DNA of 64,000 nucleotides from Sulfolobus sp. A20. GTDB taxonomy: Archaea > Thermoproteota > Thermoprotei_A > Sulfolobales > Sulfolobaceae. The stretch covers positions 2,494,384 to 2,558,383 of the forward strand of contig NZ_CP017006.1 of assembly GCF_001719125.1 (NCBI RefSeq), written 5' to 3'. This document shows positions 1 to 64,000 of this stretch, piece by piece (within the stretch, counting starts at the first letter, position 1; every line of letters starts with the position of its first letter). Both the position numbers and the translations under genes were made by a program. Below the pieces are notes generated by a model. The model was given only the letters and a program-made list of their open reading frames with translations. It did no database searches and was not told where the DNA came from.

Positions 1-102
1 AAAATTGAAACTTAGTCTCACGTCAAAATGAAGAAAGTATTCTGATATAGGGTTTTCCATTTAACGATTCTCTTATGATACATCTTGCACCTTCAATAAA
101 AT

Positions 103-458
103 TTAGTCTAATATTTCTACATTTATTTTTGAAACCTTGCTAATATCATAGAAATCCTTATCGTAAGTTATTAGCGTTTCATTAACTATAGAAGATATTA
201 AAATATCGATTTCAACCTTAACCTTACCTCTCGACGCTAAATCCCTATAGATTTGTGAGGCTATTACAGCTTCTCTCATCGTAAATGGATATATTATTAT
301 GTCTTCAAAGTATTGTGAAATTTTACTACTATGCTTCGACCTTAAAATCTCATAGACGTTAAACACAGTTGTAGCAATATTATCGCTTAAACTCTTTACA
401 GCCTCATCTTATCTCCCTTCATGATTCTTATTATCACATTGGAGTCAAGTATTGCCAT
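103..458 (-). pseudogene. vapC: VapC-type PIN toxin, frameshifted
   Basis: Read on the minus strand from the ATG at 458, the frame gives a typical PIN start (MAILDSNVIIRIMKGDK) and then hits a stop after about 20 codons. The rest of the toxin continues in another frame (DEAVKSLSDNIATTVFNV, then to 103). The break lies near 405-412 and fits loss of one base. The C-terminal part keeps PIN features: TYDKDF (acidic residue) and a final hydrophobic strand, IVNETLITYD. The ATG overlaps the antitoxin gene by 14 bases, as in vapBC operons. VapC toxins are Mg-dependent RNases. As read, the first catalytic Asp is separated from the other acidic residues, so the toxin should be inactive unless the frameshift is a sequencing error. 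The C-terminal 87 codons could start at an internal GTG, but that product would lack the first catalytic Asp. Confidence 0.75.
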
Positions 459-693
459 TTTCTAATGACCTCGTCCTAAAGTTATTTCTAAACTGACTAA
501 TCTCCTTCTCTAGATCTTCAACCTCTTTCTCTGTTAGGATCCCGAACATCTTATCTAAAATTTCCTTTCTTCCCTTCTTATTTGCGTTATAAAACTGAAT
601 TAGCTCATTTATGGTCTCACTAAACGACCTATCCCCCTTTAACTTAACTAACTTCTCGTAAACCTCATCAGATATTGTTATTACTTTAGGCAT
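445..693 (-). CDS. vapB: VapB-type antitoxin
   Basis: 82 residues starting MPKVITISDEVYEKLVKLK, the usual start of archaeal VapB antitoxins of the DUF217/CopG-like type: an N-terminal DNA-binding segment (about 1-45, containing GDRSFSETINELI) and a charged C-terminal tail (about 50-82) that would wrap the toxin. It overlaps the downstream vapC start, so the two are translationally coupled. Members of this family neutralise a PIN RNase and repress their own promoter. The AT palindrome at 700-713 just before the start is a plausible operator. Because the toxin is frameshifted, this may now be an orphan antitoxin. Confidence 0.8.
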   Translation of the reverse strand: MPKVITISDEVYEKLVKLKGDRSFSETINELIQFYNANKKGRKEILDKMFGILTEKEVEDLEKEISQFRNNFRTRSLENGNT

Positions 694-699
694 AAATGT

Positions 700-713
700 A
701 TATATGCATATAT
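700..713. promoter_or_regulatory. Palindrome at the vapBC promoter
   Basis: A perfect 14-bp palindrome, ATATATGCATATAT, embedded in alternating TA sequence 7 bases before the vapB ATG. It overlaps where the TATA box and start site of a leaderless minus-strand transcript would lie. VapB proteins commonly bind such inverted repeats. The operator role is inferred from position only. Confidence 0.4.
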
Positions 714-1206
714 GTATATATTAAGATTTTCGGTTAGACAAAGCTAATTTGCTTAATTTTTAACATGAAATAGCGTGAAATAATTGAAATAAATTTCATA
801 ACTCCCCGTTTATATATATAAGATGTCTAAACAATACCCTAGTTATACATTATAGTTTTTAATAAAAATGAGTGAAGTTACATAAAATGGTGGTTACCTT
901 TAAAGATTGACTTAAGTATATGAATTTTTTATATTCTCCTCTTCGCTAAGGTGAGACTTGCTCTTCCTTTATAATTTTAATTTTTACATATATAGAAATT
1001 TAAAAAATTTTTAGAATAAATAAATTAGTTATGCCACTTAAAAAGTATGCAATCTAATTCATTTCTTACGCCACTCAATCTAAATGATTTAAAGACCTTC
1101 CCCCCTTTTATGTAAATATTTTTAACTTTTTATATATAAATAATGTTAAAACTGTACTGTAAAATTTAAAAAGAACGATTGCGATATAAATTATCAGTGT
1201 TTAGAT
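714..1206. other. Gene-free AT-rich region before malate synthase
   Basis: No convincing coding frame. Candidate TATA boxes for the downstream gene are TTTATATATAAATAA near 1129-1143 and AATTTAAAAAG near 1163-1173. The second is about the right distance for a start near 1195-1207. A short C/T-rich stretch near 1091-1110 resembles a worn IS200/IS605 end, but the match is weak. Confidence 0.4.
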
Positions 1207-3684
1207 TTGTCATCACGATTGAAGATCCGGGATGAAATTTTACAAAAGTATAAGGACCTCTTCGGTGAGAGAGTAATAAATGACAAAATAGTTAGTGTAG
1301 AAGGACTCATAGAGGAACTGGCAATCGAGTTTAGTGACGAGATAAAAAGGGTTATAAGTAAGAGGAGGAAATGGCTGGAGTCAAAGGAACCGGTTGAGAA
1401 GAAGGGATCTTTTCCTTCATGGGATCAAGTTTTTGAAGATGCTGATGGGAATAAGAGAACTTTCAGAGAAATAGTTCAAGGTATGATAGATAATTTCCTA
1501 GTTAGAGAATCCAATTTAAGATGGAGGTTAAACGATAATGTACCGATTCCAAAAGATGCACACCCATTAAATAATCCTGGACTTGAAATAACTGGTCCTT
1601 GGTATCCGTTAAGTAGAGCTTATCACCAAGTTAACGCTGATGTGGCTTGCGCTATGGAAGATGAAGAGGATGCCTCTCCAGCTTGGTATATCCCTTACGG
1701 CTCTGGAAAGACAGTAGCAGATGTATGGGAAGGGAGAAAGAACGTCAAACTATTCTTATCCGGAAAGGCACCTAGTCCTTATTACGAGAAAGGTAAAACT
1801 TACACCATAAATAAGCCAAGAGATAAATGGCCTACAATCTTTCACAGGTTACCCGGGTTACATCTACTAGATTATGACATTACGTTAAATGATAAGCCAG
1901 TTCCATCTATTATAGTATCAGCCGTGATTTACACGTTAAACAACTACAATAGCATGAAGACTGCTGGTTCTGGGGTATACTTCTACTTACCTAAAACACA
2001 AACCCCAGAGGAGGCTCTAGTAATAGAAAAAATCCTTAGAAGGATAGAAAGGAAACTTAACTTACCAATTGGTACACTTAAATTAGCCTTACTGTACGAA
2101 GAAGTTAACGCTGGAAGATATTTGCCAGTCATCTTATGGATATTCAGAGAGAGGTTAATAAAGTCAAATAATGGAAGATGGGATTATTTAGGAAGTTTGA
2201 TAGAGATGTGGCTACAAGAGAAGGTGTTGCCAGATCCTCAAAACATAACAATGACCTCACCAAACATGATGGCTTATCAGAGATATAACGCGTTAATAAT
2301 GCTAATGGCTGGAGCAAAGAATGGTGAAGCTGATGCTGCCCCAGTAGGAGGAATGGCTGCTGTAATGTTATATCCTCAGACGGATCCTTTTCAGAGAAAT
2401 AAATATAATCCGAGGGCTTTAAGAGGAATAAAACTTGATAAGTTAAGGGAAAGGCTAATTGGTCTAATATTCCTCTCAGATGAGGTAAAAGGTAAAGTTA
2501 CATTAGACGAGATATTAGAGGGTAAGGTAAAGGGTAAATTATACGATATGTTTAGGCAAAGTTGGGTCGCCACAAAGGAAGAGGATTACGTAAAGGCTGG
2601 AAATGAGCCTTTGAGAGCTAAGTTAGAGGAGTTACAAAAGATGATTGATGCTCCAGTTAAGTATGTTGAAGTCGAAGGAGTGAAAATGCCAACTGTAGAC
2701 AGCGGATTAACTCCAGAAGAGAAATCACTATTTCAAAGGTTAGGATTATTAGATGAGAACGGTAAAATAACTCCTTGGGTGATAAGGAGGGATATGATTG
2801 ACACACCAGACAAACTGTTAGGAAATAAGGAACTATGGGGCGGGAAAGATCTGTGGCATGCCTTATATGACGTTCCAGCTGGGGATATAACGCCAGAACA
2901 TGTACAACATGCTTTCTACATGGCTGCCAATTACGGCTTCCAATTATTAAATGGTAACCTAGCTGCAGCGATAGACGATTATGAGTTGAAACAGAGGTTT
3001 ATGAATGACTTAGCAACTTACAGAATATTTACCTCATGGTTGTGGACTTTAATAAATAGAGATGCTGTAATAACTAAGGACGGTTACTTAAAGGCTCCTA
3101 AGTTAACTAAGGATGGCGTAATACCGGCTGATGATGTTATTAAAGTGTCTAAAGGAACTAAGGTTAAGGAAATATTTGAGAGTTTATGGAAGTTACATTT
3201 GGATTGGACCAATGAGTTTTATAAGGAACAAGACATGAGGGCGTCTAAGAGAATATTGGAGAAGTTTGGCAAAAGTGAGGATAAGGGGTTATTAGAAGAA
3301 GTCTATAAGGTACTTTCCAAGGCATATAATGCAGGTCCTTTTAGAGAGATGTCAGCGAAAGAGGCTTCAGAGAGGATTGCAAAACTTTTAGGTACCAGTC
3401 CTTCTGAAGTCGAGGAGGAAATAATTAATCTAGCTCCAAGGTTTGACAGATCATTCGCCCCAGTTATAATGGAGATCTTAATGAAAGAGTTCCTGTTCCC
3501 GAAGTATATAATGAATAGTGGAAAAATATTGTTTGTACTTTCACCCTTAGATCCAGAGACTAGGTTAAAGGTGATGGACAGCTTATTCTCGTTTAGAGAG
3601 ATGGTTGAGGAAAAGGTAAAGAGGGGAGAGATAGAGAAATATGTCTTAGAAATTTATGACTATATCTATGACGAATATCATTGA
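1207..3684 (+). CDS. aceB: Malate synthase (archaeal type)
   Basis: Condenses glyoxylate with acetyl-CoA to malate, the second step of the glyoxylate bypass, in the cytoplasm. The 825-residue length and overall sequence match the large archaeal (Sulfolobus-type) malate synthases rather than the bacterial A (about 530) or G (about 720) forms. Residues 122-160 carry the family signature: NPGLEITGPWYPLSRAYHQ followed by NADVACAMEDEEDASPAW, corresponding to the Mg/glyoxylate-binding strand with clustered acidic residues. The TTG at 1207 is used because it follows a TATA-like TTTAAA by about 35-40 bases and no ATG lies near. The next gene is isocitrate lyase, so the pair supplies growth on acetate or fatty acids. 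They are separated by nearly 600 bases and have separate promoters. Confidence 0.93.
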   Translation: MSSRLKIRDEILQKYKDLFGERVINDKIVSVEGLIEELAIEFSDEIKRVISKRRKWLESKEPVEKKGSFPSWDQVFEDADGNKRTFREIVQGMIDNFLVRESNLRWRLNDNVPIPKDAHPLNNPGLEITGPWYPLSRAYHQVNADVACAMEDEEDASPAWYIPYGSGKTVADVWEGRKNVKLFLSGKAPSPYYEKGKTYTINKPRDKWPTIFHRLPGLHLLDYDITLNDKPVPSIIVSAVIYTLNNYNSMKTAGSGVYFYLPKTQTPEEALVIEKILRRIERKLNLPIGTLKLALLYEEVNAGRYLPVILWIFRERLIKSNNGRWDYLGSLIEMWLQEKVLPDPQNITMTSPNMMAYQRYNALIMLMAGAKNGEADAAPVGGMAAVMLYPQTDPFQRNKYNPRALRGIKLDKLRERLIGLIFLSDEVKGKVTLDEILEGKVKGKLYDMFRQSWVATKEEDYVKAGNEPLRAKLEELQKMIDAPVKYVEVEGVKMPTVDSGLTPEEKSLFQRLGLLDENGKITPWVIRRDMIDTPDKLLGNKELWGGKDLWHALYDVPAGDITPEHVQHAFYMAANYGFQLLNGNLAAAIDDYELKQRFMNDLATYRIFTSWLWTLINRDAVITKDGYLKAPKLTKDGVIPADDVIKVSKGTKVKEIFESLWKLHLDWTNEFYKEQDMRASKRILEKFGKSEDKGLLEEVYKVLSKAYNAGPFREMSAKEASERIAKLLGTSPSEVEEEIINLAPRFDRSFAPVIMEILMKEFLFPKYIMNSGKILFVLSPLDPETRLKVMDSLFSFREMVEEKVKRGEIEKYVLEIYDYIYDEYH

Positions 3685-4213
3685 CTTTTTATGAGAAAAT
3701 ATATTTTTCCTAATTACCTTTTACCCGCCCTAAAGGATGAGGTTTCCATTATTTTGTAAATAAAAATTTTAGAGGTAAATGAAATTGTTACTTACAGTCA
3801 GATAGAGTACGATTATCTGACCTCCTTCCTTTAAGGGCGAGGTTTGTCGCTCTTTCTATCATGTTTAGCTTACCTACACATTTAGATTTCTTAATATGTC
3901 GTTAGATACTCGGATTGTAGCATTATTTACGTCATTTATTTTTTAACACTTAAATTTAGTTATGTAATTATAATTAAATGTAGTGAGAAGAATATCTGTG
4001 AAAATTGTTTAACGGAAAAGAGCAAATATAAATAAAAAAAGGATAGTTGAGGACATCAACTACATAAATTTTATTATTATTTTGAAACTTGACTTACAAT
4101 AATTTCTCTATACACTGTAACTATAGATACCTTATAAAATTTATACTTTTTAAGTATAAACGCCAGTCAACTTAATTATATCCCATATGTTCTTCTTTAA
4201 ATCAAACACTGTT
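3685..4213. other. Intergenic with IS200/IS605 end relics
   Basis: No gene. T-rich tracts right after the malate synthase stop (3687-3710) may terminate transcription. Two hairpin-type sequences of the TnpB-element class follow: CCCGCCCTAAAGGATGAGG near 3725-3743 and a second at 3820-3866. The rest is featureless AT-rich DNA leading to the isocitrate lyase promoter. Confidence 0.45.
3820..3866 (-). repeat. Solo IS200/IS605-type end hairpin
   Basis: On the minus strand: CATGATAGAAAGAGCGACAA, then CCTCGCCCTTAAAGGAAGG and AGGTCAG. The same block recurs at 58064-58112 with nearly identical flanks, and related versions occur at 15838-15876, 24494-24526 and 61297-61327. It looks like the end of a TnpB-carrying IS left after the rest was lost. 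The element name was not determined. Confidence 0.55.
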
Positions 4214-4232
4214 AAGTTTAAGTATATATATT
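4214..4232 (+). promoter_or_regulatory. BRE/TATA of isocitrate lyase
   Basis: AAGTTTAAGTATATATATT is a strong BRE-plus-TATA arrangement centred about 40 bases before the ATG. Transcription would start near 4250, giving a leader of about 15 bases that contains a weak GGGGAT ribosome-site-like element. Confidence 0.55.
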
Positions 4233-4265
4233 AAAAATTTTATAATAGAATGGGGATATAAGTAA

Positions 4266-5579
4266 ATGGACGTAAAAAAGATATGGGAAGAAGAGGCAAG
4301 CAAGATCGAACAAGAGTGGAATGAAGATCCGCGATGGAAGGGAATAAAAAGGAATTATACCCCACTTGATGTAGTTAGGTTAAGGGGTTCCATAAGAGTT
4401 GAATACACATTAGCTAAATTAGCCTCTCAAAAATTATGGAAATTATTACAAACTGAACCTTATGTTGCTACTTTTGGAGCCTTAACCGGTTCTCAAGCAG
4501 TTGAAATGGCTAAAGCTGGATTGAAAGCTATTTACGTAAGTGGTTGGCAAGTAGCAGCTGATAATAATTTATCTGGACAGACTTATCCAGACTTGAGCTT
4601 ATACCCATCCAATAGTGTTCCTACATTAGTTAAAAGGTTAAATAACGCCCTAATTAGGGCGGATCAAATAGCTTGGAGTGAGGGAAAGTATGAGGTAGAT
4701 TATTTATTACCAATAGTTGCTGATGCCGAAGCTGGATTCGGAGGACCTATTCACGCTTATGAATTGATGAAAGCAATGATAGAGGCTGGGGCTGCTGGAG
4801 TACATTTTGAAGATCAATTAGCCTCTGAAAAGAAGTGTGGTCACTTAGGTGGTAAAGTTCTGATACCTACTAGTAACTTCATAAGAATATTAAATGCAGC
4901 AAGGTTAGCATCTGACGTTTTAGGCGTTCCTACCATACTGATTGCCAGAACTGATGCTTTAAATGCAGTATATTTATCCAACGATTCTGATGAGAGAGAT
5001 TCTGAATTCTTGACTGGTAGAAGAACGGCAGAAGGGTACTATGAGGTTAAAGGAGGAATAGATTTCGCAATTGCTAGGGGTTTAGCATATGCACCTTACG
5101 CTGATTTGTTATGGTTTGAAACCTCTAAGCCAGATTTAGATGAGGCTAGGCAGTTCGCTGAAGCTATACATACCCATTACCCCGGGAAGTTACTAGCTTA
5201 TAACTTATCTCCATCTTTCAATTGGAAAAAGTTCATGGATGATTCTAAGATTGGTAAGTTCATTGAGGAGCTAGCTGATTTAGGATATAAGTTCCAGTTC
5301 ATAACCTTAGCTGGTTGGCATTTAATTAATTATTATACCTTCAACTTAGCTAAGGCATTTAAGAATGAGGGAATGTTAGGCTATGTTAAGCTACAAGAGC
5401 TGGAATTTCAGGCTCAACGTGATGGTTACACTGCTGTAGCTCATCAAAGGGAAGTTGGCACTGAGTATTTTGACTTAGTGTTAACAATAGCGTCTGGAGG
5501 ACAAGCTTCAACAGTTGCAATGAAAGGTTCAACTGAAGCTGAACAATTTATTCCAGTAAAAGAGAAGATAAGAAAATAA
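4266..5579 (+). CDS. aceA: Isocitrate lyase
   Basis: Cleaves isocitrate to glyoxylate and succinate, the first step of the glyoxylate bypass. It has 437 residues, the short form typical of archaea and Gram-positive bacteria. The family signature KKCGHLGGK is at 189-197 with the catalytic Cys at 191. The metal-binding strand [10 protein letters not shown] is at 151-160 and GVHFEDQ at 178-184. IARTDALNA carries further active-site residues. The ATG is chosen because it lies just downstream of the TATA box and a G-rich leader. The partner malate synthase lies upstream on the same strand. Low-complexity T tracts (5592-5618) follow the stop and could terminate the transcript. Confidence 0.96.
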
Positions 5580-5629
5580 ATATGAAGTGAAAAACCTTTT
5601 TCCTTAAAAAACTTTTTCTATTATACCTT

Positions 5630-5946
5630 GTGTGTGGACAATAATTTGGTTTGTTTAAGATAAATTGAATTTTATTCATAATAAAAAGTATTTTTAGGGT
5701 GTGGGCGAGTTATTTATTGGGGCGAGAACATGAATAGGTTTGATTTCCTCGCTTAACTCAAATTATCTCTACCCTTTTAAGCTTAGGTTTCATTCCTTGG
5801 ATGAGATTGTATTAGCCTTGACGTCTTGCTTGTCAAGTTAGAGGACTTCATTGCCTCACACTACATTGCCCCTCACAAGTTGGCTAATGTTAATTACAAG
5901 GTCAAAGTTGATGTTAAGGATAGGGATCGTTTGCTCGTAGATCTGT
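5630..5946 (+). mobile_element. IS6-like fragment, transposase 5' half
   Basis: Begins with the 11-bp end GTGTGTGGACA that is shared with the complete IS copy at 24892-25692 and continues with DNA encoding a broken version of its transposase N-terminus (RFHSLDEIVLAL, later VKVDVKDRDRLLVD). It stops exactly before the catalytic DET motif. It carries several stop codons and shifts, so it is inactive. The missing half lies at 6086-6431 in the reverse arrangement. Confidence 0.75.
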
Positions 5947-6085
5947 AAACTCTGGTTATAATTTAATCTTGAAACTGTGCAAAATTAGCGAATACCTGAG
6001 TGTTTTTAAGGCTTCCATTATTTTTGACTATCACTTAAGTCTGAGCTCCATTAATACATGTGTATACACTTTCATTTGACAAATT

Positions 6086-6431
6086 GTGTGTGGACAACAA
6101 TTTCATCCACTCCCATATTCCAACTTATGCCAATAGATTTCGAGTAAATTGTATTGAAGAATATTTTTAGCCATCTCGTTATTGTGTTCCTTGTTGAGTT
6201 CCATGTGGAGTCCATGCTTGCTTAAGCTTCTGAAAACTTACTAAGCTTGTCAAAAGTTTCAACATCGTGTTTTAACCAAGAGAATGCCTTGTAGCCTTAT
6301 CGTGTAGGAAGACAGCTTTATCCCTCCAATTTTCCAGTATAAGCGTGGAAACTACATGAAGAATTAGCCCAGACTCGTAATGCCTAAATAATACTCACCA
6401 TTAACCCTCAAAACCTTAGTCTCATCAATAA
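6086..6431 (-). mobile_element. IS6-like fragment, transposase 3' half
   Basis: Starts with the terminal repeat GTGTGTGGACAACAATTTC and reads, on the minus strand, as the transposase C-terminal half (ENWRDKAVFLH near 6300-6345). It ends near 6431 in the DETKVL catalytic motif. It complements the fragment at 5630-5946, but the two halves do not face each other as in an intact element. This copy retains GGG where the copy at 24892-25692 has lost one G. Confidence 0.75.
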
Positions 6432-6445
6432 CGTATTAAAAATTA

Positions 6446-7162
6446 TCAATATATATCGTAGTAATAATCTAATATATATCTAGTAATTTTCTTTTGAATA
6501 TTCCTTAAGTGATAGATGAGCATGGGTTCACTAATACCTAAAATCTTACTTAACTCTTTACTGGTTATCTTTCTAGGATAATCAAAGTATCCAAATTTAT
6601 ATGCTACCCTTAAAATATCTAATTCCTTTAATGGTAAATTGGGTTGAGTCAAGTATTTATAGGGATGAAGCGCGGTACTATGAACATTCAATTGCTCCTT
6701 TAGATCATTAATGAAGTCTTCTTTCAAATTAGTTGGAATTACAATGCTCCAACTTTCCTTAAAGTCTGAAATATCTTCCTCTATAAACATTGCGGCATAT
6801 CTCTCTATTAAATTAAAAATGGAGTTAGGTCTTAGCCTCTTGATTATAGATATCAAAACATTAGCCTTGTCATTGTATTGAATACTATTTATGGTAACAG
6901 TTTTATAGAATCTGTTCATCAAACTAATGAAATGCCTTTTATATTCTTTAGGGACTAAAAGAATTATCTTAACGTAAGACCCATCATTGATCTTATGATA
7001 GTGTATAAGTTTAACGTTATACCATATCTCAGTGGACCAACAATTTTCATGTGTTCCATTAACCTTAAGAAGAACTTGGGGATTAACACGATTCTCCTTT
7101 CCCATCAGTGAAATATATAAAAATTCTTGAATATAAAGCATCTTGGTCAATTCAAACAACAA
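6446..7162 (-). CDS. Bacterio-opsin-activator-type HTH regulator
   Basis: 238 residues. The C-terminal 65 residues (about 174-238) form the HTH_10 domain: LPLKELDILRVAYKFGYFDYP, then SKELSKILGISEPMLIYHLR as the helix-turn-helix and an aromatic tail. The N-terminal 170 residues have no recognised ligand domain, as is usual for these archaeal one-gene regulators. The first ATG is used, but an internal Met at residue 20 (MGKENRV) is a possible start. The end of the gene abuts the IS fragment at 6431, so the last residues (YILDYYYDIY) may have been altered by the insertion. Target unknown. The nearest catabolic gene is gentisate dioxygenase, 800 bases upstream. Confidence 0.7.
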   Translation of the reverse strand: MLFELTKMLYIQEFLYISLMGKENRVNPQVLLKVNGTHENCWSTEIWYNVKLIHYHKINDGSYVKIILLVPKEYKRHFISLMNRFYKTVTINSIQYNDKANVLISIIKRLRPNSIFNLIERYAAMFIEEDISDFKESWSIVIPTNLKEDFINDLKEQLNVHSTALHPYKYLTQPNLPLKELDILRVAYKFGYFDYPRKITSKELSKILGISEPMLIYHLRNIQKKITRYILDYYYDIY

Positions 7163-7963
7163 GTTAAGTAAATAATTTTAGGAAGTCCGAACTATCATAT
7201 TCCCGTTTTCTTAAGGTAAAGGAAAATAATAGTAAATTATAACTTAAAACATAAACGATTTGACGTTGTGCAATTTTATAGATATGGGATGAAGAGCATT
7301 TCCACACAATGTTTGTTAGAAAAATTTATTTTGATATAATTTTATCGTACAAATAAATATTTAATTCCATATTAATCAAGTTGAATTCGCATTATATTAT
7401 ATTAAAGTTAAGCTTTATCCATTCAAAAATAAGGTTTTGAGCAGGATTGGAGATTTATATATTCTTACATAATTTTAAAGGTATATACCATTTTATAAAT
7501 CACATAGTTTTTATGATGAAAAATATTAAGATCTACATTCATAGGTAGTTAGATTTTTGAATCAATAAGGCATTTTTATTAATTTAACTATGATTATCAT
7601 ACCATATTATACGACTATTTTTCACTTATATTTTACAAGATATTAATCCGTATTACACATTATCTTATTAATACTCGATTTATTCTTGGTAGAATTAATT
7701 GAAGGCTATGCCTTAGAAGACAGAGATTTCTCTAAGTTCAACTTATTTTCACACGTGTGAGTTCAGTGCCATCATGAGGATTTAAATTTAGGCAAATCTA
7801 TTACGCTAATAAACTGTATGTGGGCAATATACTCCTATTTACATATATTTGTCAATACGAGAGAGGTTTAGCAAATTTTAGCTTTATGATGACAAACTAC
7901 ATTAACACATTAAAGTAGTATGTGTAGTAGTTATATATAGTGGATAAAAAATGAAAGAAAAAA
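7163..7963. other. 800-base gene-free region
   Basis: Very AT-rich with stops in all frames. No RNA gene or intact mobile element recognised. A short stretch near 7875-7890 (AAATTTTAGCTTTATGA) resembles one near 51370, which may point to another lost repeat. T tracts close to 7940-7960 follow the end of the gentisate dioxygenase gene. Confidence 0.35.
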
Positions 7964-9052
7964 TTAGGATTCTTCTTGCTTCTCTTCTCTATACTTTCCG
8001 AGGGCTTTATAAGTAGGTGCGTCTGATTGAACAAATAATATTAATGGATCCTTACCATTATTTCTTATTATCCTTCTCGTCCATGGTGGCAATGTTATCA
8101 TATCGTGATCCTTTACCTTATATGTGATACCGTTATCTGGTAGCCATATTTCACCTTCTCCTTCCATAGGAAACATAACTACACTCTCAGTGGCTAAAGG
8201 TGGTTTGATCTCTTCTCCTGGTCTTACTAAGATGAAAGTTAAACTCATAGTTGGAAATGCTGGACCTCCGGTTTGAGGATTAATTAATTCTATTGCTACA
8301 ATTTTCCTTTCCTTAACTTTTTCTCCTAATTTTATAAGGGCTTCACGTGTCTTCTTGTATGGATAATACCATAATGGATTTATTTCTGACTTCTCTTCGG
8401 TTAAAGGTAAAAATCCTTGAGAATACTTTCCCTCTACATCGACCTCTGTTCCTATCACATCTTGTACTACCTTACCATTAACATCCTTCAGAAATGAGTA
8501 CCACTCTATCCCTAACCAAAAAGTTAGGGAAGCATCTAAGCCATCATACCATATCGCGTAGTCTTTACCGAAGTTTCCATGATCGTGCCAAGTAAAAGCT
8601 GGAGTAAGTACTACATCTCCTTTATTTATCTTAATCCTAATTCCATTAACAGTAGTATATCCTCCCTCTGGAGGCATATCCAATCCTACTCTGAAGGCAT
8701 TTGTTAAATGTCTGTGAGCAGGAGGTTTATCTTCAGGGGCTATGATTTGAATACCAGCATACATAGTAGTAGTAGCAGGGGCTGGAAACTCAGGGGCTAG
8801 TTTCTTTATCCCCGGATTTTCCAAGTGAACTGTCACCCTATCAGAGAATTCTGGGTCTATAACATCTCTTAACCTATATGCGGTTCTTTTTAGATCTTCA
8901 TACTTCCACATATATGGTACCATAAACGGTTGTGGTTTATTTGTGAAGACTGGATAATTTGAGAATCTCTTATCGAAGCTTGTAGCATAAGTTCCTAAGT
9001 ATTCTCTTTTCATTTCTTCCACTAATTTGCGAAACTCAGCTTCATTAGCCAT
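7964..9052 (-). CDS. Gentisate 1,2-dioxygenase-like bicupin
   Basis: Opens the ring of gentisate (or 1-hydroxy-2-naphthoate or salicylate) with Fe(II) and O2 to give a maleylpyruvate-type product. At 362 residues it has the usual bicupin length. The first cupin has PPAHRHLTNAFRVGL at 110-124 (iron ligands H113 and H115) and the matching TWHDHGN at 154-160. The second cupin (about 255-350) keeps the fold (ESVVMFPMEGEGEIWLPDNG) but lacks the histidines, as is normal. The ATG is 26 bases from an AAAAAATAAAT box at 9076-9086, so the mRNA is leaderless. It is divergent from an FAH-family hydrolase that would cut the ring-fission product. Substrate choice among gentisate and related acids cannot be settled from sequence. 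Confidence 0.85.
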   Translation of the reverse strand: MANEAEFRKLVEEMKREYLGTYATSFDKRFSNYPVFTNKPQPFMVPYMWKYEDLKRTAYRLRDVIDPEFSDRVTVHLENPGIKKLAPEFPAPATTTMYAGIQIIAPEDKPPAHRHLTNAFRVGLDMPPEGGYTTVNGIRIKINKGDVVLTPAFTWHDHGNFGKDYAIWYDGLDASLTFWLGIEWYSFLKDVNGKVVQDVIGTEVDVEGKYSQGFLPLTEEKSEINPLWYYPYKKTREALIKLGEKVKERKIVAIELINPQTGGPAFPTMSLTFILVRPGEEIKPPLATESVVMFPMEGEGEIWLPDNGITYKVKDHDMITLPPWTRRIIRNNGKDPLILFVQSDAPTYKALGKYREEKQEES

Positions 9053-9311
9053 TAATATTAATATAAACTAACCAAGTATTTATTTTTTCACCATATGAGA
9101 TGCTGTAGATTTGATACCATAATTATTAATACATTTTTGTTCCAGAGAACATTAAGTCTAAGATCACGTTTACGAGCTTTGTCCTCCTCCATAATCTGCT
9201 TAATATCATAGCATGAGTTCACTCATACTGCGTGTGCAATTCCTTACCCTGAAGTAAATATTGATTTATATAACTTAGGTGAATAAATGGATAATCAGGG
9301 GAAATGTAAGA
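9053..9311. promoter_or_regulatory. Divergent promoter, gentisate dioxygenase / FAH
   Basis: Holds the minus-strand TATA (about 9076-9086) for the dioxygenase and a plus-strand GATTTATATAAC box (about 9264-9274) for the hydrolase. The spacing of the second box places the transcript start near 9293, which favours the ATG at 9312 over a GTG some 30 bases upstream. About 170 bases between the two promoters show no clear operator. Confidence 0.5.
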
Positions 9312-10223
9312 ATGAAATTGTTAATGTTTTCTAAAGGTAAAGGGGATGAAAGGTTAGGTCTAATAGTTAAAGATAAGGTTTTGGACGTAAAACAAGCTTA
9401 TAAAATAATAACTCATTCAGCATCTCCAAGTTGGTTTAACTCATTAAACGAGCTAATAAGAGGTGGAGAAAGTGCCATGATTTTAGTAGAACAGTTGAAA
9501 AATAAAATCGAAAATAATCTGGATGAGGTTAGTCAAGTGATTTATGATTTGAATGAAATAGAGTATTATCCTCCAGTGAATCCAGAAAAAATATTATGTG
9601 CTTCCATTAACTATAAATCTCACGCTGAAGAGTTACATCAAGAGCTTCCAGTTGAACCATATTTATTCGTAAAGTTGCCTAATGTACTAATAGGTCACAA
9701 GAAATCAATTATAGTACCTAGTTTTTCAAGGCAAGTTGACTATGAAGGAGAGTTAGCAGTAATAATAGGAAAGGAGGGTAAGAATATCCCTAGGAATAAA
9801 GCCTATGAATACGTTTTTGGTTATACAATTTTTAACGACGTAAGTTTAAGAGATTTAAGGTGGGGAAAGAGTGGTAAAACAGAATTTAATTGGCTAAAGG
9901 CTAAAAGCCTAGATACGTTAGGTCCTTTAGGTCCATGGGTTGTAACTAAGGATGAGATTAAAAATCCTCAAAAATTGAGAATTAGGACTTACGTAAATAA
10001 TGAGTTAAGGCAAGATGGAAACACCGAAGACATGATATTCGATATTGCAACGTTAATCGAGTACGCTTCAGAAGGAATAACCCTAAAGCCTGGGGATTTG
10101 ATATCTACTGGAACTCCTCCTGGTACTGCATTGAGAACTGGTAAGTTCTTAAAATCCGGAGATATCGTTAAAGTAGTAATAGAAAATGTTGGAGAATTGG
10201 AAAATTACGTTAAGACTGAATAA
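9312..10223 (+). CDS. FAH-family hydrolase (acylpyruvase-like)
   Basis: 303 residues of the fumarylacetoacetate hydrolase fold, which cleaves C-C bonds in acylpyruvates. Metal and catalytic motifs are visible: [16 protein letters not shown] (metal Glu), LRDLRWGK, KSLDTLGPLGPWVV and, near the C-terminus, GITLKPGDLISTGTPPG. An N-terminal domain of about 85 residues precedes the core, as in the longer family members. Placed head-to-head with a gentisate dioxygenase, it most likely hydrolyses maleylpyruvate or fumarylpyruvate to pyruvate plus maleate or fumarate. The ATG at 9312 is chosen from the TATA position and a G-rich site just before it. A 33-base longer reading from GTG is possible. The other FAH gene in this window (16127-17053) is a diverged paralogue. 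Confidence 0.85.
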   Translation: MKLLMFSKGKGDERLGLIVKDKVLDVKQAYKIITHSASPSWFNSLNELIRGGESAMILVEQLKNKIENNLDEVSQVIYDLNEIEYYPPVNPEKILCASINYKSHAEELHQELPVEPYLFVKLPNVLIGHKKSIIVPSFSRQVDYEGELAVIIGKEGKNIPRNKAYEYVFGYTIFNDVSLRDLRWGKSGKTEFNWLKAKSLDTLGPLGPWVVTKDEIKNPQKLRIRTYVNNELRQDGNTEDMIFDIATLIEYASEGITLKPGDLISTGTPPGTALRTGKFLKSGDIVKVVIENVGELENYVKTE

Positions 10224-10431
10224 GAAATGAAAAATCAGATAGAACTAAAGTTTTTTATAAATCAACTTTCCTTGACGTGAAGTAAAACTATTCTATTGAT
10301 TTGTTGTTCATTAAATTCCGAAATTAAAGGACTATCTTAATTTTTATGGAAAATGAAAGGGTAAAATATAAAAACAAATAAAATTTCCTAGAAACATTTT
10401 TTAAATTAGTGGAAAACGATCTAAAAATCTT

Positions 10432-11223
10432 TTATTTAAAATTCTCCTCCAAGAATTGTATAACTTCTTTTGCGTATAATTCTGGATTTTCTGCAGGTGC
10501 ATAATGTCCAGCACCCTTTAGTTCTTTAAATCTAGCACTCTTTATCTTCTCAGCAGTACTTTTCATCATATCATGTGTTACTATTGGATCGTATTCCCCT
10601 CTTAAGAGAAGTAAAGGTATTCGTATCAACTCTAATTTATCAGCAATATCAAAAGAGTTCCACGCAGCTAAGTCCCATCTGAGAATTTCATTTCTAGTAG
10701 AACTTCTAATCCAAGTAAGCCTTTCAATAAGACTCTTAGTAGCATTTGGACTGGCGAAAAACAAGGTTCTTGCAGGATCAGTGTTAATAGCATTCTTAAC
10801 ATCCTCTTCGGAAAATGTCCTGGTTCTTGCTGCACAATTGGCAGCTACTCCAGCTATTAGCTTTTTGGCCTTAGTAGATAGGTCGAGAACAATATCACCA
10901 CCAACTGAAGTGCCTACAGCAATAAATCTCTCCAAGTTAAGAGCGTTAGCTAATTCCATTATTACGTCACTATAAAAACTTACTGAAGCGTTACTTAAAC
11001 CCTTTAATTGAACTTCCCAGGGCTCAGATTTACCATGCCCTGGCAAGTCTAGTAATAATAACCTATACTTATCCGTAGGGAAATATTTAACAACATCATG
11101 ATATATTCTACCATCAAATCCAGCTAAATGTATTAGAACTATTGGTAACCCTCTACCATACTCCTCTAAATACACGTATTTCCCCTTAACGTTGATATAT
11201 CTACCAACTAAATTCTCTAGCAT
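10432..11223 (-). CDS. Alpha/beta-fold hydrolase
   Basis: 263 residues with a full catalytic triad in order: nucleophile elbow GTSVGG (Ser106), acid in LLRGEYDPIV (about residue 211) and histidine in GAGHYAPAENPE (about 243). The oxyanion-hole strand is IVLIHLAGFDGR (28-39) and LLDLPGHGKSEP follows. Such enzymes near ring-cleaving dioxygenases often hydrolyse meta-cleavage products or lactones (for example enol-lactones), but esterase or peptidase activity fits equally. It has its own promoter: TATA GTTTATATAATA near 11252-11263 and a GGGGATA site before the ATG. Confidence 0.8.
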   Translation of the reverse strand: MLENLVGRYINVKGKYVYLEEYGRGLPIVLIHLAGFDGRIYHDVVKYFPTDKYRLLLLDLPGHGKSEPWEVQLKGLSNASVSFYSDVIMELANALNLERFIAVGTSVGGDIVLDLSTKAKKLIAGVAANCAARTRTFSEEDVKNAINTDPARTLFFASPNATKSLIERLTWIRSSTRNEILRWDLAAWNSFDIADKLELIRIPLLLLRGEYDPIVTHDMMKSTAEKIKSARFKELKGAGHYAPAENPELYAKEVIQFLEENFK

Positions 11224-11366
11224 CTTTATATCCCCATGGTAACATATAGAGTAGTATTATATAAACCTTAGAGTATCTATAGCCGACAGGAATTTCTTTA
11301 GCTGATGAGAGTTTTAAATTTAATAAAATATTTTAAAAAACAATAGATGGAAAAGTGATTAACGGG

Positions 11367-12671
11367 TTAGTCTATTTTCACTCCCTTAGTCTCCTTAAGT
11401 GGTATTATAGAAATTATTGAGAAGATACAAAGGGAAAGTGCCATAAGAAATAGATATAAGTTTGCATTCAACAAACCATGCGCAGTAACTATAGCGATAG
11501 GTAAGAGAAATGAAGTATATACTCCAGTAATAATTGCTGCTAATTGGTATGAAAAGCCTGCAGCTGTATATCTATACTTCGTCAGAAACTGCTCAGTGAA
11601 AAATACTGCAACTGCACCATATCCTAAGAAATAACTAAAGTTAAGGAAAGAGTTTGCAATTATTATATACATTGGATCCTTAGTGCTAACTAAAGCGAAA
11701 TATAAATAAGAGGCTATTATAGTTAAAACTCCACTAGTCCAGAGAACTGTTTTCCTCCCAAATATATCAGAAACATATCCTCCAATTATTGTGGCTAAAA
11801 ATCCAGCAACAGCTCCGGCAAACAACGCTGTGTAAATAGTTGTCTGAGGAATTCTTAATGATGTCATGTAACTGAGCCCTGTCGGAAAGAATATTATTGC
11901 AAAAATAGTTACAATGTAAGCCCAGCTAAAAGCTAACAATATCATTGTTTTCCATTCTTTCTTAAATGCCTTAGCTGAAGGAGATCTCTCCACTTCTCCT
12001 TTTTCAATAAGTTGTTGGAATAGGGGGCTCTCCATTAAAATGTATCTAACTATTCCTCCAATAATTAATGCTATAGCACCTGCCCCTATGAGTATTCTCC
12101 ATCCTATATTAATGAATACCTCGTGAGACATATAAGTTCTTGTAAGGAGTAATCCTAGAATAGCAAAAAACACTCCTAATGGAACTGTTGACTGTAGGAA
12201 ACTTGAATAATAGCCTCTCTTTTTACTATCAACTAGATATTCCACTAATATCGTTGCCGCTCCCCCATACTCTCCCCCAAGGCCTATTCCTTGAATTAGC
12301 CTAAATATTAGAATAGACAATGGAGCTAAGATTCCAATAGTAGAATAAGTAGGTGTTAGAGCCATTCCCCCCATTCCTACAGCAGTTATAACTAACGTCC
12401 AGATTAGCATTGTTTTCCGACCTATCCTATCACCAAAATGTCCAAAAATTACAGCCCCTATAGGTCTTGTGAAAAATACTGACCCATAAGTAGCTATCGA
12501 TGCTGCCAAAGCAGCAGCGGAACTAGTTGTAGGGTAATATAGTAATGGCCAGATCAATGAGGCTGCTATACCTACTACAAATAAGTCATACCATTCAATT
12601 AAGGTTCCTACTGAGATTAAAGGTATATACTTTGATAGAGATATACTCGTATATCCTTTTTTCTTCTCCAT
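11367..12671 (-). CDS. MFS transporter, metabolite:H+ symporter type
   Basis: 434 residues with 12 predicted membrane helices. It carries the loop 2-3 signature GHFGDRIGRKTML (about 98-110) and its repeat GYVSDIFGRKTVLW in the second half (about 297-310), with IRLIQGIGLGGEYGGA-like text in helix 4-5 typical of the MHS/sugar-transporter branch (ShiA, ProP, PcaT, CitA relatives). Uptake of an aromatic or dicarboxylic acid together with protons is a fair inference from neighbours. It faces the same way as the downstream alpha/beta hydrolase but is 140 bases away with its own TATA. Confidence 0.82.
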   Translation of the reverse strand: MEKKKGYTSISLSKYIPLISVGTLIEWYDLFVVGIAASLIWPLLYYPTTSSAAALAASIATYGSVFFTRPIGAVIFGHFGDRIGRKTMLIWTLVITAVGMGGMALTPTYSTIGILAPLSILIFRLIQGIGLGGEYGGAATILVEYLVDSKKRGYYSSFLQSTVPLGVFFAILGLLLTRTYMSHEVFINIGWRILIGAGAIALIIGGIVRYILMESPLFQQLIEKGEVERSPSAKAFKKEWKTMILLAFSWAYIVTIFAIIFFPTGLSYMTSLRIPQTTIYTALFAGAVAGFLATIIGGYVSDIFGRKTVLWTSGVLTIIASYLYFALVSTKDPMYIIIANSFLNFSYFLGYGAVAVFFTEQFLTKYRYTAAGFSYQLAAIITGVYTSFLLPIAIVTAHGLLNANLYLFLMALSLCIFSIISIIPLKETKGVKID

Positions 12672-13014
12672 ATAAAAGAGTTTAATAAAACTAAATAAAA
12701 AATTTTACTCATATTAAATTTCTGTAAAAATGAACTATAGTACTCGTAACAAATAAGTGACTTCGTACGAATAAATCGTGGTTATCAAGTCATTTAGACT
12801 TATCCGATAAGTTAATGATTCGAATATAACGGTCATAGTCTCTGACTTTCTGCATGTATAGGAATACTATAAAGTCTGAACAACAATTTTTCTCATATAC
12901 CTACAAGGTCAGACCTACCTCCTCAAGGGTAATGGTTTTGCCAGTATATCATTATAATATAAACCGTAGGCGTGTTTTTCCGATAATGTAACCTTAGTTG
13001 TGAATGAAATTAAT
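12672..13014. other. Gene-free spacer
   Basis: No gene or repeat recognised. It contains the promoter of the MFS gene (AT-rich box about 12683-12705) and then unremarkable sequence. Confidence 0.35.
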
Positions 13015-14124
13015 TTATTTGATATAAATGAATATAATAAATAATAATATACCAATGATGCTACAAGTTTCTACGTATAACAATGAAGTAGTTTTACTTA
13101 TCTCAAACAGATAGCTAAAAATTAGACTACCTAAAACACCAACGATAGCTTTAGCTGTATATAATAATGCATTATTCGATGTTGAATATTTAATACCAAA
13201 TTTCTCTCCTACCAGAGAAAAGTAGATAGGTAGTATAGATCCTCCAAAAAATCCTATAAAAAATATAGAAAATGAGATTAAATTACCTAATAACATGAAC
13301 CCCCCTAAAATAATCAATGTCTCTGCGATTATAGCGCTCTTAGACCTACCTATCTTATCAGATACGTAACCAAGTAAAGGTCTTCCTAAACCACTGAATA
13401 GCGGAAATAAAGAGATAGTTAATATTAGCTCATCTCTAGGTAAGCCTTCACCAATTTCTGATAGGGAAGAAGCTAGAGTAATTATTGGAACATTTATCAT
13501 AACATAAGAGAAGTATAAGATCCACCACTTTTTCGATATAATTAGTGTTTTAGGTGATAGACCCCATGAGGATGAGGAAGGGTACTTTATTAAAGATAAG
13601 AGAATCGGCAAGACTATTATTTCTACTAAACCTATTAACAACATAGGTTCTCTGAAGTTAGTTGAAAGAGAAATTATAGGATTTGCAATACTTCCTCCTA
13701 GACCAAATCCTAAAGTTACTAAGCCAGTTGCAAATCCCGACTTATCTCGAAACCACTTAACGGCTAGATTTGAGGCTATCCCATACAAAATTCCTTCCCC
13801 AATACTACCTACAGACCAGAAAATGTAAAACATGTATATGTTCATGGAGAATGATGATAATAAGAAGCCTATGGAAGAAAGTATTGAGGCTACAATACCT
13901 ATGATTTTAGGACCTCTTGTATCTGCTATATAGCCTCCTACTATTTGGGAGAAAGTAGATATAACCACAAAAATGGTAAAAGCTAATTCAACCTTGGTTA
14001 GAGTTACGTTAAGCCCTATCATTATCATGGGAGATAATATGTTCCACGTGTATTGGTATAACGAGTTAAAGCACATTGTAATAAAACCTATGACCAAAAA
14101 GGCGTTTTTATTAACTTCTCTCAT
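13015..14124 (-). CDS. MFS transporter (oxalate/formate or monocarboxylate branch)
   Basis: 369 residues, 11-12 membrane helices. The loop 2-3 motif is GGYIADTRGPKI (63-74), and YVSDKIGRSKSA follows in the second half. NLAVKWFRDKSGFATGLVTLGFGLGG at 121-146 is the hallmark of the OFA/MCT branch of MFS permeases. Likely moves an organic acid. The ATG lies 26 bases after AGCTTTTATTACG, so the mRNA is leaderless. The protein is shorter than most OFA members (about 400), mainly at the C-terminus. Confidence 0.78.
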   Translation of the reverse strand: MREVNKNAFLVIGFITMCFNSLYQYTWNILSPMIMIGLNVTLTKVELAFTIFVVISTFSQIVGGYIADTRGPKIIGIVASILSSIGFLLSSFSMNIYMFYIFWSVGSIGEGILYGIASNLAVKWFRDKSGFATGLVTLGFGLGGSIANPIISLSTNFREPMLLIGLVEIIVLPILLSLIKYPSSSSWGLSPKTLIISKKWWILYFSYVMINVPIITLASSLSEIGEGLPRDELILTISLFPLFSGLGRPLLGYVSDKIGRSKSAIIAETLIILGGFMLLGNLISFSIFFIGFFGGSILPIYFSLVGEKFGIKYSTSNNALLYTAKAIVGVLGSLIFSYLFEISKTTSLLYVETCSIIGILLFIIFIYIK

Positions 14125-14589
14125 GAATATGACTATATTATGACACGTAATAAAAGCTTTATTGAAGAGAGCTCTACGCGCAATTTCTTGATGATAATCT
14201 CTTATTAAAAATCATAAATCTTGACTTAAAGTTTACTTAGGATTGGATCATAGAAAAATTACAAATATTTGGTAAAAACTATTTAACCTGATTAGGAAAC
14301 ATTTTTATACGAGAGTGCTGAAAGGTGGATTTATAATAAATTTGGAAAGCGCTCTTCTCATCAACCAGTTTAAAAAATTATCTCTTATTGTATCATAACA
14401 CCTTTAATGTAATAAGATAAAAATTTAAATATGAATTCAGTAAGGTTGCACTGACCTATAAGATTTATTCAATTGAAGACAGTTTAAATATTAGAGGAGA
14501 GTTAAATTTAATATAACTATCTAACTTACTTGCAATATATTCAGAATTAAAATAAGTAAATTTTTAAGCTGATAATTCCCTTTTCAGAC
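14125..14589. other. Divergent promoter spacer
   Basis: 465 bases between divergent genes. TATA boxes lie at about 14145-14156 (minus strand) and 14558-14569 (plus strand, AAATTTTTAAGC). A 13-base string GATAATCTCTTAT at 14193-14205 resembles the first part of a Sulfolobales CRISPR repeat but occurs once and without the rest. No gene. Confidence 0.4.
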
Positions 14590-15549
14590 ATGGACACAGT
14601 TGTAGTAGATGTTCACTCTCACTTTTATCCAAAAACTTACGTTGAAACTTTGAGTAAAAAAGGGATTATTACGATTAACGGAGATAAAGTAATGTTCAAG
14701 TGGGGAAGCAATAGAAGTGCATTCATGGATATTAGCGGAATTAACTTAGAAAAGAAAATTCAATATTTAAAAAAGCTTCCCTACAAATTTTACTCTCTAC
14801 TTTCAATTTCTGCCCCATGGACTTATACTTTAAAGGGCAAGGAGGAAGTAAGATTGGTTAAAGAATGTAACAATGAGTATCAGAAGATAGTAGAAAAGTA
14901 TGGTGAATATTTTGGTGGTTTAGCTACTTTACCCATGAGTGATGTTAATGAGGCCATTGAAGAAGCTGATAGAGCAATTAGTGATTTAGGTCTTCACGGA
15001 TTTGTTATAGGGACTGGTGTAAGTGAGGATGGAAAGACTATTGCTGATGAGGAATATAAGCCTTTACTAGAGAGGATTTCTAAACTGGATAGACCAGTAT
15101 TTTTGCACCCTGGAACATTGCCATTGGATAAAATTCTGAAAGAGGAACTAATGGCTCCAATAGTTAGTTTTCCATTTGAAACTACATATACAATAACAAG
15201 ATTAGCGATCTCAAATAAGTTAAGAGAATACAATTTAAAGATTGTTATACCTCATGGAGGAGGATTTGTCCCGTACCAGATTGGGAGAATAGATTTACTT
15301 TCTAACGATCAGGTTACGATCAAAAAAGATCTGTTGAAATACGTTTATTATGATACTATAATGTATACTAGAGACTCTTTAGATTTTCTGTATAAAACCG
15401 TTGGAAGTGATCACATTGTATTTGGAACAGATCATCCATTTTTTGTATCTAGACCACTTGATTTCCTAAAGTATATAGAGGATACGATTACTGAAAAAGA
15501 AAAGGTATTTTATGAAAATGCAAAGAAACTTTTTAACCTAAAAATTTAG
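14590..15549 (+). CDS. Amidohydrolase, ACMSD family decarboxylase
   Basis: 319 residues starting VVVDVHSHFYP, where H9 and H11 are the HxH metal ligands of the amidohydrolase superfamily. FLHPGTLP (third His), IVIPHGGGFVPYQIGRID (fourth His) and VFGTDHPF (metal Asp) follow in the order seen in aminocarboxymuconate-semialdehyde decarboxylase and the related 5-carboxyvanillate and resorcylate decarboxylases. The reaction is non-oxidative decarboxylation of an aromatic acid or of a ring-cleavage semialdehyde. Among neighbouring ring-cleavage dioxygenases this is a sensible step in an aromatic-acid route. The ATG is leaderless, 26 bases after its TATA. A T-rich stretch (CCTTTTTTATC, about 15558) may be its terminator. 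Confidence 0.82.
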   Translation: MDTVVVDVHSHFYPKTYVETLSKKGIITINGDKVMFKWGSNRSAFMDISGINLEKKIQYLKKLPYKFYSLLSISAPWTYTLKGKEEVRLVKECNNEYQKIVEKYGEYFGGLATLPMSDVNEAIEEADRAISDLGLHGFVIGTGVSEDGKTIADEEYKPLLERISKLDRPVFLHPGTLPLDKILKEELMAPIVSFPFETTYTITRLAISNKLREYNLKIVIPHGGGFVPYQIGRIDLLSNDQVTIKKDLLKYVYYDTIMYTRDSLDFLYKTVGSDHIVFGTDHPFFVSRPLDFLKYIEDTITEKEKVFYENAKKLFNLKI

Positions 15550-16126
15550 AATAAAGAACCTTTTTTATCTTAGTGCTGAGTCGCTGTAATCGTACTAATT
15601 CCTCATTGTCCTATTTTTTAGGTCTATTAAGAAAAAATCAAGGTCAAAGTTTTTGGTCCTTCTAGGAATTATCAAGGTTTTTTAAGTCTAAGACTGTAAA
15701 ATGAAGGGGAAAACACGAATAAGGGAAGTTAAACCTTTATATGCACACATGTTTTTAGATCTCAAGGAGAGATAGAGGATCTTACTTGAAAAAATACAAG
15801 GGATAATTCGGCTAAAAACCTAACATAGCGACACAATGAGGACAACCTAGCCTCTTAGGGCGGGGAGGAAGTCAGATACCGAATGAATAGAGAGGGCTGG
15901 AGAACTTGCTATGAAGTGATGAAGGTAAATAACAACCCTATGAATCATAAAGGAACTCTCTTTAGTACGTAAGGAGGTAAATGGTAATTTATAGTTATAA
16001 CTTACTTTACTATATGGCATTATTATCATAAATCTAAGGCTAATAGATTTTGAGATAATCTCCTAAAGGTAAAAACTCTTAACTAGTATAACGCAAAAAT
16101 TTGATAACTTTTTATATATTATTCTA
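15550..16126. other. Intergenic with TnpB-element end
   Basis: No gene between convergent transcription units. A likely T-tract terminator lies at the left edge, and an IS200/IS605-type end hairpin sits at 15838-15876. Purine-rich sequence near 15750-15790 looks like eroded IS DNA. Confidence 0.45.
15838..15876 (+). repeat. Solo IS200/IS605-type end hairpin
   Basis: AATGAGGACAACCTAGCCTC, then TTAGGGCGGGGAGGAAGTCAG. It matches the plan of the end after the TnpB relic at 24494-24526 (gaGGGGAACCTCTAAAGG then GGGGAAGTCAG). No transposase remains nearby. Confidence 0.5.
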
Positions 16127-17053
16127 CTATTTTTCCCTCGTTACAGGATTTCTTAACACCCCTATAGTACTTATTTCAGCCTCTATCATATCCCCTTCTT
16201 TTAAATACTTTCCACTAGCTAAAGCTACTCCAGAAGGTGTGCCGGTAGATATTATATCCCCTGGGCTTAAAGTTATTCCGTCAGATAGGTACTCTATCAA
16301 TTCGTCAATTTTAAATATCATATCTTCAGCGTAAGCGTCTTGCCTTATTTCCCCATTAACTTTTAGCGTTAACCTAGAATTATATACGTTCTCTAGTTCA
16401 TCACTTGTAACTATCCACGGACCTAATGGAAAAGCTCCATCCATTCCTTTGCCGTGAACCCATCTCATACCATAAGGGGGTTCTGTAGGAAATTGTTTAT
16501 CTCTAAAGCTTATATCATTTGCAATTGTATAACCAAATACGTATTTCATAGCATCTCTTCTATTAATGTATTTACCCTTTTTCCCAATGATTACTGCTAA
16601 CTCAATCTCGTAATCAACCTTTTCAGATGACTTGGGGATTATTACCGGTAGATTGTTTCCAATTAAAGTGTTGTTGAACTTCGTAAATATGTAAGGTTCT
16701 TTTGGTGGGCTATAATTAGTTTCTTGAGCATGAGCCTTATAGTTAGCAGCTAATAGAAATATCTTTTCGGGGTTTTCTATTGGAGGATGATATAATATAC
16801 TATTAGGTTCAAAAATTACCTCTTTCTTTTCGTCTACGTTAAGCTCATTTAAATCCTCTAATACCTTTTTTACTAATTGTATAGCAGGATCTCCGCCCTC
16901 GATTAATTCCTTCATATTATAAAACCAGATCGGAGGTTTAGCCTCGTATATTAATCTATAAGCCTCTACCAAATCGATTACCTTCCCATCCTTATATGCA
17001 CCAACTCTTCTTATCTCATTTTGCTTAGAGGAAAATGTTAATAGTTTAACCAT
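16127..17053 (-). CDS. FAH-family hydrolase, second copy
   Basis: 308 residues of the fumarylacetoacetate hydrolase family, with [35 protein letters not shown] (metal Glu), [24 protein letters not shown] and the C-terminal [17 protein letters not shown]. Overall it resembles 2-oxohept-3-ene-dioate hydratase/isomerase and oxaloacetate/acylpyruvate hydrolases. It is divergent from a catechol-2,3-type dioxygenase across about 320 bases, so cleavage or isomerisation of a meta-cleavage product is the likely job. The mRNA is leaderless (GCTTTATAAACG about 27 bases before the ATG). Confidence 0.85.
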
Positions 17054-17377
17054 TAAAGTAATGTAGTTTCAAACGTTTATAAAGCTTTTTTAGAGTTTTA
17101 ACAATAATTCATGGTCGTAATTATTTATTGTGTCAATCTAATTTATGTAAATAATACCTTAAATACTCTTATAATGTAAATCAAATAGGCTAACAATCAT
17201 GAACTTTCCGTGGAAATAACTAGATGGTTAAAAATGATAAATGACGCACTCAAAATCTAATATTTAGATTTTTTATGGACGTAAATGAAATTGCCCAACT
17301 TTTAATAAAAGAACTCTTTGAATTCACAAGAAAGATTTTTAAATTTAAAAATCAAAAAGGTAGTAGGTAATCGAACC

Positions 17378-18385
17378 TTGACTAATAGACTATTAAGTCA
17401 ACTCGTTAGTATTGAGATATTAACCCCAAAGTTAGATGAAAGTATTTGGTTCTTCAAAGACGTACTAGGTCTTTATGAGGTAGCGAGAAAGGGAAGGTCC
17501 GTGTACTTTAAGGGATGGCAAGAGTGGTATACATATAGTCTTAAGTTAACCGAGAGTGAAACTAACGGTATAAAAGAAATTACTTGGAGGGCTGATAGTG
17601 AAGACGATTTATATAAAGCAGCTAAAATAATTGAGTCTAAGGGATTAGGCTTAGGATGGGATGAGGGAGAACCAGATCTCGGAGTAGGTAAAGGATTTAG
17701 ATTTATCTTACCTTCCGGACAAATAGGGAAAATAGTTTGGGATATGAAGATCTCTAGACCAATAGGGGAATTAAGGACAACTGCGATTAAGGTAAGAGGA
17801 AAGAAACCATTAAATGGTATAAAAGCAAAGGATTTATCTCACACACTTGTGTTTGCACATAATGAGGAGTCTTTACTTAATTCAGTAAATCTCCTAAAAT
17901 CTCTAGGATTTAAGGTTAACGAGTACGTTAAGGATGGAAATAAGCCTTTAGCCTACTTTATGACCGTTTGTGGTTCATCTCATGATATTGCTGTTGCCTT
18001 GGATTCTCATGGTATACCAGGTAGATTAAGTCACTTGACTTACTTTGTCGAATACGTTACTGATGTTCTTACAGCAGCAGATATTTACACAGAATATGGC
18101 CTTGAAGTAATAGGGGGTCCATTAAGACATCCCGTATCTGGGGATACTATTTCAACTTACGTTAGAGAACCAGGAGGTAACATAATAGAAGTAACTCATG
18201 GAGGGTACTGGAATTTCGTGCCGGACTGGGAACCGTTAGTATGGGATATTAAAGAGGACACTAATTGGTTAACTACATGGGGTCATTTAAGAGAATTAGT
18301 ATTTGAAGGTACACCAATACCTCCTAATAAAATAGAAACCGAATTAAAGGAAATAATTAGGCAAAAGCTGAATGTAAATATATGA
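17378..18385 (+). CDS. Extradiol ring-cleavage dioxygenase (catechol 2,3-type)
   Basis: Two-domain vicinal-oxygen-chelate enzyme that splits a catechol next to the diol with Fe(II) or Mn(II). Domain 1 covers about residues 8-125 of the 335-residue form and domain 2 about 150-285. The three metal ligands are in domain 2: His in KDLSHTLVF (155), His in RLSHLTYF (219) and Glu in GGNIIEVTHGGY (271). The length is like type I.2 extradiol dioxygenases plus a 40-residue C-terminal tail. A TTG at 17318 also opens the frame, but TTTTTAAATTTAAAAA at 17335-17350 is the best TATA and would start the RNA near 17371, so the TTG at 17378 is preferred. Substrate (catechol, protocatechuate or homoprotocatechuate) is undetermined. 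Confidence 0.82.
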   Translation: MTNRLLSQLVSIEILTPKLDESIWFFKDVLGLYEVARKGRSVYFKGWQEWYTYSLKLTESETNGIKEITWRADSEDDLYKAAKIIESKGLGLGWDEGEPDLGVGKGFRFILPSGQIGKIVWDMKISRPIGELRTTAIKVRGKKPLNGIKAKDLSHTLVFAHNEESLLNSVNLLKSLGFKVNEYVKDGNKPLAYFMTVCGSSHDIAVALDSHGIPGRLSHLTYFVEYVTDVLTAADIYTEYGLEVIGGPLRHPVSGDTISTYVREPGGNIIEVTHGGYWNFVPDWEPLVWDIKEDTNWLTTWGHLRELVFEGTPIPPNKIETELKEIIRQKLNVNI

Positions 18386-18522
18386 CTAAACTGTTAGGAA
18401 AATAACCTCATTTTCACCTTAATATTTTCTATATTATTCTTTTTACATTATATAATATTTCTAAATTAATTAAGGCGACATTGACAAAGTTTTTAAGTAA
18501 GGAAGTACAATCTAATATCAAG

Positions 18523-19560
18523 ATGAAAGCATTAGTATATCACGGTCCAGGAGTTGAGAATTTAAGATTAGAAGAGGTTAAGACACCAGAACCAAATTCT
18601 CATGAAGTATTAGTAAAAGTTAAACTCGCGGGAATAACTAATTTAGAATACTTAATCGTTAACAATCTTCCTTATTCCTTATTCACTTTGAAGAGCCCTC
18701 CTCCCTTAACTCCTATGCCCCACATTTTGGGCATTGAGTTTTCTGGATTTGTAGAAAGAGTTGGTGATCACGTTAAGGGTATAAGGGAAGGAGATAGAGT
18801 AGCTGTATATGAGGTATTATTTGATGGGACTTGTGATATGTGTAGTCAAGGGAGCACTCAAATATGTAGAAAAGTAGGACATATAGGCATTAATAGTAAT
18901 GGTGGATATGCTGAATATACCATTGTCCCCGAAACTAATGTTTTCCCCATTCCAGACGATATGGATTGGGGGTTAGCGACTAGTTTATCTCATTCAGTTA
19001 CCACTGCATACCATGCCTTAAATAAGGCGAATGTAAAACTAGGAGATACCGTAGTAGTTTTCGGAGCTTCCGGTAATGTAGGAATGTTTGCAGTTCAATT
19101 TGCGAAAATGTTAGGAGCAAACGTAGTTGCTGTCACCAGAGATCCACAAAACAAGGAGTGGCTTAAGGAATTTGGAGCTGATTACGTAGTAAGACCAGAT
19201 GAGGTAGTTGAACTCGTGAAGAAGACTACTAATGGAAGAATGGCTGAAGTATCTATTAATCCCCTTGGTGTTGACGTTTGGGATAAAAGTATAGAAGTTT
19301 TAGGACCTAATGGAAAATTAGTTTTCTTTGGAGGATATAAGAGTCTTCAAGTTACTTTAGGTCCTTTACCATTAATATATGGAAGAGAGATCTCACTAAT
19401 AAGTACTAGAATAGGTAGTTTACATGAATTTAAGCAGGTGATTAAATATTATAAAAAATTAAAGGTAAAGACGTGGAAAATATACGAACTAGAAAGTGCT
19501 AACGAAGCATTTAAAGAAGTCTTAGACAAGAACGGTAAGCAATTTATAAAAATTAGCTAA
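18523..19560 (+). CDS. Medium-chain dehydrogenase/reductase (ADH family)
   Basis: MDR-superfamily oxidoreductase, 345 residues from ATG 18523: a GroES-like domain (about 1-130), then a Rossmann NAD(P) domain with VVVFGASGNVGMFAVQFA. The structural zinc lobe is present in altered form, DGTCDMCSQGSTQIC, three Cys plus an Asp where many have four Cys. The catalytic zinc site is not intact: the usual Cys position reads AGITNLEY, and the usual GHE reads GIE in PHILGIEFSG. It may therefore act as a reductase or enoyl reductase rather than a classical alcohol dehydrogenase. A TTG at 18481 gives 14 more residues and is 28 bases from a TATATAA box. A second box (GTTTTTAAGT) fits ATG 18523, so the start is uncertain. 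It follows the dioxygenase gene and is probably part of the same degradation route. Confidence 0.75.
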   Translation: MKALVYHGPGVENLRLEEVKTPEPNSHEVLVKVKLAGITNLEYLIVNNLPYSLFTLKSPPPLTPMPHILGIEFSGFVERVGDHVKGIREGDRVAVYEVLFDGTCDMCSQGSTQICRKVGHIGINSNGGYAEYTIVPETNVFPIPDDMDWGLATSLSHSVTTAYHALNKANVKLGDTVVVFGASGNVGMFAVQFAKMLGANVVAVTRDPQNKEWLKEFGADYVVRPDEVVELVKKTTNGRMAEVSINPLGVDVWDKSIEVLGPNGKLVFFGGYKSLQVTLGPLPLIYGREISLISTRIGSLHEFKQVIKYYKKLKVKTWKIYELESANEAFKEVLDKNGKQFIKIS

Positions 19561-19863
19561 TGATAGCCAATTTTAAGATATTTTGAAAACTATATCAATT
19601 ATAAATAAGCGATACAGATAGGATACTACTTTTTCTTGATTTATACCATTTTTGTTGATATATATTATTTAAATTTAATTTACTATATACTACCGGTCAT
19701 CGAAATATAAATTATTAAAAATCCGCAATACGACTCAGTCTTGACAATCTGAGTTCAATTTTTCAAGATATCATTATTAGCCTTATGCCCAGTTGAAATG
19801 TATTCCACTAACGTTAATATTCCTACTTGTAATGAAAAAAGTATGAAAGTGATTTTTAAAATA
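19561..19863. other. Convergent intergenic spacer
   Basis: About 300 bases between convergent genes. No gene or repeat was seen. Confidence 0.35.
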
Positions 19864-21081
19864 TTAACCTTTCATTATATTTAGTATGCTATACTTTAGT
19901 ACCTTAACACCTCTTTGAATATCTTCCCAATCTGTCCATTCTTCTGGAGCGTGACTAATCCCTCCCTTGCTGGGTACAAATATCATTCCAATCTTTGATA
20001 TTTTAGCCATAATTTGAGAATCGTGACCTGCCCTACTAGGCATATCCATAAATGTATAGCCTAATTCTTCTACAGCCCTCTTAATTGCAAAAATATTCTC
20101 ACTTGAACATAGAGCCGGTTCCTCAATATAAGACGTAAAATTAACTTTAACTTTCTCTCTTTCCGATTCAATCATAGTATGAGCAATAATTTCATCCTTA
20201 ATCTTGTCTAAATCTTTAATCTCTAATGACCTTATATCCACCCCTAAATTTACTCTACCCGGAATTACATTAACCACATTTGGGAAAACATCAATATAAC
20301 CTACAGTGCCTACCATATCCTTATACTTTAACACGCTATCCCTTACATTTTTAATTATTGCGGAAGCAGGTATCATTGGATCACTTCTCATACTCATAGG
20401 TGTGGTCCCCGCATGGGATTGCTTACCTATAAGTTCTATCCATATTCTTAAAATTCCAACTATGCCCGTTACAATACCTATTTGTTTTCCTTCATTCTCT
20501 AGTATTGGACCTTGTTCAATATGAAGTTCAAAATGATTTATTATTTTATACGGAAATTTCTCTATTACTTTCACATCTTTTGGTAAATTATTTAAGAAAC
20601 GTTTGAAGGCATCAGCAAAATTTATATTCTCATACTTTCCCTTTAGTGAGTGTAATTCCTCCTTCTTTATCAACCCAGCAAAGTATTTACTTCCAGCAAA
20701 GGGTGTAAAAGAGTTTCCTTCCTCATCGGTAAATACTATTACTGCTGTGGGGAATTTAGTCTTAATATGATCTTCAACAAACTCTCTAATAACTTGTATA
20801 CCTCCGACAACTCCTAAAACACCGTCAAACATTCCTCCATTTAAGACACTATCTACGTGAGATCCAGTTGATATGAAAGGTTCCTTTAGCTCACCTTCCC
20901 TAATTCCTATGATATTTCCACCCATATCTACGTAAACTTTGAGTCCAGTTTCTTTCATTTTCTCGATCACGTATAATCTAGCTTGTATATCAGCTTCTGA
21001 TAACGCAGGTCTTGAAACACCACCTTTAGGATCCTTACCTATCTTACCTAAGTTTTCTATATCTCTCTTAACTTCTGACAT
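19864..21081 (-). CDS. M20 amidohydrolase (carbamoylase / allantoate type)
   Basis: 405 residues of the M20 peptidase-like family that includes N-carbamoyl-L-amino-acid hydrolase, beta-ureidopropionase and allantoate amidohydrolase. Metal and catalytic motifs are in order: TGSHVDSVLNGGMFDG (about 72-87, metal His and Asp), FTDEEGNSF (Glu-Glu), FELHIEQGP (His), the dimerisation-domain text GKQSHAGTTPMSMRSD, and AGHDSQIMAKI then GGISHAPEEWT at the C-terminus. The hydantoinase genes 10-14 kb downstream supply N-carbamoyl-type products, which supports a carbamoylase role. A GGTG site lies about 10 bases before the ATG. Confidence 0.85.
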   Translation of the reverse strand: MSEVKRDIENLGKIGKDPKGGVSRPALSEADIQARLYVIEKMKETGLKVYVDMGGNIIGIREGELKEPFISTGSHVDSVLNGGMFDGVLGVVGGIQVIREFVEDHIKTKFPTAVIVFTDEEGNSFTPFAGSKYFAGLIKKEELHSLKGKYENINFADAFKRFLNNLPKDVKVIEKFPYKIINHFELHIEQGPILENEGKQIGIVTGIVGILRIWIELIGKQSHAGTTPMSMRSDPMIPASAIIKNVRDSVLKYKDMVGTVGYIDVFPNVVNVIPGRVNLGVDIRSLEIKDLDKIKDEIIAHTMIESEREKVKVNFTSYIEEPALCSSENIFAIKRAVEELGYTFMDMPSRAGHDSQIMAKISKIGMIFVPSKGGISHAPEEWTDWEDIQRGVKVLKYSILNIMKG

Positions 21082-21566
21082 ATAATGAACACCTTATGAT
21101 TGTATTGCAATTGAGTTTCATGTATATTCTTTCCTTAAATAAATAAAAATATTCCTTCTAATTCAAAAATTTAACTTGATTTCATTTTTAAAATATAATC
21201 AAACATAGTTTTACTTCATCATATATCTCTAAACGTCATAGATAGAAACTTTATTTGACTAATTCTGTTAAGAGTCTTTAACATAAAAATTCTCTAATCT
21301 CTACTTCTCTTCATTTGTACTTTATCTATTTCATGAACATATAGTAAATAGTTCAATATATTTCTGTGATCTTAAGTACACCTTTCGTATTTGTTTAGAT
21401 TACTTAAATCAGTGGCAAATACGTTTATATAATCATAAAAATAGTGATATAAGGATAGATATTAACTAAACTTAAAGAGAGAAAGATTGTAAAATTTCCA
21501 ATTCTTAAATAGCATAAAGCCAAAAAAGATTTGAATTTAGAAAAAATGTTAAATTTCTGAATTTAT
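21082..21566. other. Gene-free spacer
   Basis: Nearly 500 AT-rich bases with stops in every frame between two minus-strand genes. No repeat or RNA gene recognised. Confidence 0.35.
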
Positions 21567-23264
21567 TCATGAATTAATTCGCAAGATTTTAAAAAGTCTT
21601 TTGAAATACCCTTTACTTGTCGACACATCACTTACTAAAGTAACTGATCCTAACAGAACTAACATTAATGGTATCCACATGAAGCTGTTGTTGTTATCAC
21701 TTTTACTACTCTTTAACCCATATGCTGCTGGATTCGTTACCCATGGTGGATAATAGTTTGCAAATGGATGGTTTGGAAATCCTAAGTATCCTAAGCCTAG
21801 TTTTGCTGCTGCTAGCCATTCACTCTCCTCTTCTTGCATTGCTGAGACTAGTGTTGAGTTCCAAGCTGATAAACCTGCATTACCGACTTGTTGTAGTGTT
21901 AGTAATCCAGAGTTGATTTGTGCGAAAACATCAGCGAATACACCTCCATTCGGTAAGGAATAAACGAAATCTTGCGGATGGCCAGAATCATTTAGCAATA
22001 GTTGGTACTCATACCATTGTGCAGGAGTGTTAAAGTAGTCAGTAGCGTTTTTGTAATACGTTAATCCTTTCCACTTACTCCATATTTCCATTCCTTGATA
22101 TGACGTCCAGAAGTGGGCTAGTTGCAAAGCTTGTTGTTCTTGAGGACCTACTGGTATGCCTACTGATCCTACTGCTAACATATAATAGTTCTGTGTTCCA
22201 GGGAATGGTGATTCTATGAACACTACGCTTGAGTTATTAATGTATTGCGGCAATGGGGGATATGCTGTAGTGTTTAGAAAATCATATGCGTATGCAGTAA
22301 CCCATATACCATTAACTTGAAAAGCTGCTTTTCCTTGAATTAGTAGTGTTAACCCTTGCGTCCACGTCATCGATTGCCATCCTGGGTAATCGTAGGATGT
22401 GAAGTTCAAGAACCAATAATTAGTCTCATTTATTAGTTTTTGAACTGTAGCGTTATCCAAGTTTATAGTTCCATACGTCATTTCGTTATATAGCTTTGGC
22501 CCTGCCAATGATAAGAATATTGCTGACCACAATTCAAATTGATCCCATCCACCATCACCACCTGGTATTATCCATGGATGGATTCCATGGTTTGCCAACT
22601 GTACAGTATCGTAGATTAGTGTGCTAAAGTTGTATGGGAATGGTAAATTATACTCCCTTAATAATTGAGCATTAATGAATAGAAAACCATCAGGTTCAAC
22701 ATCAATAGGGACAGAGAGCATAGTTCCATTATAAGTACCAACCTGAAATACCTCGTAAATAGTATTGTTCAATAGTCCCCACTTCTGCACATAAGGTGTA
22801 ATATTTACAAATGAGTTTATACCGTTAGGCGCGGCCTCAGCATAACTAATTGTGTTTGGACCAAACTGTGTCTGGAAGAGTGCTGGTGGTTTTCCAGCCT
22901 CTATTAGAGCTAATATTGCGTATTTAGCGTTTGTCCCACCAGCTCCAGGCACGACATAGGGTTGTACTTGAATATTAGTTGTATTCTCAAATGCTGGTAC
23001 TAAGTGTTGTAGGGCTATTTTTCCTTCTGTTGCCCACCATGTGTAGAATACTATTGGTCCTGTTGTGCTTGTTGTCACTACTGGTGTTGTTGTGCTTGTT
23101 GTTATTGTGCTTGTTACTGTTGTTGTTACTACTGTTGTTGTTGGTTTTCTTGTTAGTAGTACTCCTGCTACTGCCCCAATAACTACAATTATTACTACTA
23201 CAGCAACAATTATGGCTATTTGTGTTGATGATAAACCCTTAACTAAACTATAACTATGTTTCAT
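21567..23264 (-). CDS. GlcS-like sugar-binding protein, ABC importer
   Basis: 565-residue extracellular solute-binding protein. The N-terminus (SYSLVKGLSSTQIAIIVAVV) is a class III, pilin-like signal peptide: KG|LS is the PibD-type cleavage site, then a 20-residue hydrophobic helix, then a Thr-rich linker (about 42-68) with many TTT runs. The binding domain is MalE-like (IVFYTWWATEGKIALQHLVP from about 71) and closely resembles the Saccharolobus glucose/mannose-binding protein GlcS as I remember it (VVPGAGGTNAKYAILALIEAG, WIIPGGDGGWDQF). A C-terminal hydrophobic helix (MWIPLMLVLLGSVTLVS) precedes a short basic tail. No permease or ATPase gene is next to it, so it either borrows the GlcTUV system or is an orphan paralogue. 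Confidence 0.83.
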   Translation of the reverse strand: MKHSYSLVKGLSSTQIAIIVAVVVIIVVIGAVAGVLLTRKPTTTVVTTTVTSTITTSTTTPVVTTSTTGPIVFYTWWATEGKIALQHLVPAFENTTNIQVQPYVVPGAGGTNAKYAILALIEAGKPPALFQTQFGPNTISYAEAAPNGINSFVNITPYVQKWGLLNNTIYEVFQVGTYNGTMLSVPIDVEPDGFLFINAQLLREYNLPFPYNFSTLIYDTVQLANHGIHPWIIPGGDGGWDQFELWSAIFLSLAGPKLYNEMTYGTINLDNATVQKLINETNYWFLNFTSYDYPGWQSMTWTQGLTLLIQGKAAFQVNGIWVTAYAYDFLNTTAYPPLPQYINNSSVVFIESPFPGTQNYYMLAVGSVGIPVGPQEQQALQLAHFWTSYQGMEIWSKWKGLTYYKNATDYFNTPAQWYEYQLLLNDSGHPQDFVYSLPNGGVFADVFAQINSGLLTLQQVGNAGLSAWNSTLVSAMQEEESEWLAAAKLGLGYLGFPNHPFANYYPPWVTNPAAYGLKSSKSDNNNSFMWIPLMLVLLGSVTLVSDVSTSKGYFKRLFKILRINS

Positions 23265-23499
23265 GGCAAACTATAGTAAGTTTAGTTAATTAATAAACCT
23301 TTATGATAATTCTCTATGACGAATATAGTCTATAATTATTCAAGGATAAATTAGATTGAGAAATAAATTCGAATTTAGGGACAAGTCATATTCTATGTGA
23401 TATCATAATATGAATGAGATGGAAGGGTAAAAAAACACGGTATTGGGATCATTGGTATCGATCATCATTGTGGTTATCAACTGGTTGGCGTTGACCATA

Positions 23500-24530
23500 G
23501 CTACAAAATGAGGAAAGCCTCACCTTTAAGGGCGGGGATAGTAAGGCATTTAAACTCCTTTTTTCTCTTCTTTTTGTGAGTAGGGAAGCTAGTAAGAAGG
23601 GTGGATTAGGAATCGGAGCTACTGCTAGCCTTATGACTCCCCCACCACTCCCCTAGTCAATCTCGCCTCTGAGAGGGGTTTAAGATATGTACTTGATTGG
23701 TTAAGGGGAAAGTAAACTGGAAAAGAACCTAGTTAAGGAAGTTCATAAGGGAACTTATCAAGTTTTAAAGGAAAAGTTTACCCTAAGCTTGTTCAAGATT
23801 GTTATAGGGATGCTATAGCAATATACAAAAGTTGGTTAAAGAACCCTAAGAAGGGTAAGTATCCTAGAATACGTAAAGTGTCTGGTTATCATGAGCTTGA
23901 AGCTAAAGATAATGTAGTCGTTGAATATGAATGAAATTGTTGTTGGTAAGGGTAATAGTAATTACGTTATGATTCCAACTAGGCTAGCTTATTATTATAA
24001 GAGTTTAGCTGAAAATTTGCAAAGGAAATAAGAGATGGAAAGAGAGTGGAAAATATTAAGTAGGTTTAGGGATTTCCACAAGAAGGCTAAAAACATCTTG
24101 GAGAACTCAGCTAGAAAAATTGGGAAGTGGATTGTTGAAATGGATAAATTATTTAACGTTTCAGCTATTTACTTAGAGGATTTAAATAACTTGATAAAGA
24201 GCGTTAGAAGCCTATTAATAAAGTTTAGGGATAAGCTCTATCTCATGGAGTACCATAGGATACAATATTGGATCGAGTGGGAGGCTAAGAAGCATGGGCT
24301 TAAGGTTGTTTATGTTGACGCTTACTCCTCTTCGCGTTGTCCTAAGTGTGGTAATGAGATGGAGGAGGTTGGTTATAGGAATTTTCATTGTGTGAAGTGC
24401 GGTTATGAGAATGATAGAGATGTTATTGCTATTTTGTATGGTTCTCTGACCCTCTCGACTGCCTCTCATATGAGAGATGTAAGCTCAAATCGATGAGGGG
24501 AACCTCTAAAGGGGGGAAGTCAGTTTCATT
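23500..24530 (+). mobile_element. Decayed IS200/IS605 (TnpB-type) element
   Basis: A TnpB relic (23660-24496) flanked by hairpin sequences of the same class: AAGCCTCACCTTTAAGGGCG near 23514-23533 on the left, and GGGGAACCTCTAAAGG, then GGGGAAGTCAG, at 24494-24526 on the right. No TnpA is present. The right hairpin immediately after tnpB is where a guide-RNA (omega-RNA) would end in related elements. Confidence 0.6.
23660..24496 (+). pseudogene. tnpB: TnpB remnant (RNA-guided nuclease ancestor)
   Basis: The N-terminal half is broken by stops but still recognisable: [20 protein letters not shown] and [14 protein letters not shown] (about 23788-23880) are standard TnpB text. From about 24035 a clean frame of 153 codons gives the C-terminal half: [15 protein letters not shown] with the RuvC-II Glu, the zinc ribbon [14 protein letters not shown]...[11 protein letters not shown], and NDRDVIAI with the RuvC-III Asp. 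The RuvC-I Asp region is missing, so no nuclease activity is expected. The surviving C-terminal frame could still be translated from ATG 24035, but nothing suggests a promoter for it. Confidence 0.8.
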
Positions 24531-24748
24531 ATCCTAGTATGGTATAAAGATGGGAGATATATCTGTTAACCTCAACTACCCTTCAAACGAAAGATATCGA
24601 TGAGGATCTTCAGCGTAATCTACGACGTTTTCACGGTTGGAGAAACATTCCCCCAACCGATGAGGGGAAAATCCTTATGTAACGGAGTGTATATGAAATG
24701 TGTAAGATTATGAATTTTTAAGCCGTATTATACTATAATGATAATGAG
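24531..24748. other. Spacer with a small hairpin
   Basis: GGTTGG, an 11-base loop and CCCAACC near 24633-24658 can form a hairpin, and GATGAGG is repeated at about 24497, 24600 and 24660. This may be eroded IS or guide-RNA sequence. A promoter (CCGTATTATACTATAATG, about 24723-24740) for the interrupted Lrp gene lies at the right. Confidence 0.35.
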
Positions 24749-24891
24749 ATGTTAAAGCTAGACGAGTTAGATCTTAAAATATTGAAACGTATACAAGCTG
24801 ATGGAAGATTTAATCTACAGAACTTAGCAGAAGAGTTTAAGATGCCTAAGTCTACAATCCTATATAGAATAAGGAGAATGGAAAAGGAAGG

Positions 24892-25692
24892 GTGTGTGGA
24901 CAACAATTTCATCCACCCCCATAAAATTCAATTTTATTCCAACTTATGCTAATAGATTTCGAGTAAATTGTGTTGTAGATTAGGAAGAATATTTTTAGCC
25001 ATCTCGTTATTGTGTTCCTTGTTGAGTTCCATGTGAAGTGTGAGTCCATGCTTGCTAGCCTATGTTTTAAGCTCCTAAAAACTAGTTCTACTAAGCTTCT
25101 CTTGCCAAAAGTTTCAACCTCGTGTTTTGCATTGAACCAAGAGAATGCCTTGTAGACTGATGCCTTATCGTGTAGGAAGATAACCTTATCCTCCAATTCT
25201 CAAGCTTAATACCATTTAATATCACATAAACGTGGAAACCACTCCTAAGACTAGTCAACATGAAGAACACAACAAGCCCAGACTCGTAATGCCTAACAAC
25301 CCATAAGTAGTAATACTCACCATTAACCCTCAAAACCTTAGTCTCATCAACGAGCAAATAATCCCCACGCTTAACATCAACCTTAACCTCATAATTAACA
25401 TTAGCCAACTTGTGAAAATAGTAGAGCAAGGTAGTGTGAGGTAATAAAGTCCTCCAACTTGACAAGCCTAGCAAGTAAGAGGTTAAGGCTAATGCAATAT
25501 CATCCAAGGAATGAAACCTAGGCTTAACACTTATATACTTTAAAAGGGTAGAGATAATTTGGGTGAGGGCGAGGAAATCAAACCTATTGATATTCTCACC
25601 CCCATAAATAACTCGCCCTCACCCTAAAAACACTTTTCCACAATAAAGAAAATTCAATTTATATCAAAACAACCAAATTGTTGTCCACACAC
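24892..25692 (-). mobile_element. IS6-family-like insertion sequence, 801 bp
   Basis: Terminal inverted repeats GTGTGTGGACAACAATTT are identical for 18 bases at both ends, and an 8-bp target duplication (AAGGAAGG at 24884-24891 and 25693-25700) flanks the element. Size, 8-bp duplication and the single DDE transposase on the minus strand fit the IS6 family. It resembles elements named ISC774/ISC735 in Sulfolobales, although I could not check the name. Related ends occur at 5630, 6086, 45443-45678 and 46496-46724. Confidence 0.85.
24909..25507 (-). pseudogene. IS6-like DDE transposase, frameshifted
   Basis: The N-terminal part (25507 down to about 25200) has the first catalytic Asp in LLVDETKVLRVNGEYYYLWV. 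The C-terminal part (25196 to 24909) has the second in VIFLHDKASVYKAF and the Glu in SLVELVFRSLKHRL. A single missing G near 25196 separates the frames: the fragment at 6300-6345 has AATTGGAGGGATAA where this copy has AATTGGAGGATAA. The reading upstream of 25507 (RFDFLALTQIISTLLKY) has no ATG, so the true start is unclear. The copy should not move by itself unless the frameshift is bypassed. Confidence 0.82.
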
Positions 25693-26024
25693 AAGGAAGG
25701 TATAATAACGGGATATTATACCGGAATAGATGCCAGAAAGCTAGGCTATGATTACCTCGTTATAACTCTTATTAAATCTAGATATGGGAAGGAACATTAT
25801 GATAATTTAGCAAGAGACCTATCAAGATTGCCGGGAGTCTGGGGAGTATACTTCGTTCTCGGTAACATCGATTTTATAGTCATGGCAAGGTTTAAGGATA
25901 GAGATGATTTCATGCAGAATTATTTAAATAAAATAACTACTATTAAGAATATTCAGAGCTCAAACACGCATATAATTCTAAGCATCGCGAAAGAAAATTT
26001 CTATGAAGTTTTTTAAGTTAGTTT

Positions 26025-27344
26025 TTATTTGGTACTTTTTATCACATCTTCAAATTTTTCTAATCCCCTATCTATCAGTAGCTTAGGTATAGTTAGTGGC
26101 GCCATATATCTTAGTACATTATCGAACATACCAGCCTTATACATTATTACTCCATTTCTCAGTAACATGTCTATATAAGGTTTGACGCTTATTGGACTTT
26201 TGTTCTCATTTGAGAATTCTATACCTATCATGAATCCTAATCCTCTCACTTCGTATTTACCTAGCTTATAACTGTCTTCCATAATTTGATTAAATTGTTT
26301 CTTAGTATAATCACCTAATGTTACTACTCTCTCCAAAATATTAGAGGTCATTAGATAATTAAGGGTGGCATTTCCTACAGCCATTCCTATGGGGTTCCCT
26401 CTATAAGTGCCTAAATGAAAAGCTTGAGGTAAATTATCGAGATCTTTATTATAAGCCACTAATGAAATTGGTATACCTTCTCCAATACCTTTAGAGATAG
26501 TTATAATATCAGGCTTTATCCCTTCCCATTCATATGCCCAAATCTTACCTGTTCTTCCTACTCCCGTCTGAATTTCGTCTACTATTAACAAAACGTTGTG
26601 CTCGCTAGCGATTTCTCTTAACCCTTTTAAAAATCCTTTCGGAGGTACAATATATCCGCCTTCTCCTGCTATTGGCTCAACTATTATCCCAGCTACCTCA
26701 TTATTTTTAATTTCATACTCAACTAATGAAAGAATATCATTTAAACAATCTTTAAACGGACATCTGAATTCATATGGATAGGGTAATCTCAGTACATTAG
26801 TATCGTGAAATGGTTGGAATCTTCTATGATTAAGCATATTACTTAGTCCTACAGTAGCTGCTGAAACTCCATGATATGCTTCATTAAATGCTATGATATG
26901 CCTTTTACCAGTATTCCATCTGGCTATTTTGATTGCTGCTTCTACTGCATCCGCACCGGTAGTGGTAAATAAGAACTTTGAATCAAAATTTAGCGTCTTT
27001 CTTAACGTTTTCATGAATTCTACCCTTATTTCTGAAGGAACTTCCATGTAATGCCATACTTTATCTAATTGCGACTCTACTGCTTTCCTAATTATAGGAT
27101 TATTATGACCTAAATTAACCACTGCTATTCCCGCGAACCAGTCAATGTAAATATTTCCATCTACATCAATAATCGTAGATCCCTTAGCTTCTTTGATGGC
27201 TATTTTAAAATATTTGGGATAATTTAGAGCTGAGGTTTCTAACTCCTCTTGCTGCTTTAAAATTTCTGTTGACTTAGGACCAGGTGGAGTAACTAGTATT
27301 CTAGGAGCATCTAGAATACTACTATCTAATATCTCCTCTGTCAT
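26025..27344 (-). CDS. Class III aminotransferase (GABA / ornithine type)
   Basis: 439 residues, fold type I PLP enzyme. VDEIQTGVGRTGKIWAYEW (about 247-265) holds the PLP Asp, and ITISKGIGEGIPISL carries the lysine that binds PLP. TTTGADAVEAAIKIAR and AYHGVSAATVG are further class III motifs. The family moves amino groups from omega-amines (4-aminobutyrate, acetylornithine, beta-alanine). Position beside hydantoin and amide genes suggests a beta- or gamma-amino acid. The mRNA is leaderless (TGTTTTTATTCC about 27 bases before the ATG). It is convergent with the disrupted Lrp gene. Confidence 0.87.
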   Translation of the reverse strand: MTEEILDSSILDAPRILVTPPGPKSTEILKQQEELETSALNYPKYFKIAIKEAKGSTIIDVDGNIYIDWFAGIAVVNLGHNNPIIRKAVESQLDKVWHYMEVPSEIRVEFMKTLRKTLNFDSKFLFTTTGADAVEAAIKIARWNTGKRHIIAFNEAYHGVSAATVGLSNMLNHRRFQPFHDTNVLRLPYPYEFRCPFKDCLNDILSLVEYEIKNNEVAGIIVEPIAGEGGYIVPPKGFLKGLREIASEHNVLLIVDEIQTGVGRTGKIWAYEWEGIKPDIITISKGIGEGIPISLVAYNKDLDNLPQAFHLGTYRGNPIGMAVGNATLNYLMTSNILERVVTLGDYTKKQFNQIMEDSYKLGKYEVRGLGFMIGIEFSNENKSPISVKPYIDMLLRNGVIMYKAGMFDNVLRYMAPLTIPKLLIDRGLEKFEDVIKSTK

Positions 27345-27509
27345 AAAATATTGTCTAAAGTATACGGAATAAAAACATTATATTTGATACATTTGTTCAT
27401 TGTTTAAGTTATTATTACCTCCTATCTTTCGTAAATCATTATTAAATTGCACAAGCGCCATTATCACGCAACAAAAATTTTTATAGTGTTCAAAAGTAAC
27501 GGATACCAT

Positions 27510-28967
27510 ATGACTGAGGAAAACAAGAAGATTGAAGAATATACTCTAAAGAAAGGAGCAGTAGGATTATGGCATGGAGTGTTTCAATCGTTCTCTTTTG
27601 TTGCTCCAGCTGGAGATGTAGCCATATTATTAGTAGGAACAGTAGCATTTGCAGAGCAATACACTGCTATATCCGTACTTCTTGCATGGTTGATTTATGG
27701 TCTTTTCATGATTACACCTTACGAGTTTTCTAAAATAAAGGCTAACGCTGGAAGTTATTACGCGTATTCTGCAGAAGGGAGTAAATGGTTAGCACCTATC
27801 GCCCTATTCTCTTGGATTGGGGAAAATTTGACTGGACCAGCGTTTAGCCTTTTAGGACTGTCTGGATTCATATTCCTATTATCTTCATTATTAAGTTCTA
27901 TTCCTTTCTTATGGATAGTGTTCTTAATTGCGTTAGCCGTATATATGGGATTATTGCCTTATTTAGGTATAAGACCGTCGTTAAATTACGTCATGTATAC
28001 GGGGTTTGCAGAAGCAATATTCCTAGTTATCGCATCTATTATAATTGTTATAAGATTAGGTTCAGCGAATACAATAATTCCCTTTACTATTTCGTTACCT
28101 TACATTCCCGCAATATTTTTTGGCGCTATTTTCTCGATACTAGATTTCACTGGCTTAGGCACTGTTACAACTATTTCAGAAGAGATGAAGGAATCTAAAA
28201 AGACAGTCAAAAAAGCTATAATATACGCATATATACTAGCTGGCATATCATTGATCTTACCAGCTTACGCGTTAACAGTTGGTTGGGGACTTAGTAATAT
28301 CTCTACTTATGCAACATCACCAGACCCTGGACTGATAGTTTTCCAAAAATTCTTAGGAATAGTAGGATTTGCACTTCTGGCAGCTTTTACAATTAATAGT
28401 TATTTATCATACAGTGTGGCTAAAACAAATGCAGTTAGCAGAATATGGTTTTCGGGAGCTAGAGATGGTATAATATTTCCTAAATGGTTAGCATATGTGC
28501 ATCCAAAATATAAAACTCCATCCCATGCCATACTCGTGTGGTTGAGTCTCGCGGTTGTTATTAGCTTGATATTTGGAATATTATTTGGACCAGTAAACGG
28601 AGGATTAGTTTTACTAGATATGGCAGGCGTCTGTATACTTGCTGTTCATGCAGTAACCAACTCAGCACTATCATTATACATAAAGCATACACGTCAAAAT
28701 TACTCGCCGTTGGATGTAATTAAGTTCTTCCTTGCACCTTCTATAGCAAGTGTATTTTCAGTACTTATTATATATTTTAGCTTACAGTCAGCATTAGCCC
28801 AAGCTATAGCTCAACCTACATCTCTGAACTTCGCCTTTTTTGGAGCTACATTAATGGGTGTAATATGGGTACTAATAGGAATTGGTATATCATACTACTA
28901 TCTGAAGAGAAAGCCAGACATATTGGCGAAGGCTGGAAGCTTTGATGCTGAGAGGGATATAGAATGA
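27510..28967 (+). CDS. APC-family amino acid permease
   Basis: About 485 residues with 12 membrane helices. GVFQSFSFVAPAGDVAIL in helix 1 and IFSILDFTGLGTVTTISEEMKESKKTV (helix 6 and the conserved loop) mark the amino acid-polyamine-organocation superfamily. The ATG at 27510 is about 28 bases after an AAATTTTTATAG box and gives a leaderless mRNA. A longer reading from 27447 starts upstream of the box and is unlikely. The next gene begins inside its last codons (ATGA overlap), so the two are co-translated. The divergent neighbour is the aminotransferase, which suggests uptake of its amine substrate. Confidence 0.83.
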   Translation: MTEENKKIEEYTLKKGAVGLWHGVFQSFSFVAPAGDVAILLVGTVAFAEQYTAISVLLAWLIYGLFMITPYEFSKIKANAGSYYAYSAEGSKWLAPIALFSWIGENLTGPAFSLLGLSGFIFLLSSLLSSIPFLWIVFLIALAVYMGLLPYLGIRPSLNYVMYTGFAEAIFLVIASIIIVIRLGSANTIIPFTISLPYIPAIFFGAIFSILDFTGLGTVTTISEEMKESKKTVKKAIIYAYILAGISLILPAYALTVGWGLSNISTYATSPDPGLIVFQKFLGIVGFALLAAFTINSYLSYSVAKTNAVSRIWFSGARDGIIFPKWLAYVHPKYKTPSHAILVWLSLAVVISLIFGILFGPVNGGLVLLDMAGVCILAVHAVTNSALSLYIKHTRQNYSPLDVIKFFLAPSIASVFSVLIIYFSLQSALAQAIAQPTSLNFAFFGATLMGVIWVLIGIGISYYYLKRKPDILAKAGSFDAERDIE

Positions 28968-30013
28968 TCGAATTAAAAAAGATCTCCTCTAATTTGGTAG
29001 CGGGCATAGGTTCTTTAAATAAGATAGATCAGTACTTAGAGACTCTTAAATATCCTAAATCCGTTCTAATTCTCACTGGAGAAAATACATACAAGATAGC
29101 TGGAAAGGTGGTATATGATAAATTGAATGCTAGTGGATATAAAGTAAATATAAAAATAATAGATATAAAGGGGAATCTAGAAGAAGTTAAACAACTGACC
29201 TCTCACGTTAAAGAGAACTTTCCACACGAATTATTAGTAGCTGTTGGTGGAGGGAGTATAGCTGATATAGCTAAATATATATCAAACGAAACCAATTCAT
29301 TATTAGCGATTATACCTACAACTTTATCTAGTGATGCCTTTTCTACAGGCTACAGTGTTTTCTGGAACGGAAGCCAAAAACAGGCAATAAAGACGAAGGC
29401 TCCTAATCTAATAATTGGGGATTATAATGTACTTAAAAATCAACCAAAAAGGTTTATTGCAGCAGGTGTAGGAGACATGATTTCCAAATTGACTGCAATA
29501 CCAGACTGGAGATTAGCGTTTTGGCTAGCTGAAGAACCATATAACGATTTTGCAGCTAAAATAGCTATTTCAGAAACTAAACTTCTCATAAATAGAATAG
29601 ACGATATAAGTAATGCAAATTACATAGGGATAAGTACATTGTTTCAAGCAGAAGTCTTAGATGGATATCTTATGGAGATCTCTGGTACAACTAGAGTAGC
29701 TGCAGGAGCTGAGCATCTGATCAGTTTCGCATTAGAAAACATTTCTGAAAAAGGTCTACATGGAGAGTATTGTGGAATAGGAACAATAATTGTAAGTTAT
29801 TTACAACGTGGATATAATTATTCTAAAAGGGTGAGAAAACTTTTGGAAAAAGTTAATGCCCCAGTAACAGCGGATCAGTTAGGTTTAAATAAATCACAAT
29901 TAGTTAAGGCAATTACTATCGCTAATAAGATGAGGAATTGGTACACGATACTGAGTTATGGTATAAGTGAGGCGTCTGCAGAAAGGCTATTAAGATATAC
30001 TCATATAATTTAA
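28964..30013 (+). CDS. Glycerol-1-phosphate dehydrogenase paralogue
   Basis: 349 residues of the iron-containing ADH / dehydroquinate-synthase-like fold. It has the NAD loop GGGSIADIAKY (about 95-105), the PTTLSSDAFSTG loop, and metal ligands in GVGDMISK (Asp), GAEHLISF (His) and LHGEYCGIG (His). This is the pattern of archaeal G1P dehydrogenase (EgsA), which makes the lipid backbone. The divergence and the 4-base overlap with an amino acid permease suggest a paralogue working on another small hydroxy or keto compound. The essential egsA would be expected elsewhere. Which one is the true EgsA cannot be decided here. Confidence 0.72.
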   Translation: MIELKKISSNLVAGIGSLNKIDQYLETLKYPKSVLILTGENTYKIAGKVVYDKLNASGYKVNIKIIDIKGNLEEVKQLTSHVKENFPHELLVAVGGGSIADIAKYISNETNSLLAIIPTTLSSDAFSTGYSVFWNGSQKQAIKTKAPNLIIGDYNVLKNQPKRFIAAGVGDMISKLTAIPDWRLAFWLAEEPYNDFAAKIAISETKLLINRIDDISNANYIGISTLFQAEVLDGYLMEISGTTRVAAGAEHLISFALENISEKGLHGEYCGIGTIIVSYLQRGYNYSKRVRKLLEKVNAPVTADQLGLNKSQLVKAITIANKMRNWYTILSYGISEASAERLLRYTHII

Positions 30014-30140
30014 CTAAAAATAATGGAAAAGCCTATCAAAACTTAATATTAGATCACACATTTTTGGAAAAATGATAGTGATTTTTTTTAACAAAAAATA
30101 TTCAAAATAGTTTTGATGTATAAAAAGATATTAAATAAAA

Positions 30141-31865
30141 TTACTTATTAATCCTTATCTTCTTAGTTTCATCCCAATCAATCTCATAATTACCGTTAAC
30201 TTCCTTAATTTTTACCTTATAGATTTTTTCTGCGTCCTCAACGCTAATGTACTCATTTAGAACATCGTTTAAAACCAGATAAGGATCTCTCTCCGCTGGA
30301 TTGCCCCAACCTCCACCCCCACCACTTCTTAAACTTACTTTATCGCCTTTACGAAGTAGTAATGAGGCTACTTTTCTCACTCTCCTAGACTCTTCTCCTC
30401 TCTTAAATATCATACAATAATTTGGCGTTCCGTTCATTCCACCTTCAACTCCCCATGTAGTGTACTTTGACCTTCCTATTGAAACTGTGAAGTAGGCCTC
30501 TTCGCACATCACTACATAATCCTTGACTATTCCGAATCCTCCCCTGTATTTTCCATGCCCAGTTCCATCACTAACGTTCAATTCTAATCTATCAACTAAG
30601 ATTGGCATCCTCTTTTCGTACACTTCGGCTGAAGCTATATATGTTTCCCCGTCCCCACTAGCTACTAGCCCGCTCTCCCCATCGGAATTATTACTTGCTC
30701 CCCATCCACCTGGTTGTGGTTCCACAATTGCGAAAGGTTCTCCATCTTCCTTCATACCCCCTAGTATGGTTGCGAGAATTGATAAAAAGTGTCCGGCTGG
30801 GAGTCTTCCATTAACGTGAGGAGCTAACGCTTTCCATACTAAATCTGTAGCGTATGACATCGACTCCCAATAGGTTGACGTCGGAGCTGGTCTCTTAGGA
30901 TTAAATATACTACCCTCCGGGGCTATTACTTCTAAAGGTTTGAAATACCCAGCATTAGGTGGAGCATGAGGATCCGTAACTGCCATATATATTTCCCTTA
31001 CTGCAGAGACTGTTGCAGGTAATGGAGAATTTATTGGTCCTCTAACTTGTTTAGAACTTCCAGTGAAGTCAGCTATAAATTTATCCTCAGTTATTGTAAC
31101 TTTTACTTTTACATAAACTGGATTATCAGACATTCCATCATCATCTATGTAATCCTCTGCCTCATATACGCCCTTAGGTAGCTCCTTAAGTCTTAACTTA
31201 CTTAATCTCTCCCCATCTTCTATTAGCTTATCCATTGCCGTTAAAACGTTATCAATACCATACTTCGTAACTAACCTCTCAACTCTCTTATACGCTACTC
31301 TCATAGATGCTATCTGTGCTTCCATATCCCCTAATGTAGCATCTGGCATTCTGGAATTGGCCTTTATAATATCAATTACATCTCTGTTGGGTTTTCCCTC
31401 CACGAATAGTTTTATGGAAGGTAACTGAAGTCCTTCTTGATATATTTCAGTAGCATCTGATGTCCAACTCCCGAAATGCATTCCACCTATCTCACTCCAA
31501 TGTCCCTTATTAACGACGAAGCCTAAAAGAATATCCTTATAAAACATCGGCATTATTAGAGCTACGTCGTTTAGGTGGGTTCCTCCATCATAAGGTATGT
31601 TAGTAGCTATAATATCACCAGGTTTTATTTCATCCCTCCACTTAGCCATTACGTCTCGTATAGTAAAATCTAATACTCCAGAAAATCCTGGGACACCCGG
31701 AGCTTGGACTACAAGACCTCTACCGTACTTATCAGTTATACCTACGGCGAAATCTAACACTTCGTATATCACAGGGTTTCTAGCAGTCCTACTGAAGGCG
31801 TAAAACATTTCCTCAGAAGCTACTATTAATCCGTTCTTAATTATTTCTAAAGTAAACTGATCCAT
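30141..31865 (-). CDS. hyuB: Hydantoinase/oxoprolinase subunit B
   Basis: 574 residues of the HyuB family. Typical text includes DFAVGITDKYGRGLVVQAPG, GDIIATNIPYDGGTHLNDVALIMP (about 82-105), HWSEIGGMHFGSWTSDATEIYQEG, EVIAPEGSIFNPKRPAPTSTYWE and, near the C-terminus, SGGGGGWGNPAERDP. With HyuA it forms an ATP-dependent enzyme that opens 5-membered cyclic amides (N-methylhydantoin, 5-oxoproline) or carboxylates ketones (the acetone/acetophenone carboxylase branch). The two genes are 5 bases apart and read as one operon. Confidence 0.9.
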   Translation of the reverse strand: MDQFTLEIIKNGLIVASEEMFYAFSRTARNPVIYEVLDFAVGITDKYGRGLVVQAPGVPGFSGVLDFTIRDVMAKWRDEIKPGDIIATNIPYDGGTHLNDVALIMPMFYKDILLGFVVNKGHWSEIGGMHFGSWTSDATEIYQEGLQLPSIKLFVEGKPNRDVIDIIKANSRMPDATLGDMEAQIASMRVAYKRVERLVTKYGIDNVLTAMDKLIEDGERLSKLRLKELPKGVYEAEDYIDDDGMSDNPVYVKVKVTITEDKFIADFTGSSKQVRGPINSPLPATVSAVREIYMAVTDPHAPPNAGYFKPLEVIAPEGSIFNPKRPAPTSTYWESMSYATDLVWKALAPHVNGRLPAGHFLSILATILGGMKEDGEPFAIVEPQPGGWGASNNSDGESGLVASGDGETYIASAEVYEKRMPILVDRLELNVSDGTGHGKYRGGFGIVKDYVVMCEEAYFTVSIGRSKYTTWGVEGGMNGTPNYCMIFKRGEESRRVRKVASLLLRKGDKVSLRSGGGGGWGNPAERDPYLVLNDVLNEYISVEDAEKIYKVKIKEVNGNYEIDWDETKKIRINK

Positions 31866-31870
31866 TCATA

Positions 31871-33913
31871 TCACCTCGTAATTATTACATTACCATATTC
31901 GTCTATTTCTCCTCTTTGCCCCTTAAGTATTATTATCGTTGACGTTGGATCCTCTAATACAGCAGGACCGGGAACTTTATACCTTGTAGGCAACGTAGAT
32001 TTATCGTAGACTTTGAACTCCTCATATCTGCCATTTATGAATACGTTTCTGGTAGTTTCCTTAACACTATTACCATTTAGCTTACGCTTTAATAACGGAA
32101 CCTTTCTTGCTTTAATTATTCCATATACACGGAAATTAACAATCTCTATAGGACTATCTGACTTAAAGGAATAAGTTGCTTCATGTTGCAAGTGGAATTT
32201 ATTTACTATTTCCTTAATTTCCTTATCTCCTAACTCCCCATTCATAACATTAACCTTAACTGTATGTGACTGTCCATAGTATCTCATCTCTGCCTCTCTA
32301 AACATCACAACGTCATTTATATTAAATCCCTCTGAGGCAAAGACTTGTAAAATCTTTTTCTCTAATTCATCAAATATACTATTAATTTTATCAATGGCAT
32401 CTTCTTTATCTATCCTCACCAATTCAGTTTTAACTAAGTCATGCCTAATATCGGCTACTAACATTCCCCATGCAGAAAACACACCAGGCGGTACAAAAGG
32501 AACTATAACTTTCTTTATGTCTAATTCTTCAGCTATGAAAGGAGCGAACATTGGTCCAGAACCTCCATATGCTATTAAAGCAAAGTCTCTAGGGTCGTAT
32601 CCTCTTTGAACAGAAACTAATCTTATTACGTTTACCGCGTTGTTATTCGCCAACTTTAATATGCCTTCAGCCGCTTCATCTACTGAAATTTTATAATGAT
32701 CAGCTATCTTGCTTATTACCTTCTCTGCCAATTCTTTCATTACTTTCAATTTTCCTCCTAATAGCTCACTAGGATTAAGTAACCCAGTAACAATATATGC
32801 GTCAGTGACAGTTGGCTCAGTTCCTCCTCTACCGTAAGCAGCTGGTCCAGGGTATGAACCAGCAGCCTTAGGTCCTACTTTGAGATTATCTATCTCGTCG
32901 ATCCATGCGATACTTGTACCTCCATTTCCTACCTCTACAATATCTATTGTAGGAACTTTCACGGGATAACCTGGTGAATATGCATTTCTTTCAATATAAT
33001 AATCAGTTATAATATTGGGCATTAAGTTCTCCACGAGACTAGCCTTAGTAGTAGTACTTCCCCCATCTAATCCTATAATGTTTCTCTCATGAGCCAATTC
33101 CCCTATTGCAATAGCCCCTATTATACCTGCTACTGGACCGGACTCTAATGTGGTAATAGGAAAGTCCATAGCGAAATCGAAGGTCGCCATCCCACCATTA
33201 GAGAGCATAGAGTAGTATTTACCTTTAAACCCTCTTTTATCTATCTCTGTTTTAAGTTTTTTTAGATAATTGCTCATCTTAGGCTTAATGTAGGCGTTAA
33301 GCACTGCTGTATTAGTCCTCTCGTATTCTCCCCATTCCCTGGTAATCTCGTGAGAAAGAGTAATAAACGCATTATCCCCTATAATTTCTTTTAATACTTC
33401 CTTAGCTTTCAATTCATGAGTAGGATTAACATATGAGTTGATGAAGGATATCGCAATGGATTCCACACCTTTTTTTATAAGGTAATCAGCTACTATTTTC
33501 AATTCTTCAATGTTTAAAGGAGTTATTATCTCCCCAGACGATGTTATCCTTTCACTCACTTCTCTTCTTAAATATCTTGGAACGAATGGTTCTGGTTTCC
33601 TATACTTGAAATTATACATGTCTCTCCTATTCGCCCTTTGTATTTCAAGAATATCTCTAAATCCCTTGGTAGTAATAAGTCCTACTTTAGCACCTTTTCT
33701 TTCTATTATAGTGTTTATAGCTAAGGTCTGACCGTGAATTATCTCCATAGCATTTTTCAAATCAACTTTAGATTCTTCTACTGCTCTTATTACGCCTATG
33801 GAAGGATCTTGAGTAGTAGTTTCTACCTTTATCCACTCGAATTCGTCCTTGCTCTGATCATAGTATACTAAGTCTGTGAACGCGCCACCTATGTCTATTC
33901 CAATTCTTATCAT
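31871..33913 (-). CDS. hyuA: Hydantoinase/oxoprolinase subunit A
   Basis: 680 residues. The ASKHA-type phosphate loop IRIGIDIGGAFTDLVYYD is at 2-19, ETTTQDPSIGVIRAVEE follows, then GHEGQTLAINTIIERKGAKVG-type text, TLESGPVAGIIGA and GLDGGSTTTKASLVEN as the second nucleotide motif, and AYGGSGPMFAPFIAEELDI. Partner of HyuB. Transcription starts at or next to the ATG (CCTTAAATTTG 25 bases upstream), and a perfect inverted repeat at 33970-34009 separates it from the divergent Lrp-type regulator. Regulation by that protein is likely. Confidence 0.92.
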   Translation of the reverse strand: MIRIGIDIGGAFTDLVYYDQSKDEFEWIKVETTTQDPSIGVIRAVEESKVDLKNAMEIIHGQTLAINTIIERKGAKVGLITTKGFRDILEIQRANRRDMYNFKYRKPEPFVPRYLRREVSERITSSGEIITPLNIEELKIVADYLIKKGVESIAISFINSYVNPTHELKAKEVLKEIIGDNAFITLSHEITREWGEYERTNTAVLNAYIKPKMSNYLKKLKTEIDKRGFKGKYYSMLSNGGMATFDFAMDFPITTLESGPVAGIIGAIAIGELAHERNIIGLDGGSTTTKASLVENLMPNIITDYYIERNAYSPGYPVKVPTIDIVEVGNGGTSIAWIDEIDNLKVGPKAAGSYPGPAAYGRGGTEPTVTDAYIVTGLLNPSELLGGKLKVMKELAEKVISKIADHYKISVDEAAEGILKLANNNAVNVIRLVSVQRGYDPRDFALIAYGGSGPMFAPFIAEELDIKKVIVPFVPPGVFSAWGMLVADIRHDLVKTELVRIDKEDAIDKINSIFDELEKKILQVFASEGFNINDVVMFREAEMRYYGQSHTVKVNVMNGELGDKEIKEIVNKFHLQHEATYSFKSDSPIEIVNFRVYGIIKARKVPLLKRKLNGNSVKETTRNVFINGRYEEFKVYDKSTLPTRYKVPGPAVLEDPTSTIIILKGQRGEIDEYGNVIITR

Positions 33914-33969
33914 TATTCAATTGGATATCTATACAAATTTAAGGATTTGTTTTCTAAAGTTTAATAATA

Positions 33970-34009
33970 CATAGTCCTTTGAACTACTAAACCCATTCAA
34001 AGGACTATG
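33970..34009. promoter_or_regulatory. Inverted-repeat operator between hyuA and lrp
   Basis: CATAGTCCTTTGAA (33970-33983), a 12-base spacer, then the exact reverse complement TTCAAAGGACTATG (33996-34009). Arm centres are 26 bp apart, about two and a half helical turns. It lies between the hyuA TATA (about 33938) and the TATA of the Lrp gene (about 34018-34030), so one protein could control both. It is not AT-rich like its surroundings. The assignment to the adjacent regulator is inferred. Confidence 0.65.
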
Positions 34010-34050
34010 GGTAAAAGATTTTTATTATAAAAAAATATAGTTGGCATGAA

Positions 34051-34530
34051 ATGGCAAAGAAATGGGAGGATATCCTTTCTAAATATCTTGACGAAAAGGA
34101 TATCAAGATTTTGAAAATATTAAATAAGAACGCTAACATATCAGATGCTAAGATTGCTAGAGAAATAGGATTATCAAAAACTACTGTTAGAATGAGGAGG
34201 CTAAGATTGGAAAATAAGCAAATCTTAAGAGTGGTAGGAGTTATAGTTCTTCAAAATTTAGGTGTGCCTTATGCTGACATACTCGTGAAACTAAAGAATG
34301 TGAAGGAACTAAGAGAAAACTACATTAAGTCTTTGATTTCCAATGAACTAATTTACGAAATAACTGAATATGTAGGGGAGTGGGATCTTCTGGTGAGAGT
34401 TTTTCATTCCGATCCAGTTCAGTTAAAGGGGGAGATTTTAACTATAATCAACCACGATGCTGTTATGGATTATAAGATAAATTTTGCTATAAGATCCCAT
34501 AAGGCGTGGGGTGCTACGATTTTACAGTAA
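34051..34530 (+). CDS. Lrp/AsnC-family transcription regulator
   Basis: 159 residues: winged HTH at about 12-60 (DEKDIKILKILNKNANISDA, then IGLSKTTVRMRRLRL), then a RAM effector domain (VVGVIVLQNLGVPYADILV... YVGEWDLLVRVF). These proteins act as dimers or octamers and respond to amino acids or their derivatives. Divergent from hyuAB and followed by the NCS1 operon, it probably senses the cyclic amide substrate. The ATG at 34051 lies about 27 bases after TTTTTATTATAAA; an out-of-frame ATG at 34045 is ignored. Confidence 0.88.
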   Translation: MAKKWEDILSKYLDEKDIKILKILNKNANISDAKIAREIGLSKTTVRMRRLRLENKQILRVVGVIVLQNLGVPYADILVKLKNVKELRENYIKSLISNELIYEITEYVGEWDLLVRVFHSDPVQLKGEILTIINHDAVMDYKINFAIRSHKAWGATILQ

Positions 34531-34722
34531 AAACAATTTTCGTATTATACTAATATAAAAATTTTTCGTATATCTAGTAGTCTAAAGTAATTGTATACCA
34601 TAGCCCATTATTGCAAGGTAACATTGAAACATAACCTTATATATAGCTGAATATTTTGAAAAGTAAATTTATCGCTAAATAACGTGTAAAAATTTATTAT
34701 TATTACTAAGTTAACATAGAGT

Positions 34723-36090
34723 ATGGGAGGAAAGGAAAGTAGAGAGGTAAGTTCCAGGTTCGATGATTATTCCCTAGAAGAGGTACCTAAGCACTCTAGA
34801 TATGGATTTTATAACATGTTCCTAGTGTTCGCTTCTGTTTACGGGGCTATCGCTGTAATATGGGCTGGAGGAGCGTTAGGATATGGTTTAACATTCAGTC
34901 AAGCAATGATGGCAGTATTAGGTGGTACTTTAGTTCTAACCATTTTAGGAGGGCTAGCTGCTGCCATAGGTTCCTATAGTGGACTTTCAACCTATGTATT
35001 ATGGAGATTTCCTCTAGGTAGATGGGGAGGAAAGATTGCCGGATTTTTATTGATAACAGTAACTACTGGAATTGGGTGGTATGCTGTTGAAACGTGGTTA
35101 TTCGGCATAGTTATGAGCGAAATATTTCCTCACAATCCGTTCTTTTCAGTTGGTTTCGCAGCAATTTGGGGAGGCATAATAATGATCATTATGACATATA
35201 TAGGATATAGAATGTTATCGTTCTTAAGCTATTTCACTATTCCCTTCCATATATGGTTAATTGCGATAGGTATTGCTATAGTTATCGCACTAAAAGGTGG
35301 ATTTTCCGCTGTCATGTCTGCTGTACCAACCTCACACATGAGTTTATTAGATGGAATATCAGCCACTGTAGGATTATATAGCGCGGGAACTATAATATCT
35401 CCAGACATAGCTAGGTTTGGTAAAACCGCAAAAGATGCTAGTATGGCGTGGGTAGCTCATATTATTTTCCTATATCCGTTCTTGATATTAGGTGGAGTAG
35501 CAATGGTTCTGGTAACTGGTACATATTTAGTTACTAACGCTATGTTGGAGTTAGGTATGGGAGCTGGAGTCTTGCTAATTATAATATTTGGTCAATTCAT
35601 AATAAATACGGATAACTTGTATAGTGGATCATTATCTCTTGTTAACTTATATCCAATGAGAAGAGAGTTAGCATCAGTAATTAATGGCGTAATAGGAACT
35701 GCTGTAGCAGCATACGTAGGATTCACTGCAGGTTCGTCTATAACTCCTTTCGAGAATTTCATAACTATATTAGGAAACATTCTTCCACCTATGGGAGGTA
35801 TAGCTATTGCTGACTTCTTCATCGTAAGAAGGTACTTAAAAGGAGTTAAAGACCCACATGAGAGGTATAAGTTTAAGCCTGGGAACGCTTACTATAATCT
35901 TAATATTGCTGGTATAGTAGCATTAGGATTAGGTGCACTAGTAGGATTTTTAGTTCCCTATGGTATAGCTGCAATAAACGCGTTAATAACTGGTTTCCTA
36001 GCATATATTTTAATATACTACGTTTTTAAGTCACTAGGAAAAAGTCCAGAGATCTTACCATACACTTATCAAGGTGGTAGATTATCATGA
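34723..36090 (+). CDS. NCS1-family nucleobase/hydantoin permease
   Basis: 455 residues with 12 membrane helices. SRYGFYNMFLVFASVYGAIAV at the start, the GTLVLTILGGLAAAIGSYSGLS stretch, and ISPDIARFGKTAKDAS (about 226-241) are typical of the NCS1 cytosine/allantoin/hydantoin symporters (CodB, Mhp1). It brings in the cyclic substrate using an ion gradient. First gene of an operon: the next gene overlaps by 4 bases. An AAAATTTATTATT box about 28 bases before the ATG implies a leaderless mRNA. Confidence 0.87.
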   Translation: MGGKESREVSSRFDDYSLEEVPKHSRYGFYNMFLVFASVYGAIAVIWAGGALGYGLTFSQAMMAVLGGTLVLTILGGLAAAIGSYSGLSTYVLWRFPLGRWGGKIAGFLLITVTTGIGWYAVETWLFGIVMSEIFPHNPFFSVGFAAIWGGIIMIIMTYIGYRMLSFLSYFTIPFHIWLIAIGIAIVIALKGGFSAVMSAVPTSHMSLLDGISATVGLYSAGTIISPDIARFGKTAKDASMAWVAHIIFLYPFLILGGVAMVLVTGTYLVTNAMLELGMGAGVLLIIIFGQFIINTDNLYSGSLSLVNLYPMRRELASVINGVIGTAVAAYVGFTAGSSITPFENFITILGNILPPMGGIAIADFFIVRRYLKGVKDPHERYKFKPGNAYYNLNIAGIVALGLGALVGFLVPYGIAAINALITGFLAYILIYYVFKSLGKSPEILPYTYQGGRLS

Positions 36091-36476
36091 ACTTAAACAA
36101 TTTATTCACATACTACTTAATAGTAAACTTCTTAATGAGCATAGCATACATTAGCCTATATATAGCAGATATAGCTTATTTTGTCAAAATTTACAATTTG
36201 ACATATGGCGTTCTTGTCTTGTTTTTATGCATTTGGGGTGTTATAAGATATCTCAGAAACAATAACATGGAGGATAAGACAAGAGCTGGAGTTCAGTTCT
36301 CATGGCTAATTGTTTCCTTCGCACTTGGTTATATCTCAATAATTTATGCCCCAGTCCTATATACTACACCTTCTATAGTGGCTATAGAAAGCTTAATGTC
36401 AATAATTCAAGCAGTATGGGGAGCATCATTATTATATCTCGCTTATAGAAGAGGATATTCGATAATAAAGGTGTGA
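36087..36476 (+). CDS. Small four-helix membrane protein
   Basis: 129 residues with four hydrophobic stretches (about 8-30, 34-50, 67-85, 95-115), mostly helical, with a few charged residues between the second and third (RYLRNNNMEDKTRAG). It overlaps the NCS1 permease by ATGA and is followed almost directly by the DUF917 gene, so it is made together with the permease. No family recognised. An accessory or stabilising subunit of the permease is a reasonable guess only. Confidence 0.6.
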   Translation: MNLNNLFTYYLIVNFLMSIAYISLYIADIAYFVKIYNLTYGVLVLFLCIWGVIRYLRNNNMEDKTRAGVQFSWLIVSFALGYISIIYAPVLYTTPSIVAIESLMSIIQAVWGASLLYLAYRRGYSIIKV

Positions 36477-36480
36477 CTTG

Positions 36481-37557
36481 ATGGAAACATACTATGTAAG
36501 AGCTTCGGACGTAAATAATTTAGTGACTGGCGCTGCTTTCTTAGGTACTGGCGGGGGAGGAGATCCTTATATAGGGGGTTTAATGCTTAAGAAAGCCATA
36601 GAGAGAAGGGGACCAGTAGAAGTGATAAGAAGTATCAAAGGTAGTAACGCCCATATAGTAGGAAGTGCAATGATGGGTGCTCCAATAGTTATGATCGAGA
36701 AGGTACCAAGTGGAGATGAGGCTCATAAAGCACTTAAAATGTACTCAGAACTTACCGGTAGAAAAGTTGAATACATTACTCCTCTGGAAATAGGTGGAGT
36801 GAATTCAACTATCCCTCTTATAGTTGCTTCAACTTTAGGTTTACCAGTGTTGGATGGAGATGGAATGGGAAGAGCGTTTCCAGAACTCCAGATGACTACG
36901 TTTTATTTTTACGGAGTAGATCCATCACCGGTAGTAGTTCTGGATGAAAGGGGAAACGTTTCAGTAGTTGAAGGAATAGACGGTGTATGGGCTGAAAAGA
37001 TAGCCAGAGTGATAACTCTGAGATATGGTGGGGCAGCATACATATCCCTTTATGGAACCACATTAGACATGTATAATAAAACAGCAGTCTTAAATACCTT
37101 ATCATTAGCGCTAAATATAGGGGAATTGTTAAATCAGTCTAAGTTTAATGAAGTATTAGATTACTTAAAGGCTAGAATATTATTTAAGGGAAAAGTCGTT
37201 GACGTTATTAGAAGAATAGAGAAAGGATTTTCGAGAGGTTTTGTCATAATAGAAGGAATGGAGGAGTACTCTAATAGATCCTTAAAAATAGATTTTCAAA
37301 ATGAGTTCTTAGTTGCAACTCTTAAAAACAATGTGTTAGTTACAGTTCCAGATCTAATAACAGTCTTAGATGTGTTCACCTTTAAGCCAATAACAACTGA
37401 TAGGATCAAATACGGTCAAAAGGTCTTAGTTGTGGGAATCCCGGCTCACGAAAGGCTAAGAACAAAAGAGGCATTAAAATATATAGGACCGAGAGCTTTT
37501 GGATATAGTATAGATTATAATCCAATAGAGAAGAGGGAGGAATTAACATGGCTATAA
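36481..37557 (+). CDS. DUF917 protein, hydantoinase-associated
   Basis: About 358 residues of the DUF917 family: FLGTGGGGDPYIGG near the N-terminus (about 19-32), EIGGVNSTIPLIVASTLGLPVLDGDGMGRAFPELQMTTF in the middle and GIPAHERLRT near the C-terminus. The family is found beside HyuA/HyuB and NCS1 permeases in many prokaryotes, and its biochemical role is not established to my knowledge. The ATG at 36481 (just after a TTG) is chosen. Its end overlaps the next gene by about 10 bases. Confidence 0.85.
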   Translation: METYYVRASDVNNLVTGAAFLGTGGGGDPYIGGLMLKKAIERRGPVEVIRSIKGSNAHIVGSAMMGAPIVMIEKVPSGDEAHKALKMYSELTGRKVEYITPLEIGGVNSTIPLIVASTLGLPVLDGDGMGRAFPELQMTTFYFYGVDPSPVVVLDERGNVSVVEGIDGVWAEKIARVITLRYGGAAYISLYGTTLDMYNKTAVLNTLSLALNIGELLNQSKFNEVLDYLKARILFKGKVVDVIRRIEKGFSRGFVIIEGMEEYSNRSLKIDFQNEFLVATLKNNVLVTVPDLITVLDVFTFKPITTDRIKYGQKVLVVGIPAHERLRTKEALKYIGPRAFGYSIDYNPIEKREELTWL

Positions 37558-39092
37558 AAATTGGTGTAGATATAGGTAGTACGCACACTGATGCAGTAGC
37601 ACTAGAAGGAAGAAATTTAATATATGCGACAAAAGTAGAAACCACACCAGATCTCACAGAGGGATTGCTTAACGCCATAACTGAGGTTATAAATAACCTT
37701 GGAGAGAAGAAAAATGAGATTAAAGCTTTAATGATAGGAACTACTCACGGATTAAATGCAATACATCAAGCTAAAAGACTAAATAGAGTAGCTGTTATAA
37801 GGATAGGTTTACCTGCTGGAGAGGGCGTACCACCTCTTACGGAATGGCCAGAAAGGCTTAGATCCTTCGTTACTAGCGTATATTCAGTAAGGGGAGGGCA
37901 TGAATATACTGGAGAAGAGATAGTGCCTCTCGACGAAAGCAAAATATATCAAATAGCTAGTGAAATAAATGGGAAAGTTGATAGCGTAGCAATAACGTCA
38001 ATATTTTCCATCGTTAATCCAGAGCATGAGAATAGAGTTAAGGATATTTTAATAAAGGAAGGAATAAGCGTACCAATAACGTTATCACATCAAATAGGAG
38101 GCATAGGCCTTATAGAAAGAGAAAACGCTACAATACTTAACTCATTGATCCTAAACATTTTCGATAATTTAATACAAATTTTACAATCCCTTCTGCACAA
38201 ACTCGGTTTAGAAAATGTAGAGCTTTATTTTGCTCAAAACGATGGTACTATCGCTTCTGCTCAATTCATTAGAAAATTTCCAATATTTACAGTAGCGGGA
38301 CCAGTTTCAAATAGCATAAGAGGAGCTCATTTGCTAACGGGAATAACAGACGCTATTGTTATGGATGTTGGAGGAACAACAACTAATGTTGGAGTTCTCT
38401 ATAAGGGATATCCAAGGGAATCAGCTAGTCCAGTTGAGATAGCTGGTATAAGGACGAATTTTAGGATGCCAGACATATTCACTTTAGCACTAGGTGGAGG
38501 AACAGTCATAAAAGGAGAAGAAATAGGGCCAGAAAGCGTGGGTTTCATGCTTACTAAAAGAGGATTATCTTGGGGAGGGGATACGTTAACCGCTACTGAC
38601 GTTTCGATGGTAGTTAAGGGAATCAAAATTGAAGGATCTAATCCAGAACTTATAAGGGATAGATACCAAATAGAGTACCTTAAGAAAATCTATAGTAAGA
38701 TGTTAGAATCTTGGGAGAACGCCATTGACATGATGAAAACTTCTAAGGAGGACGTAATAGTAATAGGAGTAGGAGGAGGGAGCATTATGTTACCTGAAAC
38801 TTTGAAAGGTTCTTCCAAACTGGTAATTCCTAAAAATGCTCAATACGCTAATGCTATTGGGTGTACCCTTACTAAAGTCGGAGCTACGATAGAGAGAACC
38901 TTCTCGTATGATCAGACCAGTAGAGATACTGCAATTAAATCATTAATAGAAGAAGCTAAGAAGACCGCGATATCTGCTGGAGCTATCGATACAACAATAG
39001 AAGTTAGGGAAATTGAGGAGTTGCAAATGCCGTATTTACCGGGTAATGCAATAAAGGTAAGTGTGAAAGTCGTAGGAGAATTAAAGATTTGA
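37548..39092 (+). CDS. HyuA-like (short) hydantoinase/oxoprolinase
   Basis: 514 residues. The ASKHA phosphate loop IKIGVDIGSTHTDAVALEG is at 3-21, then LMIGTTHGLNAIHQAKRLNR, VAGPVSNSIRGAHLLTG, AIVMDVGGTTTNVGVLYKG and GVGGGSIMLPETLKG. It is shorter than full HyuA (about 680) and lacks the C-terminal acetone-carboxylase-like portion, as is usual for the DUF917-linked subgroup. It has no HyuB partner in its operon, and DUF917 may play that part. It is convergent with the second DUF917 gene, overlapping it by 12 bases. Confidence 0.85.
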   Translation: MAIKIGVDIGSTHTDAVALEGRNLIYATKVETTPDLTEGLLNAITEVINNLGEKKNEIKALMIGTTHGLNAIHQAKRLNRVAVIRIGLPAGEGVPPLTEWPERLRSFVTSVYSVRGGHEYTGEEIVPLDESKIYQIASEINGKVDSVAITSIFSIVNPEHENRVKDILIKEGISVPITLSHQIGGIGLIERENATILNSLILNIFDNLIQILQSLLHKLGLENVELYFAQNDGTIASAQFIRKFPIFTVAGPVSNSIRGAHLLTGITDAIVMDVGGTTTNVGVLYKGYPRESASPVEIAGIRTNFRMPDIFTLALGGGTVIKGEEIGPESVGFMLTKRGLSWGGDTLTATDVSMVVKGIKIEGSNPELIRDRYQIEYLKKIYSKMLESWENAIDMMKTSKEDVIVIGVGGGSIMLPETLKGSSKLVIPKNAQYANAIGCTLTKVGATIERTFSYDQTSRDTAIKSLIEEAKKTAISAGAIDTTIEVREIEELQMPYLPGNAIKVSVKVVGELKI

Positions 39093-40124
39093 CAATTTTT
39101 TATATTCGTTTAATATACTTTTTGAAATTACCTCTTCACCACCTACCTCTCTCCATTTTGATGAAACTGGAATTCCGATAACTCTAACCCTAATACCATA
39201 TTTAATCATATCTGATGTAATTATCTTATTTTTGTAATCCACTAGATTTATTATATTTGGTGCAATTGAAATAATGTTATTATTGACTTCAAACAATAAG
39301 TATTCATTCTTAACATATAACTTAGCCATATAGTCTTTATACTCCTCTAAACCTTCAATCGTTACTATAGCTGAGTTGAAACCTGGTAGATTAATTCTTC
39401 TCACATCGACAACTTTCCCGTGAAAGAGTATTCTACCTTTGACGAAATCTAACATGGAATCCAATCCTTCTGTATTCAATATTTTGCCAATATCTATGCT
39501 CAACGAAATACTTCCTAATATTGCACTCTTAATATAACTCTCTCCGTTCATAGGATAAATTGCAATATAACCTCTTCCTCCAAACCTAACAGTTATGCTT
39601 CTAGCGATTTTTTCAGCATAATAGTTATCAACTGAGTCCAAAATTACTTGATTACCCCTCTCATCAACTATACACATTGGCGTGGCATTGATACCGTAAA
39701 AGTGCGAAGTAGTCATGTAAAGTTCCGGAAAAGCTCTTCCCTCTAAATCTCCATCAACTAAAGGCTTATTGGCTAATAATGAAGCTATAAAAGGTACTAC
39801 AGAGTTTATACCACCTATCTCTATTGATGTAATCTTGGACGCTTCCCTTTTGAGAAATTTAGATAAACACTCGTAAGCTTTAAAATATTCTGTCCCAGCT
39901 GGTATTTTTTCTATACCTACCCATGGAGATCCCATACCTCCTACTCCAATAATGAAATCGTTGTCAGCTATTCCCTGTTCATAATATAGCTCGTGTCTAT
40001 TGAGTTCTTTCATTTTTGTCTTTAATATTTCATATCCCAGAAACGGATTACCTCCTCCTCCAGAACCTAAAACTGAACTACCAATTGCTAAATAATATAT
40101 ATCTCTTTCAGAAACCTTATACAT
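39081..40124 (-). CDS. DUF917 protein, second copy
   Basis: About 347 residues, paralogous to 36481-37557: SVLGSGGGGNPFLGYE, EIGGINSVVPFIASLLANKPLVDGDLEGRAFPELYMTTSHFYGI and IGIPVSSKWR. It is on the opposite strand, so the DUF917-HyuA-DUF917 set is expressed from two promoters. A TTG at 40136 is also in frame, but the TATA (CTTTTTAAATAAG, about 40152-40165) would start RNA near 40132, so the ATG at 40124 is preferred. The arrangement raises the possibility of a two-DUF917 (hetero-oligomeric) complex. Confidence 0.83.
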   Translation of the reverse strand: MYKVSERDIYYLAIGSSVLGSGGGGNPFLGYEILKTKMKELNRHELYYEQGIADNDFIIGVGGMGSPWVGIEKIPAGTEYFKAYECLSKFLKREASKITSIEIGGINSVVPFIASLLANKPLVDGDLEGRAFPELYMTTSHFYGINATPMCIVDERGNQVILDSVDNYYAEKIARSITVRFGGRGYIAIYPMNGESYIKSAILGSISLSIDIGKILNTEGLDSMLDFVKGRILFHGKVVDVRRINLPGFNSAIVTIEGLEEYKDYMAKLYVKNEYLLFEVNNNIISIAPNIINLVDYKNKIITSDMIKYGIRVRVIGIPVSSKWREVGGEEVISKSILNEYKKLSNL

Positions 40125-40136
40125 CTTCTTAACCAA

Positions 40137-40545
40137 GTTAGAATTGCCAGAACTTATTTAAAAAGTCACCTAAAATATAAAGAGATAATTTGTTTTTAAG
40201 AATGGATAGGACTGTTAATATATCTAGAAATATTCTTACGATTTTAGATAGAAATTATAACGAAAATTATATAGAAAGAAATAAGTAGTTTTGCTATTCC
40301 TATTAAATAATTAGTTAAATATTTAGATCCTTATGAGGTATGGGTAAACCAGCATATTCATCTAAAAACTTTATAAAAGCTTAATCCGCAAACAAGTAAG
40401 CACTTTGCATATTTTAACGTTATAATACGTATATTTTATAAACATAATGGGGAATTTATGATAAGAATTTCACAACGGCTTTGTTTTATATAACGATTTA
40501 GTCGTTATTAAGCAATACTCTTTCCTTATTAACGTTAAAGATGGA
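40137..40545. other. Gene-free spacer
   Basis: Promoter of the minus-strand DUF917 gene at the left edge (about 40152-40165). The remaining 370 bases are AT-rich with no recognised gene, repeat or RNA. Confidence 0.35.
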
Positions 40546-41346
40546 TTAAGGTTCATAAACTGAGTAAAAGAACTTATCAGCCTTAGGCGTTAACTTTTTC
40601 CTTAATTCTATGAACAAGTCATATGCTTTATATCCCTTCCAATCATCGGGCAATAGATCTTCTGGCAAGTCTGGGTCTATGTTCAAAAATTTCCTATATT
40701 CATGTACGAGATTTATTCTAGTTATGAAAGCTTCACTTTCACTTAATCCTTCAACTTCTATGGAAGACCACTTCTCTATGAACTTCTCATATTCCTTTTC
40801 TATCTCACTCAAATTCCAACACTTTTTCACAATTGACTTAGGATCTCCAAGGTATTCTGAGAGGAACACATCTATTTGTCCTTCTTTATTTGTAGAATTA
40901 TTAATCTCTTCAACGAATTTTAACACAATATTTTCCATAGGATTTGGAGAAATCCACGTAGATTGAGCTAGCATACCAAAGCCTAACCATCTCAGCTCTT
41001 TCCTCAACTTATCCCTTAACTCCCTATTACCCTCTGGAATATTATACACAACTATCCTCCACTTTCCATCCCATTTCTTCCTTGCCTTCTCATATACCCT
41101 CTTAGTCCCCTCACTTAACCTAAGCATTCCCTTTTGTGATAATTTATAACTGATCTTTTTATTTTTCACATCTTTTATCGTTATCACTAGACCCCTTTTC
41201 TTCATCCTATGCATACCAGCTCTTACAGCACCTTCACTGAACCCAAATTCTTTAAATATTCTTATCAAACTCTTAAGACTTATACTATCTCCTACATCTT
41301 TAATATAATCTCCATAAATTGTGAAAAACAAGGATTGAATCTTCAT
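40546..41346 (-). CDS. PaaX-family transcriptional regulator
   Basis: 266 residues. The N-terminal winged HTH (about 1-75: SLFFTIYGDYIKDVGDSISL, FSEGAVRAGMHRMKKRGLV) and the PaaX middle domain (KWDGKWRIVVYNIPEGNREL, then LRWLGFGMLAQSTWISPN) are clear, and the C-terminal third (about 180-266) is the PaaX C domain. PaaX represses phenylacetate genes in bacteria and is released by an aryl-CoA. Here it lies directly after the aryl-CoA ligase gene and keeps its own leaderless promoter (GTTTTTTAAGTC 27 bases before the ATG). It probably controls the ligase-oxygenase cluster. Confidence 0.85.
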   Translation of the reverse strand: MKIQSLFFTIYGDYIKDVGDSISLKSLIRIFKEFGFSEGAVRAGMHRMKKRGLVITIKDVKNKKISYKLSQKGMLRLSEGTKRVYEKARKKWDGKWRIVVYNIPEGNRELRDKLRKELRWLGFGMLAQSTWISPNPMENIVLKFVEEINNSTNKEGQIDVFLSEYLGDPKSIVKKCWNLSEIEKEYEKFIEKWSSIEVEGLSESEAFITRINLVHEYRKFLNIDPDLPEDLLPDDWKGYKAYDLFIELRKKLTPKADKFFYSVYEP

Positions 41347-41388
41347 ACTATCACAATAAATGAAATAGACTTAAAAAACCTACTTCAT

Positions 41389-42969
41389 TTAAACCTTATA
41401 TTCACCTAATCTAAACTTATACCTCTGTATCTTACCCGTCGCAGTCTTAGGAATTTCTGAAACAAACCTTATCTCCTTAGGAACCTTATAGTGGTCCAAC
41501 CTTTGCCTCAGATAATTTCTTATATCTTCAGCTAACTTCTCATCAGCTTTATACCCTTGTCTTAAAACTACAAAGGCTATAACTTTAGTTAATCCAACTT
41601 CATCTGGCACTCCAACTACAGCTGCTTCTGAAACAGCTGGATGTGTTAAAAGTTCTGCCTCAACTTCTATGGGAGATATCCATAATCCAGAGGATTTTAT
41701 CATATCATCAGATCTGCCTACATAATAATAGTATCCATTCTCGTCTCTATAGAACTTATCTCCACTCCTAAACCAAACTCCTACCATGTTCTTCCTAGTA
41801 CTCTCATAATCCCTCCAGTAAAACATCGCAACACTATCACCCTTAACGTATAGATCTCCCACTGTATTAGGAGGGACTTCTTTACCGTCTTCATCCACTA
41901 TCTTCACCTCGTAGCCTGGGACAACTTTGCCAGTACATCCCGGTTTGGATTCTCCAGGAAAGTTAGAAATGTAAATGTGTAACGCCTCTGTTGATCCTAT
42001 TCCATCCAGAATTTCTAACCCATACCTCTCCTTCCATTTAGTGTAAATAACTGGAGGTAGAGGTTCCCCAGCGGTAACGCAAAATCTTAAACTACTTAAA
42101 TCGTAATTCTTCCAGTCCTCAACTTGTAATAAAGCGTTATAAAGTGTCGGTACACCAAAGAAGATAGTTGGTTTATACTTGTGTATAACCTCTAACACTT
42201 TCTTAGGCTCTACCCTATGGGGGTATAAAATAACAGATGCTCCATTATCAAAGGCGAAATATGAACCGTTACCAAGTCCATATGCGAAGAAGAGTTTTGA
42301 AGCACTGAATAATCTATCCTTCTCATTAACTTTAAGGACGTTTTTAACATAAGTGTTAAGGACTACTAATATATCTTTATGTAAGTGAACTGCTGCCTTA
42401 GGATGTCCAGTTGTGCCAGAAGTATATAACCAAAAAGCCATATCGTTAGGTGAAGTACTCTCAGCTTCTAAACTATTACTTTGATTAGAGGTTATTTCAC
42501 GATATGATATTACTTTTAACGCATTAGGTCCTTCAGATAAATTTTTAACATCCTTTATAACGGGTAAGGTTATCACATACTTTAACCTTTTAGGTTTAAT
42601 AACTTCTGATAATTTAACCCAAATGTCCTGCTCTACTACTAATACCTTAGCCTCAGTATCCTCTATATGGAAGTTATACTCATCTGGTCTAAGGTAGGTA
42701 TTTATTGGGACTGGGATAGCTCCTATCTTCATTGAGCCATAGAACGTTGATATAAAATAAGGAGAATCGTAACCTATCATCAATACTCTATTTTCCTTTT
42801 CTATCCCTAATTCCCTTAGTGCGTTTCCAAACTTGTTTATCTCCTCAACTACCCTCTTATACGTCCACGTCTCACCCTCATAGTATATTGCTATTCTTTG
42901 ATCATCTTTTTCCCATTTCGAAAATAGATAATCCGTTATATTTAAAACTTTGCCATACTTGCTTGACAT
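41389..42969 (-). CDS. Aryl-CoA ligase (benzoate-CoA ligase-like)
   Basis: 526-residue adenylate-forming enzyme that activates a carboxylic acid to its CoA thioester with ATP. A3 phosphate loop: WLYTSGTTGHPKAAVHLHKD; A5: LDGIGSTEALHIYIS; A7-A8: GVWFRSGDKFYRDENGYYYYVGRSDDMIKSSG; A10 lysine: PKTATGKIQRYKFR. The HLHKD after the P-loop and the spacing are typical of benzoate- and 4-hydroxybenzoate-CoA ligases. Neighbouring di-iron oxygenase subunits and enoyl-CoA hydratase suggest a benzoate or phenylacetate CoA-dependent aerobic pathway. Confidence 0.85.
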   Translation of the reverse strand: MSSKYGKVLNITDYLFSKWEKDDQRIAIYYEGETWTYKRVVEEINKFGNALRELGIEKENRVLMIGYDSPYFISTFYGSMKIGAIPVPINTYLRPDEYNFHIEDTEAKVLVVEQDIWVKLSEVIKPKRLKYVITLPVIKDVKNLSEGPNALKVISYREITSNQSNSLEAESTSPNDMAFWLYTSGTTGHPKAAVHLHKDILVVLNTYVKNVLKVNEKDRLFSASKLFFAYGLGNGSYFAFDNGASVILYPHRVEPKKVLEVIHKYKPTIFFGVPTLYNALLQVEDWKNYDLSSLRFCVTAGEPLPPVIYTKWKERYGLEILDGIGSTEALHIYISNFPGESKPGCTGKVVPGYEVKIVDEDGKEVPPNTVGDLYVKGDSVAMFYWRDYESTRKNMVGVWFRSGDKFYRDENGYYYYVGRSDDMIKSSGLWISPIEVEAELLTHPAVSEAAVVGVPDEVGLTKVIAFVVLRQGYKADEKLAEDIRNYLRQRLDHYKVPKEIRFVSEIPKTATGKIQRYKFRLGEYKV

Positions 42970-43043
42970 TTATATTAAACTTTTTAAACAAGTTAATAAG
43001 ATTTACGCTAGTTATATTGTACGGATAATTCTCGTAACTATTA

Positions 43044-43631
43044 TTAGTGCAATACCATTGTCTTATAAGGATCTATTTGAGAGAACCCCAATTTGCTGAG
43101 TTCTTCATTTACACTTTTAATGAATTCATTGACAGAAATATCAACAATGTTTAACTGTTCTAAGTATAACTTGCTTCCTATAACGTTATTTAACTGATTG
43201 ATCATCTCAACAGCCCTAGGGAACCAAAAGTTAAGTGCACCTTGCATTCTCTTCTTCTCTTCGTAACTTCTTAAAACATTATAAGAGAAGTGTAAGTGAT
43301 ATTCCTCTTCCTTGGCTAAACTGGATGCAAGGTTAGCTAAGGGCTCATAAATTATATCTTTAATAGCCCTAAGCTGATATAACCCAGCTCTATCTATCAG
43401 ATATACGTAAGAGATTACGTCTTCCCAGTTAAATAACGGTAAATTAGATACTTCCAGCAGATGTAATCCTAGCCTAGCGTTCTGTATTTTTTCTGTATTA
43501 ACGTTAAAGTTCTCTAATAACCTTATTAGTTGCCATCCGTGGTTTAGCTCATCTGAGACTATCTTTGCCATAAATAATCTTCCATCCACGTTAGGAGCGT
43601 TAACGAGCCAAGGTGAATATTGCTCAACCAT
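43044..43631 (-). CDS. Ferritin-like di-iron oxygenase subunit (PaaA/PaaC type)
   Basis: Similar to PaaA/PaaC and to the divergent neighbour at 43830. DELNHGW (E28xxH31) and KEEEYHLHFSYN give two of the di-iron EXXH motifs; PWLVNAPN is conserved in the family. From ATG 43631 the protein is 195 residues and would lack the first iron-binding Glu. In the same frame the DNA stays open for another 40 codons upstream (to 43751) and encodes REIPDELKNIIKNIIETRAD, then FELAMVEQ, with the expected Glu. No ATG, GTG or TTG exists in that stretch, so the true start is either non-canonical (ATT 43730 or ATA 43724 after a GGTGAG site) or a base has been lost near the start. Confidence 0.75.
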   Translation of the reverse strand: MVEQYSPWLVNAPNVDGRLFMAKIVSDELNHGWQLIRLLENFNVNTEKIQNARLGLHLLEVSNLPLFNWEDVISYVYLIDRAGLYQLRAIKDIIYEPLANLASSLAKEEEYHLHFSYNVLRSYEEKKRMQGALNFWFPRAVEMINQLNNVIGSKLYLEQLNIVDISVNEFIKSVNEELSKLGFSQIDPYKTMVLH

Positions 43632-43739
43632 AGCTAGTTCGAAGTCAGCTCTCGTTTCGATTATATTCTTAATAATATTCTTTAGTTCATCTGGTATTTC
43701 TCTGAGATCATTTGTCCTCTTTATGATAATCTCACCATA

Positions 43740-43829
43740 TATATCTAATTTTTAGAAACTTTTATCTTTTTCGCTTTTTACTTCTTACGTACAGAAAACG
43801 TTATATACTTTAAACGCAAATCATATTTT
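43740..43829. promoter_or_regulatory. Divergent promoter of the oxygenase pair
   Basis: Plus strand: GTTATATACTTT at about 43799-43810 places the start at the GTG 43830 (leaderless). Minus strand: GATATATATGG and AAAGATAAAAG boxes at about 43735-43762. Both oxygenase genes therefore fire from this 90-base stretch. Confidence 0.5.
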
Positions 43830-44597
43830 GTGGTAGTCCCAGAATACACCAAACCAAAAAGGGTAATTGGATGGGGAGAGTATAAAGGTTTGAGGAAGTT
43901 TGAGTCAACATACGATATTCCTCAGGAGGCTGTAAACGTACTAATGAGACTTTTATCCGTTCAAGGAGATACAGAGTTTGCCTCAATAGAACAGCACTTA
44001 CCTTGGTTAATTCATGCTCCTAAACTCTCTGATAGAGTTACGATCTCTAGGATAATGGTAGATGAGATGAGACATGGTTGGCAGGTAATCCAAGTACTGA
44101 AGGAATTCGGAGAGGAAGGAAAGAAAATAGCTGAAGAATTGTTATGGACTAGAATGGGCAAACATAGACTAGACGCATTCAATATACCATTTAATATGTG
44201 GGAAGATACTCTAGCATTCACCTTTCTAATAGATAGAGTTGGTATGTTCCAATTATTAGCCTTCCAAGACTGTAGCTTTGGTCCATTATCTAGGATAATA
44301 CCTACAATGCTAATGGAGGAGGAGTTTCACGTAAACTTTGGATATAATGGGATAAGGGAACTAGTAAAGGAGGGTAAAAAGGACTTGGCTCAAGCATTAA
44401 TAAATAAGTGGTTCCCTAGAGGTCTAGATATGTTTGGGCATTCAAAATCATATACGATAGATTTGGCTTACAAATACGGTTTAAAGAGGTATAAGAATGA
44501 TGAGTTAAGGGAGATGTATATAAAAGACGTAAAAGAGTTGATAGAACCTTTAGGTTTACAGTTACCAGATATTTATAAGAATAGAAGGATATTATAA
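43830..44597 (+). CDS. Ferritin-like di-iron oxygenase subunit (PaaA/BoxB-like)
   Basis: 255 residues. The di-iron ligand set is complete: Glu49 in DTEFASIEQ, E79xxH82 in VDEMRHGW, an acidic residue around MWED (125-126), and E164xxH167 in EEEFHVNFGY. The fold and motifs match the PaaA/PaaC subunits of phenylacetyl-CoA epoxidase and the BoxB epoxidase. It would use O2 to epoxidise an aryl-CoA. No PaaB, PaaD or PaaE reductase gene lies nearby, so the electron donor must be elsewhere. GTG start, leaderless. Next gene follows after 11 bases with an AGGTGAG site. Confidence 0.8.
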   Translation: MVVPEYTKPKRVIGWGEYKGLRKFESTYDIPQEAVNVLMRLLSVQGDTEFASIEQHLPWLIHAPKLSDRVTISRIMVDEMRHGWQVIQVLKEFGEEGKKIAEELLWTRMGKHRLDAFNIPFNMWEDTLAFTFLIDRVGMFQLLAFQDCSFGPLSRIIPTMLMEEEFHVNFGYNGIRELVKEGKKDLAQALINKWFPRGLDMFGHSKSYTIDLAYKYGLKRYKNDELREMYIKDVKELIEPLGLQLPDIYKNRRIL

Positions 44598-44608
44598 GGT
44601 GAGATGTA

Positions 44609-45412
44609 ATGGGTTTAAAAGAGTTAAGCCCTAAATATTTCAAAATAGAAGTAGAGGATAATGTCGGAATAATTAAGTTGAATAGACCTCCAGCTAATGC
44701 TCACAATCTAGAGATGTTAAGAGAATTAGACAACATCATAGTAGAGGCTAGATTCGACGATAGTGTTAAGGCATTATTGGTTACCAGTAATGTACCAAGA
44801 TTTTTCTCAGCCGGATTTGATATAAACGAGATTAAGGAAAAACCCCCAGAATATATAGGATTATCAAGTCAGTTCAGCAAAGAGGTAATGTTAAGGATGA
44901 TGTCTACTAAGAAGCTGATAATAGCTAGCATAAATGGTCATTGCATGGGTGGTGGGTTAGAGTTAGCTTTGGCATGTGATTTGAGGTTTGGTGCTAATAG
45001 TGAAGAAATAAAGATAGGTATGCCAGAAGTTGCTAATCTAGCTTTAATACCTGGAGAAGGAGGAACTCAGTTTCTAGCCAGAATTGTAGGTAGATCAAAG
45101 GCTATTTATTTAATGACTACTGGTAAAACATTAACACCTAAAGAGGCTTATGAGTTAGGACTCCTTGACAGATTAGTAGAGCCTGAGAAATTATTTGAAG
45201 AATCGTTTAATTTTGCTAGACAAGTTGCTAAGGGACCAGCATTAGCTGTAGGATTTGCTAAATTGGCTGTAAATGAGGGAATGGACTTACCTTTGTATAG
45301 TGCGTTTGCATTAGAAAGGGAGATGCAGAACCAAGCTTTAGCTTCTGAAGACGCTAAAGAAGGTGCTAAAGCGTTCTTCGAAAAGAGAAAACCAATCTTT
45401 AAAGGAAAGTGA
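44609..45412 (+). CDS. Enoyl-CoA hydratase/isomerase
   Basis: 267-residue crotonase-fold enzyme. Oxyanion-hole motifs: SNVPRFFSAGFDINEI (about 63-78) and INGHCMGGGLELALACDLRF (about 109-128); catalytic-region text EEIKIGMPEVANLALIPGEGG. It hydrates or isomerises enoyl-CoA, or, in the PaaG/BoxC/DmdD branches, opens or rearranges the epoxide product. An operon partner of the oxygenase at 43830 with 11 bases between and an AGGTGAG ribosome site before the ATG. This supports an aryl-CoA epoxide route. Confidence 0.88.
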   Translation: MGLKELSPKYFKIEVEDNVGIIKLNRPPANAHNLEMLRELDNIIVEARFDDSVKALLVTSNVPRFFSAGFDINEIKEKPPEYIGLSSQFSKEVMLRMMSTKKLIIASINGHCMGGGLELALACDLRFGANSEEIKIGMPEVANLALIPGEGGTQFLARIVGRSKAIYLMTTGKTLTPKEAYELGLLDRLVEPEKLFEESFNFARQVAKGPALAVGFAKLAVNEGMDLPLYSAFALEREMQNQALASEDAKEGAKAFFEKRKPIFKGK

Positions 45413-45442
45413 TATTTTTACTATTTTTTGTTCCATGCGCTA

Positions 45443-45678
45443 GTGTGTGGAAAACAATTTCATTTACTTCCACATTCCAACTTATGCTAATAGATTTAGA
45501 GTATATTTGGTGTAAGAGGTCAAGGCTAATACAATCTCGTCCAAGGAATGAAAGTAAGCTTAAAAGGTAGAGATAGTCTAGGAAATCAAGCCTATTCTCG
45601 CCCTAATAAATAACCCTAAAAATACTTTTCCACAATAAAGAAAATTCAATTTATATCAACAAATTGTTGTCCACACAC
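45443..45678. mobile_element. Non-autonomous IS6-like derivative (MITE-like, 236 bp)
   Basis: Starts GTGTGTGGAAAACAATTTC and ends AATTGTTGTCCACACAC, the ends of the IS at 24892-25692, with the middle of the transposase deleted. Remaining bits such as CAAGGAATGAAA and GAGAATAGG blocks match the IS. Left flank GCGCTA and right flank GTGCTA may be a worn target duplication. It sits just after the enoyl-CoA hydratase stop and supplies DNA up to the promoter of the PaREP1 gene. Confidence 0.8.
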
Positions 45679-45723
45679 GTGCTAAGCAGAATAAGTATAT
45701 ATATCTTGCTTTCCCTTACTATC

Positions 45724-46251
45724 ATGATGGAGAAGGATTTAACAAGAGTTGATGAAAGCTACATTAAGGCTAGAGTCTTGGAGGTCATAGTTGACTTAAT
45801 ACTTTCTATTGAGTTGTGGAATAGGGGACTAACTAGAAACTCTGCTGGTAAGGCATTTAATGCTGTCAAAGCTTTAATAAGTGCACTTGTACTCATCAAT
45901 ATGCAAAAGCTTATAGAAACTGTAAAAGACGAGAAGGAGAGAAAATGGTTATCAAAAAAAGGTTACTCTGCACCTACACACTCAATTTACGGACTTTCCT
46001 TACAGTTAAAGAGTATAGGTATTGACGTAAGCGACTTGATAAACCGTGCCTTGAATTTACATGATTACCAATATAATGGTTTTGACCCAGATTTTTCTAG
46101 GTATAGAAATAAAGCTGAGGTTAAGTATGACTTAGAATACGTCATTGACACGGTAATTAACATACTCCCTAAACTCTTCAAGGATTTCTGGGGGAAAGAA
46201 ACGGAAGATTTATATAAAACGCTTGTCAAGGAAAGGGAGACTAAAGTTTAA
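45724..46251 (+). CDS. PaREP1-family (HEPN-like) protein
   Basis: About 175 residues. LEVIVDLILSIELWNRGLTRN, SAGKAFNAVKALISAL, KGYSAPTHSIYGLSLQL and LNLHDYQYNGFDPDFSRYRN are typical of the archaeal PaREP1/PaREP8 family, whose helical fold is HEPN-related. The family is multicopy in thermophilic archaea and its function is not established; nuclease or minimal toxin roles have been suggested for HEPN proteins. ATG 45724 (or 45727) is chosen because AGTATATATATC lies 26 bases upstream, and a longer TTG reading would begin inside the IS derivative. The gene is bracketed by two inverted IS derivatives, possibly forming a composite unit. Confidence 0.75.
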   Translation: MMEKDLTRVDESYIKARVLEVIVDLILSIELWNRGLTRNSAGKAFNAVKALISALVLINMQKLIETVKDEKERKWLSKKGYSAPTHSIYGLSLQLKSIGIDVSDLINRALNLHDYQYNGFDPDFSRYRNKAEVKYDLEYVIDTVINILPKLFKDFWGKETEDLYKTLVKERETKV

Positions 46252-46254
46252 GAT

Positions 46255-46385
46255 GCAATAATAAAATTGAAAACGTAAGGGACGTTGTAACTGGGAAACC
46301 CTCCAATTACATATCACAAAGCCACGTATTTGAAGAACTGGTGTACGAAGACCCCTTTCTAACTAACGTTATAATTGACTTTTGA
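46255..46385 (+). other. Possible gene fragment after PaREP1
   Basis: An open frame without a start codon reads IENVRDVVTGKPSNYI, then SQSHVFEELVYEDP and FLTNVIIDF before a stop. The composition looks protein-like, but no family is recognised and no ATG, GTG or TTG precedes it. It could be the tail of a gene lost by rearrangement between the two IS derivatives. Confidence 0.3.
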
Positions 46386-46495
46386 TAGGGTAATCCTTAT
46401 GTCATACGTCAATAAAAATAAACTTTCATGACGAGCTACAGGTATAACTTGAAGCGGTTACGAGAACGATATTGCGATAATTCTCTGACTAGTAA

Positions 46496-46724
46496 ATATG
46501 TGGACAATAATTTGGTTGATATAAATTGAATTTTCTTTATTGTGGAAAAGTATTTTGCATGAGGCAACTCATCTATTAGGGCGAGAATGGGTTTGATTTC
46601 CTAACACTTAACTCAACAAGAAACACAATAACAAGATGGCTAAAAATATTCTTCAACACAATTTACTCGAAATCTATTGGCATAAGTTAGAATGTGGAAG
46701 TAAATGAAATTGTTGTCCACACAT
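46496..46724. mobile_element. Non-autonomous IS6-like derivative (MITE-like, 229 bp)
   Basis: Left end ATATGTGGACAATAATTTGG (outermost four bases worn), right end AATTGTTGTCCACACAT. It is inverted relative to the copy at 45443-45678 and has a different internal deletion, keeping more of the transposase 3' side (for example GAAACACAATAACAAGATGG). It flanks the PaREP1 gene on its right. Confidence 0.78.
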
Positions 46725-46797
46725 GAAAAAGGTAAAAAAGAATTTAAAAAAAATTAAATGAATTTTTACCTAAATGTAGTTAAAATTATGAAGATAA

Positions 46798-48810
46798 TTA
46801 GGTAGCATTCTCATAGTACATAGTATTATAGAAGTATATCAAGTACCCATCAACATCGGTAAATACTACTCCCTTTACATAAGGCTGTATAAAGTAGTAC
46901 GATGATGGTACTGGAAGCCATATATATGGGGCTTGATTGTATATTATGTTATACACTGTCTTTATCATATCAGCTTGCTCGGTTACGTTAGTGATAAAGG
47001 GCAAAGTTTCATATATTTGTTGTAATTCGGAGTTATTAAACCATGCTGAATTGCCAGAAGGTCCTCCAAACTGTATGTCAGTTAACGGCATTAATTGCTG
47101 AAAGACTGGATCTGGCCAATCCGGTGTCCAACCTATTGCAATCATATCTGGCGTTGATTGAGGGGTCGCATACGACTCTATCACTGAGAACGTTACATAT
47201 TTAACTGAAACTGATATACCTATTTGATTTAAGTTCTGCGTTATAATGTCAAACTCCTCTTGCATGGTGTTAGTTACGGGAGCTAAGGCTACTATTTGTA
47301 AAGTCGGTAAAGGATTACCCTTAGGATTGCCTATAACGGTTCCATTAGATAATGTTACGTAGAAATCTCCTTCATATCCAGCTTCATTTAGATAGTGTAA
47401 AGCTAGAGACAAGTTGTATGAATAGAAGGATAAGTTTCCAGGATTGTATAGTATGCCATATTGAGGGGAAATGGGACCTAAAGGTAGATCAGCTAATATA
47501 TTTCCATTATAATTAAATATGCTTAATAAGGCTGAGTAGTTAATGGCGTGAACTATGGCTAATCTAAGATCTGTAATGTTCAATGGGTAAGTTTGTGTGT
47601 TCATTGAAATGTACTGAACGCCGGGTAATACTCCAAAATCATAAAACGTCTGGTTTATCATATTGTTGTAAGGGGATGCTTTTAATATCTGATTTATATA
47701 CGCTATGGAGACGTAAGAGATTTGGGCTTGGTTTGATACGAAATCTTCTACCCTATCAGTATGGGATAGTCCGTAATAAACCTCAACGACTGGTATATGA
47801 GCAGGTTCAGCAATTAATGGTACTGAATGGTTTTCAGCCCAGTAATGAGGATTTTTAATTAGCGCTATTTCAGAGAAACTAAGACCAACAAATTTAATCA
47901 CATAAGGTCCAGTGCCTATCAGACCATATGAGTTTGCGTAATTATTAGGGCTATTTGGTTGAACTCCTCCATGTTCATCCACGCTAACTGGATCAACTAT
48001 AGCTCCCCAAGAGTTAGCTATATCTAATAAGAAGTATTTATAGGGATGCAAGGTGTTTATTTCTACCTCATATGGTCCTTTAACAACTACTGCTTGGTAT
48101 GGGTATTCCATTATCTTCTGAATTGTTTGATTGTTTGCGTTGAAGTGTGATAGGATAGATGCTAGGACTTGTGCAGCTAATGTAGCATTTTTAGTAGTTG
48201 GTAAACCGGTAACTTGTTGGATTGCATTAGCTACTCCCCAAGGTAAAGCATAACCAGTCTGACCATACTGCGTTGAATTAAATAATAAGCAAATGTAATC
48301 AGCTACACCCGGAGGTTGTCCCATCAAAATAGTCCTATATAACGAGAACCATACAGATGATGCATTTACTTGATTTCCATCAGAAAACGTTACATAAGTT
48401 CTTAAGTAAAAGGTCCAGTTTTCGTAGTTTGTTGTAGTCCAGTTTTGAGCTATTACGGGAACAACTTGTAAGTAATTGGAACCGTTAGGTTCTACTAATT
48501 CTTGATATACTGCATAATATAGAGGCTCAACTTGGTCTAAGAAATCAGTAGCTGGATCCAAACCACTAGGAGCAGCAGTCTGAGCTACATCTACCAATAC
48601 AGATTTATTAGAGGGTTGAAGAACACTAACAGAGCTTACGGTAGTAGTATTGGTAAAAGATGAGGTACTTGAAGGAAAAGTAGAGGGCTGATGATGAGAA
48701 GACGTTATGATTAGAACGCCACCTACTATAGCTATAACTAATATTACAATTATAACAACCGTTATTACTTTCATACTTAATCCGGATCTTATTTTCTTAA
48801 CTTTTTCCAC
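46798..48810 (-). CDS. Oligopeptide/sugar-binding lipo- or bindosome protein (SBP_bac_5)
   Basis: About 670 residues, extracellular solute-binding protein family 5. The N-terminus from GTG 48810 reads MEKVKKIRSGLSMKVITVVI, a class III pilin-like signal (RSG|LS, then a hydrophobic helix), and a Ser/Thr-rich linker (SSHHQPSTFPSSTSSFTNTT) follows. The core contains typical text such as NWTFYLRTYVTFSDGNQVNAS and GTGPYVIKFVGLSFSEIALIKNPHYW. TTAATATTAATAC at about 48831-48846 lies 28 bases before that GTG, so the longer frame from 48867 is not used. It binds peptides or, in Sulfolobales, sugars such as cellobiose or xylo-oligomers. No permease genes adjoin it. Confidence 0.82.
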   Translation of the reverse strand: MEKVKKIRSGLSMKVITVVIIVILVIAIVGGVLIITSSHHQPSTFPSSTSSFTNTTTVSSVSVLQPSNKSVLVDVAQTAAPSGLDPATDFLDQVEPLYYAVYQELVEPNGSNYLQVVPVIAQNWTTTNYENWTFYLRTYVTFSDGNQVNASSVWFSLYRTILMGQPPGVADYICLLFNSTQYGQTGYALPWGVANAIQQVTGLPTTKNATLAAQVLASILSHFNANNQTIQKIMEYPYQAVVVKGPYEVEINTLHPYKYFLLDIANSWGAIVDPVSVDEHGGVQPNSPNNYANSYGLIGTGPYVIKFVGLSFSEIALIKNPHYWAENHSVPLIAEPAHIPVVEVYYGLSHTDRVEDFVSNQAQISYVSIAYINQILKASPYNNMINQTFYDFGVLPGVQYISMNTQTYPLNITDLRLAIVHAINYSALLSIFNYNGNILADLPLGPISPQYGILYNPGNLSFYSYNLSLALHYLNEAGYEGDFYVTLSNGTVIGNPKGNPLPTLQIVALAPVTNTMQEEFDIITQNLNQIGISVSVKYVTFSVIESYATPQSTPDMIAIGWTPDWPDPVFQQLMPLTDIQFGGPSGNSAWFNNSELQQIYETLPFITNVTEQADMIKTVYNIIYNQAPYIWLPVPSSYYFIQPYVKGVVFTDVDGYLIYFYNTMYYENAT

Positions 48811-48867
48811 CCTCCTTTCATCATTCGTGATTAATATTAATACTTTATCATTGTATGATATGAACAA

Positions 48868-49166
48868 GGTTTAAGCTTATCGTGAGAAAGTGTAGAGGAA
48901 TACTATATAGAATACAACATAATCGTACTTCAACAAGAAATTTTTACTATTCGTACAAAGAGAAATTACATTAAAGTAATAGGTTTTATTTTCCTCAGTG
49001 CTAATTAATTTGGTAATATTATTGATGATGCTATTATATAGATAGATCTAAACTTACCTAAGACTCAATAGGTCTAAGAATTTTCCATACTGATAAAAGG
49101 TTTAAACTCTGAGGAAGAGAGTTAAATCAGCGATAATCTTTTTAGAATATAAACGGATTTAATCAT
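48868..49166. promoter_or_regulatory. Divergent promoter spacer
   Basis: Contains the upstream part of the minus-strand SBP gene and, at right, TCTTTTTAGAATA (about 49136-49148), 25 bases before the GTG start of the next gene. A TGATGA and a CTGA about 65 bases apart (49022, 49087) were considered and not accepted as an sRNA. Confidence 0.4.
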
Positions 49167-49853
49167 GTGAGTAGCACAGTAGACGAGGTTTACAATAAGC
49201 TAAAAAACGATAAGGAGTTCATTGAAAGGTTAGCTAATGCTATAGCGGATAAAATCGTAATAAAGAAATTAGAAGAGTTAAGTAGTGAAATTGTGAGATT
49301 AACAAGTGAGATGAATAAGATGAGAGAAGAATTTAGTGACGAAATGAGGAAGTTAAGAGAAGATCAGAACAAATTAAGAGAGGATATAAATAAGATGAGA
49401 GAAGAATTTACCAACGAGATAAAGAAGTTGAGGGAGGATATGAATAAGTATTACACGCAGATAGCTAAATTTGTGGAGAACTTAACTACAAGCATTGAGG
49501 ATGATGCTCAACTTTACTTAGAGTGGTTAATAGAAAAGGAGTTGGGTTATAAGGTTCAAATTAGCAGGCTTGAATTGGAAAACATTGCTGAAATAGACTT
49601 ATTTGCAGAGTTTGGTAATTACGTTTTGATAGGCGAGGTTAAAAGTAGGGCAAATAGGAGTGTCTTTCATGAATTAATGAGAAAAATCGAGAAGTTGAAG
49701 ATGAGTAAGCGGGAAATGTTTGAGAATAAGAAGATAATTCCCGTCATATTCACGTTAAGCCCAACAATAGATTTGATACAGTTATGCAAGGAGAGCAAAG
49801 TTTTCTTGACTAGCGGTAGTAGGAACTTAACTGAATTTAAGGAGATCATCTAA
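49167..49853 (+). CDS. Coiled-coil PD-(D/E)XK nuclease-like protein (DUF3782 type)
   Basis: 228 residues. Residues 34-95 are a heptad-rich coiled coil with a repeated unit (NKMREEFSDEMRKLREDQ, then NKLREDINKMREEFTNE). The C-terminal half is a PD-(D/E)XK fold: AEIDLFAEFGNYVLIGEVKS places D144, E157 and K159 at the catalytic spacing. Such proteins are common in Sulfolobales and cyanobacteria with unknown targets; the coiled coil probably makes it a multimer. GTG start, leaderless. It is 42 bases before the frameshifted dehydrogenase, which has its own promoter. Confidence 0.7.
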   Translation: MSSTVDEVYNKLKNDKEFIERLANAIADKIVIKKLEELSSEIVRLTSEMNKMREEFSDEMRKLREDQNKLREDINKMREEFTNEIKKLREDMNKYYTQIAKFVENLTTSIEDDAQLYLEWLIEKELGYKVQISRLELENIAEIDLFAEFGNYVLIGEVKSRANRSVFHELMRKIEKLKMSKREMFENKKIIPVIFTLSPTIDLIQLCKESKVFLTSGSRNLTEFKEII

Positions 49854-49895
49854 GTACCTCACAAATTTATTTAAAAAAAGTGTATACTTATCTTT

Positions 49896-50865
49896 ATGGT
49901 AAGATTAATAAGCCATCAAGAGCTAAATGGGTTAGTAAAGGAGATACTTGATAAGAGGGGAGTTAATGGAAGTGAGATCATTTCAAATCATTTCGTTGAA
50001 GCAGAGTTAAGAGGTCATTCATCTCACGGCGTTCAGAGAGTAATTCCCTTAGTTAAAGGTGTTGAGTTAGGAACAATAAGGAAGGAGTTAAAGTATGAGA
50101 TAGTAAAGGAAAACAATAACTCAATACTCATAGATGGGTTGCATAGCATAGGAATAACGTTATGGGATAGGTTGGTAGAGGAATACGTAGAAAAAAAAGA
50201 ACTTTATAGCGGTCAGAAACTCATCCCACATAGGTTTTCTAGGATATTATACGGAAAAAGTAGCAAGAAAAGGGAAAGTGGGGATAATGATAGGCAATGC
50301 TGAACCTGCCGTAGTAAAACCTATGAGTTCACAAAAAGTGTTATCAACAACTCCAATTAGCATTTCTATTCCTACAAGGGATAATCCTATAATCTTAGAC
50401 ATGTCTCTAGCCTCAATTGCTAGAGGAAAGATAATAGAAGCTCTAAGGAAAGGAGAGGAGATACCGTATGGAGTTGCTGTAGACAAGGAAGGCAAAATCA
50501 CTACTAGCCCTAAAGAGGCTTTGGAAGGAGGAATTTTACCAATGGGAGGACAGAAAGGATTTTACTTAATGCTTACATTAGAACTATTAGTATCGTTTTT
50601 AACAGGCTCTGCCATAGGTCCTAATGTCAAGGGAGTACTAAATACTGAAACACCACCAAACAAGGGTGAAATAATGATCATAATAGATCCTATAGATGCT
50701 AATTATGACGCAATAGATTACATGAAGAACATCTTAAGGTCTGATTTCCCAGGTGAACATGGGATGAAATTAAGAGAAAAAGCTATGAGAGAAGGTATAG
50801 AGATTGATGAAAAGTTATACGAAACGTTAGTTGATATGAGGTATAAAGTACCTTATTTCACATAA
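49896..50865 (+). pseudogene. Ldh2-type malate/lactate/sulfolactate dehydrogenase, frameshifted
   Basis: First part (49896 to about 50190): MVRLISHQELNGLVKEILDK, then AELRGHSSHGVQRVIP, the hallmark start of the NAD(P)-dependent Ldh2/MdhII/ComC family. After a run of eight A at 50191-50198 the correct text continues one base out: KNFIAVRNSSHIGFLGYYTE, then KVGIMIGNAE and on to RYKVPYFT at 50865. Removing one A restores a single frame of about 322 codons, somewhat shorter than the usual 340-360. The family reduces or oxidises 2-hydroxy acids, including ureidoglycolate and sulfolactate. It is 590 bases upstream of a split UxaA-type dehydratase, which suggests a shared pathway. A leaderless start fits AATTTATTTAAAA 26 bases before the ATG. 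Confidence 0.88.
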
Positions 50866-51454
50866 ATATCACGTGAGTCTTGTATTCAACCAAATAAGAC
50901 GCATACGTCCTCACTAAATTAATAGCCTTTTCGCTATATCGATAGGAGACCCTTCTGACATGCTATTAAGGGTAAGCTAACAAGGGAATTTGCTTATTAG
51001 AGGATTGTCTTGAGAAACTGTAGTTTAATTTTTAAACGATACAAATCTTCATAATATTACTGTTGTAAAGAATCTAATTGAAACCCTTCAATGAAAACAT
51101 TGAACCTTTCATGAGTACCTCTTCATTCAAGTTTTTTTATAAACTTGGAGGCTAAAAAGAAGTTTCCTATTATTTGACAATATGGATAATATTACTATTA
51201 TGAAGTTACAAATTCTGGTCGTGTCCCATTTCAAACGCGTATGACTGTTTTATGCCTTTGTTTTGCATCATCAAGGAACTTCCTATCTTAACCCTAATAA
51301 CGTGATGGCAATAAATAAGGTATATCCCTATAAACCTCCTTCTTACCCCTTATAAGGAGTTAATAAATTTTAGCTTCATGACGGCATTATATCTTGCTTA
51401 AACAATCTTGTATACATAAAAAATTTATTAATAAGCTTAAGAATCAAGAGATAT
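50866..51454. other. 590-base gene-free region
   Basis: No intact gene. A promoter (AAAATTTATTAATAAG, about 51419-51434) lies about 26 bases before the next ATG. The sequence around 51190-51390 is slightly richer in C and G and could be a worn repeat, but no family was identified. Confidence 0.35.
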
Positions 51455-51751
51455 ATGCCAAAGGGTTTAATTCATTCAAAAGGAGACGACGTCTGTGTTG
51501 CGGTAGAAGATATATCAGCGGGAGAAGAAGTTATTTGCGCCTATTTAGATAACCCATCTGAGTACGTAACGTTAAAAAGTGTTCAAAACGTCCCATTGGG
51601 GCATAAAATAGCATTAAGGGATATAAAGAAGGGTGAAAAAGTTCTTAAATATGGCAGACCTATAGGAGAGGCAATTCAAGACATAAGGAAGGGAGAGCAT
51701 GTACATATCCATAACATAAAAAGTTTGAGGTGGAGGTTTGATAAGAAATGA
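51455..51751 (+). CDS. UxaA-family small subunit (SAF domain)
   Basis: 98 residues forming the SAF domain of altronate/galactarate dehydratase or sulfolactate sulfo-lyase: GLIHSKGDDVCVAVEDISAG, VPLGHKIALRDIKKGEKVLKYG, RPIGEAIQDIRKGEHVHIHN. In many archaea and bacteria the family is split into a small SAF subunit and a large catalytic one, as here. The stop overlaps the next ATG (ATGA). The mRNA is leaderless. With a sulfolactate-type dehydrogenase relic upstream, a SuyA role is possible besides sugar-acid dehydration. Confidence 0.85.
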   Translation: MPKGLIHSKGDDVCVAVEDISAGEEVICAYLDNPSEYVTLKSVQNVPLGHKIALRDIKKGEKVLKYGRPIGEAIQDIRKGEHVHIHNIKSLRWRFDKK

Positions 51752-52911
51752 TAACCATTAAAGGTTATTTAAGGGAAGACGGCTCTGTAGGGATAAGAAA
51801 CCACGTTTTAATATTGCCTCTAGATGACCTCTCTAATACGGCATCAATAGGAGTGGCAAAGTTAATAAGGGGTACAATAGCAGTTCCCCATCCTTATGGA
51901 AGATTACAATTTGGTAAAGACTTAGACCTACTATTTCACGTACTCTCTGGAACGGGGGCTAATCCCAACGTTGCCTCAGTAATTATTATAGGGATTGAGG
52001 AGAACTGGGCTAATAAGGTAGCAGATGAAATTGCTAAGACTGGAAAACCTGTTGAAGTTTTCCCAATAGAGGGTTATGGAGATTTAAGGACGATTGAGAG
52101 GGCATCTAGGAAGGCTAAGGAATTCGTACAAGAGGCTAGTGAAAAACAGAGGACTGAAGTAGACATATCATCTATAGTGATGAGCACTAAGTGCGGAGAG
52201 AGTGATACCACTTCTGGCCTAGCATCTAATCCTGCTGTTGGAGTTGTAATAGATAGGATGGTTGATCTAGGAGCAACTGCGATGTTTGGGGAAACTTCAG
52301 AACTCACTGGAGGAGAGGATATAGTTGCTAGTAAAATTAAGGATGAAGTACTAAGGGAGAAGTTCTGGAGAATATACAAGGAATACGTTAATGTGATAGA
52401 AAGTCAAGGAGTTGACTTATTAGGCTCTCAACCTACTCAGGGTAACATTAAGGGAGGGTTATCGACGATAGAGGAGAAGGCGTTAGGTAACATACAAAAG
52501 CTGGGACATAGACCGATAAATTGTGTCCTAGATTACTTAGATAAATTGGATAAGAAAAAAGAGGGAGGAAGGTTATGCTTCGTTAATACTTCTTCAGCAG
52601 CAGCTGAAGCTGTTACCTTATTTGCTGCTAAGGGTTCAGTCATACACTTGTTTACCACTGGTCAAGGAAATATTGTTGGTCATCCCATTATACCAGTCAT
52701 AAAGATAACGGCTAATCCTAAGACAGTTAAATCGATGAGTGAACACATTGACGTAGACATTTCAGACTTACTCTCCTTAAAGATATCGTTAGAAGAGGCT
52801 GGAGAGAGGATATTTAACTACATGCTTAGGGTGATTAACGGTAGGCTAACATCAGCTGAAGTCCTGCAGCATGACGAGTTCTCCCCGATAAAGCTTTACA
52901 TAAGCGCGTGA
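51748..52911 (+). CDS. UxaA-family large subunit (sugar-acid dehydratase or SuyB)
   Basis: 387 residues. GYLREDGSVGIRNHVLILPL at the start, GTGANPNVASVIIIGIEENW, VMSTKCGESDTTSGLASNPA (about 148-167), GATAMFGETSELTGGEDI and TSSAAAEAVTLFAAKG, then TTGQGNIVGHPIIPVIKITAN are full UxaA/GarD C-terminal signatures with the conserved Cys and Glu of the iron site. It dehydrates an aldonate, or in the SuyB branch removes sulfite from 3-sulfolactate. It overlaps the genes on both sides by 4 bases. Confidence 0.87.
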   Translation: MITIKGYLREDGSVGIRNHVLILPLDDLSNTASIGVAKLIRGTIAVPHPYGRLQFGKDLDLLFHVLSGTGANPNVASVIIIGIEENWANKVADEIAKTGKPVEVFPIEGYGDLRTIERASRKAKEFVQEASEKQRTEVDISSIVMSTKCGESDTTSGLASNPAVGVVIDRMVDLGATAMFGETSELTGGEDIVASKIKDEVLREKFWRIYKEYVNVIESQGVDLLGSQPTQGNIKGGLSTIEEKALGNIQKLGHRPINCVLDYLDKLDKKKEGGRLCFVNTSSAAAEAVTLFAAKGSVIHLFTTGQGNIVGHPIIPVIKITANPKTVKSMSEHIDVDISDLLSLKISLEEAGERIFNYMLRVINGRLTSAEVLQHDEFSPIKLYISA

Positions 52912-54050
52912 AGGGAATGAATATAGACGTTTTTCAAGTCTCAATACCTTACATCACTGATCCAATTTCTGACTTTTACAATTCTTGGGATGTACAATTA
53001 TACGTTAAGGTAAGTGATGGGGAAAACTATGGTTGGGGAGAAACGTTAGTAGCTGGAAGTGGCATAATTAGCGCTTACTCCTCTGTAATAAGTGACTTAA
53101 TAAAACCATTTATCGAAGAGTATTATAATAACATTAAGTCTCTTCAAGAGATTGAAAGTGTATTGGAGAAGGTTATGTTTACTGCAGGAAATTGTGGAGT
53201 AGTTACTGGGGCTATAAGCTCAGTCGAAATGGCTTTATGGGCATTAAGAGCAAAACAATTGAAGATAAAGTTAACAGACTTACTAGGTGGTAAAGTTAGA
53301 GATAGTGTAAAGGTTTATGCAAGCTTTCCCAGGTTTTCTAAAGTAAGTGAATTAGTGAAGGCTGTTGACACTACCTTCAATAGAGGCTTTGAGATAATTA
53401 AATTACATCAATCTACATCAACTGTTTTAGACTCCTTGAGAAGTATAAGGGATAAGTATAAGGAGTTAAAGTTAGCAATAGATCTAAATGCCCCATTTGA
53501 TTTAACTAAGGCTGTTGAATTCGTTAACAAAGTGGCTAGGTATGAGGTGGAATGGGTTGAGGAGCCTTTATATCCACCAAACGATTATGATACTCTGAGT
53601 AAATTAGTTAAGGTTTCGCCTATTCCTATATCTGCGGGAGAAAATGAATACACTTTACATGGCTTTAAGAAACTCCTAGAGGCTGGAATATCGTACTTAC
53701 AGCCGGATGTAGCTAAAATTGGAGGGATAAGTAAGTTCTTGCAAGTCTTAAACTTAGCCTCAGCGTATAACGTAAAAGTCTTACCTCACGATAGACCAGA
53801 TAGCTCACCTATATCACTAATTTATACTCTGAACTTAGCGTTAACTAACCTTAACGTAGATTTGGTTGAATACACAATTTCTGATTTTCCATCTGACTTA
53901 TTTCCTAATTTACCCGTTTTTAAGAGAGGCTACGTGATACCCTCAGAGGATATTGAGATTAATGAAGAGGTCTTGAGGAAAAAGTACAAATATATTAATA
54001 GGTTAAGAGTACTGCACTTCAGCGATTTAGAGGAGAAGATGAAGAAGTAA
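52908..54050 (+). CDS. Enolase-superfamily sugar-acid dehydratase/racemase
   Basis: 380 residues of the mandelate racemase/muconate lactonising enzyme group. Capping domain about 1-120. In the barrel: IIKLHQ (Lys/His acid-base), LAIDLNAPF (metal Asp), EWVEEPLYP (metal Glu), ISAGENEYTLHGF (metal Glu), LQPDVAKIGG (Asp) and KVLPHDRPDS (His). The His after LP fits dehydratases of the GalD/RspA-like kind. It is the third member of a coupled operon with the UxaA pair, so it likely dehydrates or epimerises the same or a related aldonic acid. The start ATG is preceded by GGG but shares sequence with the previous stop. Confidence 0.85.
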   Translation: MKGMNIDVFQVSIPYITDPISDFYNSWDVQLYVKVSDGENYGWGETLVAGSGIISAYSSVISDLIKPFIEEYYNNIKSLQEIESVLEKVMFTAGNCGVVTGAISSVEMALWALRAKQLKIKLTDLLGGKVRDSVKVYASFPRFSKVSELVKAVDTTFNRGFEIIKLHQSTSTVLDSLRSIRDKYKELKLAIDLNAPFDLTKAVEFVNKVARYEVEWVEEPLYPPNDYDTLSKLVKVSPIPISAGENEYTLHGFKKLLEAGISYLQPDVAKIGGISKFLQVLNLASAYNVKVLPHDRPDSSPISLIYTLNLALTNLNVDLVEYTISDFPSDLFPNLPVFKRGYVIPSEDIEINEEVLRKKYKYINRLRVLHFSDLEEKMKK

Positions 54051-54304
54051 GTTGTTTATTTTCCCATTTCCATTTCACCCCTCCCATGCTAAAAGTTTAA
54101 CGTTCTTTTTATCACGTATGTTTATACTTTTCTATGTCTTTATTAGTTCTAATTCTAATCTCTTAATTTCCTTAAATCTCCCTTCTAACTGAGTTGATCT
54201 AATCTTCTAATTTAGTAACTTGATAAATTTAAGCTTTGATATATACAAACTTTTTTAAGGGTGTATGAATAATATATAATAGGTGGTCACTGAGGTGATG
54301 GGAA

Positions 54305-55159
54305 TTGCTTTCATTGTCAAAGATCAATTCAGCTTCCCGAGTGTTTTTAGCTTCAAGTATTTTGATTTTCTCCATATCATTAGTTGAAGCAATTTATGGT
54401 CTAATTTATAACTCGTCTTTATTGATAGTTGATTCGTATCACGGTTTCGTAGATGCATCTATGTCCCTATTATTTTCAATTACACTGAAAGTAGCTTATA
54501 AGAGAAACAGAAAGTATTGGGCGCTATATAACCTAGAAAATCTAGGAGTTTTAATATCATCAGCCATAATACTCTTCTTAGTAATCGACTATATAAGAGG
54601 AGTTACAGAAATAAGCGTTGAGGTTCCATACTGGCTTTCAATAATTACTTGGATATCAGCCTTGATAACGTTTAGCATATATTACTTTGAGAGACGATAT
54701 AACTGGATCAGCGTTGTTAAAAGTGATATGATTCATAGTAAACTTGACTTTGCCATGGAGATAATAAGTGGCTTTGCCATCATTTCGGAGAACTTATCGT
54801 TTAACTTAATGGTTATACTTTCAATAGTCAGCTTTATAATATTTGATACTTTCAGGGAGTTAAAGGAGGCTATAATGTCTTTAATAGGGGCAAATTATAA
54901 CGGTCCTCTGAAAGATGAAATCTTTAAAGCGTTAAGAAAGGCGAATATAAACGTACTAAAAATTTACGTTAGAAGATTAGGTTCATTTTATATGGTTTAT
55001 CTGATAATTGGTTTACCATCTAATGTGACCTTGAGGAGAGCGTATAAGGTTAGAAAAAAGGCTAGTAAAATAGCTTACTCCTTCAATCCAGTGATCTCAG
55101 TTGAGGTAAAAATAGTACCTCAGAAAAGTATTCCTCAGCTGGTTCAGATTAGAGATTAG
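54305..55159 (+). CDS. Cation diffusion facilitator (CDF) transporter
   Basis: 284 residues. Five to six membrane helices in 1-190, with LLIVDSYHGFVDASMSLLFS (about 39-58) giving the HxxxD-type metal site of helix II and KSDMIHSKLDFAMEII (about 140-155) the DxxxxxxD site of helix V. A C-terminal cytoplasmic domain about 195-284 (LKVKI...SVEVKIVP). It exports Zn, Fe, Mn or another divalent cation from the cell. The TTG at 54305 follows GAGGTGATG by a few bases. It has no functional link to the sugar-acid operon that I can see. Confidence 0.75.
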   Translation: MLSLSKINSASRVFLASSILIFSISLVEAIYGLIYNSSLLIVDSYHGFVDASMSLLFSITLKVAYKRNRKYWALYNLENLGVLISSAIILFLVIDYIRGVTEISVEVPYWLSIITWISALITFSIYYFERRYNWISVVKSDMIHSKLDFAMEIISGFAIISENLSFNLMVILSIVSFIIFDTFRELKEAIMSLIGANYNGPLKDEIFKALRKANINVLKIYVRRLGSFYMVYLIIGLPSNVTLRRAYKVRKKASKIAYSFNPVISVEVKIVPQKSIPQLVQIRD

Positions 55160-55348
55160 TTTAAATTATGGGATTCTCCCACATTAATTATAGTTTATTT
55201 CAGCTTAAGACAAAAATTTTCCATTGCTCTTTGGAAAAATTATATTTTGTCTGAATAACTCCAGTTATATTCGCTTAACTCACTCCTTTATTTCTTATGC
55301 GGAAATTTCATGATCGTTAATATATACGATTGAGTTAATTGTTCAATT

Positions 55349-55474
55349 GTGAAAGTTAAATGTGAAAAGATCAATAACATAAAAGATATTGTAGAAAGAT
55401 TTAGGGATTATTCTATTGTCGAGGTTTGTAACGAAAAGACGTTGAGACCAATATTAGTCTATGAAGTTACATGA
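55349..55474 (+). CDS. Small leaderless ORF, 41 residues
   Basis: GTG start 27 bases after TTAATATATAC (55317-55327), the exact spacing of leaderless genes in this window. The product reads MKVKCEKINNIKDIVERFRD and then YSIVEVCNEKTLRPILVYEV plus a Thr, with two cysteines and a beta-alpha-beta-like pattern. No family recognised. It is in a 400-base spacer between two other genes. Other parts of the spacer (55160-55316, 55475-55555) hold nothing recognisable. Confidence 0.45.
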   Translation: MKVKCEKINNIKDIVERFRDYSIVEVCNEKTLRPILVYEVT

Positions 55475-55555
55475 GAGACGTAAATATGGATCGGTGAGGA
55501 GAAAACTCTAAGGAAGTCAGTTGAACTTTAAACCCGTATTTGACCTTTTAGATTA

Positions 55556-56668
55556 TTAACATGTGAAATCGAGATATGATGTACTATTTACTTGTTTTTT
55601 AGCGATCTTTTCATTTACCAATACTTGAAAACCATTATCCTCGGCCTCTTTCATTAAGCTCTCTAAAATCTGAACGTGTTTGGGTTCAAAGGACGTACTT
55701 TTGCCTGTAAGTTTTAAGAAGGGTTTTATCTCATTAATTTTAATATATGAATTGTTATGGACATAATACAATTCAGCTAAGTTCGTAAATATTATCATCT
55801 TTAATAGTCCGTCCTTTATATCCTCTTCTTTGGGAAGACTTTCTGTTTTTGAATTTTTTGCCTCTATTATACATGCAGCCCCCTTTTCTAAATTTACATA
55901 TACCTCATCTATCGTCAGATGATATAGCCCTCCTAAGTAATTTTCAATATCTATAGAAGCTTTCTCACCACTTATCTTCTCTTTAGGTTGAATGGTCAAA
56001 ACTTCCCTTTGCTGAGCTTTTTTGGATTGTGACCTTGAATACTGCTGAAAATTCGTTGCGCTTTTATAAATTTCATTCGCTTTTGTAAGAGCTGATTTTA
56101 AATCATGTAAATCTACGTTCAATTTTTTAGAGATTCTTTCATATGCTTCAATGGCTTTCTTCATGAGATCTCCAATCTTATTCACTTGCGACATATTCCA
56201 ATGTAAGGCATCTGATTGCCAATTAGATAACTGTTCGAATTGAGATTTTAGATAATCATAATCATACCTTTGATCTGTTATTTTACCGGAAGAAACTTTG
56301 GAGGCATCTGAGTAATATCCTAAAATCACATAAACACCTAGTAAGCTCATGAGCGATATCGTATCCCACTGTATAAAATCTCTATCCCCGTCTTTTCCTT
56401 CATCTTTCATTACAGGGATAATAGTCACTCTTTTACCTTGATTGAACTGTAAAGTGTTATATACCCTCGCATAAGGATAAGATCTGGTACGCTTTGGTGA
56501 AACCCACCAGCTTACCGCAAATCTATCTTTCCCTAACAAGAAAATAAATGATGAGCTTTTCTTTATGCCTTCTTCCAAATTTGAGTATTCATGAAGTTTA
56601 GGCATTCTAAAAGAGGGGTTGTATCTAATACCTTTTATTTTTCCATAAAACATCATTTTAGTAGGCAA
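55556..56668 (-). CDS. Predicted restriction endonuclease
   Basis: 370 residues, no close family recognised, but LTIDEVYVNLEKGAACIIEA, then KNSK (D254, E269, K271) is a clear PD-(D/E)XK nuclease core preceded by helices rich in Lys and Gln (about 170-220). It starts 7 bases after the stop of a DNA methyltransferase gene, so the two form one operon, as expected for a type II restriction-modification system. It would cut unmethylated DNA at the methylase site. The N-terminal half may be the target-recognition part. Confidence 0.68.
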   Translation of the reverse strand: MPTKMMFYGKIKGIRYNPSFRMPKLHEYSNLEEGIKKSSSFIFLLGKDRFAVSWWVSPKRTRSYPYARVYNTLQFNQGKRVTIIPVMKDEGKDGDRDFIQWDTISLMSLLGVYVILGYYSDASKVSSGKITDQRYDYDYLKSQFEQLSNWQSDALHWNMSQVNKIGDLMKKAIEAYERISKKLNVDLHDLKSALTKANEIYKSATNFQQYSRSQSKKAQQREVLTIQPKEKISGEKASIDIENYLGGLYHLTIDEVYVNLEKGAACIIEAKNSKTESLPKEEDIKDGLLKMIIFTNLAELYYVHNNSYIKINEIKPFLKLTGKSTSFEPKHVQILESLMKEAEDNGFQVLVNEKIAKKQVNSTSYLDFTC

Positions 56669-56675
56669 TAAGCTC

Positions 56676-57536
56676 TCACCTTGACTTCTCCTCCAACTTC
56701 TTATCTATTTTCTCCCTCAATTTAGTTCTAAGATTTCTCGCATCTTCTCTCTTCGAAAATATTACATCATTATTATCGAAAAGAGTTGGATGCCCCACCC
56801 TCTCTTTTATTATTTCTTCTAGTTCTAAATCAATTTCGTATCCTATTGCATTTCTACCCAATATTTTTGCTACATATAACGTTGTTCCAGTTCCAGCAAA
56901 CGGGTCAAGGACTGTATCCCCAACGTATGAGTATAGCATTATAATTCTACTTGCAAGTTCTTCAGGGAAGGGAGCAGTATATTTTGAGTACTTGTTGTTA
57001 GGTAAAACGTTAGTTATTTCCCAAACGTTTAAGTACCACTTTTCCCTTTGGAACCTATTAACGTCTATCTTGCTCTCCTCTAATTTTGATGCTTTAAATT
57101 TGCCCGGCTTCTTGAAGACTACAATGTCCTCGTAAACGTTGTCTGGATAATAATATAAGGGGTAAGGATGCTGTATCAAAACACCACTCCTCCTACTTAT
57201 CCTTATATACCCTTCAGGCTTCTTCCAAATTATACGCTCTTGGTATTTAAAACCTAGGTTAGTCATTATTTTTATTAGATCAGCCACTATGGGATAGAGC
57301 ACACCATCTATTCTCACGTCTGATGTGACGAAAACGGCTGCTCTCCCATCATCTAATACCCTATATATTTCCTTTCCCACGTCGTTTAATAGCTGCAAAT
57401 ATTCCTCGTAGCTAGAAAAGAGGTCGGGAAAGTCAAAGGGAGCATTATAGTATGGAGGAGAAGTAAGAACAAGACCTATACTTTTATCACTAACTTCATG
57501 CATGTCCCGTGAATCTCCAAATATCACTTTAATCAT
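56676..57536 (-). CDS. Beta-class DNA methyltransferase (type II R-M)
   Basis: 286 residues. LTSPPYYNAP (motif IV, about 24-33) precedes LDPFAGTGTTLYVAKILGRN, then AIGYEID (motif I, about 210-237), the order of beta-class amino methyltransferases; SPPY favours N4-cytosine. GDSRDM near the N-terminus is motif III-like. Leaderless start (GTTATAAGACG about 29 bases before the ATG). It protects host DNA from the adjacent nuclease. The recognition site cannot be read from the sequence. Confidence 0.85.
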   Translation of the reverse strand: MIKVIFGDSRDMHEVSDKSIGLVLTSPPYYNAPFDFPDLFSSYEEYLQLLNDVGKEIYRVLDDGRAAVFVTSDVRIDGVLYPIVADLIKIMTNLGFKYQERIIWKKPEGYIRISRRSGVLIQHPYPLYYYPDNVYEDIVVFKKPGKFKASKLEESKIDVNRFQREKWYLNVWEITNVLPNNKYSKYTAPFPEELASRIIMLYSYVGDTVLDPFAGTGTTLYVAKILGRNAIGYEIDLELEEIIKERVGHPTLFDNNDVIFSKREDARNLRTKLREKIDKKLEEKSR

Positions 57537-57639
57537 ATAATAATAACTTTAACAAAACGTCTTATAACTCTATCGACAGCGAGGTTTTTAGACTAAAAAG
57601 GAAAACCTTTCAAGGTAAAAGTTTTTTAAACATCTTCTC

Positions 57640-58050
57640 TTTTATCATACTCCCTTCTAATGAACTTCATAAATATGCAATTGCCGCGATACCAGAGGGA
57701 AGTGTAAGAACAATCGTTGTTAGATTATTAAACAGAGGAAACTAACTAAGTTAGCAGATATAGCATCAAAGCTGTGGAACGAAGCTAGTCACCAAGGAAG
57801 GCAACAATTCTTCCAACAAAAGAGATTTAAGGACATTTGGGATTAAGATTCGAAACCAAGAGGTAATAGGGTAGCGCCAATTAATTTAACATATTGGGAA
57901 CCGCTGTAATTGATGATGATATAACTCTATTTTATTGTTGTCCTCTAGTTAAGAGTGATTATTTTCAGAAGAGGATTACTGAGCTTGTTGAAGTTATTAG
58001 TAGAAAAGGTTCAAGAGTTTACCGATAAAGATAAAGGAGAGGGTTTTCAC
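57640..58050 (+). pseudogene. TnpB N-terminal relic
   Basis: Broken TnpB-like frames: RTIVVRLLNRGN, LTKLADIASKLWNEASHQGR, QQFFQQKRFKDIWD (about 57700-57845), then AVIDDDITLFYCCPLVKSDY and FQKRITELVEVISRKGSR (about 57905-58020). Several stops and a missing C-terminal half. It is part of a decayed IS200/IS605 element ended by the hairpin at 58064-58112. It separates the restriction operon from the CARF-PIN region. Confidence 0.7.
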
Positions 58051-58063
58051 TAAGCTCTCTGAC

Positions 58064-58112
58064 CTCCTTCTCGCCCTAAAGGGCGAGGCTTGTCCCTCTT
58101 TCTATCATAGCT
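58064..58112 (-). repeat. Solo IS200/IS605-type end hairpin
   Basis: On the minus strand: TGATAGAAAGAGGGACAAGC, then CTCGCCCTTTAGGGCGAG, then AAGGAGGTCAG. The palindrome CTCGCCCTTTAGGGCGAG is nearly perfect. Closely matches 3820-3866. About 350 bases of gene-free DNA follow to 58471. Confidence 0.6.
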
Positions 58113-58471
58113 TATTCACTATTAAAAGTCTTTGGCTCAACATTTAGCGTTATGGGGATTAGATGTCTCAACGGTCTGTTTAATCATAACTTCATCTCTC
58201 ATAATCGGTGCTAAAGTGCTTAAATATCTGTTATAAACACATGCTTATCTAAAGGGAAGTTTACAAAGTGATGAAAGCTAGTCTTTAGGAGAAGGTCAAT
58301 AGAAGTACTTAACAAACTACACAACATTAAGGTAGCTTACAAAAGTTTCTAAGTGAAAATTATCGACTATACATTATATAGAAAATTTTTTATTTAAATA
58401 ATAGATAAAATTATTAAAAATGATCTCTTTGTAAAATAATAGCACATCCTTAAAATTTTTAGTTCACATCA

Positions 58472-59719
58472 CTATTTAAGAAATTGTTCCTCTAGCTCAA
58501 GTAAATATGCATAATTCGTATGATCTTTAACTTTTGCCTTAGGATCGATTACCTTTTGATTTAATATCTCTCCCATTGACTTATTATTCACTTTTATCTC
58601 AATTCTCTTCCTAAAAATGCTTAAACAGTGGAGAAACTCACCAATCCCATCTAAATTTCCATCTGTTAATTTATCCAAGAATATAACGTCTACCCCTCTA
58701 CTCTTAGCTGAATTAGCTACGCCTTGATCTGCCGTTATTAACGTAACGTGGTCCAATTCACCCTTCAATTTCTTAGTCTCATTTACAAATTCTACATCTC
58801 CTACATTATTACTTTCCGTAGCTAAGGGAGGAGCATGTAAGGATCTAAAGGTGTATGAAGCTAATTGAAATATTACTTGTTTTTCTCCCTTCTGAGTACT
58901 TTTAGCATAATTATCAATTTCATTGAATATAGTTCTCGTTGGCAATAGCCTTCTGCCATACTCTCTATCATAAATTAAATTACTTATTCTCGTACCTAAT
59001 TTGATATATACGTTTGTATCAGCAACGAAGAAAGAACCTTGTCTTGCTTTTTTTACTATGTCTTCCTCTTCCTTATATCTTAGCAAACCAGCCCGCGTAG
59101 CACACAATAGAACTTCATTCTCTCCCCTTTTGTACGCCTCACTCTCCTTCACGTATTCTCTTAGGTCATTAACTTCGATACCGTCTATAACTATCTTAAC
59201 TTCACCTAAAAGGGAGTAAATGTTTATTAACGCTCTTATTGAATCATCTGAAAGATCATAAGTATCTTTACCTTTTTTCACATCTATGGGATTAAATGGC
59301 ACTTGAGTACCTTGCCTTACATCTATTACTTTTACTTGATCAAACGGTATATATCCAAATACCTTATACCCTTGACTTTCATTCTTTATGTAGACATACC
59401 TAACTTCATTAGCCTTAGAGTATGCATAAACTGAAATCGCCATATATTTTCTTCCAGGCGTAATATCAGCTATATCAACATCTAAATTTGATACGTAATT
59501 TCTCCACTTCTCCACCCCCTCTCCTACGACTTCGCTTTTAACTTTGACCTCTTTGCCAAACAATGAGAGCATTTGACTTATTAATGGGATCTTCTGTTGA
59601 TTTTTAGAATCCTCTGATAAGATGTAAATCTCATCTGGCAATATCCCGGTAAACACTTCAGTTAGAATAGCATTAGTTGGAGTAACCAACTTATCTGATC
59701 CTAAAACAGCAAGTCTCAC
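58472..59719 (-). CDS. Predicted CARF-PIN nuclease
   Basis: 415 residues. N-terminal domain (about 1-140) reads as a CARF-like Rossmann fold: LAVLGSDKLVTPTNAILTEV opens it, and DVDIADITPGRKYMAISVYA at 80-99 carries the D-x-T-x-G-x-K-x-M motif used by CARF proteins to hold cyclic oligoadenylate. A linker helix region follows. The C-terminal part (about 228-350) is a PIN RNase: FFVADTNVYIK (Asp234), TRTIFNEIDNYAK (Glu267), GELDHVTLITADQGVANSAK (Asp323, Asp331). The last 60 residues are of unknown fold. GTG start, leaderless from its own strong TATA. CARF fused to PIN is known as a rare combination in archaea, and no close experimental precedent is known to me. It probably degrades RNA when a type III CRISPR signal molecule is present. 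Confidence 0.68.
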   Translation of the reverse strand: MRLAVLGSDKLVTPTNAILTEVFTGILPDEIYILSEDSKNQQKIPLISQMLSLFGKEVKVKSEVVGEGVEKWRNYVSNLDVDIADITPGRKYMAISVYAYSKANEVRYVYIKNESQGYKVFGYIPFDQVKVIDVRQGTQVPFNPIDVKKGKDTYDLSDDSIRALINIYSLLGEVKIVIDGIEVNDLREYVKESEAYKRGENEVLLCATRAGLLRYKEEEDIVKKARQGSFFVADTNVYIKLGTRISNLIYDREYGRRLLPTRTIFNEIDNYAKSTQKGEKQVIFQLASYTFRSLHAPPLATESNNVGDVEFVNETKKLKGELDHVTLITADQGVANSAKSRGVDVIFLDKLTDGNLDGIGEFLHCLSIFRKRIEIKVNNKSMGEILNQKVIDPKAKVKDHTNYAYLLELEEQFLK

Positions 59720-59740
59720 AATATATATAATTTGTCAGTC

Positions 59741-59750
59741 TATTTATATA
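59741..59750 (-). promoter_or_regulatory. TATA box of CARF-PIN gene
   Basis: On the minus strand TATATAAATA, a full archaeal consensus, centred 26 bases before the GTG at 59719. The transcript would therefore start at or next to the start codon. A second AT-rich stretch at about 59722-59733 overlaps the start site. Confidence 0.65.
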
Positions 59751-59761
59751 TCTATGCTACT

Positions 59762-60079
59762 TCATCTTGAGGTTTTGCCAGTATATAAAATACCCTTCTC
59801 CTTAAAACAGTTCTGAATTATATACTTGACCTTATCTTCTTTAAATCCAATACATGACGTTTCTATAACTTTCTCATACCTGGGATCAAACACTATTTTA
59901 CACGTTAACTTGTAATTTATCGAGTTCAATATTATCTCCACTATTATACCAATATTTACCTTAGCCTCAAATAATATCCTTAACCTATCAACTTCTATAT
60001 AGTATTGTCCAGAGTTATTCATCCCTATCTGATCGCATATTAGCAATCTTTTAATGTCCAAATCACTCACCAGCTTCAA
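59762..60079 (-). CDS. Unknown protein, third gene of membrane-protein operon
   Basis: 105 residues, no recognised family. A mixed beta-alpha pattern: IKRLLICDQIG, a beta hairpin SGQYYIEVDRLRILFEAKVN, then IGIIVEIILNSINYKLTCKI and a C-terminal helix VKYIIQNCFKEKG. It overlaps the previous gene by 17 bases, so it is translationally coupled. It sits 42 bases upstream of the CARF-PIN start. Confidence 0.55.
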   Translation of the reverse strand: MKLVSDLDIKRLLICDQIGMNNSGQYYIEVDRLRILFEAKVNIGIIVEIILNSINYKLTCKIVFDPRYEKVIETSCIGFKEDKVKYIIQNCFKEKGILYTGKTSR

Positions 60080-60401
60080 CTAAAACAGTCAATTGTTCTT
60101 CACATTTTATCCCCTTATTCTTAAATAATGGGTTTAACCTATTCTCGACTTCTTTTGCTATACACTCAATATACTTCTCCATTCCTTCTGGGACCTCAAT
60201 TAACTTATAATAGTATATTTTACCAGACAAAAAAGGTGGAGGAACATAAGCTCCTAACGTTGAGTTACTTCCTATATAATCTACATAGAGAACCCTAGCT
60301 TGAGTCCTAATTATTAACACTAAGTTTCTCTCTAAAGCCAATTTACCCTTAACTTGAGATGGGAATACTTCAATACCCTCAATCCTCACCTTTATAAGCA
60401 T
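60063..60401 (-). CDS. Unknown protein, second gene of membrane-protein operon
   Basis: 112 residues, no recognised family. Beta-rich start (MLIKVRIEGIEVFPSQVKGK, LVLIIRTQARVLYVDYIG), a Gly/Pro segment (GAYVPPPFLSGKIYYYKL) and an alpha-helical end (EKYIECIAKEVENRLNPLFK). It overlaps the membrane gene by TAATG and the next by 17 bases. Similar size and layout to the next gene suggest, weakly, that the two may pair. Confidence 0.55.
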   Translation of the reverse strand: MLIKVRIEGIEVFPSQVKGKLALERNLVLIIRTQARVLYVDYIGSNSTLGAYVPPPFLSGKIYYYKLIEVPEGMEKYIECIAKEVENRLNPLFKNKGIKCEEQLTVLVEAGE

Positions 60402-60796
60402 TATCCGAACATCTCCTTTTGGATCCTAGCGTAGTAATACAAGTCTACTATTTGGATCAGACATAACGCCATTATCGAGATTATAAAGATTAGAATATCA
60501 AATGGTGGTTTAAAATATAGCCAGTACGCAGAGTATATAATTATGGCTAAGACGGATTTAGATATTCCGTAATATTCAGCGTACTTCAAGCTCATGCTTA
60601 TCATACCTAATATTAACGCATTAAACACACCTGAAATTAGTGGGACAGCTGTCAATATTGCCTTAACGTCCGGATTAGATATTGGTAAAGGTTTGATCAA
60701 GAGTAATGTAAATAATGATAAGGAAAGTATAACGTTTACCGAATATAATACAGATGAGGAAATGAGGACGATCCTATTTAAGGATCTTAAATCCAT
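60401..60796 (-). CDS. Small membrane protein, first gene of operon
   Basis: 131 residues, four predicted membrane helices (about 8-33, 46-68, 80-93, 97-118) with a short basic end (YYYARIQKEMFG). A GGGAG ribosome-like site lies six bases before the ATG, and TATA-like boxes lie near 60811-60840. It heads the operon that ends before the CARF-PIN gene. Membrane proteins next to CARF nucleases are known among type III accessory effectors and could mean membrane disruption or anchoring. This is inference from position. Confidence 0.6.
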   Translation of the reverse strand: MDLRSLNRIVLISSSVLYSVNVILSLSLFTLLLIKPLPISNPDVKAILTAVPLISGVFNALILGMISMSLKYAEYYGISKSVLAIIIYSAYWLYFKPPFDILIFIISIMALCLIQIVDLYYYARIQKEMFG

Positions 60797-61690
60797 AAAT
60801 CTCCCAAAAATATTATATAGAAAAAGTAGGTAATAAATTTTGTCATTTAAATCTTAATAGATATGTTTATACACCATATTAACTGATATAAGCATTATGT
60901 TTAAAGAGATATTTCATCTAATTTTAAAAATATATAACAATACTCCTACTATTTTAACTTGACTTCCTCAAGGCTCTCATCACTTTGAAAAAATAGTAGA
61001 GCACGTGGCTTTCTAGACGTTATAAGAGCTATCTGTTCAATCGATTGTTGAGTTAATTCTTGAGATCTGGCAAAGGAACAGTAAACTTCGCCTTTCAAGG
61101 CAGGGGGTTAATATTTCCAGTGAAGAACGCGGAGGGAAAGATAGTGAGAATCCCCCTCCTCAATACTAGTCTCGAGAAAGGTGGAGTGAGGTAAAAGGGT
61201 AAATTTGGATGAAGAACCAGTTTTCGCTGGGCGAGTGAATGTTAAAGATGCTAGCTATGAAGAGAAAAGATTAAACATAAACTTATGAACTGCCCTAAGG
61301 GAACCCTCTGCCTTTAGAGGAGGTAAGTTTCTTGTTAATTATCAACATTATAACCCCCAAGAAAAGAATTATTAAAAATCAAAAAATTTAGTTGACTGAA
61401 ATATATCTGTTTTAAGCAATTTGGAAACTTATTTAGTGTTTTTCATAAATGTATATGCAAACCTCACAAATTAGATTTGAGATAGGTCTAGCTTTTTCAT
61501 AACACAGTTTCATAATTGTTGAGAACTTTCACCCACTCTCTCATTCATATAAGAAATTATGTAAATAACGTAACGATCAATAAGTGAATCACACTTTACT
61601 TTATCATAATACGATATAATCCTATTTAAAAATCTTAAGTCAAAAATTAGGCAAATCTAAAGCGTTTTCTCTCTCGTTATGCTCAGTTAT
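60797..61690. other. 900-base region with IS200/IS605 relics
   Basis: No complete gene. GCCTTTCAAGGC at about 61083-61094 and AACCCTCTGCCTTTAGAGGA at about 61304-61323 are hairpin ends, and the 200 bases between contain a short coding-like piece (VKNAEGKIVRIPLLNTSLEK, about 61119-61180) of unknown origin. The whole 61080-61327 block may be a small non-autonomous element. The rest is AT-rich. Confidence 0.45.
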
Positions 61691-61693
61691 AAC

Positions 61694-61703
61694 ATTTATA
61701 TAA
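61694..61703 (+). promoter_or_regulatory. TATA box of the 61.7 kb operon
   Basis: ATTTATATAA is centred 27 bases before the ATG at 61725, the standard leaderless spacing in this window. This places the transcript start at the small ORF rather than at the large gene at 61820. Confidence 0.6.
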
Positions 61704-61724
61704 CATCGTACGAATCTTTTTAAC

Positions 61725-61820
61725 ATGAGAGCTCAATTAGAAAAACCCATTCAACGTTTAAAATACAAGAAGACTAACTTTGCTAGTAGGGACGTGTTTT
61801 TTACTAGAGGGTTAGATTAA
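61725..61820 (+). CDS. 31-residue leader ORF coupled to the next gene
   Basis: MRAQLEKPIQRLKYKKTNFA and then SRDVFFTRGLD. Basic at the N-terminus (pI high). The stop TAA overlaps the ATG of the next gene (TAATG), so it is translationally coupled. The last 11 residues echo the start of the next protein (RDVFFTRGLD versus MDVFFIPPLD), matched by a 30-base imperfect direct repeat at about 61790-61820 and 61822-61853. It may be a true leader peptide or a remnant of the original N-terminus. Confidence 0.5.
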   Translation: MRAQLEKPIQRLKYKKTNFASRDVFFTRGLD

Positions 61821-63292
61821 TGGACGTATTTTTCATACCCCCTTTAGATAATGATACTTCCCTCTTCTTAGAAATAAAATTGGATGAGGAAATACCAGAA
61901 GGGGAATATGAGATAAGAATACACGATGGTAGGTTAGAGAGGTTAAGGGCTAAGGTGAAAGTCCTTCAACCGACTAAGGTGATAAGGATTAATAAGGCTG
62001 ATGAAATCATTGAATTCCCATCTATCTTAAGTGAGGAATGGAACTTAACGTTATTCCTTAAGGGGAGGGGTTTAGAGAAATCTCATGAATTTCAGGTTAA
62101 AATTAATACTTCCTTTAATTCCTTTTCGTTCAGATCGGAAATTCATAAGCATTATAACATAATTTCTAAAATAGAGAGACAATATGGACAGTTAGACCAT
62201 AACTCTGCCTTAGCTTTAGCTTTTATATTAGACAACGGATTCTCAGAAGTCTTCCTATATAAAGATAAGAAATATGAGAAGTTAAACCTTCATATTGCGA
62301 GGAGTAACTGGGATGATGAATTCATTAGATTAATAAAATACGTAAAGGATAGCCAAACATATCTAGTATTCTTATTGGACGACCTATATGACGATCAAGG
62401 TAAGAATGAGTTCAGTGAGGGGATATTTACGCAATCATTATTACCCCCAGATGAGGCTTTGAGAAAGGTAGGAGTCATTAGCTCTTTAACAGGTTACCCA
62501 ATGTTATATAACTACGTCTCTAACGTAATAAGACAATTTAAGGTTAAGCTGTTAGGCATTATTGGTAAAAGCGATGAAAGAGATTACTTACTGTTCGCTA
62601 AGATCTTACCTATCATATACAAGCGTAAGTTCAAGCTACCAAAATTTCTAATCCATAAGAGGAGTATGATTAAAGAAATTAACGTTGATAAGGCAATAGA
62701 CCTATCCTTAACTCAAGGAGACGTAGTAATAAAACTTCATAACGAGGACCCTGAAAAATATTTAGACAAAGTAAAGGTAAACGCACTGAAGTGCTTCACG
62801 CTCACTCTTAACCCTTCACGTAATATTAGCTTTCCAGTAATTAGGAAAGATATTTCATCAGATGACCTATTGACTATAGTAAACTCAATTGACGGAGAGT
62901 ATACCTTTGATTTTTTGGGTACACATTCCCACTTCTTAAAAGTAAACAAGGGTTTGATAGTATTCTCTCCAAAGTATAGATGTAAACATTTAATTTTCAA
63001 TTACACTGGAGTTTACAATAGTCAACATAGTAATAAGATCGCAACATATCTAGGAGTAGCTAGCGGGAATAGGACAAGTGAGAACTTAGAGATCCCATCA
63101 TATCTATTTAGGCAGGAGCATATTTTGGGAATAATCCACTTAATGAAGAATGGCTTCGTTGAGTTGTTCCACGTTTCGAGATCGTATCCTCATAAAAGAG
63201 TTTTAATAAGGGCGCTAGAGGAAGTTAAATTGCCGTTTGAGGCGTGGGTAGAGAGTCAAGCCGTTTACACTGATAGATGGTCCCTAATTTGA
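61820..63292 (+). CDS. Unknown 490-residue protein
   Basis: No recognised domain. It has an N-terminal beta-rich part (about 1-100: LFLEIKLDEEIPEGEYEIRI, LRAKVKVLQPTKVIR), a middle helical part (about 115-270), and a C-terminal part with FNYTGVYNSQHSNKIATYLG and EHILGIIHLMKNGFVELFHV (about 390-445). No transmembrane helix or signal peptide. It overlaps the leader ORF (TAATG), and the next gene begins 10 bases later with a GAGGTGACC site, so an operon of at least three ORFs. Length and lack of similarity suggest a component of an accessory or defence system; this is not proven. Confidence 0.6.
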   Translation: MDVFFIPPLDNDTSLFLEIKLDEEIPEGEYEIRIHDGRLERLRAKVKVLQPTKVIRINKADEIIEFPSILSEEWNLTLFLKGRGLEKSHEFQVKINTSFNSFSFRSEIHKHYNIISKIERQYGQLDHNSALALAFILDNGFSEVFLYKDKKYEKLNLHIARSNWDDEFIRLIKYVKDSQTYLVFLLDDLYDDQGKNEFSEGIFTQSLLPPDEALRKVGVISSLTGYPMLYNYVSNVIRQFKVKLLGIIGKSDERDYLLFAKILPIIYKRKFKLPKFLIHKRSMIKEINVDKAIDLSLTQGDVVIKLHNEDPEKYLDKVKVNALKCFTLTLNPSRNISFPVIRKDISSDDLLTIVNSIDGEYTFDFLGTHSHFLKVNKGLIVFSPKYRCKHLIFNYTGVYNSQHSNKIATYLGVASGNRTSENLEIPSYLFRQEHILGIIHLMKNGFVELFHVSRSYPHKRVLIRALEEVKLPFEAWVESQAVYTDRWSLI

Positions 63293-63302
63293 GGTGACCT
63301 TT

Positions 63303-64000
63303 TTGAATCTGGCCATAGACGACATTGAAGAGATAGAAGAAATATATGAAGTATTAGAGAAATTAACTAATAGTCTCAAAAAGCTAAGTTGGGTTGAGGA
63401 ATATAAGGCTAGCCTAGGTTTCACACTTAAAAATAATAATATTAACGTTAAGATAAAGAAGAGGGATGCTGAACTCTCCCTACCCTTAGATCTCATAGAT
63501 AAAGCTGAGAGCATTTTTAGGGAAATTATGGGTTTTGAAGTTAACCTGGTGATTAACGACAATCCTTTACTAATACATAGGGTTGTCGACAATTTCGCCA
63601 AGAATTTCAAATATATTGAGATAAACCATAATAGTATAGGCTTAGGAAGTAACGATAGGGCTCATTTCATCCTCGTTAACTGTTTCGACCAGATGGACAT
63701 TTTACGTGATATCTTGACTACTAAGTTGTGGTTCAGTAAAGCCTTTTTGGACTGCAGTCACATCAGCAACGATCTTTTGAGTTTTATTATTAGGAGTAAA
63801 GTTTACTTCAGGGAGTTGAAGGTGAATAGTGATGGTGTACTAATTTACTTTAACTCTTTCGAGGAACAGACATATGATAAAGAGTTTAAGGTAGTCTTTT
63901 CCCCTCCCTCTTCATTTAATGGAGAATTCCTTTATGGCTTACTTAAGAGAGAGATCAGAGTACCTAAAGTGGAGTTGGTCGCCATCGATCATCAACTGAG
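63303..64000 (+). CDS. Unknown protein, cut by window end
   Basis: TTG start at 63303 with a GAGGTGACC ribosome site 6 bases before it. The first 232 codons read without a stop (MNLAIDDIEEIEEIYEVLEK, LTNSLKKLSWVEEYKASLGF, later IHRVVDNFAKNFKYIEINHN, AHFILVNCFDQMDILRDILT and VVFSPPSSFNGEFLYGLLKR). Acidic coiled N-terminus, then alpha/beta. No family recognised. It is the third ORF of the 61.7 kb operon; its end lies outside the window. Confidence 0.6.
   Translation, partial: MNLAIDDIEEIEEIYEVLEKLTNSLKKLSWVEEYKASLGFTLKNNNINVKIKKRDAELSLPLDLIDKAESIFREIMGFEVNLVINDNPLLIHRVVDNFAKNFKYIEINHNSIGLGSNDRAHFILVNCFDQMDILRDILTTKLWFSKAFLDCSHISNDLLSFIIRSKVYFRELKVNSDGVLIYFNSFEEQTYDKEFKVVFSPPSSFNGEFLYGLLKREIRVPKVELVAIDHQL

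Follow-up and report, generated by a model that had tools for sequence, protein, structure and literature searches.

What kind of oxygenase system is encoded where two ferritin-fold genes lie back to back in the genome of Sulfolobus sp. A20, beside a PaaX-like regulator, a CoA ligase and an enoyl-CoA hydratase? The window that we analysed is a 64,000-nucleotide stretch of contig NZ_CP017006.1 (positions 2,494,384 to 2,558,383), and a first-pass annotation of it had proposed a reduced, PaaA/PaaC-type aryl-CoA oxygenase. Our answer, which we hold with rather more confidence than doubt, is that the genes form a BoxB-like cassette, complete in itself, which handles benzoate or a closely related acid aerobically as its CoA thioester. 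Throughout, we call the plus-strand di-iron protein SuA and its minus-strand neighbour SuC.

Five genes that travel together

The genes of Table 1 are genuine and belong together: the whole 2.69 Mb genome contains just two PF05138 matches, SuA and SuC themselves, and the five-gene set is found together again in 10 of 11 Sulfolobaceae loci from 10 genomes, in three different kinds of surroundings and, in genome G131, as two full copies, which rules out chance clustering and mis-called reading frames. The clustering of PaaX, a benzoate-CoA-ligase-like enzyme and an enoyl-CoA hydratase, as first annotated, is thus borne out by Pfam and TIGR matches and by recurrence, and the three central reading frames do exist, two of them matching PF05138 and the third ECH_1. 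The minus-strand gene drawn at 43044-43631 is real but too short, reaching further upstream. Its frame stays open to about 43730, the translation there fits the N-termini of relatives, and the extension includes the helix-1 ligand Glu, so that the ATG-started version misses one iron ligand; the 5' end has ATC at 43727-43725 where relatives carry ATG, and no in-frame ATG, GTG or TTG was found near 43727.

Table 1. Features of the cassette, in window coordinates.
Feature	Coordinates	Strand	Evidence
PaaX-family repressor, 266 aa	40546..41346	-	PaaX, PaaX_M and PaaX_C all above Pfam cut-off
Benzoate-CoA ligase family enzyme, 526 aa	41389..42969	-	TIGR02262, 517.6 bits
SuC, second di-iron subunit, ~227 aa	43044..43727	-	PF05138, BoxB-side; frame, ligands
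Divergent promoter region	43728..43829	.	Alignment of 8 loci
SuA, likely catalytic di-iron subunit, 255 aa, GTG start	43830..44597	+	PF05138, BoxB-side
Crotonase-fold hydratase/hydrolase, 267 aa	44609..45412	+	ECH_1, 179.7 bits; E118 and E140

The description of the two di-iron genes as a divergent pair holds for the window but not as a general rule, since loci L017 and L018 carry them on one strand. The region between them is conserved among Saccharolobus-type loci and has TATA-like boxes, judged by eye, facing both ways; no clear operator was found near these promoters, where the inverted repeats are short and A+T-rich. The PaaX gene is present in 10 of the 11 loci, its product scoring 219.3 bits against TIGR02277, under the cut-off of 264.55. 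Carriers of the cassette are scattered: the order has 7 among 147 genomes and the class 10 among 229, a scarcity that counts against our reading. Caldariellaquinone is the main quinone of the Sulfolobales, and a role in its biosynthesis is ruled out because a distribution of 7 in 147 is too patchy.

The ligase, the crotonase and the likely substrate

The ligase lies well above the TIGR02262 subfamily cut-off of 375.25 bits, and its nearest solved chains are the anthranilate-CoA ligase 4wv3 and the benzoate-CoA ligases 2v7b, 4rlf and 4eat. Residues A229, Y230, A300, G325, H331 and I332, which we take to form the substrate pocket, are those of the Mycetohabitans box ligase; the pattern AYAGHI recurs in 11 of 11 Sulfolobaceae ligases and is identical in a ligase encoded within a genuine boxABC cluster. 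The crotonase keeps its Glu pair in 11 of 11 Sulfolobaceae copies, a pair also present in BoxC and PaaF and missing from PaaG (that of E. coli has Thr and Phe at these positions), and its score against the PaaG model TIGR02280, 134.8 bits, falls below the equivalog cut-off of 345.15. Against a box-like reading stands its size, 267 aa versus 556 aa for BoxC, with 28% identity over 190 residues.

Judged by family and pocket, the ligase would make the aryl-CoA. The crotonase, with its Glu pair as in BoxC and PaaF, would hydrate or open the epoxide product, and PaaX, going by its family, may repress the genes until aryl-CoA appears. An aerobic benzoate or phenylacetate CoA route had been suggested from the first, and its aerobic aryl-CoA core gains support from the ligase family and pocket, the PF05138 ligands, the crotonase and PaaX.

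Might the same chemistry serve another acid, such as anthranilate, hydroxybenzoate or a cell-made ring acid, so that the cassette would handle a special aromatic or a biosynthetic step? Among solved structures the ligase does match the anthranilate enzyme best (434 bits to 4wv3, 401 to 2v7b), which counts against benzoate, and patchy distribution suits a niche substrate. We nevertheless think it unlikely, if well worth keeping in mind: the pocket residues agree with benzoate-CoA ligases, and in the alignment 4wv3 has TF where the Sulfolobus sp. A20 ligase and the benzoate ligases have AY.

Two di-iron proteins on the BoxB side of their family

PF05138 is the sole Pfam family matched by SuA or SuC at E 0.001, with 104.9 and 61.8 bits respectively against a cut-off of 28.5. 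The first-pass annotation had named ribonucleotide-reductase R2-like oxidases and demethoxyubiquinone hydroxylase as the families that would overturn it, and neither emerged as a Pfam match; in the fold search R2-like oxidases appear only at E ~0.02, behind 4MUD, PaaA, BoxB and PaaC. With VIA-align, many ferritin-fold families score Z 16-19, behind 4MUD, PaaA, PaaC and BoxB, and a family missing there proves nothing. AlphaFold gives a weak model for SuA (mean pLDDT 70.2, alignments to 4MUD at rmsd ~16), of which only the family ranking was used, and a good one for SuC (mean pLDDT 90.6); in fold alignments SuC is 60-61% identical to 4MUD. This entry, SSO1313 of Saccharolobus solfataricus, is the solved SuC structure (the copy at L021 is 100% identical), deposited by a structural-genomics effort under a title without an assigned function, and our literature search on SSO1313 found no paper.

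The six-position pattern E, E, H, D, E, H of SuA (E49, E79, H82, D135, E164, H167) is invariant in 11 of 11 copies, and family and ligands together suggest that SuA would activate O2 and epoxidise the ring of the CoA thioester. The corresponding positions are complete in 8 of 10 SuC copies; in the remaining two, from g4 genomes, Lys replaces the helix-1 Glu and Asp a later Glu, and Lys is also found at the helix-1 position in haloarchaeal and Thermus PaaC. Of the 11 loci with SuA, 10 also carry SuC, and the eleventh (Metallosphaera, L016) has a degenerate partner of 196 aa. Because co-occurrence is so strict, SuC can be seen as a paralogue that would pair with SuA, in a PaaC-like partner role gained by separate descent. 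Since the 4MUD crystal holds four copies of SuC protein, the pairing is something that we infer. Both proteins of Saccharolobus have complete di-iron sites, so that on the bolder idea set out below their complex would combine two sorts of active site, while in Sulfolobus-type genomes the partner may have lost its site by the Glu-to-Lys change, as in haloarchaeal and Thermus PaaC.

The four copies in that crystal could also be read as a homomer, and SuA and SuC as oxygenases that each work as a homomer of their own, on different substrates or at different steps, with no joint complex. The full ligand set in most SuC copies fits such an arrangement, as do the homologue loci of Chloroflexota and Binatia, most of which have no neighbouring partner. 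We consider it rather unlikely, given how faithfully SuC, or a degenerate partner, stays with SuA, and given ligand changes in the two g4 genomes of the sort expected of a non-catalytic partner.

Where, then, do the two proteins belong within PF05138? Against the equivalog models, SuA scores 99.4 bits for PaaA (TIGR02156, cut-off 280) and 39.3 for PaaC (TIGR02158, cut-off 133.35), and SuC 41.6 and 37.3; against BoxB (TIGR03225) SuA reaches 101.1 of 499.1 bits, over the core only, which counts against a BoxB-like reading, as does its length of 255 aa versus 475 aa. Trees were built from 8 of 11 SuA and 8 of 10 SuC copies, near copies and the degenerate Metallosphaera protein being omitted: one of 59 rows, a quick tree minus four long or odd rows, and a third minus five rows. 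SuA and SuC fall on BoxB's side of PF05138, with split supports of 98/90 in the 59-row tree and 100/98 in the tree minus five rows, and their neighbours there are homologues from Chloroflexota and Binatia that stand alone; branching right beside BoxB is weakly supported. Grouping SuC with PaaC is rejected (AU p 1.2e-4 in the tree minus five rows, 0.019 in the quick tree), and so is grouping SuA with the six core PaaA rows (AU p 9.1e-5). A sister relationship of SuA and SuC had a support of 68 in the quick tree and is missing from both careful trees; the AU test does not reject it (p 0.38). SuC forms a long branch, which the tree program flagged. The original naming as PaaA/PaaC-like therefore survives as a statement of Pfam membership and no further, both proteins falling far short of the equivalog cut-offs for PaaA, PaaC and BoxB and grouping in the tree with neither PaaA nor PaaC.

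SuA has its nearest homologues in Chloroflexota and Binatia/Deltaproteobacteria: PaaA-like proteins that stand alone, at 34-55% identity and with no SuC adjoining. In high-GC contigs, GC-based gene calls missed or mis-framed some genes, and tblastn segments were therefore used. One Chloroflexota genome has PaaX, a crotonase (46%) and a SuA homologue (55% identical) adjacent at L096 and, on another contig (L099), a ligase (41% identical) followed by a second PF05138 oxygenase. What had been put forward as possibly a distinct Sulfolobales branch is thus not purely Sulfolobales. An FlK-like thioesterase precedes the oxygenase of two Chloroflexota homologues, and in Binatia/Deltaproteobacteria a [2Fe-2S] ferredoxin gene follows the oxygenase homologue in 6 of 6 loci and a NuoF-like gene in five, the sixth contig ending before that point.

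Among known systems, the box pathway (BoxB with BoxA and BoxC) comes close: BoxB lies on the same side of PF05138 and needs no PaaB, PaaC or PaaD, the benzoate-CoA ligase has the same pocket letters and the crotonase both catalytic Glu residues. The Sulfolobaceae cassette differs in adding the paralogous SuC and the PaaX regulator, and in having no BoxA. PaaABCDE shares the Pfam family, the fold, the six-ligand pattern of PaaA, an asymmetric ferritin-fold pair and PaaX; its oxygenase subunits belong elsewhere in the tree, its PaaB, PaaD and PaaE have no counterparts in the cassette, and the cassette ligase is of another family and its crotonase unlike PaaG. Haladaptatus (L083) has a benzoate-CoA ligase family gene, two PF05138 genes and a crotonase that shares 51.5% identity with that of Sulfolobus sp. 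A20. Its two oxygenase proteins, however, fall with Thermus PaaA and with PaaC in the tree, and PaaB-like, PaaD-like and ferredoxin genes are retained in the cluster.

Tree placement and AU tests together lead us to reject a reduced Paa complex, which is how the locus had first been read; SuA and SuC are probably not such a complex, because the BoxB side of PF05138 does without PaaB to PaaE. Their nearness to BoxB accounts for the lack of the customary helper subunits. A genuine PaaA/PaaC enzyme acting on phenylacetyl-CoA, stripped of PaaB, PaaD and PaaE, is accordingly improbable, despite the shared family, the PaaX gene and a Metallosphaera yellowstonensis cluster (L016) in which PaaH-like and thiolase genes accompany a PaaK-like one (405 bits, cut-off 646): besides the tree, the ligase belongs with the benzoate enzymes and not with PaaK, the crotonase has a Glu pair that PaaG is without, and no fused PaaZ above cut-off was found in 10 genomes. 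A role in stress or detoxification, with no bearing on growth on aromatics, could draw on the reported 3.3-fold rise of SSO2017 and SSO2018 after hydroxyurea in S. solfataricus and the reported fall on nickel challenge of SSO1314 (annotated as acetyl-CoA synthetase and, by its numbering, presumably the ligase beside SSO1313); it is very improbable, these being single expression observations set against the catabolic pattern of a ligase-oxygenase-crotonase set.

Electron supply and what the cassette may mean

Returning to the BoxB-like cassette, how would it be fed with electrons? Among the 10 carrier genomes, none has PaaB (PF06243), PaaD (TIGR02159), PaaE (TIGR02160) or BoxA (TIGR03224) above cut-off; generic PaaD-like proteins below the cut-off occur elsewhere in 10 of 10, the PaaE model also passed in 0 of 14 controls, and no control genome passed for BoxA. 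No NuoF-like gene was found, which, like the missing BoxA and PaaE, counts against the box-like reading, as does the lack of a dedicated BoxD in the cassette. The absence of the usual small subunits and reductase was correctly recognised at the outset, and the profile searches support the need for an outside donor. Because PaaE, BoxA and a NuoF-like gene were not found, electrons would be supplied by some general ferredoxin or reductase whose gene lies elsewhere.

Two points were already known, namely the solved structure of SuC and a benzoate hint for SSO2018, to which a table in one 2016 paper gives a possible role in benzoate catabolism. Otherwise, literature searches for a benzoyl-CoA epoxidase with BoxB in archaea, for PaaX in archaea or Sulfolobales, and for the phylogeny of benzoyl-CoA oxygenase BoxB/PaaA found nothing, and one for a Sulfolobus benzoate-CoA ligase found only unrelated metagenome work. 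Neither of two papers on phenol in S. solfataricus takes up the cassette genes in the passages searched, and a 2026 phenylacetate pathway survey (PMC13186573), in its passages searched, has archaeal cases only in Halobacteria and no word beginning with 'sulfolob'.

On sequence grounds, we consider that the cassette probably specifies a heteromeric, BoxB-like benzoyl-CoA-type epoxidase. A bolder idea, which we advance tentatively and would not yet wager on, is that aryl-CoA epoxidases come in a third form, of which this would be an example: a two-subunit complex from the BoxB side that arose by duplication, with a PaaC-like partner evolved independently of Paa, allowing thermoacidophilic archaea to use benzoate aerobically with a housekeeping ferredoxin as sole donor. 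One correction concerns a naming trap: archaeal PF05138 pairs are not all phenylacetate enzymes. If our reading is true, the PF05138 family evolved an asymmetric pair of oxygenase proteins on at least two occasions, and aerobic CoA-thioester ring opening of aromatics would be found in the Sulfolobaceae, in genetically tractable organisms and with very few parts, furnishing a small, heat-stable epoxidase with which to probe how electrons are fed to a BoxB-type di-iron site without a dedicated reductase.

A five-gene unit with two di-iron proteins

The first-pass annotation was right to see PaaX, a ligase, two PF05138 proteins and a crotonase as belonging together, and the five genes do form a real unit. 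The window (2494384-2558383) comes from a single-contig genome of 2.69 Mb, congeneric with the one that encodes the Saccharolobus solfataricus protein 4MUD, and a profile search of the whole genome returns no PF05138 match beyond the pair that we call SuA, likely the catalytic protein, and SuC, its putative second subunit.

Cassette genes and other features, in window coordinates
Feature	Position	Strand	Remark
PaaX	40546-41346	minus	cassette member, profile match
Benzoate-CoA ligase family enzyme	41389-42969	minus	TIGR02262
SuC	43044 to about 43727	minus	PF05138
SuA	43830-44597	plus	PF05138
Crotonase	44609-45412	plus	profile match
Cytosine/purine-type permease	34723-36090
S-Me-THD-like, hydantoinase/oxoprolinase-like, S-Me-THD-like genes	36478-40136		PF06032/PF20906
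PaREP1-family gene	45664-46251
Three nested inverted repeats around PaREP1 gene	45444-46723		74 nt 88%, 33 nt 91%, 45 nt 98% complementary
Related repeat piece	25627-25648
Malate/L-lactate dehydrogenase family gene (Ldh_2)	49896-50865		two frames

Fold searches set both proteins beside 4MUD, PaaA, BoxB and PaaC, and neither these nor the Pfam search pointed to the R2-like or DMQ-hydroxylase identity that would have refuted the first-pass reading. SuC already has a deposited structure, 4MUD (SSO1313), whose title reads phenylacetic-acid-degradation-like. The set of six ligand positions is complete in every SuA copy (11/11) and in 8/10 copies of SuC; the two exceptions, from the loci in which SuC and SuA share a strand, carry Lys and Asp in place of two ligands. 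Canonical PaaC rows lack several ligands, and haloarchaeal and Thermus PaaC show the same Lys.

The extent originally given to SuC, starting from an ATG at 43631, is too short: about 33 N-terminal residues are missing, and the iron ligand of helix 1 is one of these. Upstream of the ATG the frame stays open, and its translation resembles the N-termini of relatives. At 43725-43727, where all aligned relatives have ATG, the window has ATC and no usual in-frame start codon, so SuC would appear to begin at an unusual or a damaged start.

Placement on the BoxB side

The cluster had been read as a reduced PaaA/PaaC-type epoxidase, and it is here that we part company with that reading. In a 59-row tree, unrooted and weakly branched around its two BoxB sequences, with SuC on a long branch, every PaaA and PaaC falls on one side (support 98/90), while SuA, SuC, BoxB and stand-alone Chloroflexota and Binatia proteins fall on the other, most of these last forming one group with SuA, SuC and BoxB (99/96). 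The same split returned at 100/98 in a second alignment after long rows were dropped. Tests of named groups rejected SuC with PaaC (p 1.2e-4), and SuA with all PaaA (p 8.8e-5) or core PaaA (p 9.1e-5), which leaves a shrunken Paa complex unsupported; SuA and SuC as sisters were not rejected (p 0.38). The better reading is of a BoxB-side, probably two-subunit aryl-CoA epoxidase set, common to some Chloroflexota.

Likely substrate and electron supply

The ligase scores above the TIGR02262 cut-off, and among solved chains an anthranilate-CoA ligase comes closest to it, with benzoate-CoA ligases next. At what we take to be the pocket positions of the R. palustris benzoate-CoA ligase (A227, Y228, A302, G327, H333 and I334), all 11 Sulfolobaceae copies carry the benzoate letters, as does the Mycetohabitans ligase beside boxCBA. 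The crotonase has both catalytic glutamates, at positions presumed from rat enoyl-CoA hydratase, a pair shared with BoxC and PaaF but not with PaaG. Ligase family, pocket and glutamates together point, at the level of sequence, to benzoate or a near relative as the substrate and to chemistry that would be box-like rather than paa-like.

The reported absence of PaaB, PaaD and PaaE holds: none of these, nor fused PaaZ, nor BoxA, passes its cut-off in any of the 10 carrier genomes, and NuoF-like PF01512 is likewise found in 0/10. Control genomes show that the searches for PaaB, PaaD, PaaZ and NuoF detect real members; the PaaE and BoxA negatives are weaker because no control passed either. Separate aldehyde dehydrogenases and MaoC-type hydratases abound in all 10 carriers and could therefore perform the later steps. 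Since no ferredoxin-type donor gene adjoins the Sulfolobaceae cassette, our guess is a housekeeping ferredoxin.

Further afield, a scan of 84,980 genomes, which may omit records close to the window, gave eight loci, of which six are from Binatia/Deltaproteobacteria, one from Chloroflexota and one from Metallosphaera. In all six of the first group the oxygenase has a gene for a [2Fe-2S] thioredoxin-like ferredoxin after it, and in five also a NuoF-like gene, the sixth contig stopping earlier. Of 301 Chloroflexota genomes, 3 encode strong relatives of SuA (E 1e-55 or better); one has PaaX, crotonase and oxygenase adjoining at one contig end (L096) and a ligase with a second oxygenase after it at another (L099), and two others have an FlK-like (fluoroacetyl-CoA) thioesterase gene 5' of the SuA homologue (L048 5372-6736, L097 8903-10175). 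From these loci, doing without PaaB-PaaE looks normal on the BoxB side, and a separate ferredoxin-type donor looks the usual solution.

Distribution, neighbourhood and prospects

PF05138 is present in 7/147 genomes of the order, and SuA-like proteins in 10/229 of the class and 5/398 in a sample of the phylum, always within three genera of Sulfolobaceae. Among the 11 loci compared (10 genomes, one contributing two), 10 hold the complete cassette. The eleventh, from Metallosphaera yellowstonensis, retains the ligase, the crotonase and SuA beside a partner that is strongly degenerate, adds thiolase, PaaK-like and PaaH-like genes, and shows no PaaX within the 20 kb read. The divergent arrangement of the di-iron genes stands in eight loci and fails in two, where both lie on one strand. 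In genome G146 (L019 10967-12560) the cassette's ligase reads as two ORFs that overlap in different frames, a frameshift or sequence error.

The window's flanking genes are unlike those of relatives. About 30 bases past the crotonase stop codon begin the repeats around the PaREP1 gene, and the whole resembles a small element of mobile or palindromic type; Ldh_2 lacks the intervening part of its profile and is probably broken; and the permease precedes the hydantoinase and thiohydantoin desulfurase-related genes in a putative catabolic cluster. Elsewhere, a second cluster of Paa type is found on haloarchaeal plasmids (L083, L082, L060), where genes like PaaA, PaaD, PaaB and PaaC are joined by an acyl-CoA/benzoate-CoA ligase gene, a crotonase and a ferredoxin gene; the PaaA of these plasmids groups with Thermus PaaA, and their PaaC has Lys where helix 1 would supply Glu. 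Another recurrent set, seen on plasmids of Alteromonas and Burkholderia (L061, L084), has a radical SAM gene and a thioesterase gene, MaoC or PaaI-type, after a PF05138 protein.

Our literature search found no paper describing the cassette or placing it with BoxB. A table in PMC5134839 names SSO2017 and SSO2018 an enoyl-CoA hydratase and a phenylacetyl-CoA epoxidase and gives them a possible part in benzoate catabolism; the survey PMC13186573 reports PaaA-PaaC-only configurations in Bacillota and Halobacteria and gives no match for 'sulfolob'. The cassette can be tested in a tractable archaeon.

Follow-up and report, generated by a model that had tools for sequence, protein, structure and literature searches.

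A CARF-PIN gene of Sulfolobus sp. A20, a probable cyclic tetra-adenylate-activated ancillary effector of type III CRISPR immunity

Proteins that join a CARF domain to a PIN domain belong to a described kind. A 2014 survey described two families in which CARF is fused to PIN (PMC4012209), and PIN is listed among the effectors of cyclic oligoadenylate (cOA) in a 2021 review (PMC7854544) and in the 2025 CRISPR classification (PMC12669027). CARF-PIN effectors nevertheless belong to the less explored branches of cOA immunity. The CARF-HEPN RNases Csx1 and Csm6 likewise have a CARF domain joined to a nuclease, with HEPN in the place of PIN, while the cyclic tetra-adenylate (cA4)-gated nucleases Can2 and Card1 have a PD-(D/E)xK nuclease as effector. 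Two structures of a CARF-PIN protein, SiRe_0806 of Sulfolobus islandicus, were released on 2025-07-23: PDB 9JXW (apo) and PDB 9JXX, a crystal with cA4, whose entry title gives the complex and says nothing of activity. A literature search for a paper on SiRe_0806, 9JXW or 9JXX found none.

The stretch of DNA analysed here (the window, 64,000 nucleotides) covers positions 2494384-2558383 of the single-contig genome of Sulfolobus sp. A20 (2,688,317 bases). It contains, on the minus strand, a reading frame with a GTG start and 415 open codons, the stop being included in the coordinates. This 415-aa frame is a real gene. Its features, in window coordinates and with the evidence for each, are as follows.

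58472-59719, minus strand: CARF-PIN gene, 415 aa (open reading frame, PADLOC match, homologs, predicted structure)
59270-59719, minus strand: CARF domain, residues 1-150 (VIA-align 2 matches to CARF structures)
59441-59467, minus strand: CARF motif DxTPGRKYM, residues 85-93 (alignment of 29 homologs)
58658-59041, minus strand: PIN domain, residues 227-354 (profile match and structure matches)
59018-59020, minus strand: PIN acid D234 (invariant)
58919-58921, minus strand: PIN acid E267 (invariant)
58796-58798, minus strand: PIN acid D308 (invariant)
58727-58729, minus strand: PIN acid D331 (invariant)
59741-59750, minus strand: TATA-like box TATATAAATA, -31 to -22 from the GTG (sequence)

The protein is a member of a known family by profile test. 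PADLOC model CARF_m3--CARF_PIN (PDLC01982) matches residues 1-414 with E 5.1e-154 and model CARF_PIN (PDLC01068) gives E 2.2e-53; the match is full length and we saw no difference from the family. Three marks of the family were found, namely a CARF fold with the DxTxGxK motif, a PIN fold with conserved acids and the full-length profile match; a further mark, binding of a cyclic oligoadenylate, is seen in the ortholog SiRe_0806 (9JXX). Searches of Pfam and NCBIfam produced no passing match for the protein (the Card1 CARF model fell below the cut-off), and in the PF09651 family search the controls gave no match. An earlier note on this DNA had called a PIN partner of CARF rare and not known to be described biochemically. 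Read as saying that such proteins are all but undescribed, this is contradicted by the 2014 survey, the PADLOC models, the 2025 classification and the ortholog crystallised with cA4. The gene is therefore real and not new, given the PADLOC family, the 2014 survey and the crystallised ortholog SiRe_0806; its kind was already known.

Structure prediction from a single sequence reached pLDDT 35, and a nine-sequence alignment was used instead, yielding a model with pLDDT 89 and pTM 0.89. Foldseek ranked SiRe_0806 structures first to fifth, including the cA4 complex 9jxx (E 4.5e-47). The model superimposes on SiRe_0806 with Z 44.6 and rmsd 2.2 over 396 residues at 42% identity (VIA-align 2); phmmer against 9jxw gives E 1.1e-89, and a profile of 29 homologs gives E 6e-161. 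Residues 1-150 match the CARF domains of Can2 with cA4 (7bdv; Z 13.3, 127 residues, rmsd 3.1), of the ring nuclease Sis0455 (7z55; Z 11.8) and of Card1 (6wxw; Z 11.6), and residues 227-354 match the PIN domains of SMG6 (2hww; Z 10.1) and of the Archaeoglobus PIN protein AF0591 (1o4w; Z 9.7), all by VIA-align 2. The fold is thus CARF plus PIN. The 29-homolog profile also matches AF0591 directly (1o4w, E 0.0029, residues 219-343). With Can2 and Card1 the protein shares the common CARF fold and ∼13-18% identity, the nuclease domain being of another type. A CARF sensor joined to a PIN nuclease, as proposed in the earlier note, is accordingly what the family profile, the predicted structure and the solved ortholog agree on; the structural comparison suggested there for the N- and C-terminal parts returned both folds, and the domain borders it had drawn fit the matched ranges well.

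Conservation was read from an alignment of 29 homologs with identities of 29-52%. The motif D-x-T-x-G-x-K-x-M, which had been pointed out in the first third of the protein, is indeed present from D85 to M93 and is almost wholly invariant (D85, T87, P88, R90, K91 and M93 invariant, G89 nearly so). For the PIN domain, three of the four acids that had been named, D234, E267 and D331, are invariant. The remaining one, D323, varies among homologs and was rejected as a catalytic acid; the invariant fourth acid, overlooked before, is D308. When more distant members were included in a second alignment, D234, E267, D308 and D331 were again the conserved PIN acids and D323 was again variable. Together with a 42%-identical relative, SiRe_0806, the 29-homolog alignment provides a sharper list of residues for mutation, with D308 in it and not D323.

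SiRe_0806 and the A20 protein have the same length, domain order and fold and the same PIN and CARF motif residues, but they stand on different branches of the family tree. The A20 protein groups (support 100/99, seven rows) with proteins from four further genera, whereas CARF-PIN members of its own genus fall into two separate branches, and SiRe_0806 sits in one of these. Because of this placement the two proteins may be old paralogs or may have been separated by transfer; either an old duplication with loss or transfer between genera would fit the tree.

Relatives of the gene are widespread, being encoded in 28 of 31 Sulfolobaceae genomes and in 35 of 214 genomes of the whole order. In a scan of genome contigs the alignment-based search found eight matches and a single-protein query found zero; no relative was found in the viral contigs searched. 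Some copies are damaged. In one genome (G205:C1:1536395-1537631, L033) CARF and PIN are encoded by separate, neighbouring frames of 172 and 283 aa, so this copy is split or frameshifted. Another genome has a second copy broken by an internal stop (G191:C1:1350579-1351909) besides an intact copy at 1289078. Two Desulfurococcales contigs (L040:40-3215 and L041:9992-13165) encode distant CARF-PIN proteins (22-23% identity) followed in conserved order by genes of similar size (447/439 aa and 148/148 aa); the first of these genes in L040 encodes a PLP-dependent enzyme, a non-CRISPR function.

The A20 genome has the systems that such an effector would serve. Near 6-13 kb of the genome is a III-B locus that encodes Cas10, Cmr1 and Cmr3, and at 25-28 kb a second, III-D-like Cas10 with an adjoining Csx1; the III-D label is our reading of PADLOC matches and of likeness to the locus of genome G185, the best PADLOC models being general Cas10 ones. 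Both Cas10 proteins have the HD motif and an intact GGDD (at 674 in the III-B and 625 in the III-D protein), so the ligand could plausibly be made. A I-D locus is situated at the opposite contig end, and three stretches of the genome carry CRISPR arrays. The type III locus that the earlier note proposed to look for within 50 kb is absent from the A20 genome: the nearest Cas10 is ∼143 kb from the CARF-PIN gene if the contig is circular, and we found no Cas gene near it and no CRISPR array within the 64-kb window. Of two marks of type III ancillary effectors, the A20 genome shows one, a Cas10 whose cyclase motif is intact; the other, a gene placed within or next to a type III locus, is seen in G185 and not in A20.

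In several relatives the gene does have CRISPR neighbours. It adjoins a III-D locus and an array in G185, a I-A locus in G182 and G186 (in G186 also an array of 108 repeats), and Cas6 and an array of 101 repeats in G184. CARF-PIN genes lie within 50 kb of Cas10 in 6 of the 21 genomes that have both genes, against 1.5 expected, with a P-value of 0.002 that is uncorrected for relatedness and is too favourable since the genomes are related. Across relatives the gene is nearer to Cas10 than by chance.

We put at about 0.85 the probability that this CARF-PIN protein is an ancillary effector in type III CRISPR immunity, orthologous to SiRe_0806 and working through a chain from cA4 to cleavage. Its most likely function is that of a cA4-activated nuclease serving type III systems in trans. 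On detection of invader RNA, the III-B or III-D complex would make cA4 through its Cas10; a dimer of CARF domains would bind it, and the change would be relayed to the PIN domains, which would become active. Metal ions would be held by D234, E267, D308 and D331, and nucleic acid, most likely RNA, would be cut, with slower virus growth or a dormant cell as the outcome. For the A20 protein we infer the binding of cA4, the activation, the substrate, RNase activity and the service at a distance to both type III systems. Two observations count against this reading: the ∼143 kb that separate the gene from the nearest Cas10, and the existence of four relatives, 93-99% complete, that keep an intact CARF-PIN gene and have no detectable Cas10.

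These four (G184, L027; G178, L007; G194, L031; G177, L013) gave no Cas10 with a palm-domain model or with two queries of full-length Cas10, which succeeded in the control genomes G195 and G185. G184 is a single contig (99%); the genomes of G178 and G177 are not closed. In G184 and G178 the PIN acids are intact and no RAMP match was found either. One could suppose that the signal for CARF-PIN is not type III cOA, the protein being near-core in Sulfolobaceae, tied to no single type III locus and responsive, where Cas10 is missing, to a nucleotide from another source. We think this very improbable: the ortholog was crystallised with cA4, the A20 genome has two Cas10 proteins, and recent loss of Cas10, or a Cas10 too divergent to be detected, is the simplest reading of the four genomes. 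The near-universal presence of the gene, these genomes included, does raise a small question as to the signal served.

Other alternatives keep cA4 and change what the domains do with it. The enzyme might be a cA4-gated DNase, or cut both RNA and DNA, with CARF as proposed and a PIN domain that cuts DNA. PIN folds include DNA-cutting enzymes, and Can2 and Card1, whose CARF domains match best beyond the family itself, have unrelated nuclease domains able to cut DNA. However, the RNase SMG6 is among the best PIN matches, and most PIN domains in defence and toxin proteins act as RNases (PMC4012209); a DNA substrate appears to us unlikely. The CARF domain might also, or mainly, degrade cA4 as a ring nuclease, so that the protein would limit its own signal. 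Some CARF effectors cleave their ligand, and the Sulfolobus ring nucleases Sso2081 and Sis0455 are matched with Z ∼11-12, but no better than CARF effectors without such a role, which makes this possibility a decidedly slim one. The cA4-activated nuclease thus remains our preferred reading.

Upstream of the gene, TATATAAATA occupies the place of the TATA box of a leaderless Sulfolobus transcript, in agreement with the leaderless promoter proposed earlier. An A/T-rich box stands at the matching place in most CARF-PIN homologs, so the box is ordinary for the clade; the strength of expression, which had been judged high, is not readable from it.

Just downstream of the gene is a type II restriction-modification pair (55556-57536, minus strand), in which the restriction enzyme matches PADLOC REase_II (E 6.3e-179) and the DNA methyltransferase matches Pfam N6_N4_Mtase (E 1.2e-49); the gene thus has a defence neighbour. 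Also nearby are four proteins that match no family, one of 490 aa and three small ones (61820-63292, plus strand, and 59762-60796, minus strand). Elsewhere in the window, copies of a dispersed repeat family with ATTGTTGTCCACACAC-like ends occur at 6086-6428, 24892-25350 and 45443-45694; these ATTGTTGTCCACACAC-type repeats are probably copies of one insertion element.

Follow-up and report, generated by a model that had tools for sequence, protein, structure and literature searches.

A compact two-gene orphan operon in a defence-rich region of the Sulfolobus sp. A20 genome

The window, by which we mean the whole stretch of DNA analysed here (64,000 nucleotides), corresponds to positions 2494384–2558383 of the single-contig, 2,688,317-base genome of Sulfolobus sp. 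A20, a strain from Costa Rica (PMC5127849). At its right end stands a genuine compact two-gene operon, which comprises p490 and p267 and is preceded by a short leader ORF (Table 1). The stop codon TAA of the leader ORF shares bases with the ATG of p490 in the sequence TAATG, GAGG stands 9 nt ahead of the same ATG, and GGTGA follows p490; the 31-codon leader ORF, the TAATG overlap and GGTGA all lie where the initial annotation had placed them. It had also spoken of two large unknown proteins. This was borne out for the 490-residue product, whereas the second protein has 267 residues and finishes 106 bases past the window (genome position 2558489; gene at L002:9687-10490). Extension beyond position 64000, which had been proposed in order to complete the operon, thus brought the second gene to its end at 64106, and the pair stops there, with no additional gene coupled to p267. 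The start of p267 taken by the ORF-listing program was GTG 63294, giving 270 residues; TTG 63303, in the same frame and 5 bases past GGTGA, is favoured.

Table 1. Features of the p490–p267 operon and its nearest neighbours. Positions are those of the window unless given as L002 or genome coordinates.
Feature	Position	Strand	Description	Basis
TATA box TTTATATA	61695..61702	+	30 nt 5′ of ATG 61725; predicted leaderless transcript start	
Leader ORF	61725..61820	+	31 codons, pI 10.5; translated, or a mere 95-nt 5′ leader	
GAGG	61807..61810	+	possible Shine-Dalgarno site of p490, within the leader ORF	sequence
p490	61820..63292	+	orphan, 490 aa, 57 kDa, pI 8.4	codon usage and searches
GGTGA	63293..63297	+	Shine-Dalgarno site of the second gene, abuts the p490 stop	sequence
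p267	63303..64000, onward to 64106	+	orphan, 267 aa from TTG 63303, 31 kDa, pI 5.4	
CARF-PIN gene and three small preceding genes	58472-60796	all on one strand, opposite to p490/p267	CARF-PIN protein of 415 aa	
Interrupted frame	L002:10818-11085		decayed gene between p267 and mcrB, no Pfam match	
McrB-like AAA+ and McrC-like partner genes	L002:11334-14253 (genome 2559333-2562252)	same as p490/p267	566 aa and 403 aa	

A TTTATA box begins exactly 30 nt 5′ of the first ATG of the operon. Such placement is rare: TTTAWA falls between −29 and −32 ahead of just 23 of the 2158 ATGs in the window (1.1%), and is lacking there at both the p490 and the p267 start. Because the box is rare at this distance and missing before the later two genes, a leaderless transcript starting from or beside ATG 61725 is a reasonable and natural reading, in line with the original description of a leaderless small ORF. 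Codon support for the leader ORF as a protein is weak: its codon log-odds of 0.18 is equalled or exceeded by 7% of wrong-frame segments. For this reason, and with no match among the genus's six other genomes, it may be no more than a 5′ leader. The predicted fold of the leader RNA was unremarkable (z 0.19), and no structured RNA was detected in the leader or the surrounding region.

The 490-codon open frame of p490 is far above chance for the local base composition. Codon log-odds per codon were 0.21 for p490 and 0.145 bits for p267, compared with 0.07–0.44 for annotated genes and a median of −0.10 (90th percentile, 0.11) for wrong frames. The codon usage of both genes is thus coding-like and at the low end of the range of annotated genes, as for acquired genes. 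Both proteins are without transmembrane segments and show no mutual sequence similarity. An internal duplication in p490 was borderline, its best split being matched by 2% of shuffles; no duplication was found in p267.

Relatives of the two proteins were sought in 197–229 genomes of the order and class, in 398 genomes of the phylum and in GTDB, viral, phage and plasmid collections. The genome searches, with one genome per species, were more sensitive than the collection scans, which require short exact peptide matches and so detect close relatives only. No relative of p490 was found in 229 class genomes or in the 398 phylum genomes, and none of p267 in 226 class genomes; neither protein appeared in two GTDB scans, two viral-contig scans, phages or plasmids. 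The two top phylum matches of p490, both identified by eye, one as an arginyl-tRNA-synthetase-like ORF and one as a repetitive, beta-rich ORF, were put down to chance. Similarly, apart from the lead discussed below, neither protein had a relative beyond chance in Pfam, NCBIfam, PHROGs, PADLOC or the PDB sequences, and none of the PADLOC 2023 anti-phage families matched either one. p267 matched 8qae, a designed coiled coil, at E 0.0011 among the PDB sequences, which reflects only its helical N-terminus. Across all the databases and genomes covered, nothing resembled p490 or p267, and the operon remains, as first described, unrecognised and free of familiar domains.

Single-sequence AlphaFold models had a mean pLDDT of 38.9 (p490) and 41.2 (p267), a poor quality due to the lack of relatives, and at these values no fold was assigned to either protein. 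In the p490 model the N-terminal ~95 residues form a beta-sandwich of modest confidence, with moderate confidence limited to residues ~20–60 inside it. Foldseek comparison of the models with the PDB and viral structures gave no credible match, the models being of too low quality for meaningful matches. Neither the profile nor the structure searches suggested at the outset assigned a family or fold to the two proteins.

The only profile lead concerned uroporphyrinogen-III synthase (HemD). NCBIfam NF004592 matched p490 residues ~228–328 with an E-value of 3e-3 for the whole protein, 2e-4 for the segment and 8.5e-4 for the whole genome, and did not match any of nine reversed or shuffled controls. 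The score of 21 bits is nevertheless far under the curated cut-off of 332 bits, and an independent profile made with 18 HemD sequences from Sulfolobales ranked p490 under many shuffled copies. A separate hemD is encoded in the A20 genome. A HemD-like domain in p490 is thus unsupported, and the weak profile match may echo a generic alpha/beta fold. A likeness to CHAT proteases, seen by eye near residues 350–390 of p490, was also rejected: the Pfam profile was negative, and the CHAT domain (PF12770) had no match in the A20 genome even at E≤10.

The surroundings of the operon are rich in defence genes. On its left side lie the CARF-PIN gene (PADLOC E 5e-154), preceded on its own strand by three small genes (105, 112 and 131 aa) with no Pfam match over the cut-off, and a type II restriction-modification pair that consists of a methyltransferase and an endonuclease (E 5e-90 and 6e-179, PADLOC search). 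On the right side are a McrBC-like pair, a PIN/antitoxin-like pair and an AAA_15 (OLD-like) ATPase. The genome also carries type I-A and III-B CRISPR systems with cmr1-6 (PMC5127849). The defence-rich, variable setting of p490–p267 is therefore real, and the defence island recognised in the initial annotation held up with neighbours on both sides. One gene picked on each side of the operon had no shared neighbourhood in six other genomes of the genus. A20 is reported to have no synteny whatsoever with other strains (PMC5127849), which makes the missing flank synteny weaker as evidence for an island. No tRNA gene was present in the 19 kb around the operon.

Repeated sequence was also seen to the right. 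A 60-nt direct repeat (95% identical; L002:14667-14726 and 15849-15908) brackets two genes, one for a PIN-domain protein and one for a putative antitoxin. The AAA_15 ATPase has 479 residues (L002:16162-17601), and a near-identical 94-aa copy of its N-terminal region lies a few kb off (L003:1931-2215), representing a partial duplication.

Taken together, intact frames, well-placed promoter and ribosome sites, the lack of relatives and the defence neighbours suggest a strain-restricted, horizontally acquired two-gene accessory operon, for which we tentatively propose the role of a two-subunit defence or anti-defence module. The leaderless 31-codon ORF would head the transcript carrying p490 and p267, and the leader ORF could set the p490 level through coupled re-initiation. 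Both proteins are probably cytoplasmic, since they have no membrane segments. They may act as one complex: the genes lie side by side and are coupled through a ribosome-binding site, and the proteins carry opposite charge, p490 being basic and p267 acidic. In such a complex p490 would contribute the sensor or effector, and p267 might regulate or scaffold it via its helical N-terminus. The most likely role would be that of a fast-evolving module directed against viruses or plasmids.

A defence role for p490–p267 is suggested only through guilt by association; neither protein yielded a catalytic motif, fold or homologue backing any activity, and nothing was found that ties either of them to the neighbouring defence systems. 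No second genome among those searched carried them, and the CARF-PIN gene lies on the other strand. The stronger proposal, a previously undescribed two-subunit Sulfolobales antiviral system with folds absent from family databases, we regard as unlikely. As a counterpoint to the defence reading, orphan genes are common in A20 and many are not defence genes. About 140 A20 genes are missing from four compared Sulfolobus strains, and over 80% of the strain-restricted genes across these strains are hypothetical (PMC5127849). An orphan pair of this kind is therefore not unusual. Should it prove to be a defence module, it would represent a new family, invisible to current detectors based on known profiles; should it prove ordinary cargo specific to the strain, it would be a further example of orphan genes filling archaeal variable regions. 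Being compact and complete, with clear boundaries, the operon readily lends itself to testing.

The main rival to the defence module is that an integrated virus or plasmid left the pair behind. In this reading, to which we give perhaps one chance in four, p490 and p267 would have served in the structure or replication of an archaeal element not yet sampled. Archaeal virus genes are typically orphans, and the variable region around the operon contains duplicated and decayed fragments, as would be expected of such an origin. The pair, however, matched nothing in the phage, plasmid and viral-contig collections, the two flanking genes checked, one per side, are of chromosomal type, the 19 kb around the operon are free of tRNA genes, and p490 and p267 stand alone under their own promoter.

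Rather unlikely is that the pair is selectively neutral, recently acquired cargo, functionless in A20. It was seen in a single genome among those searched, and in codon usage p267 comes close to the bottom of the range of real genes, both as expected for such cargo, but neither long frame is broken, and promoter and ribosome sites are suitably positioned.

The McrBC-like pair downstream offers another explanation, namely that p490 and p267 serve this type IV restriction system as accessory or specificity subunits. The nearest solved relatives of the 566-aa AAA+ protein are McrB subunits (E 3e-8), and it has MNxxD (ATMNLVDV) at the place of the McrB motif MNxxDRS (PMC7680126). Its 403-aa partner contains an ECKY motif and had no Pfam match. 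The two pairs resemble each other in strand, two-gene layout and location in the same island; p490 and p267 lie 590–840 bp 5′ of the McrBC-like genes, the distance being about 590 bp when measured to the first ORF listed after p267 and 840 bp when measured to the first real gene, and McrBC systems are known for many genomic associations (PMC11090510). Against this, the gap contains decayed sequence, which makes one transcript from p267 to mcrB unlikely. The McrB/McrC-like pair occurs in about 25 Sulfolobales genomes (mostly 37–53% identity), in either gene order and at times in two copies, and in none of 20 Sulfolobales neighbourhoods did it have p490 or p267 relatives beside it. Additionally, p490 and p267 showed no similarity to the adjacent McrB/McrC-like proteins, and the search for McrB AAA+ GTPase motifs or a McrC nuclease in them gave no AAA or nuclease family match. 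As the McrBC-like pair recurs across Sulfolobales independently of p490–p267, the two appear to be separate modules, and a common system is improbable.

It is least probable, and in our view very doubtful, that p490 and p267 belong, in strongly diverged form, to an archaeal two-gene defence system already known, such as a short Argonaute pair (SiAgo with Aga1; AfAgo-N/AfAgo, PMC10954474), which likewise consists of two adjacent archaeal genes for proteins of similar size, since the A20 genome had no Piwi match at E≤1 (Pfam), p490 aligned with three Sulfolobales Argonautes, and p267 with Aga1-like (N-L1-L2-like) partners, at an hhalign probability of just 0.3% with phmmer negative in both cases, no Piwi, Aga1 or Aga2 similarity was seen, the gene order is the opposite in the two pairs that have a clear upstream partner, and the CHAT-protease and HemD-like readings failed as well. 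Short Argonaute operons were observed in other Sulfolobales genomes (L078 and L079), with Piwi proteins of 465–469 aa, most of them accompanied by partners of 337–349 aa. In one Sulfolobales genome, two such operons sit less than 10 kb apart.
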